From a bacterium (GTDB taxonomy: Bacteria > SM23-31 > JAUVVT01), in assembly GCA_030616165.1 (NCBI GenBank), contig JAUWXV010000237.1, positions 1-5,612 on the forward strand: a stretch of DNA of 5,612 nucleotides, read 5' to 3'. Of this stretch, positions 1 through 5,612 are shown piece by piece. The notes below the pieces were generated by a model, which saw only the letters and a program-made list of their open reading frames with translations, made no database searches and was not told the origin of the DNA. Position numbers and translations under genes: made by a program. Position 1 is the stretch's first letter. Each line of letters opens with the position of its first letter.

Positions 1-58
1 GTTGTTTTAATAACGCTCGATCTTTGGGCTTTAATCTAACTTTATTCTTAACTTGCAT
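1..58 (-). CDS. 5' end of a gene leaving the window; possible IS630-type transposase
   Basis: On the minus strand an ATG at 58-56 opens a reading frame that runs without a stop to the window edge, giving MQVKNKVRLKPKDRALLKQ. The start is well supported: AAAGGAGG lies 8 nt upstream (74-67) and a near-consensus sigma-70 promoter lies further upstream (114-86). The pattern V-x-L-x-x-x-[DE]-R-x-x-L-x-x resembles the N-terminus of IS630-family transposases, where it precedes a helix-turn-helix domain. That resemblance is from memory and rests on only 19 residues, so family assignment is tentative; it could be another DNA-binding or hypothetical protein. It is divergent from the barrel gene starting at 191. 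No second inverted repeat can be seen because the gene continues beyond position 1. Confidence 0.6.
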   Translation of the reverse strand, partial: MQVKNKVRLKPKDRALLKQ

Positions 59-66
59 GGTTACTA

Positions 67-74
67 CCTCCTTT
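67..74 (-). promoter_or_regulatory. Strong Shine-Dalgarno site for the minus-strand gene
   Basis: The plus strand reads cctccttt, which is AAAGGAGG on the minus strand. It sits 8 nt before the ATG at 58 and fixes that start. Confidence 0.8.
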
Positions 75-85
75 AGTGAGAAGGT

Positions 86-114
86 AATATACCATAAAAT
101 AATTACATTGTCAA
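86..114 (-). promoter_or_regulatory. Near-consensus sigma-70 promoter
   Basis: On the minus strand a perfect -35 box TTGACA (114-109) is followed by a 17-nt spacer and a -10 box TATATT (91-86, five of six to TATAAT). It lies about 25 nt upstream of the AAAGGAGG/ATG of the minus-strand gene and should drive it. It is the clearest promoter in the window. It is of the general bacterial type rather than the Bacteroidota TAnnTTTG type, which fits a mobile element or a non-Bacteroidota host. Confidence 0.75.
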
Positions 115-181
115 GTATTTATGTCACAACGCACTAGTTAATGTACGGTGTATTTTGGTCAGCCGAAACAATAAAAAATTC

Positions 182-188
182 GGAGGTG
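182..188 (+). promoter_or_regulatory. Shine-Dalgarno site deciding the start of the first barrel gene
   Basis: GGAGGTG lies directly before the ATG at 191, leaving 4 nt between GGAGG and the start. It supports ATG 191 over the in-frame TTG at 155, which has no such site and would put 12 polar residues before a signal peptide. Confidence 0.75.
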
Positions 189-190
189 AA

Positions 191-1354
191 ATGAGGAATA
201 AGCCGAAAGATAAGATTTATGGATTGATAATTTTATTATTATTATTGCTTTTTATAGTTCCTTTGCATGCACAAACAGATTTTTCTCTTACATATTATCT
301 CATTCGGGATGATAACTCATTTAATAACAGGAGCGTTTATGATGAATTGATTAATACAGTCTCCCTTTATGCCGGACATACCTTTTCGGGAAAATCTTCC
401 CTGCTTCGTCTCTATTACACAGGAGATTATTCGAAATATACAAATTATAAGGACCGGCAAAATAGTTCCCACCGAATAGGTTTTGCAGTGAATCCTTTTA
501 CAAGCGAAAATAAATCGTTTAACTTAGGAGGTTCTGCACGCATTCGGCGGAATAAGGGAGAATACATATATTATAACGTTGACACATATAATTTTTATGC
601 GAATTTTCGGTATGAGCCGGTGTTAACTAAAATTTATACACTTGGACTTAATCTCGAGAAAAATAAATTTAAATTGTTTTCTTATATCGATAATCTTGAA
701 TACCGTTTCTGGTCCCGATACCAGCAGTTCTTTCAAAACAGATTTAGTTTAATGGGAGAGATTGGATTGGGTGTGAAAGATTATTTTAATCAAAAAAGGA
801 CGAGTTTTTTTGGTTTCACTCAGGGCTTACTGGGAACTCAAGCACGATACATTGAAGAACCGGTGAATGCAATACTTTTTTCCAGTATTGTAAACATAGG
901 AAAATCATTGACACCCAAGACAGGTATAAATCTGAGACTTGGCGGACAGTGGTATATTAGTGACCCTATTGAGTCATTTGTGGATGGTGTATATTATTAC
1001 ACAGAAAACGACCTTTATGATGACCCGTATGGCTACGAAAATCTTTCTGCAAGTATAAATCTCACACGTCTTTTTGCCGTTGGATTTCAAGGAAAAATCG
1101 GCGTCGAATATCAAAAAAAGGATTATCGCGGAACTCCTGCTCTTACTATAGATGGTGAACTATCTGGAGACTATCGTAAAGATACAAGGGCTAATTATCA
1201 TTTCTTAATTACAAAGACATTTAATACAGGATGGAAATTCCCAGGTTCAATCGATGGATTTTTCAGATTTCTAATCAGGGATAACTTGTCTAATGATCCA
1301 TACTATGACTATTTTGACCATCTTGGCCTTGTTGGTATTACTATAAAACGTTAG
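191..1354 (+). CDS. Probable outer-membrane beta-barrel protein with Sec signal peptide
   Basis: The product is 387 residues from the ATG at 191, chosen for its GGAGG site and because it begins a classic signal peptide: basic start MRNKPKDK, hydrophobic core at about 11-23 with a run of six Leu, and probable signal peptidase I cleavage at LHA-Q (after residue 27). The rest has many short segments of alternating polar and hydrophobic/aromatic residues separated by Asn/Asp/Gly/Tyr-rich turns, as expected for an outer-membrane beta-barrel, and ends in a strand-like segment (HLGLVGITIKR). I recognise no specific family, substrate or enzyme motif. The terminal residue is Arg, not the Phe usual in proteobacterial barrels. 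It is followed by a MITE-like element, not a gene, so it appears monocistronic. The barrel call is an inference from composition and the signal peptide. Confidence 0.7.
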   Translation: MRNKPKDKIYGLIILLLLLLFIVPLHAQTDFSLTYYLIRDDNSFNNRSVYDELINTVSLYAGHTFSGKSSLLRLYYTGDYSKYTNYKDRQNSSHRIGFAVNPFTSENKSFNLGGSARIRRNKGEYIYYNVDTYNFYANFRYEPVLTKIYTLGLNLEKNKFKLFSYIDNLEYRFWSRYQQFFQNRFSLMGEIGLGVKDYFNQKRTSFFGFTQGLLGTQARYIEEPVNAILFSSIVNIGKSLTPKTGINLRLGGQWYISDPIESFVDGVYYYTENDLYDDPYGYENLSASINLTRLFAVGFQGKIGVEYQKKDYRGTPALTIDGELSGDYRKDTRANYHFLITKTFNTGWKFPGSIDGFFRFLIRDNLSNDPYYDYFDHLGLVGITIKR

Positions 1355-1409
1355 ACATTACAGCAGATAGGTAAGGTATTATTTTAGATAGATATTTTTT
1401 TGTTTATAA

Positions 1410-1550
1410 AGAGTGCTGAAAAAGTCAAATGGACAATTAATTCGGGGCGAGATTGCCACGTCTACGGCTCGTAATATTAATACTTATATGACATAAAGAG
1501 TAGTGCAGTGACGCCTGCGCAGGCGTGGTAATCTACTTTTTCAGCAGTCT
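1410..1550. mobile_element. MITE-like element with terminal inverted repeats
   Basis: The ends are inverted repeats: 1410-1425 (agagtgctgaaaaagt) matches the reverse complement of 1535-1550 (agactgctgaaaaagt) at 15 of 16 positions. A second, inner inverted pair follows: 1450-1467 against 1517-1534, matching at 14 of 18. The two pairs are offset by 24 nt on the left side only (1426-1449). No reading frame of note lies inside, so this is a non-autonomous element or a degraded insertion-sequence remnant. I see no convincing target-site duplication. It fills most of the 1355-1605 gap, and its stem may also attenuate read-through from the barrel gene, although no T-run directly follows a compact hairpin. 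Confidence 0.65.
1511..1526. repeat. Perfect 16-bp palindrome inside the MITE-like element
   Basis: The sequence acgcctgcgcaggcgt equals its own reverse complement. As RNA or single-stranded DNA it would form a 6-bp GC-rich stem with a GCGC loop. It lies at the inner edge of the right arm and has no equally perfect counterpart in the left arm. Confidence 0.85.
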
Positions 1551-1592
1551 ATTACAATAAGAATTTTTATCTCAAAAACATTACCAAATAAA

Positions 1593-1597
1593 GAGGG
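1593..1597 (+). promoter_or_regulatory. Shine-Dalgarno site of the first array gene
   Basis: GAGGG lies about 8 nt before the ATG at 1606. It is the only recognisable Shine-Dalgarno site in front of any of the six leader copies; the other copies have A/T-rich upstream sequence instead. No convincing promoter was found between the MITE-like element and this site. Confidence 0.6.
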
Positions 1598-1605
1598 TAA
1601 GTAAA

Positions 1606-1692
1606 ATGAACAGAAGAGAATTTTTAAAGAAAGGTTTGGAAGGGATTGTTGTAGGAAGTATTCCTTTAATTTATAATTGTGGGAAGAATCCA
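1606..1692 (+). repeat. Leader module copy 1 (reference)
   Basis: These 29 codons, from ATG to the Pro codon of CGKNP, form the unit shared by all array genes. Used here as the reference for counting differences by eye. Confidence 0.9.
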
Positions 1693-2076
1693 ATAAAATC
1701 AGAACCAATTAGTGGTTATCAATTTTGGGATTTTTACGATGCGTATGATTTTAGCAGTCAGAAATTATATAAGGGACAATGTGATAAAGGGGATGTTTGT
1801 TTAAGTAAAAATCAGATACCTGAATTTGATACATTCATACATAAATCTAAGGCTATTGCTATTTATTATGCAGGAGCCGATACTTTAGTAGATCCTAAGA
1901 ATGTTCCTTTTGATACAACAGTATTAGATATAATCCTTTCACGATGGCGGGAGTTTGGAGATTTTAAACATAATACTACTATATGTGTTAAAACAGAAGA
2001 AGATTATTATGCTAAAATGATATTTCCAGCAACCCCGTTTTCATTTAACTGGTATATTCCATTAAAAGAAAAGTAA
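1606..2076 (+). CDS. Tat-type lipoprotein, array copy 1, unknown mature domain
   Basis: The product is 156 residues. Residues 2-8 (NRREFLK) match the twin-arginine consensus RRxFLK. A short, weakly hydrophobic stretch (14-22) leads to a lipobox-like LIYNC with Cys25, followed by GKNP (26-29). The expected fate is folded export by Tat and lipid anchoring on Cys25, although Asn at -1 is not canonical. The remaining ~125 residues are rich in Tyr, Phe and Asp and contain three further Cys (59, 65, 127), the first two as C-x5-C. I recognise no family and propose no function. It is the first and the only array gene with a clear ribosome-binding site, and it lies 23 nt before copy 2. The leader is nearly identical in DNA to the other copies; the body is unlike them. 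Confidence 0.85.
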   Translation: MNRREFLKKGLEGIVVGSIPLIYNCGKNPIKSEPISGYQFWDFYDAYDFSSQKLYKGQCDKGDVCLSKNQIPEFDTFIHKSKAIAIYYAGADTLVDPKNVPFDTTVLDIILSRWREFGDFKHNTTICVKTEEDYYAKMIFPATPFSFNWYIPLKEK

Positions 2077-2099
2077 ATAAATTTATCAAATTCAAAAAA

Positions 2100-2186
2100 A
2101 TGAACAGAAGAGAATTTTTGAAGAAAGGTTTGGAAGGGATTGCTATAGGTAGTATTCCTTTAATTTATAATTGTGGGAAGAATCCT
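2100..2186 (+). repeat. Leader module copy 2
   Basis: 82 of 87 bases match copy 1 (five differences: codons 7, 15, 16, 17 and 29). Similarity ends within two or three codons after CGKNP. Confidence 0.9.
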
Positions 2187-2681
2187 GTTAAATTTACGCA
2201 ACAAACGGATTATTTTCCGCTTAAAGTTGGAAATAGATGGATATATAGTCCCCAATTGGAACAATCGATTACAGATATTAAAATAACCGAGTATGGAGTC
2301 TATTTTGTTTTTTCCATGTATAATTATGAAAACAGGATATTTAAGAAGGATTCTAACTCTCAGATAATAGAATACAAAAATGGACAAAAAAGAGTATGGT
2401 ATAAATTTTCTGCAATTGAAGGTGAATCCTGGATAATACAAGAATCTAATGGTTCAGACCTAATGAATAATTGTGTTGTTACGTTGATAAGCAAAAATGA
2501 GAGAGTATCTGTACCAGCAGGGACATTTGAAAATTGTGTCAAGTTAAATTTTAGCTGTCCAGTTATGGACGCCGGCTTAATTAGTGAATGGTTTGCACCC
2601 GGGATTGGCTGTATCAAACGGATAACTCAATCATTTGCCGGTCCCAGAACATTTGAATTAAACGATTATAAAATTCAATAA
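2100..2681 (+). CDS. Tat-type lipoprotein, array copy 2, PLKVGNxWxY / VPAGTF domain
   Basis: The product is 193 residues. The leader is as in copy 1: NRREFLK, then LIYNC with Cys25 and GKNP. The mature part opens with YFPLKVGNRWIY (38-49) and later has VSVPAGTFENC (136-146) and WFAPGIGCIKR (164-174). This order of motifs is, from memory, typical of a beta-rich domain common in secreted and lipid-anchored bacterial proteins of unknown function (of the DUF3108-like kind); the exact family name is uncertain. Cys at 123, 146, 153 and 171 in the mature part may pair after export. It starts 23 nt after copy 1 ends, without a recognisable Shine-Dalgarno site (caaattcaaaaaaatg), and is followed after only 2 nt by copy 3, so co-transcription is likely. 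No catalytic residues are evident. Confidence 0.85.
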   Translation: MNRREFLKKGLEGIAIGSIPLIYNCGKNPVKFTQQTDYFPLKVGNRWIYSPQLEQSITDIKITEYGVYFVFSMYNYENRIFKKDSNSQIIEYKNGQKRVWYKFSAIEGESWIIQESNGSDLMNNCVVTLISKNERVSVPAGTFENCVKLNFSCPVMDAGLISEWFAPGIGCIKRITQSFAGPRTFELNDYKIQ

Positions 2682-2683
2682 GA

Positions 2684-2767
2684 ATGAAAAGAAGGGAATT
2701 TTTGAAGAAAGGTTTGGAAGGGGTTGTTATAGGAATTCCATTAATTTCTGGCTGTTTGAAGAATCCT
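2684..2767 (+). repeat. Leader module copy 3 (one codon shorter)
   Basis: 71 of 84 aligned bases match copy 1, plus an in-frame loss of 3 nt at the Ser18 codon. It encodes MKRREFLKKGLEGVVIG-IPLISGCLKNP (28 residues). Confidence 0.85.
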
Positions 2768-2821
2768 TTGGGATTTAATATGGAAGAACGTTCTGTCCAA
2801 AATTTGTATTTATTTTTTTAA
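2684..2821 (+). CDS. 45-residue leader-only lipoprotein minigene, array copy 3
   Basis: ATG at 2684, two bases after the stop of copy 2, opens a frame of 45 residues ending at TAA 2819-2821. It has the Tat motif KRREFLK (2-8), a short hydrophobic stretch and LISGC with Cys24, the only fully canonical lipobox in the array. KNP follows at 26-28, then about 17 residues (LGFNMEERSVQNLYLFF) with no domain. It is either a remnant of a gene whose body was deleted, or a genuine small Tat lipopeptide. The intact leader and frame with no internal stop argue that the 5' part is not old debris, and the A/T-rich end (tatttattttttta) looks like a breakpoint reached by chance. The GC-richer barrel gene begins 83 nt later. 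Confidence 0.6.
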   Translation: MKRREFLKKGLEGVVIGIPLISGCLKNPLGFNMEERSVQNLYLFF

Positions 2822-2825
2822 TTTA

Positions 2826-2852
2826 TTGATAATTAATTAGTTGCGATATTAT
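2826..2852 (+). promoter_or_regulatory. Possible promoter of the PorV/FadL-like gene
   Basis: TTGATA (2826-2831) and TATTAT (2847-2852) each match the sigma-70 boxes at five of six positions, but the spacer is only 15 nt and the whole 2815-2890 stretch is very A/T-rich, so chance matches are expected. It would lie about 50 nt upstream of the ATG at 2905. Confidence 0.3.
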
Positions 2853-2893
2853 TTATTTATTTTTATGGCATAAAATGACTAATAAAATTTTAT

Positions 2894-2899
2894 GGGGAT
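2894..2899 (+). promoter_or_regulatory. Shine-Dalgarno-like site of the PorV/FadL-like gene
   Basis: GGGGAT precedes the ATG at 2905 with 5 nt between. The start is also supported by the signal peptide that follows. An ATG at 2892 just upstream is in another frame. Confidence 0.5.
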
Positions 2900-2904
2900 G
2901 AACG

Positions 2905-4362
2905 ATGAAAATTCAGGTTTATATTTTCAAAATAATCCTTCTCATATCGTTCTTTATAATTTTTCTGCCGATGATTACACTGGCACAACTCATTTCGATA
3001 AAGACAGTACCTATTGCGACAGGGAATCAGTTTCTGGTTTTTCCCTCACAGAATCTTGGCATGGGAGGCGTTTCGATTGCCGTGGAAGATCCCCTGCTCG
3101 ACCCGTTTGTCAACCCGGCAAAAGGTGCGCGGATAAAGGGAACAGTTATGTTCGCTTCACCGGTTTACTATAATATTTCAGGCGACATTATGTCCGCCCG
3201 CACTTTGCCCATAGGTGCACTCTTATTTTCAGATAATCTGTTCGGCGGCTTTTCCTTATCTATACAGCAACTCGGGACTGCAAATGCAAATAATTTCCAA
3301 CTTTTAAGTGAGAAATATTCAAATAACATGTACGCATCGGGCATACTCGGAAAGAGACTGCCGGGTTCTAACATTTCTATCGCAGGAGGGGTATTCTGGG
3401 CCGGTTTGGATGCCGTTGACGGTGTAGAGCTTTTATATGATGGAAGCCAGAAGATTGAGCAGTTCGGACAAATGGTTGATTGCCGAATCGGGATCCTTGG
3501 AGAGTTGGGCAGAGAACATTTTTACGAAGGTCTTCTATTACTTAATCGGTTCAACATGGAGCATGATGTCACTTATGTCAATCAGATATTATGGGATACT
3601 GAATGGGATAAGCGGACACGGATAGAAAGAAACCTCGACCATTCTAACACGCTGGGTCTCCATTTCGGGTACGTACGGCCTTTGGCAGATAGTGGTTGGC
3701 TTTTGGGTGGTATCCTGACCGGTAACTGGAAATCGCATCCCAAAATCCCGAATTACGAACTCATGAACATTCCGCGGGACCCTGGTAACTCCAGTGCCTA
3801 CAATTTCGGCTTAGGGTTTTCACACACTAAGGAACAGGTTACCCTGGGAATAGACCTTATTTACGAGCCGATATGGAGTAATACCTGGGCGGATGCGGCA
3901 GAGCCGGTGACAACCAGCAGCGGCAGCGTTATCCCTGTTGGAGGGAAGACCATTGAGAACGATTTCCGGTTTTCAAATAAATTACTGCGGATTGGTATTC
4001 ATAGAGATGAAAGACGTTTAGGTTTTCAATTAGGATTACAGGTGCGATCGATCATGTATTGGCTTGACCAGTACAACAACGTCATAGGATCCAGTCGGAA
4101 GCAAAAGGAACACTGGACAGAATGGACACCCAGTTGGTCCTTGAATCTGAATTTCAAGGAATTCCAGATTCGCTACACAGGTCGAGCCACTATGGGTACA
4201 GGCAGACCGGGTGTATCTTCACCTTCACCAGGTTTTCGATGGGAGTCGGATTTCTTCACCAAATCAGCAGATTTTCTCATAGCGCCGAGTGGACCACTGA
4301 CTTTGCAGGATGCCCGTGTGATGACACACCAGATTTCTATTGTTGTTCCTATCAGGAATTGA
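2905..4362 (+). CDS. PorV/FadL-like outer-membrane beta-barrel protein
   Basis: The product is 485 residues. A Sec signal peptide (MKIQVYIFK, hydrophobic core about 10-24, TLA-Q, cleavage after about residue 27) is followed at 50-72 by NLGMGGVSIAVEDPLLDPFVNPA. This is the characteristic N-terminal plug/hatch signature of PorV/FadL-type outer-membrane proteins in the FCB group (G-M-G-G-x-x-x-A, then N-P-A). The rest alternates hydrophobic and polar strands with Gly/Asn/Asp turns, consistent with a barrel. In known relatives such proteins transport hydrophobic compounds or act as type IX secretion shuttles; neither role can be chosen here. It interrupts the leader array between copies 3 and 4. 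Its rows are 45, 53 and 58% GC where I counted, against 22-38% in neighbouring array genes, so it has a different history or selection. No hairpin terminator was found after it. Confidence 0.8.
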   Translation: MKIQVYIFKIILLISFFIIFLPMITLAQLISIKTVPIATGNQFLVFPSQNLGMGGVSIAVEDPLLDPFVNPAKGARIKGTVMFASPVYYNISGDIMSARTLPIGALLFSDNLFGGFSLSIQQLGTANANNFQLLSEKYSNNMYASGILGKRLPGSNISIAGGVFWAGLDAVDGVELLYDGSQKIEQFGQMVDCRIGILGELGREHFYEGLLLLNRFNMEHDVTYVNQILWDTEWDKRTRIERNLDHSNTLGLHFGYVRPLADSGWLLGGILTGNWKSHPKIPNYELMNIPRDPGNSSAYNFGLGFSHTKEQVTLGIDLIYEPIWSNTWADAAEPVTTSSGSVIPVGGKTIENDFRFSNKLLRIGIHRDERRLGFQLGLQVRSIMYWLDQYNNVIGSSRKQKEHWTEWTPSWSLNLNFKEFQIRYTGRATMGTGRPGVSSPSPGFRWESDFFTKSADFLIAPSGPLTLQDARVMTHQISIVVPIRN

Positions 4363-4430
4363 AAAGGTAATTGGATTACAGAAGCGAGGATAAGAATCTT
4401 TGTGTTAATAATATTATTTTATGAAATAAA

Positions 4431-4517
4431 ATGAACAGAAGAGAATTTTTAAAGAAGGGTTTGGAAAGGATTATTTTAAGTAGTATTCCATTTATTTTTA
4501 ATTGTGGTAAGAATCCT
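4431..4517 (+). repeat. Leader module copy 4
   Basis: 76 of 87 bases match copy 1. One change turns Gly13 into Arg (ggg to agg). Confidence 0.9.
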
Positions 4518-4991
4518 ATAGCTTCATTGACTTCTAATGACGGATATGGTGCATTGTCCATTAAAACAGAAAAATATATATACGTATGGCAACAAAGCGA
4601 ATTTAGTAAAAAGGTTTTATATATTCACAGCACACTTGAAAATCGTTCTACAAATATTTACTATTCAAAGGTGGGTGACTTCTTTAATAGTGCATCTGAA
4701 CAGGACCTGTTATTTATAGCGGAAAATTCAGCAGGATATCTTGAAAAATATAACGAATTGGATAATTTATGGTATGAAGTAAAAAATATATTACCCCCTT
4801 TGATTGAAGGTTCACGATTTGTTTCTATCAAACAATTTAAATTATACTCAATACATGCCAGTTTATATATTAAGAAAGATGAGGAGGAAAAAGGTATATA
4901 TCGATTTCGAATTGACTATTATGATGATGAAAATCTGGAAGCTAGTACTCTGCCATACAAAGATTACTCGAATACTTTTGAAATAGAATGA
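4431..4991 (+). CDS. Tat-type lipoprotein, array copy 4, Ig-like beta domain
   Basis: The product is 186 residues. NRREFLK (2-8) is intact, but residue 13 is Arg instead of Gly (GLERIILSS), putting a charge at the start of the short hydrophobic stretch. FIFNC with Cys25 and GKNP follow. The body reads as alternating beta strands: VLYIHSTLENRSTNIYY (62-78), LDNLWYEV, then LIEGSRF, KGIYRFRIDYY (154-164) and a final YSNTFEIE (179-186). A G-x-YR-x-x-x-x-Y strand with a terminal SNxFEI is, from memory, typical of immunoglobulin-like sandwich domains in secreted FCB proteins; no named family can be given. There are no Cys beyond the lipobox. The gene starts 68 nt after the barrel gene without a Shine-Dalgarno site. 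Its TGA stop overlaps the ATG of copy 5 (ATGA at 4988-4991), so the two are probably translationally coupled. Confidence 0.8.
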   Translation: MNRREFLKKGLERIILSSIPFIFNCGKNPIASLTSNDGYGALSIKTEKYIYVWQQSEFSKKVLYIHSTLENRSTNIYYSKVGDFFNSASEQDLLFIAENSAGYLEKYNELDNLWYEVKNILPPLIEGSRFVSIKQFKLYSIHASLYIKKDEEEKGIYRFRIDYYDDENLEASTLPYKDYSNTFEIE

Positions 4992-5074
4992 ATAGAAGAG
5001 AATTTTTAAAGAAGGGTTTGGAGGGAGTTGTTATAGGTAGTATTCTATTAATTTACAATTGCAGTAAGAATCCT
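4988..5074 (+). repeat. Leader module copy 5
   Basis: 73 of 87 bases match copy 1. CGKNP becomes CSKNP, and Pro20 becomes Leu. Confidence 0.9.
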
Positions 5075-5548
5075 GTTAATTATAATGATAATACCATTAG
5101 GACAGTCGAAGATTTAGCTAAATATAGCTATGATATCGTTGAAGGAGAAGTTATAAAAGTAGAACAGAAATGGGACGACGAACATAGAATGATTTATACT
5201 TATGCTACTGTGCAAGTTGATTTATCATATAAAAATAACATAGAACAAAAAGAAATAATTATTAAACATATGGGCGGGCATTTGGAAGGATTTACAACCT
5301 GGGCGCCCGGTCAACCTGAGTATAAATTAGATGAAGATGTAATCATATTTTTAAAAAAAGATGGTGATTATTATAATACAGTTGGTTGGGATAGAGGTAA
5401 ATTTAATATTAGAACTATAAAAGGGAAAAAAATACTATGTAGGTATGTAATACCAGGCCCTGATTATATGACAACGGAGGAACCCCGGAGAGATAGTTAT
5501 AACTATATCGAATTCATAAAAGTATTACTGGCTTTACTAGCGAAATAA
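4988..5548 (+). CDS. Tat-type lipoprotein, array copy 5, DIVEGEV / EDVIIFL domain
   Basis: The product is 186 residues. The leader has NRREFLK (2-8), LIYNC with Cys25 and SKNP. The body holds DLAKYSYDIVEGEVIKVEQ (42-60), then WDDEHRMIYTYATVQVD (62-78), a GGH at 96-98, YKLDEDVIIFLKK (112-124) and VGWDRGKFNI (132-141). This motif series resembles a beta-rich domain I recall from secreted proteins of several phyla, with 'D-I-V-x-G-x-V', 'I-Y-T-x-x-x-x-x-V', 'GG' and 'GE-x-x-x-x-FL' blocks; its function is not established. The only mature-part Cys is at position 151. The start overlaps the stop of copy 4, and no Shine-Dalgarno site is visible. Copy 6 follows 40 nt after its stop. Confidence 0.85.
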   Translation: MNRREFLKKGLEGVVIGSILLIYNCSKNPVNYNDNTIRTVEDLAKYSYDIVEGEVIKVEQKWDDEHRMIYTYATVQVDLSYKNNIEQKEIIIKHMGGHLEGFTTWAPGQPEYKLDEDVIIFLKKDGDYYNTVGWDRGKFNIRTIKGKKILCRYVIPGPDYMTTEEPRRDSYNYIEFIKVLLALLAK

Positions 5549-5560
5549 AACTTCAAGAAA

Positions 5561-5584
5561 GATGACACTTTTGAAATAAAATAA
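5561..5584 (+). pseudogene. Possible 3' tail of a lost array gene ending in TFEIK
   Basis: Between copies 5 and 6 the sequence reads as DDTFEIK-stop (TAA 5582-5584). Its acttttgaaataaaat (5567-5582) matches 4974-4989, the end of the copy 4 gene encoding TFEIE, at 15 of 16 bases. It may be the leftover end of a deleted copy-4-like gene. The segment is short and A/T-rich, so chance is not excluded. Confidence 0.4.
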
Positions 5585-5588
5585 CAAA

Positions 5589-5612
5589 ATGAAAAGAAGA
5601 GAATTTTTAAAT
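5589..5612 (+). CDS. Array copy 6, 5' end only
   Basis: ATG at 5589 opens MKRREFLN, running to the window edge. 22 of its 24 bases match copy 1, so it is clearly a sixth leader module with the RRxFL core. Position 8 is Asn (aat) instead of Lys. The window ends before the hydrophobic stretch and lipobox, so neither the cargo nor the intactness of the gene can be judged. It shows that the array continues to the right. A/T-rich sequence without a Shine-Dalgarno site precedes it, as for copies 2-5. Confidence 0.75.

What the first reader, a model, noticed from the sequence alone, without database searches (positions are those of the whole stretch)
1606..5612. One Tat-lipoprotein leader, many unrelated cargo domains: a tandem leader-sharing array
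Seen: six same-strand copies of a ~87-bp module, 84-94% identical in DNA to copy 1 for the four other full-length copies, start four different proteins, one near-empty minigene and one cut gene. Similarity stops within a few codons of CGKNP, while the bodies share no evident similarity. Ordinary gene duplication would leave related bodies. Known: conserved leaders with variable bodies are typical where a common export or processing route serves diverse cargo. Inference: the leader is kept alike by recent spread, gene conversion or cargo replacement, giving a set of co-exported surface or periplasmic proteins.
Basis: partly seen in the sequence, partly recalled or inferred. Interest (0 to 1): 0.75.

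Follow-up and report, generated by a model that had tools for sequence, protein, structure and literature searches.

The report
One export leader, many unrelated lipoproteins
In an uncultivated bacterial lineage, one stretch of about 90 bases coding for an export-and-anchor signal has been copied as DNA in front of several unrelated protein domains lined up in tandem, which shows a bacterium re-using one delivery tag for many cargoes.

Summary
In detail: six same-strand copies of a leader (MNRREFLKKGLEG..IPLI..CGKNP) at 1606, 2100, 2684, 4431, 4988 and 5589 (cut), 84-94% DNA-identical to copy 1, with similarity ending at NP. The leader is not this genome's general Tat signal: its DNA occurs only on three short contigs of the own genome and in two related genomes (G001, same family; G005, another family of the class), out of 386 searched. 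The bodies behind it are unrelated: DUF3108-like, PrcB_C, BsuPI and several unassigned. Homologues of four cargoes in other phyla begin at the same domain boundary but carry unrelated N-termini, mostly Sec-like. Leader codons are 76-89% identical at conserved residues between genomes, against 42-51% in orthologous genes, so leaders are closer than the genomes carrying them. Five runs end in an empty, truncated or decayed leader; one gene is an in-frame hybrid with a second recurrent leader. Best reading: a 5' export module (Tat-type, probably lipoprotein) copied and recombined, with horizontal exchange inferred, onto diverse mature domains. It resembles "terminal reassortment" of secreted effectors, here in tandem operons; it is neither an integron nor one duplicated gene family. 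Export and function are inferred.

The parts
1560..1590 (+). 5' element TTTTTATCTCAAAAACATTACCAAATA before the first leader; likely promoter/5'UTR part of the module (function inferred)
   Evidence: At <=1 mismatch found only before leader copies: C219:1564, C197:274, C197:4756 and G001 C285:5053; 2-mismatch hits are at control level
1606..2076 (+). Leader copy 1 (1606-1692) plus body without a Pfam match, 156 aa
2100..2681 (+). Leader copy 2 (2100-2186) plus DUF3108-like body (PF21347, E 4.5e-5, below the curated cut-off), 193 aa; gap of 23 nt after gene 1
   Evidence: homologues elsewhere with other signals
2684..2821 (+). Leader copy 3, near-empty minigene of 45 aa ending the first run; gap of 2 nt after gene 2
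4431..4991 (+). Leader copy 4 (4431-4517) plus body without a Pfam match, 186 aa
4988..5548 (+). Leader copy 5 (4988-5074) plus a body with homologues in other phyla, 186 aa; overlaps gene 4 by ATGA, so the module supplies the stop of gene 4
5589..5612 (+). Leader copy 6, cut by the contig end after 8 codons

Best explanation
A compact 5' module consists of an A-rich start region (in some copies with a ~27-bp upstream element) plus ~29 codons for a twin-arginine signal peptide with a lipobox-like cysteine and a short tether ending in NP. It has been copied as DNA and joined in frame to complete mature domains of unrelated families. The products form tightly spaced same-strand operons. Each cargo is then expected to be exported by Tat and anchored as a lipoprotein by the same leader. 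New genes probably arise by recombination in or beside the leader: unequal exchange between leader copies adds or removes cargoes, and short-homology joins replace what lies behind (or before) the leader. Arrays or modules probably moved between genomes of this class. Shown: shared DNA, sharp boundaries, unrelated cargoes with other N-termini elsewhere, cross-genome leader similarity beyond that of orthologous genes, and one in-frame leader hybrid. Inferred: Tat export, lipidation, co-transcription, the recombination route and horizontal transfer.
For: Leader DNA (38-bp pattern, <=3 mismatches) is found 10 times in the own genome, 2 in G001, 1 in G005 and 0 in the other 383 genomes, with 0 reversed-pattern controls. 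In the own genome it lies on three contigs only; the next protein match elsewhere has E 0.85. Bodies belong to different families: PF21347, PF14343 and PF12690, with no mutual similarity. In other phyla the relatives of the 2100, 4988, PrcB and BsuPI bodies mostly match from the domain start onward behind unrelated N-terminal sequences, most of them Sec-like signals. At identical residues, leader codons match 76% (G000-G001) and 89% (G000-G005), against 49% in the syntenic permease and 42-51% in ClpX/ClpP; chance probabilities reach about 1e-7 to 3e-6 for the best pairs. Codons 2-13 are protein-conserved (pN 0.07 against pS 0.37) and the later part is looser (0.20 against 0.34), as for a working signal peptide. 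An upstream element specific to leader copies travels with some of them. C197:4457 is an in-frame hybrid of this leader with a second leader, joined at GAArrrATTGTTA. TatC is present.
Against: Leaders are only 87 nt and not independent; several G001_5622 pairs are not significant in the codon test. The codon test compares AT-rich leaders with less AT-rich orthologues, although a null from the AT-rich cargo genes gives the same answer (0.50 expected). Four of five full window copies have Asn before the cysteine, an unusual lipobox. Horizontal transfer is inferred from similarity; no shared cargo was found between G000 and G001. The genomes are fragmented MAGs.
Confidence: 0.72

Rival explanations
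1. Old tandem duplication: all genes descend from one lipoprotein gene, the bodies have diverged beyond recognition and only the leader is conserved by selection or gene conversion.
For: Tandem same-strand arrangement; single-sequence methods can miss remote homology; structure predictions of bodies 1 and 4 were uninformative.
Against: Cargoes hit different Pfam families and have relatives in other phyla with other N-termini. Leader synonymous sites are not saturated, so the leaders did not split as long ago as such bodies would need. Within-array leaders are not specially alike.
Confidence: 0.08
2. Nucleotide-level constraint on the 5' end (translation start, mRNA structure or a regulatory RNA) keeps the leader DNA alike, without recent spread.
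For: Excess codon identity between genomes; shared A-rich start region.
Against: Synonymous similarity runs to the 3' end of the leader, not only the initiation region (pS 0.34 against 0.37). No fold beyond shuffles in DNA folds and no Rfam match. It does not explain why unrelated cargoes have the leader at all.
Confidence: 0.1
3. An integron-like cassette system in which the repeat is a recombinase site.
For: Alternating repeat and unrelated ORF, same strand, with a leftover repeat at several run ends.
Against: The repeat is coding sequence and folds no better than shuffles. No integron integrase above cut-off in G000, G001 or G005, only sub-threshold tyrosine-recombinase matches as in the controls.
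Confidence: 0.04
4. Assembly or binning artefact: leader repeats joined unrelated contigs.
For: The window ends inside a leader copy and the MAG has 343 contigs.
Against: Bodies are in frame with their leaders; the same arrangement recurs in separate genomes G001 and G005. C197 and G001 C285 both place leaders beside the same permease gene.
Confidence: 0.04

Closest known systems
Terminal reassortment of type III secreted effectors (Stavrinides et al. 2006, cited in PMC6460904 and PMC5895054; the original paper was not held)
   Same: A conserved N-terminal secretion signal is found on otherwise unrelated bodies, producing chimeric secreted proteins.
   Different: Here the signal is a Tat-type lipoprotein leader in tandem operons of one lineage; no type III secretion or host role is indicated.
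Phase-variable mycoplasma surface lipoprotein loci such as vpma (PMC2824730; the shared-leader feature is from own knowledge)
   Same: Clustered lipoprotein genes with a conserved 5' part and variable bodies.
   Different: Vpma proteins are a related family switched by site-specific recombination; here bodies are unrelated, each gene has its own leader, and no inversion was seen.
Signal peptide gain and loss in bacterial orthologues (PMC5952966)
   Same: Same cargo family with different export state in different lineages.
   Different: That study describes gain and loss within orthologous groups and removed Tat groups; here one leader is repeatedly re-used and clustered.
Integron gene cassette arrays (own knowledge)
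   Same: Repeat alternating with unrelated ORFs on one strand.
   Different: The repeat encodes the protein N-terminus; no attC-like fold and no integron integrase.

Membership tests
Tat-exported lipoprotein signal peptide | Twin-arginine motif (R-R-x-F-L-K) near the start | tested here: met
   NRREFLKK in copies 1, 2, 4 and 5; KRREFLKK in copy 3; lost only in some decayed copies elsewhere
Tat-exported lipoprotein signal peptide | Lipobox [LVI][ASTVI][GAS]C | tested here: inconclusive
   Canonical-like in copy 3 (LISGC) and in C282/G001 copies; Asn at -1 in copies 1, 2, 4 and 5 (IYNC, IFNC)
Tat-exported lipoprotein signal peptide | Tat translocase in the genome | tested here: met
   TatC PF00902, E 3e-64
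Tat-exported lipoprotein signal peptide | Tat-dependent export and lipidation | not testable with these tools
   needs an experiment
Terminal reassortment (shared secretion signal on unrelated bodies) | N-termini homologous at DNA level, bodies not homologous | tested here: met
Terminal reassortment (shared secretion signal on unrelated bodies) | Cargo relatives exist with another N-terminus | tested here: met
   for four cargo families
Single duplicated gene family | Homologous bodies | tested here: not met
Integron cassette array | attC folded site and integron integrase | tested here: not met
Phase-variable lipoprotein locus (vpma type) | Site-specific recombinase and switchable promoter at the locus | not tested
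   No population reads available; window proteins scanned against Pfam include no recombinase

The most novel reading that the evidence does not exclude
The leader DNA doubles as the recombination site of an integrase-free cassette system. Cargoes flanked by leader copies are gained, lost and exchanged between arrays and between genomes by homologous recombination within the leader, so that any captured domain is automatically given a start codon and an export tag; leftover empty leaders at run ends are the landing sites.
Probability: 0.2. Interest if true: 0.75.

Novelty: new variant of a known kind. Interest (0 to 1): 0.55.

Why it matters
Signal peptides are usually treated as evolving with their protein. 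Here one export tag has been re-used at DNA level for unrelated periplasmic domains, apparently moving domains that elsewhere follow Sec-type signals onto a Tat-type lipoprotein route. The arrays, empty leaders and a leader hybrid offer intermediate states of how a bacterium assembles new secreted proteins, and they make signal-peptide shuffling testable. They also warn that annotation by N-terminal similarity would wrongly group these proteins.

Tried and rejected
Structure prediction of bodies 1 and 4 from single sequences: pLDDT 34 and 33, meaningless, so no fold search was made. Viral contigs, plasmids and phages: no leader match of note. Only one related locus from genome contigs, on a 5794-base contig like G001 C285. 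Integron hypothesis: rejected. Rfam: no family in the window. Two-mismatch hits of the upstream element: at control level, discarded. Literature searches for shared signal peptides on unrelated lipoproteins gave no direct precedent in the open library.

Full report
Observation. The window carries six same-strand leader copies at 1606, 2100, 2684, 4431, 4988 and 5589 (cut at the contig end). Codon-aligned identity to copy 1 is 94, 85, 87 and 84%. Averaged over all copies, similarity begins about five bases before the ATG and ends at the codons for K-N-P: pairwise identity is 88% in the last nine bases, then 45-48%, then 31%. The four long bodies show no mutual similarity. The genes are tightly spaced: gaps of 23 nt before 2100 and 2 nt before 2684, and a four-base ATGA overlap at 4988, so the module supplies the stop of gene 4.

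Own genome. The window is contig C219 of a 3.7-Mb, 343-contig MAG. The leader DNA recurs only on C197 and C282. Outside these three contigs the best protein match has E 0.85. The genome has 118 RRxFLK-coding sites against 54 for the reversed pattern, mostly with other codons and other sequence. The leader is therefore a discrete module and not the general Tat signal.

Other arrays. C282 holds a PrcB_C gene, a BsuPI gene and a decayed leader with a stop codon. C197 holds an empty leader of 31 aa (2875), two broken leaders (258, 4738) and a gene (4457) whose first 15 or so codons are this leader and whose following codons are a second leader type (IPKKSFLTKLRNKIIPYVLSLSILAGAELLFNKNEVFGQ) in front of a beta-propeller with a T9SS-type tail. 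G001 (same family) has two copies, one on a 170-aa body and one truncated at 75 aa; it matches record JAUVVT01, a MAG named CSMAG_1171, and the CSMAG prefix belongs to a cold-seep catalogue (PMC10491686). G005 (another family of the class) has an empty 48-aa copy lying before a sequence that looks like the start of 16S rRNA (recognised by eye) and directly after a gene with the second leader. C197 and G001 C285 place leader copies beside the same permease gene, so the site is shared between genera.

Empty leaders. The last copy of a run is empty, truncated or decayed in the window's first run, on C282, next to the permease on C197, in G001 and in G005. This is five of five runs whose end can be seen, but the sample is small and the definition of a run was made after looking.

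Cargo. Body 2 matches DUF3108-like (PF21347, E 4.5e-5, below the curated cut-off). C282 cargoes match PrcB_C and BsuPI above cut-off. A concatenated search of 98 genomes found relatives of bodies 2 and 5, PrcB and BsuPI in other phyla. Most full-length relatives match from the beginning of the domain and carry unrelated N-terminal sequences, mostly Sec-like signals by eye; a number of weaker matches are internal to longer proteins. No such cargo was found in the other genomes of the class, apart from a weak relative of body 5 in G004 and a weak BsuPI-like stretch in the G005 second-leader gene. Bodies 1 and 4 remain unassigned; structure predictions from one sequence failed.

Age of the leader. 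At identical residues, codons are the same in 76% (G000-G001) and 89% (G000-G005) of cases. The syntenic permease gives 49% (G000-G001), ClpX and ClpP 42-51% (G000 against G003 and G005), and a null from local AT-rich codon usage about 50%. The best pairs reach probabilities of 1e-7 to 3e-6, but several pairs with G001_5622 are not significant, and pairs are not independent. The leaders are thus younger, or more often exchanged, than the genomes. The first part is protein-conserved and the hydrophobic part looser, as for a working signal peptide. Copies inside the window (85%) are hardly closer to each other than to copies on other contigs (81%) or in G001 (83%), which argues against local gene conversion.

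Upstream element. TTTWTATMTCAAAAACATT occurs at <=1 mismatch only before four leader copies in G000 and G001, so in some cases a longer 5' module was copied. A promoter role is inferred.

Distribution. The 38-bp leader pattern is present in 3 of 386 genomes, all of this class, with no control matches. It is absent from viral contigs and phages and has no meaningful plasmid match.

Mechanism. The best-supported account is DNA-level copying of a 5' export module onto complete mature domains, with recombination in or near the leader. The hybrid at C197:4457, joined in frame at a short stretch of similarity (GAArrrATTGTTA), is a direct example of such a join. Tat export is expected from the motif and from a TatC gene. 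Lipidation is likely, but four of the five full window copies have Asn before the cysteine. Integron features were tested and not met.

Comparison. The pattern works like terminal reassortment of type III effectors (PMC6460904, PMC5895054, citing Stavrinides 2006), but with a Tat-type leader and in tandem operons. Vpma loci of mycoplasmas (PMC2824730) are also clustered variable lipoprotein genes, but those bodies are one related family switched by site-specific recombination. Signal peptide gain and loss is known in orthologues (PMC5952966). No direct precedent was found in the open library searched, which does not cover most subscription journals.

Noticed in passing
window 1411-1551: Imperfect inverted repeat (GTGCTGAAAAAGT ... 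ACTTTTTCAGCAGT) around a more G+C-rich insert, resembling a small MITE-like element just before the array.
   Followed up: no
L012 4588-4468 and L013 about 3890-3840 (minus strand): Palindromic repeat with GTAGGGACAGAACA...TGTTCTGTCCCTAC beside leader copies on both contigs.
   Followed up: no
L012 4427-4281, 4695-4591, 2754-2632; L031 3824-3964; L072; L070: A second recurrent leader (MPLENIVNNE..IPKKS.L.KLKNKI.PYVLSLSILAGA) on propeller, BsuPI-like plus propeller and TPR-GWxTD proteins in three families of the class; also a shared leader with several cargoes.
   Followed up: partly
window 2905-4362 and 191-1354: Two large envelope-type proteins between and before the leader runs (the first looks PorV/PorQ-like by eye), without Pfam match above cut-off; the first has 45.5% G+C against about 30-33% for the array bodies.
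   Followed up: partly
L031 5217-5363: Empty leader copy upstream of a sequence that reads as the start of a 16S rRNA gene in G005.
   Followed up: no
window 5589-5612: The contig ends inside a leader copy, suggesting that the array continues and that the repeat broke the assembly.
   Followed up: no
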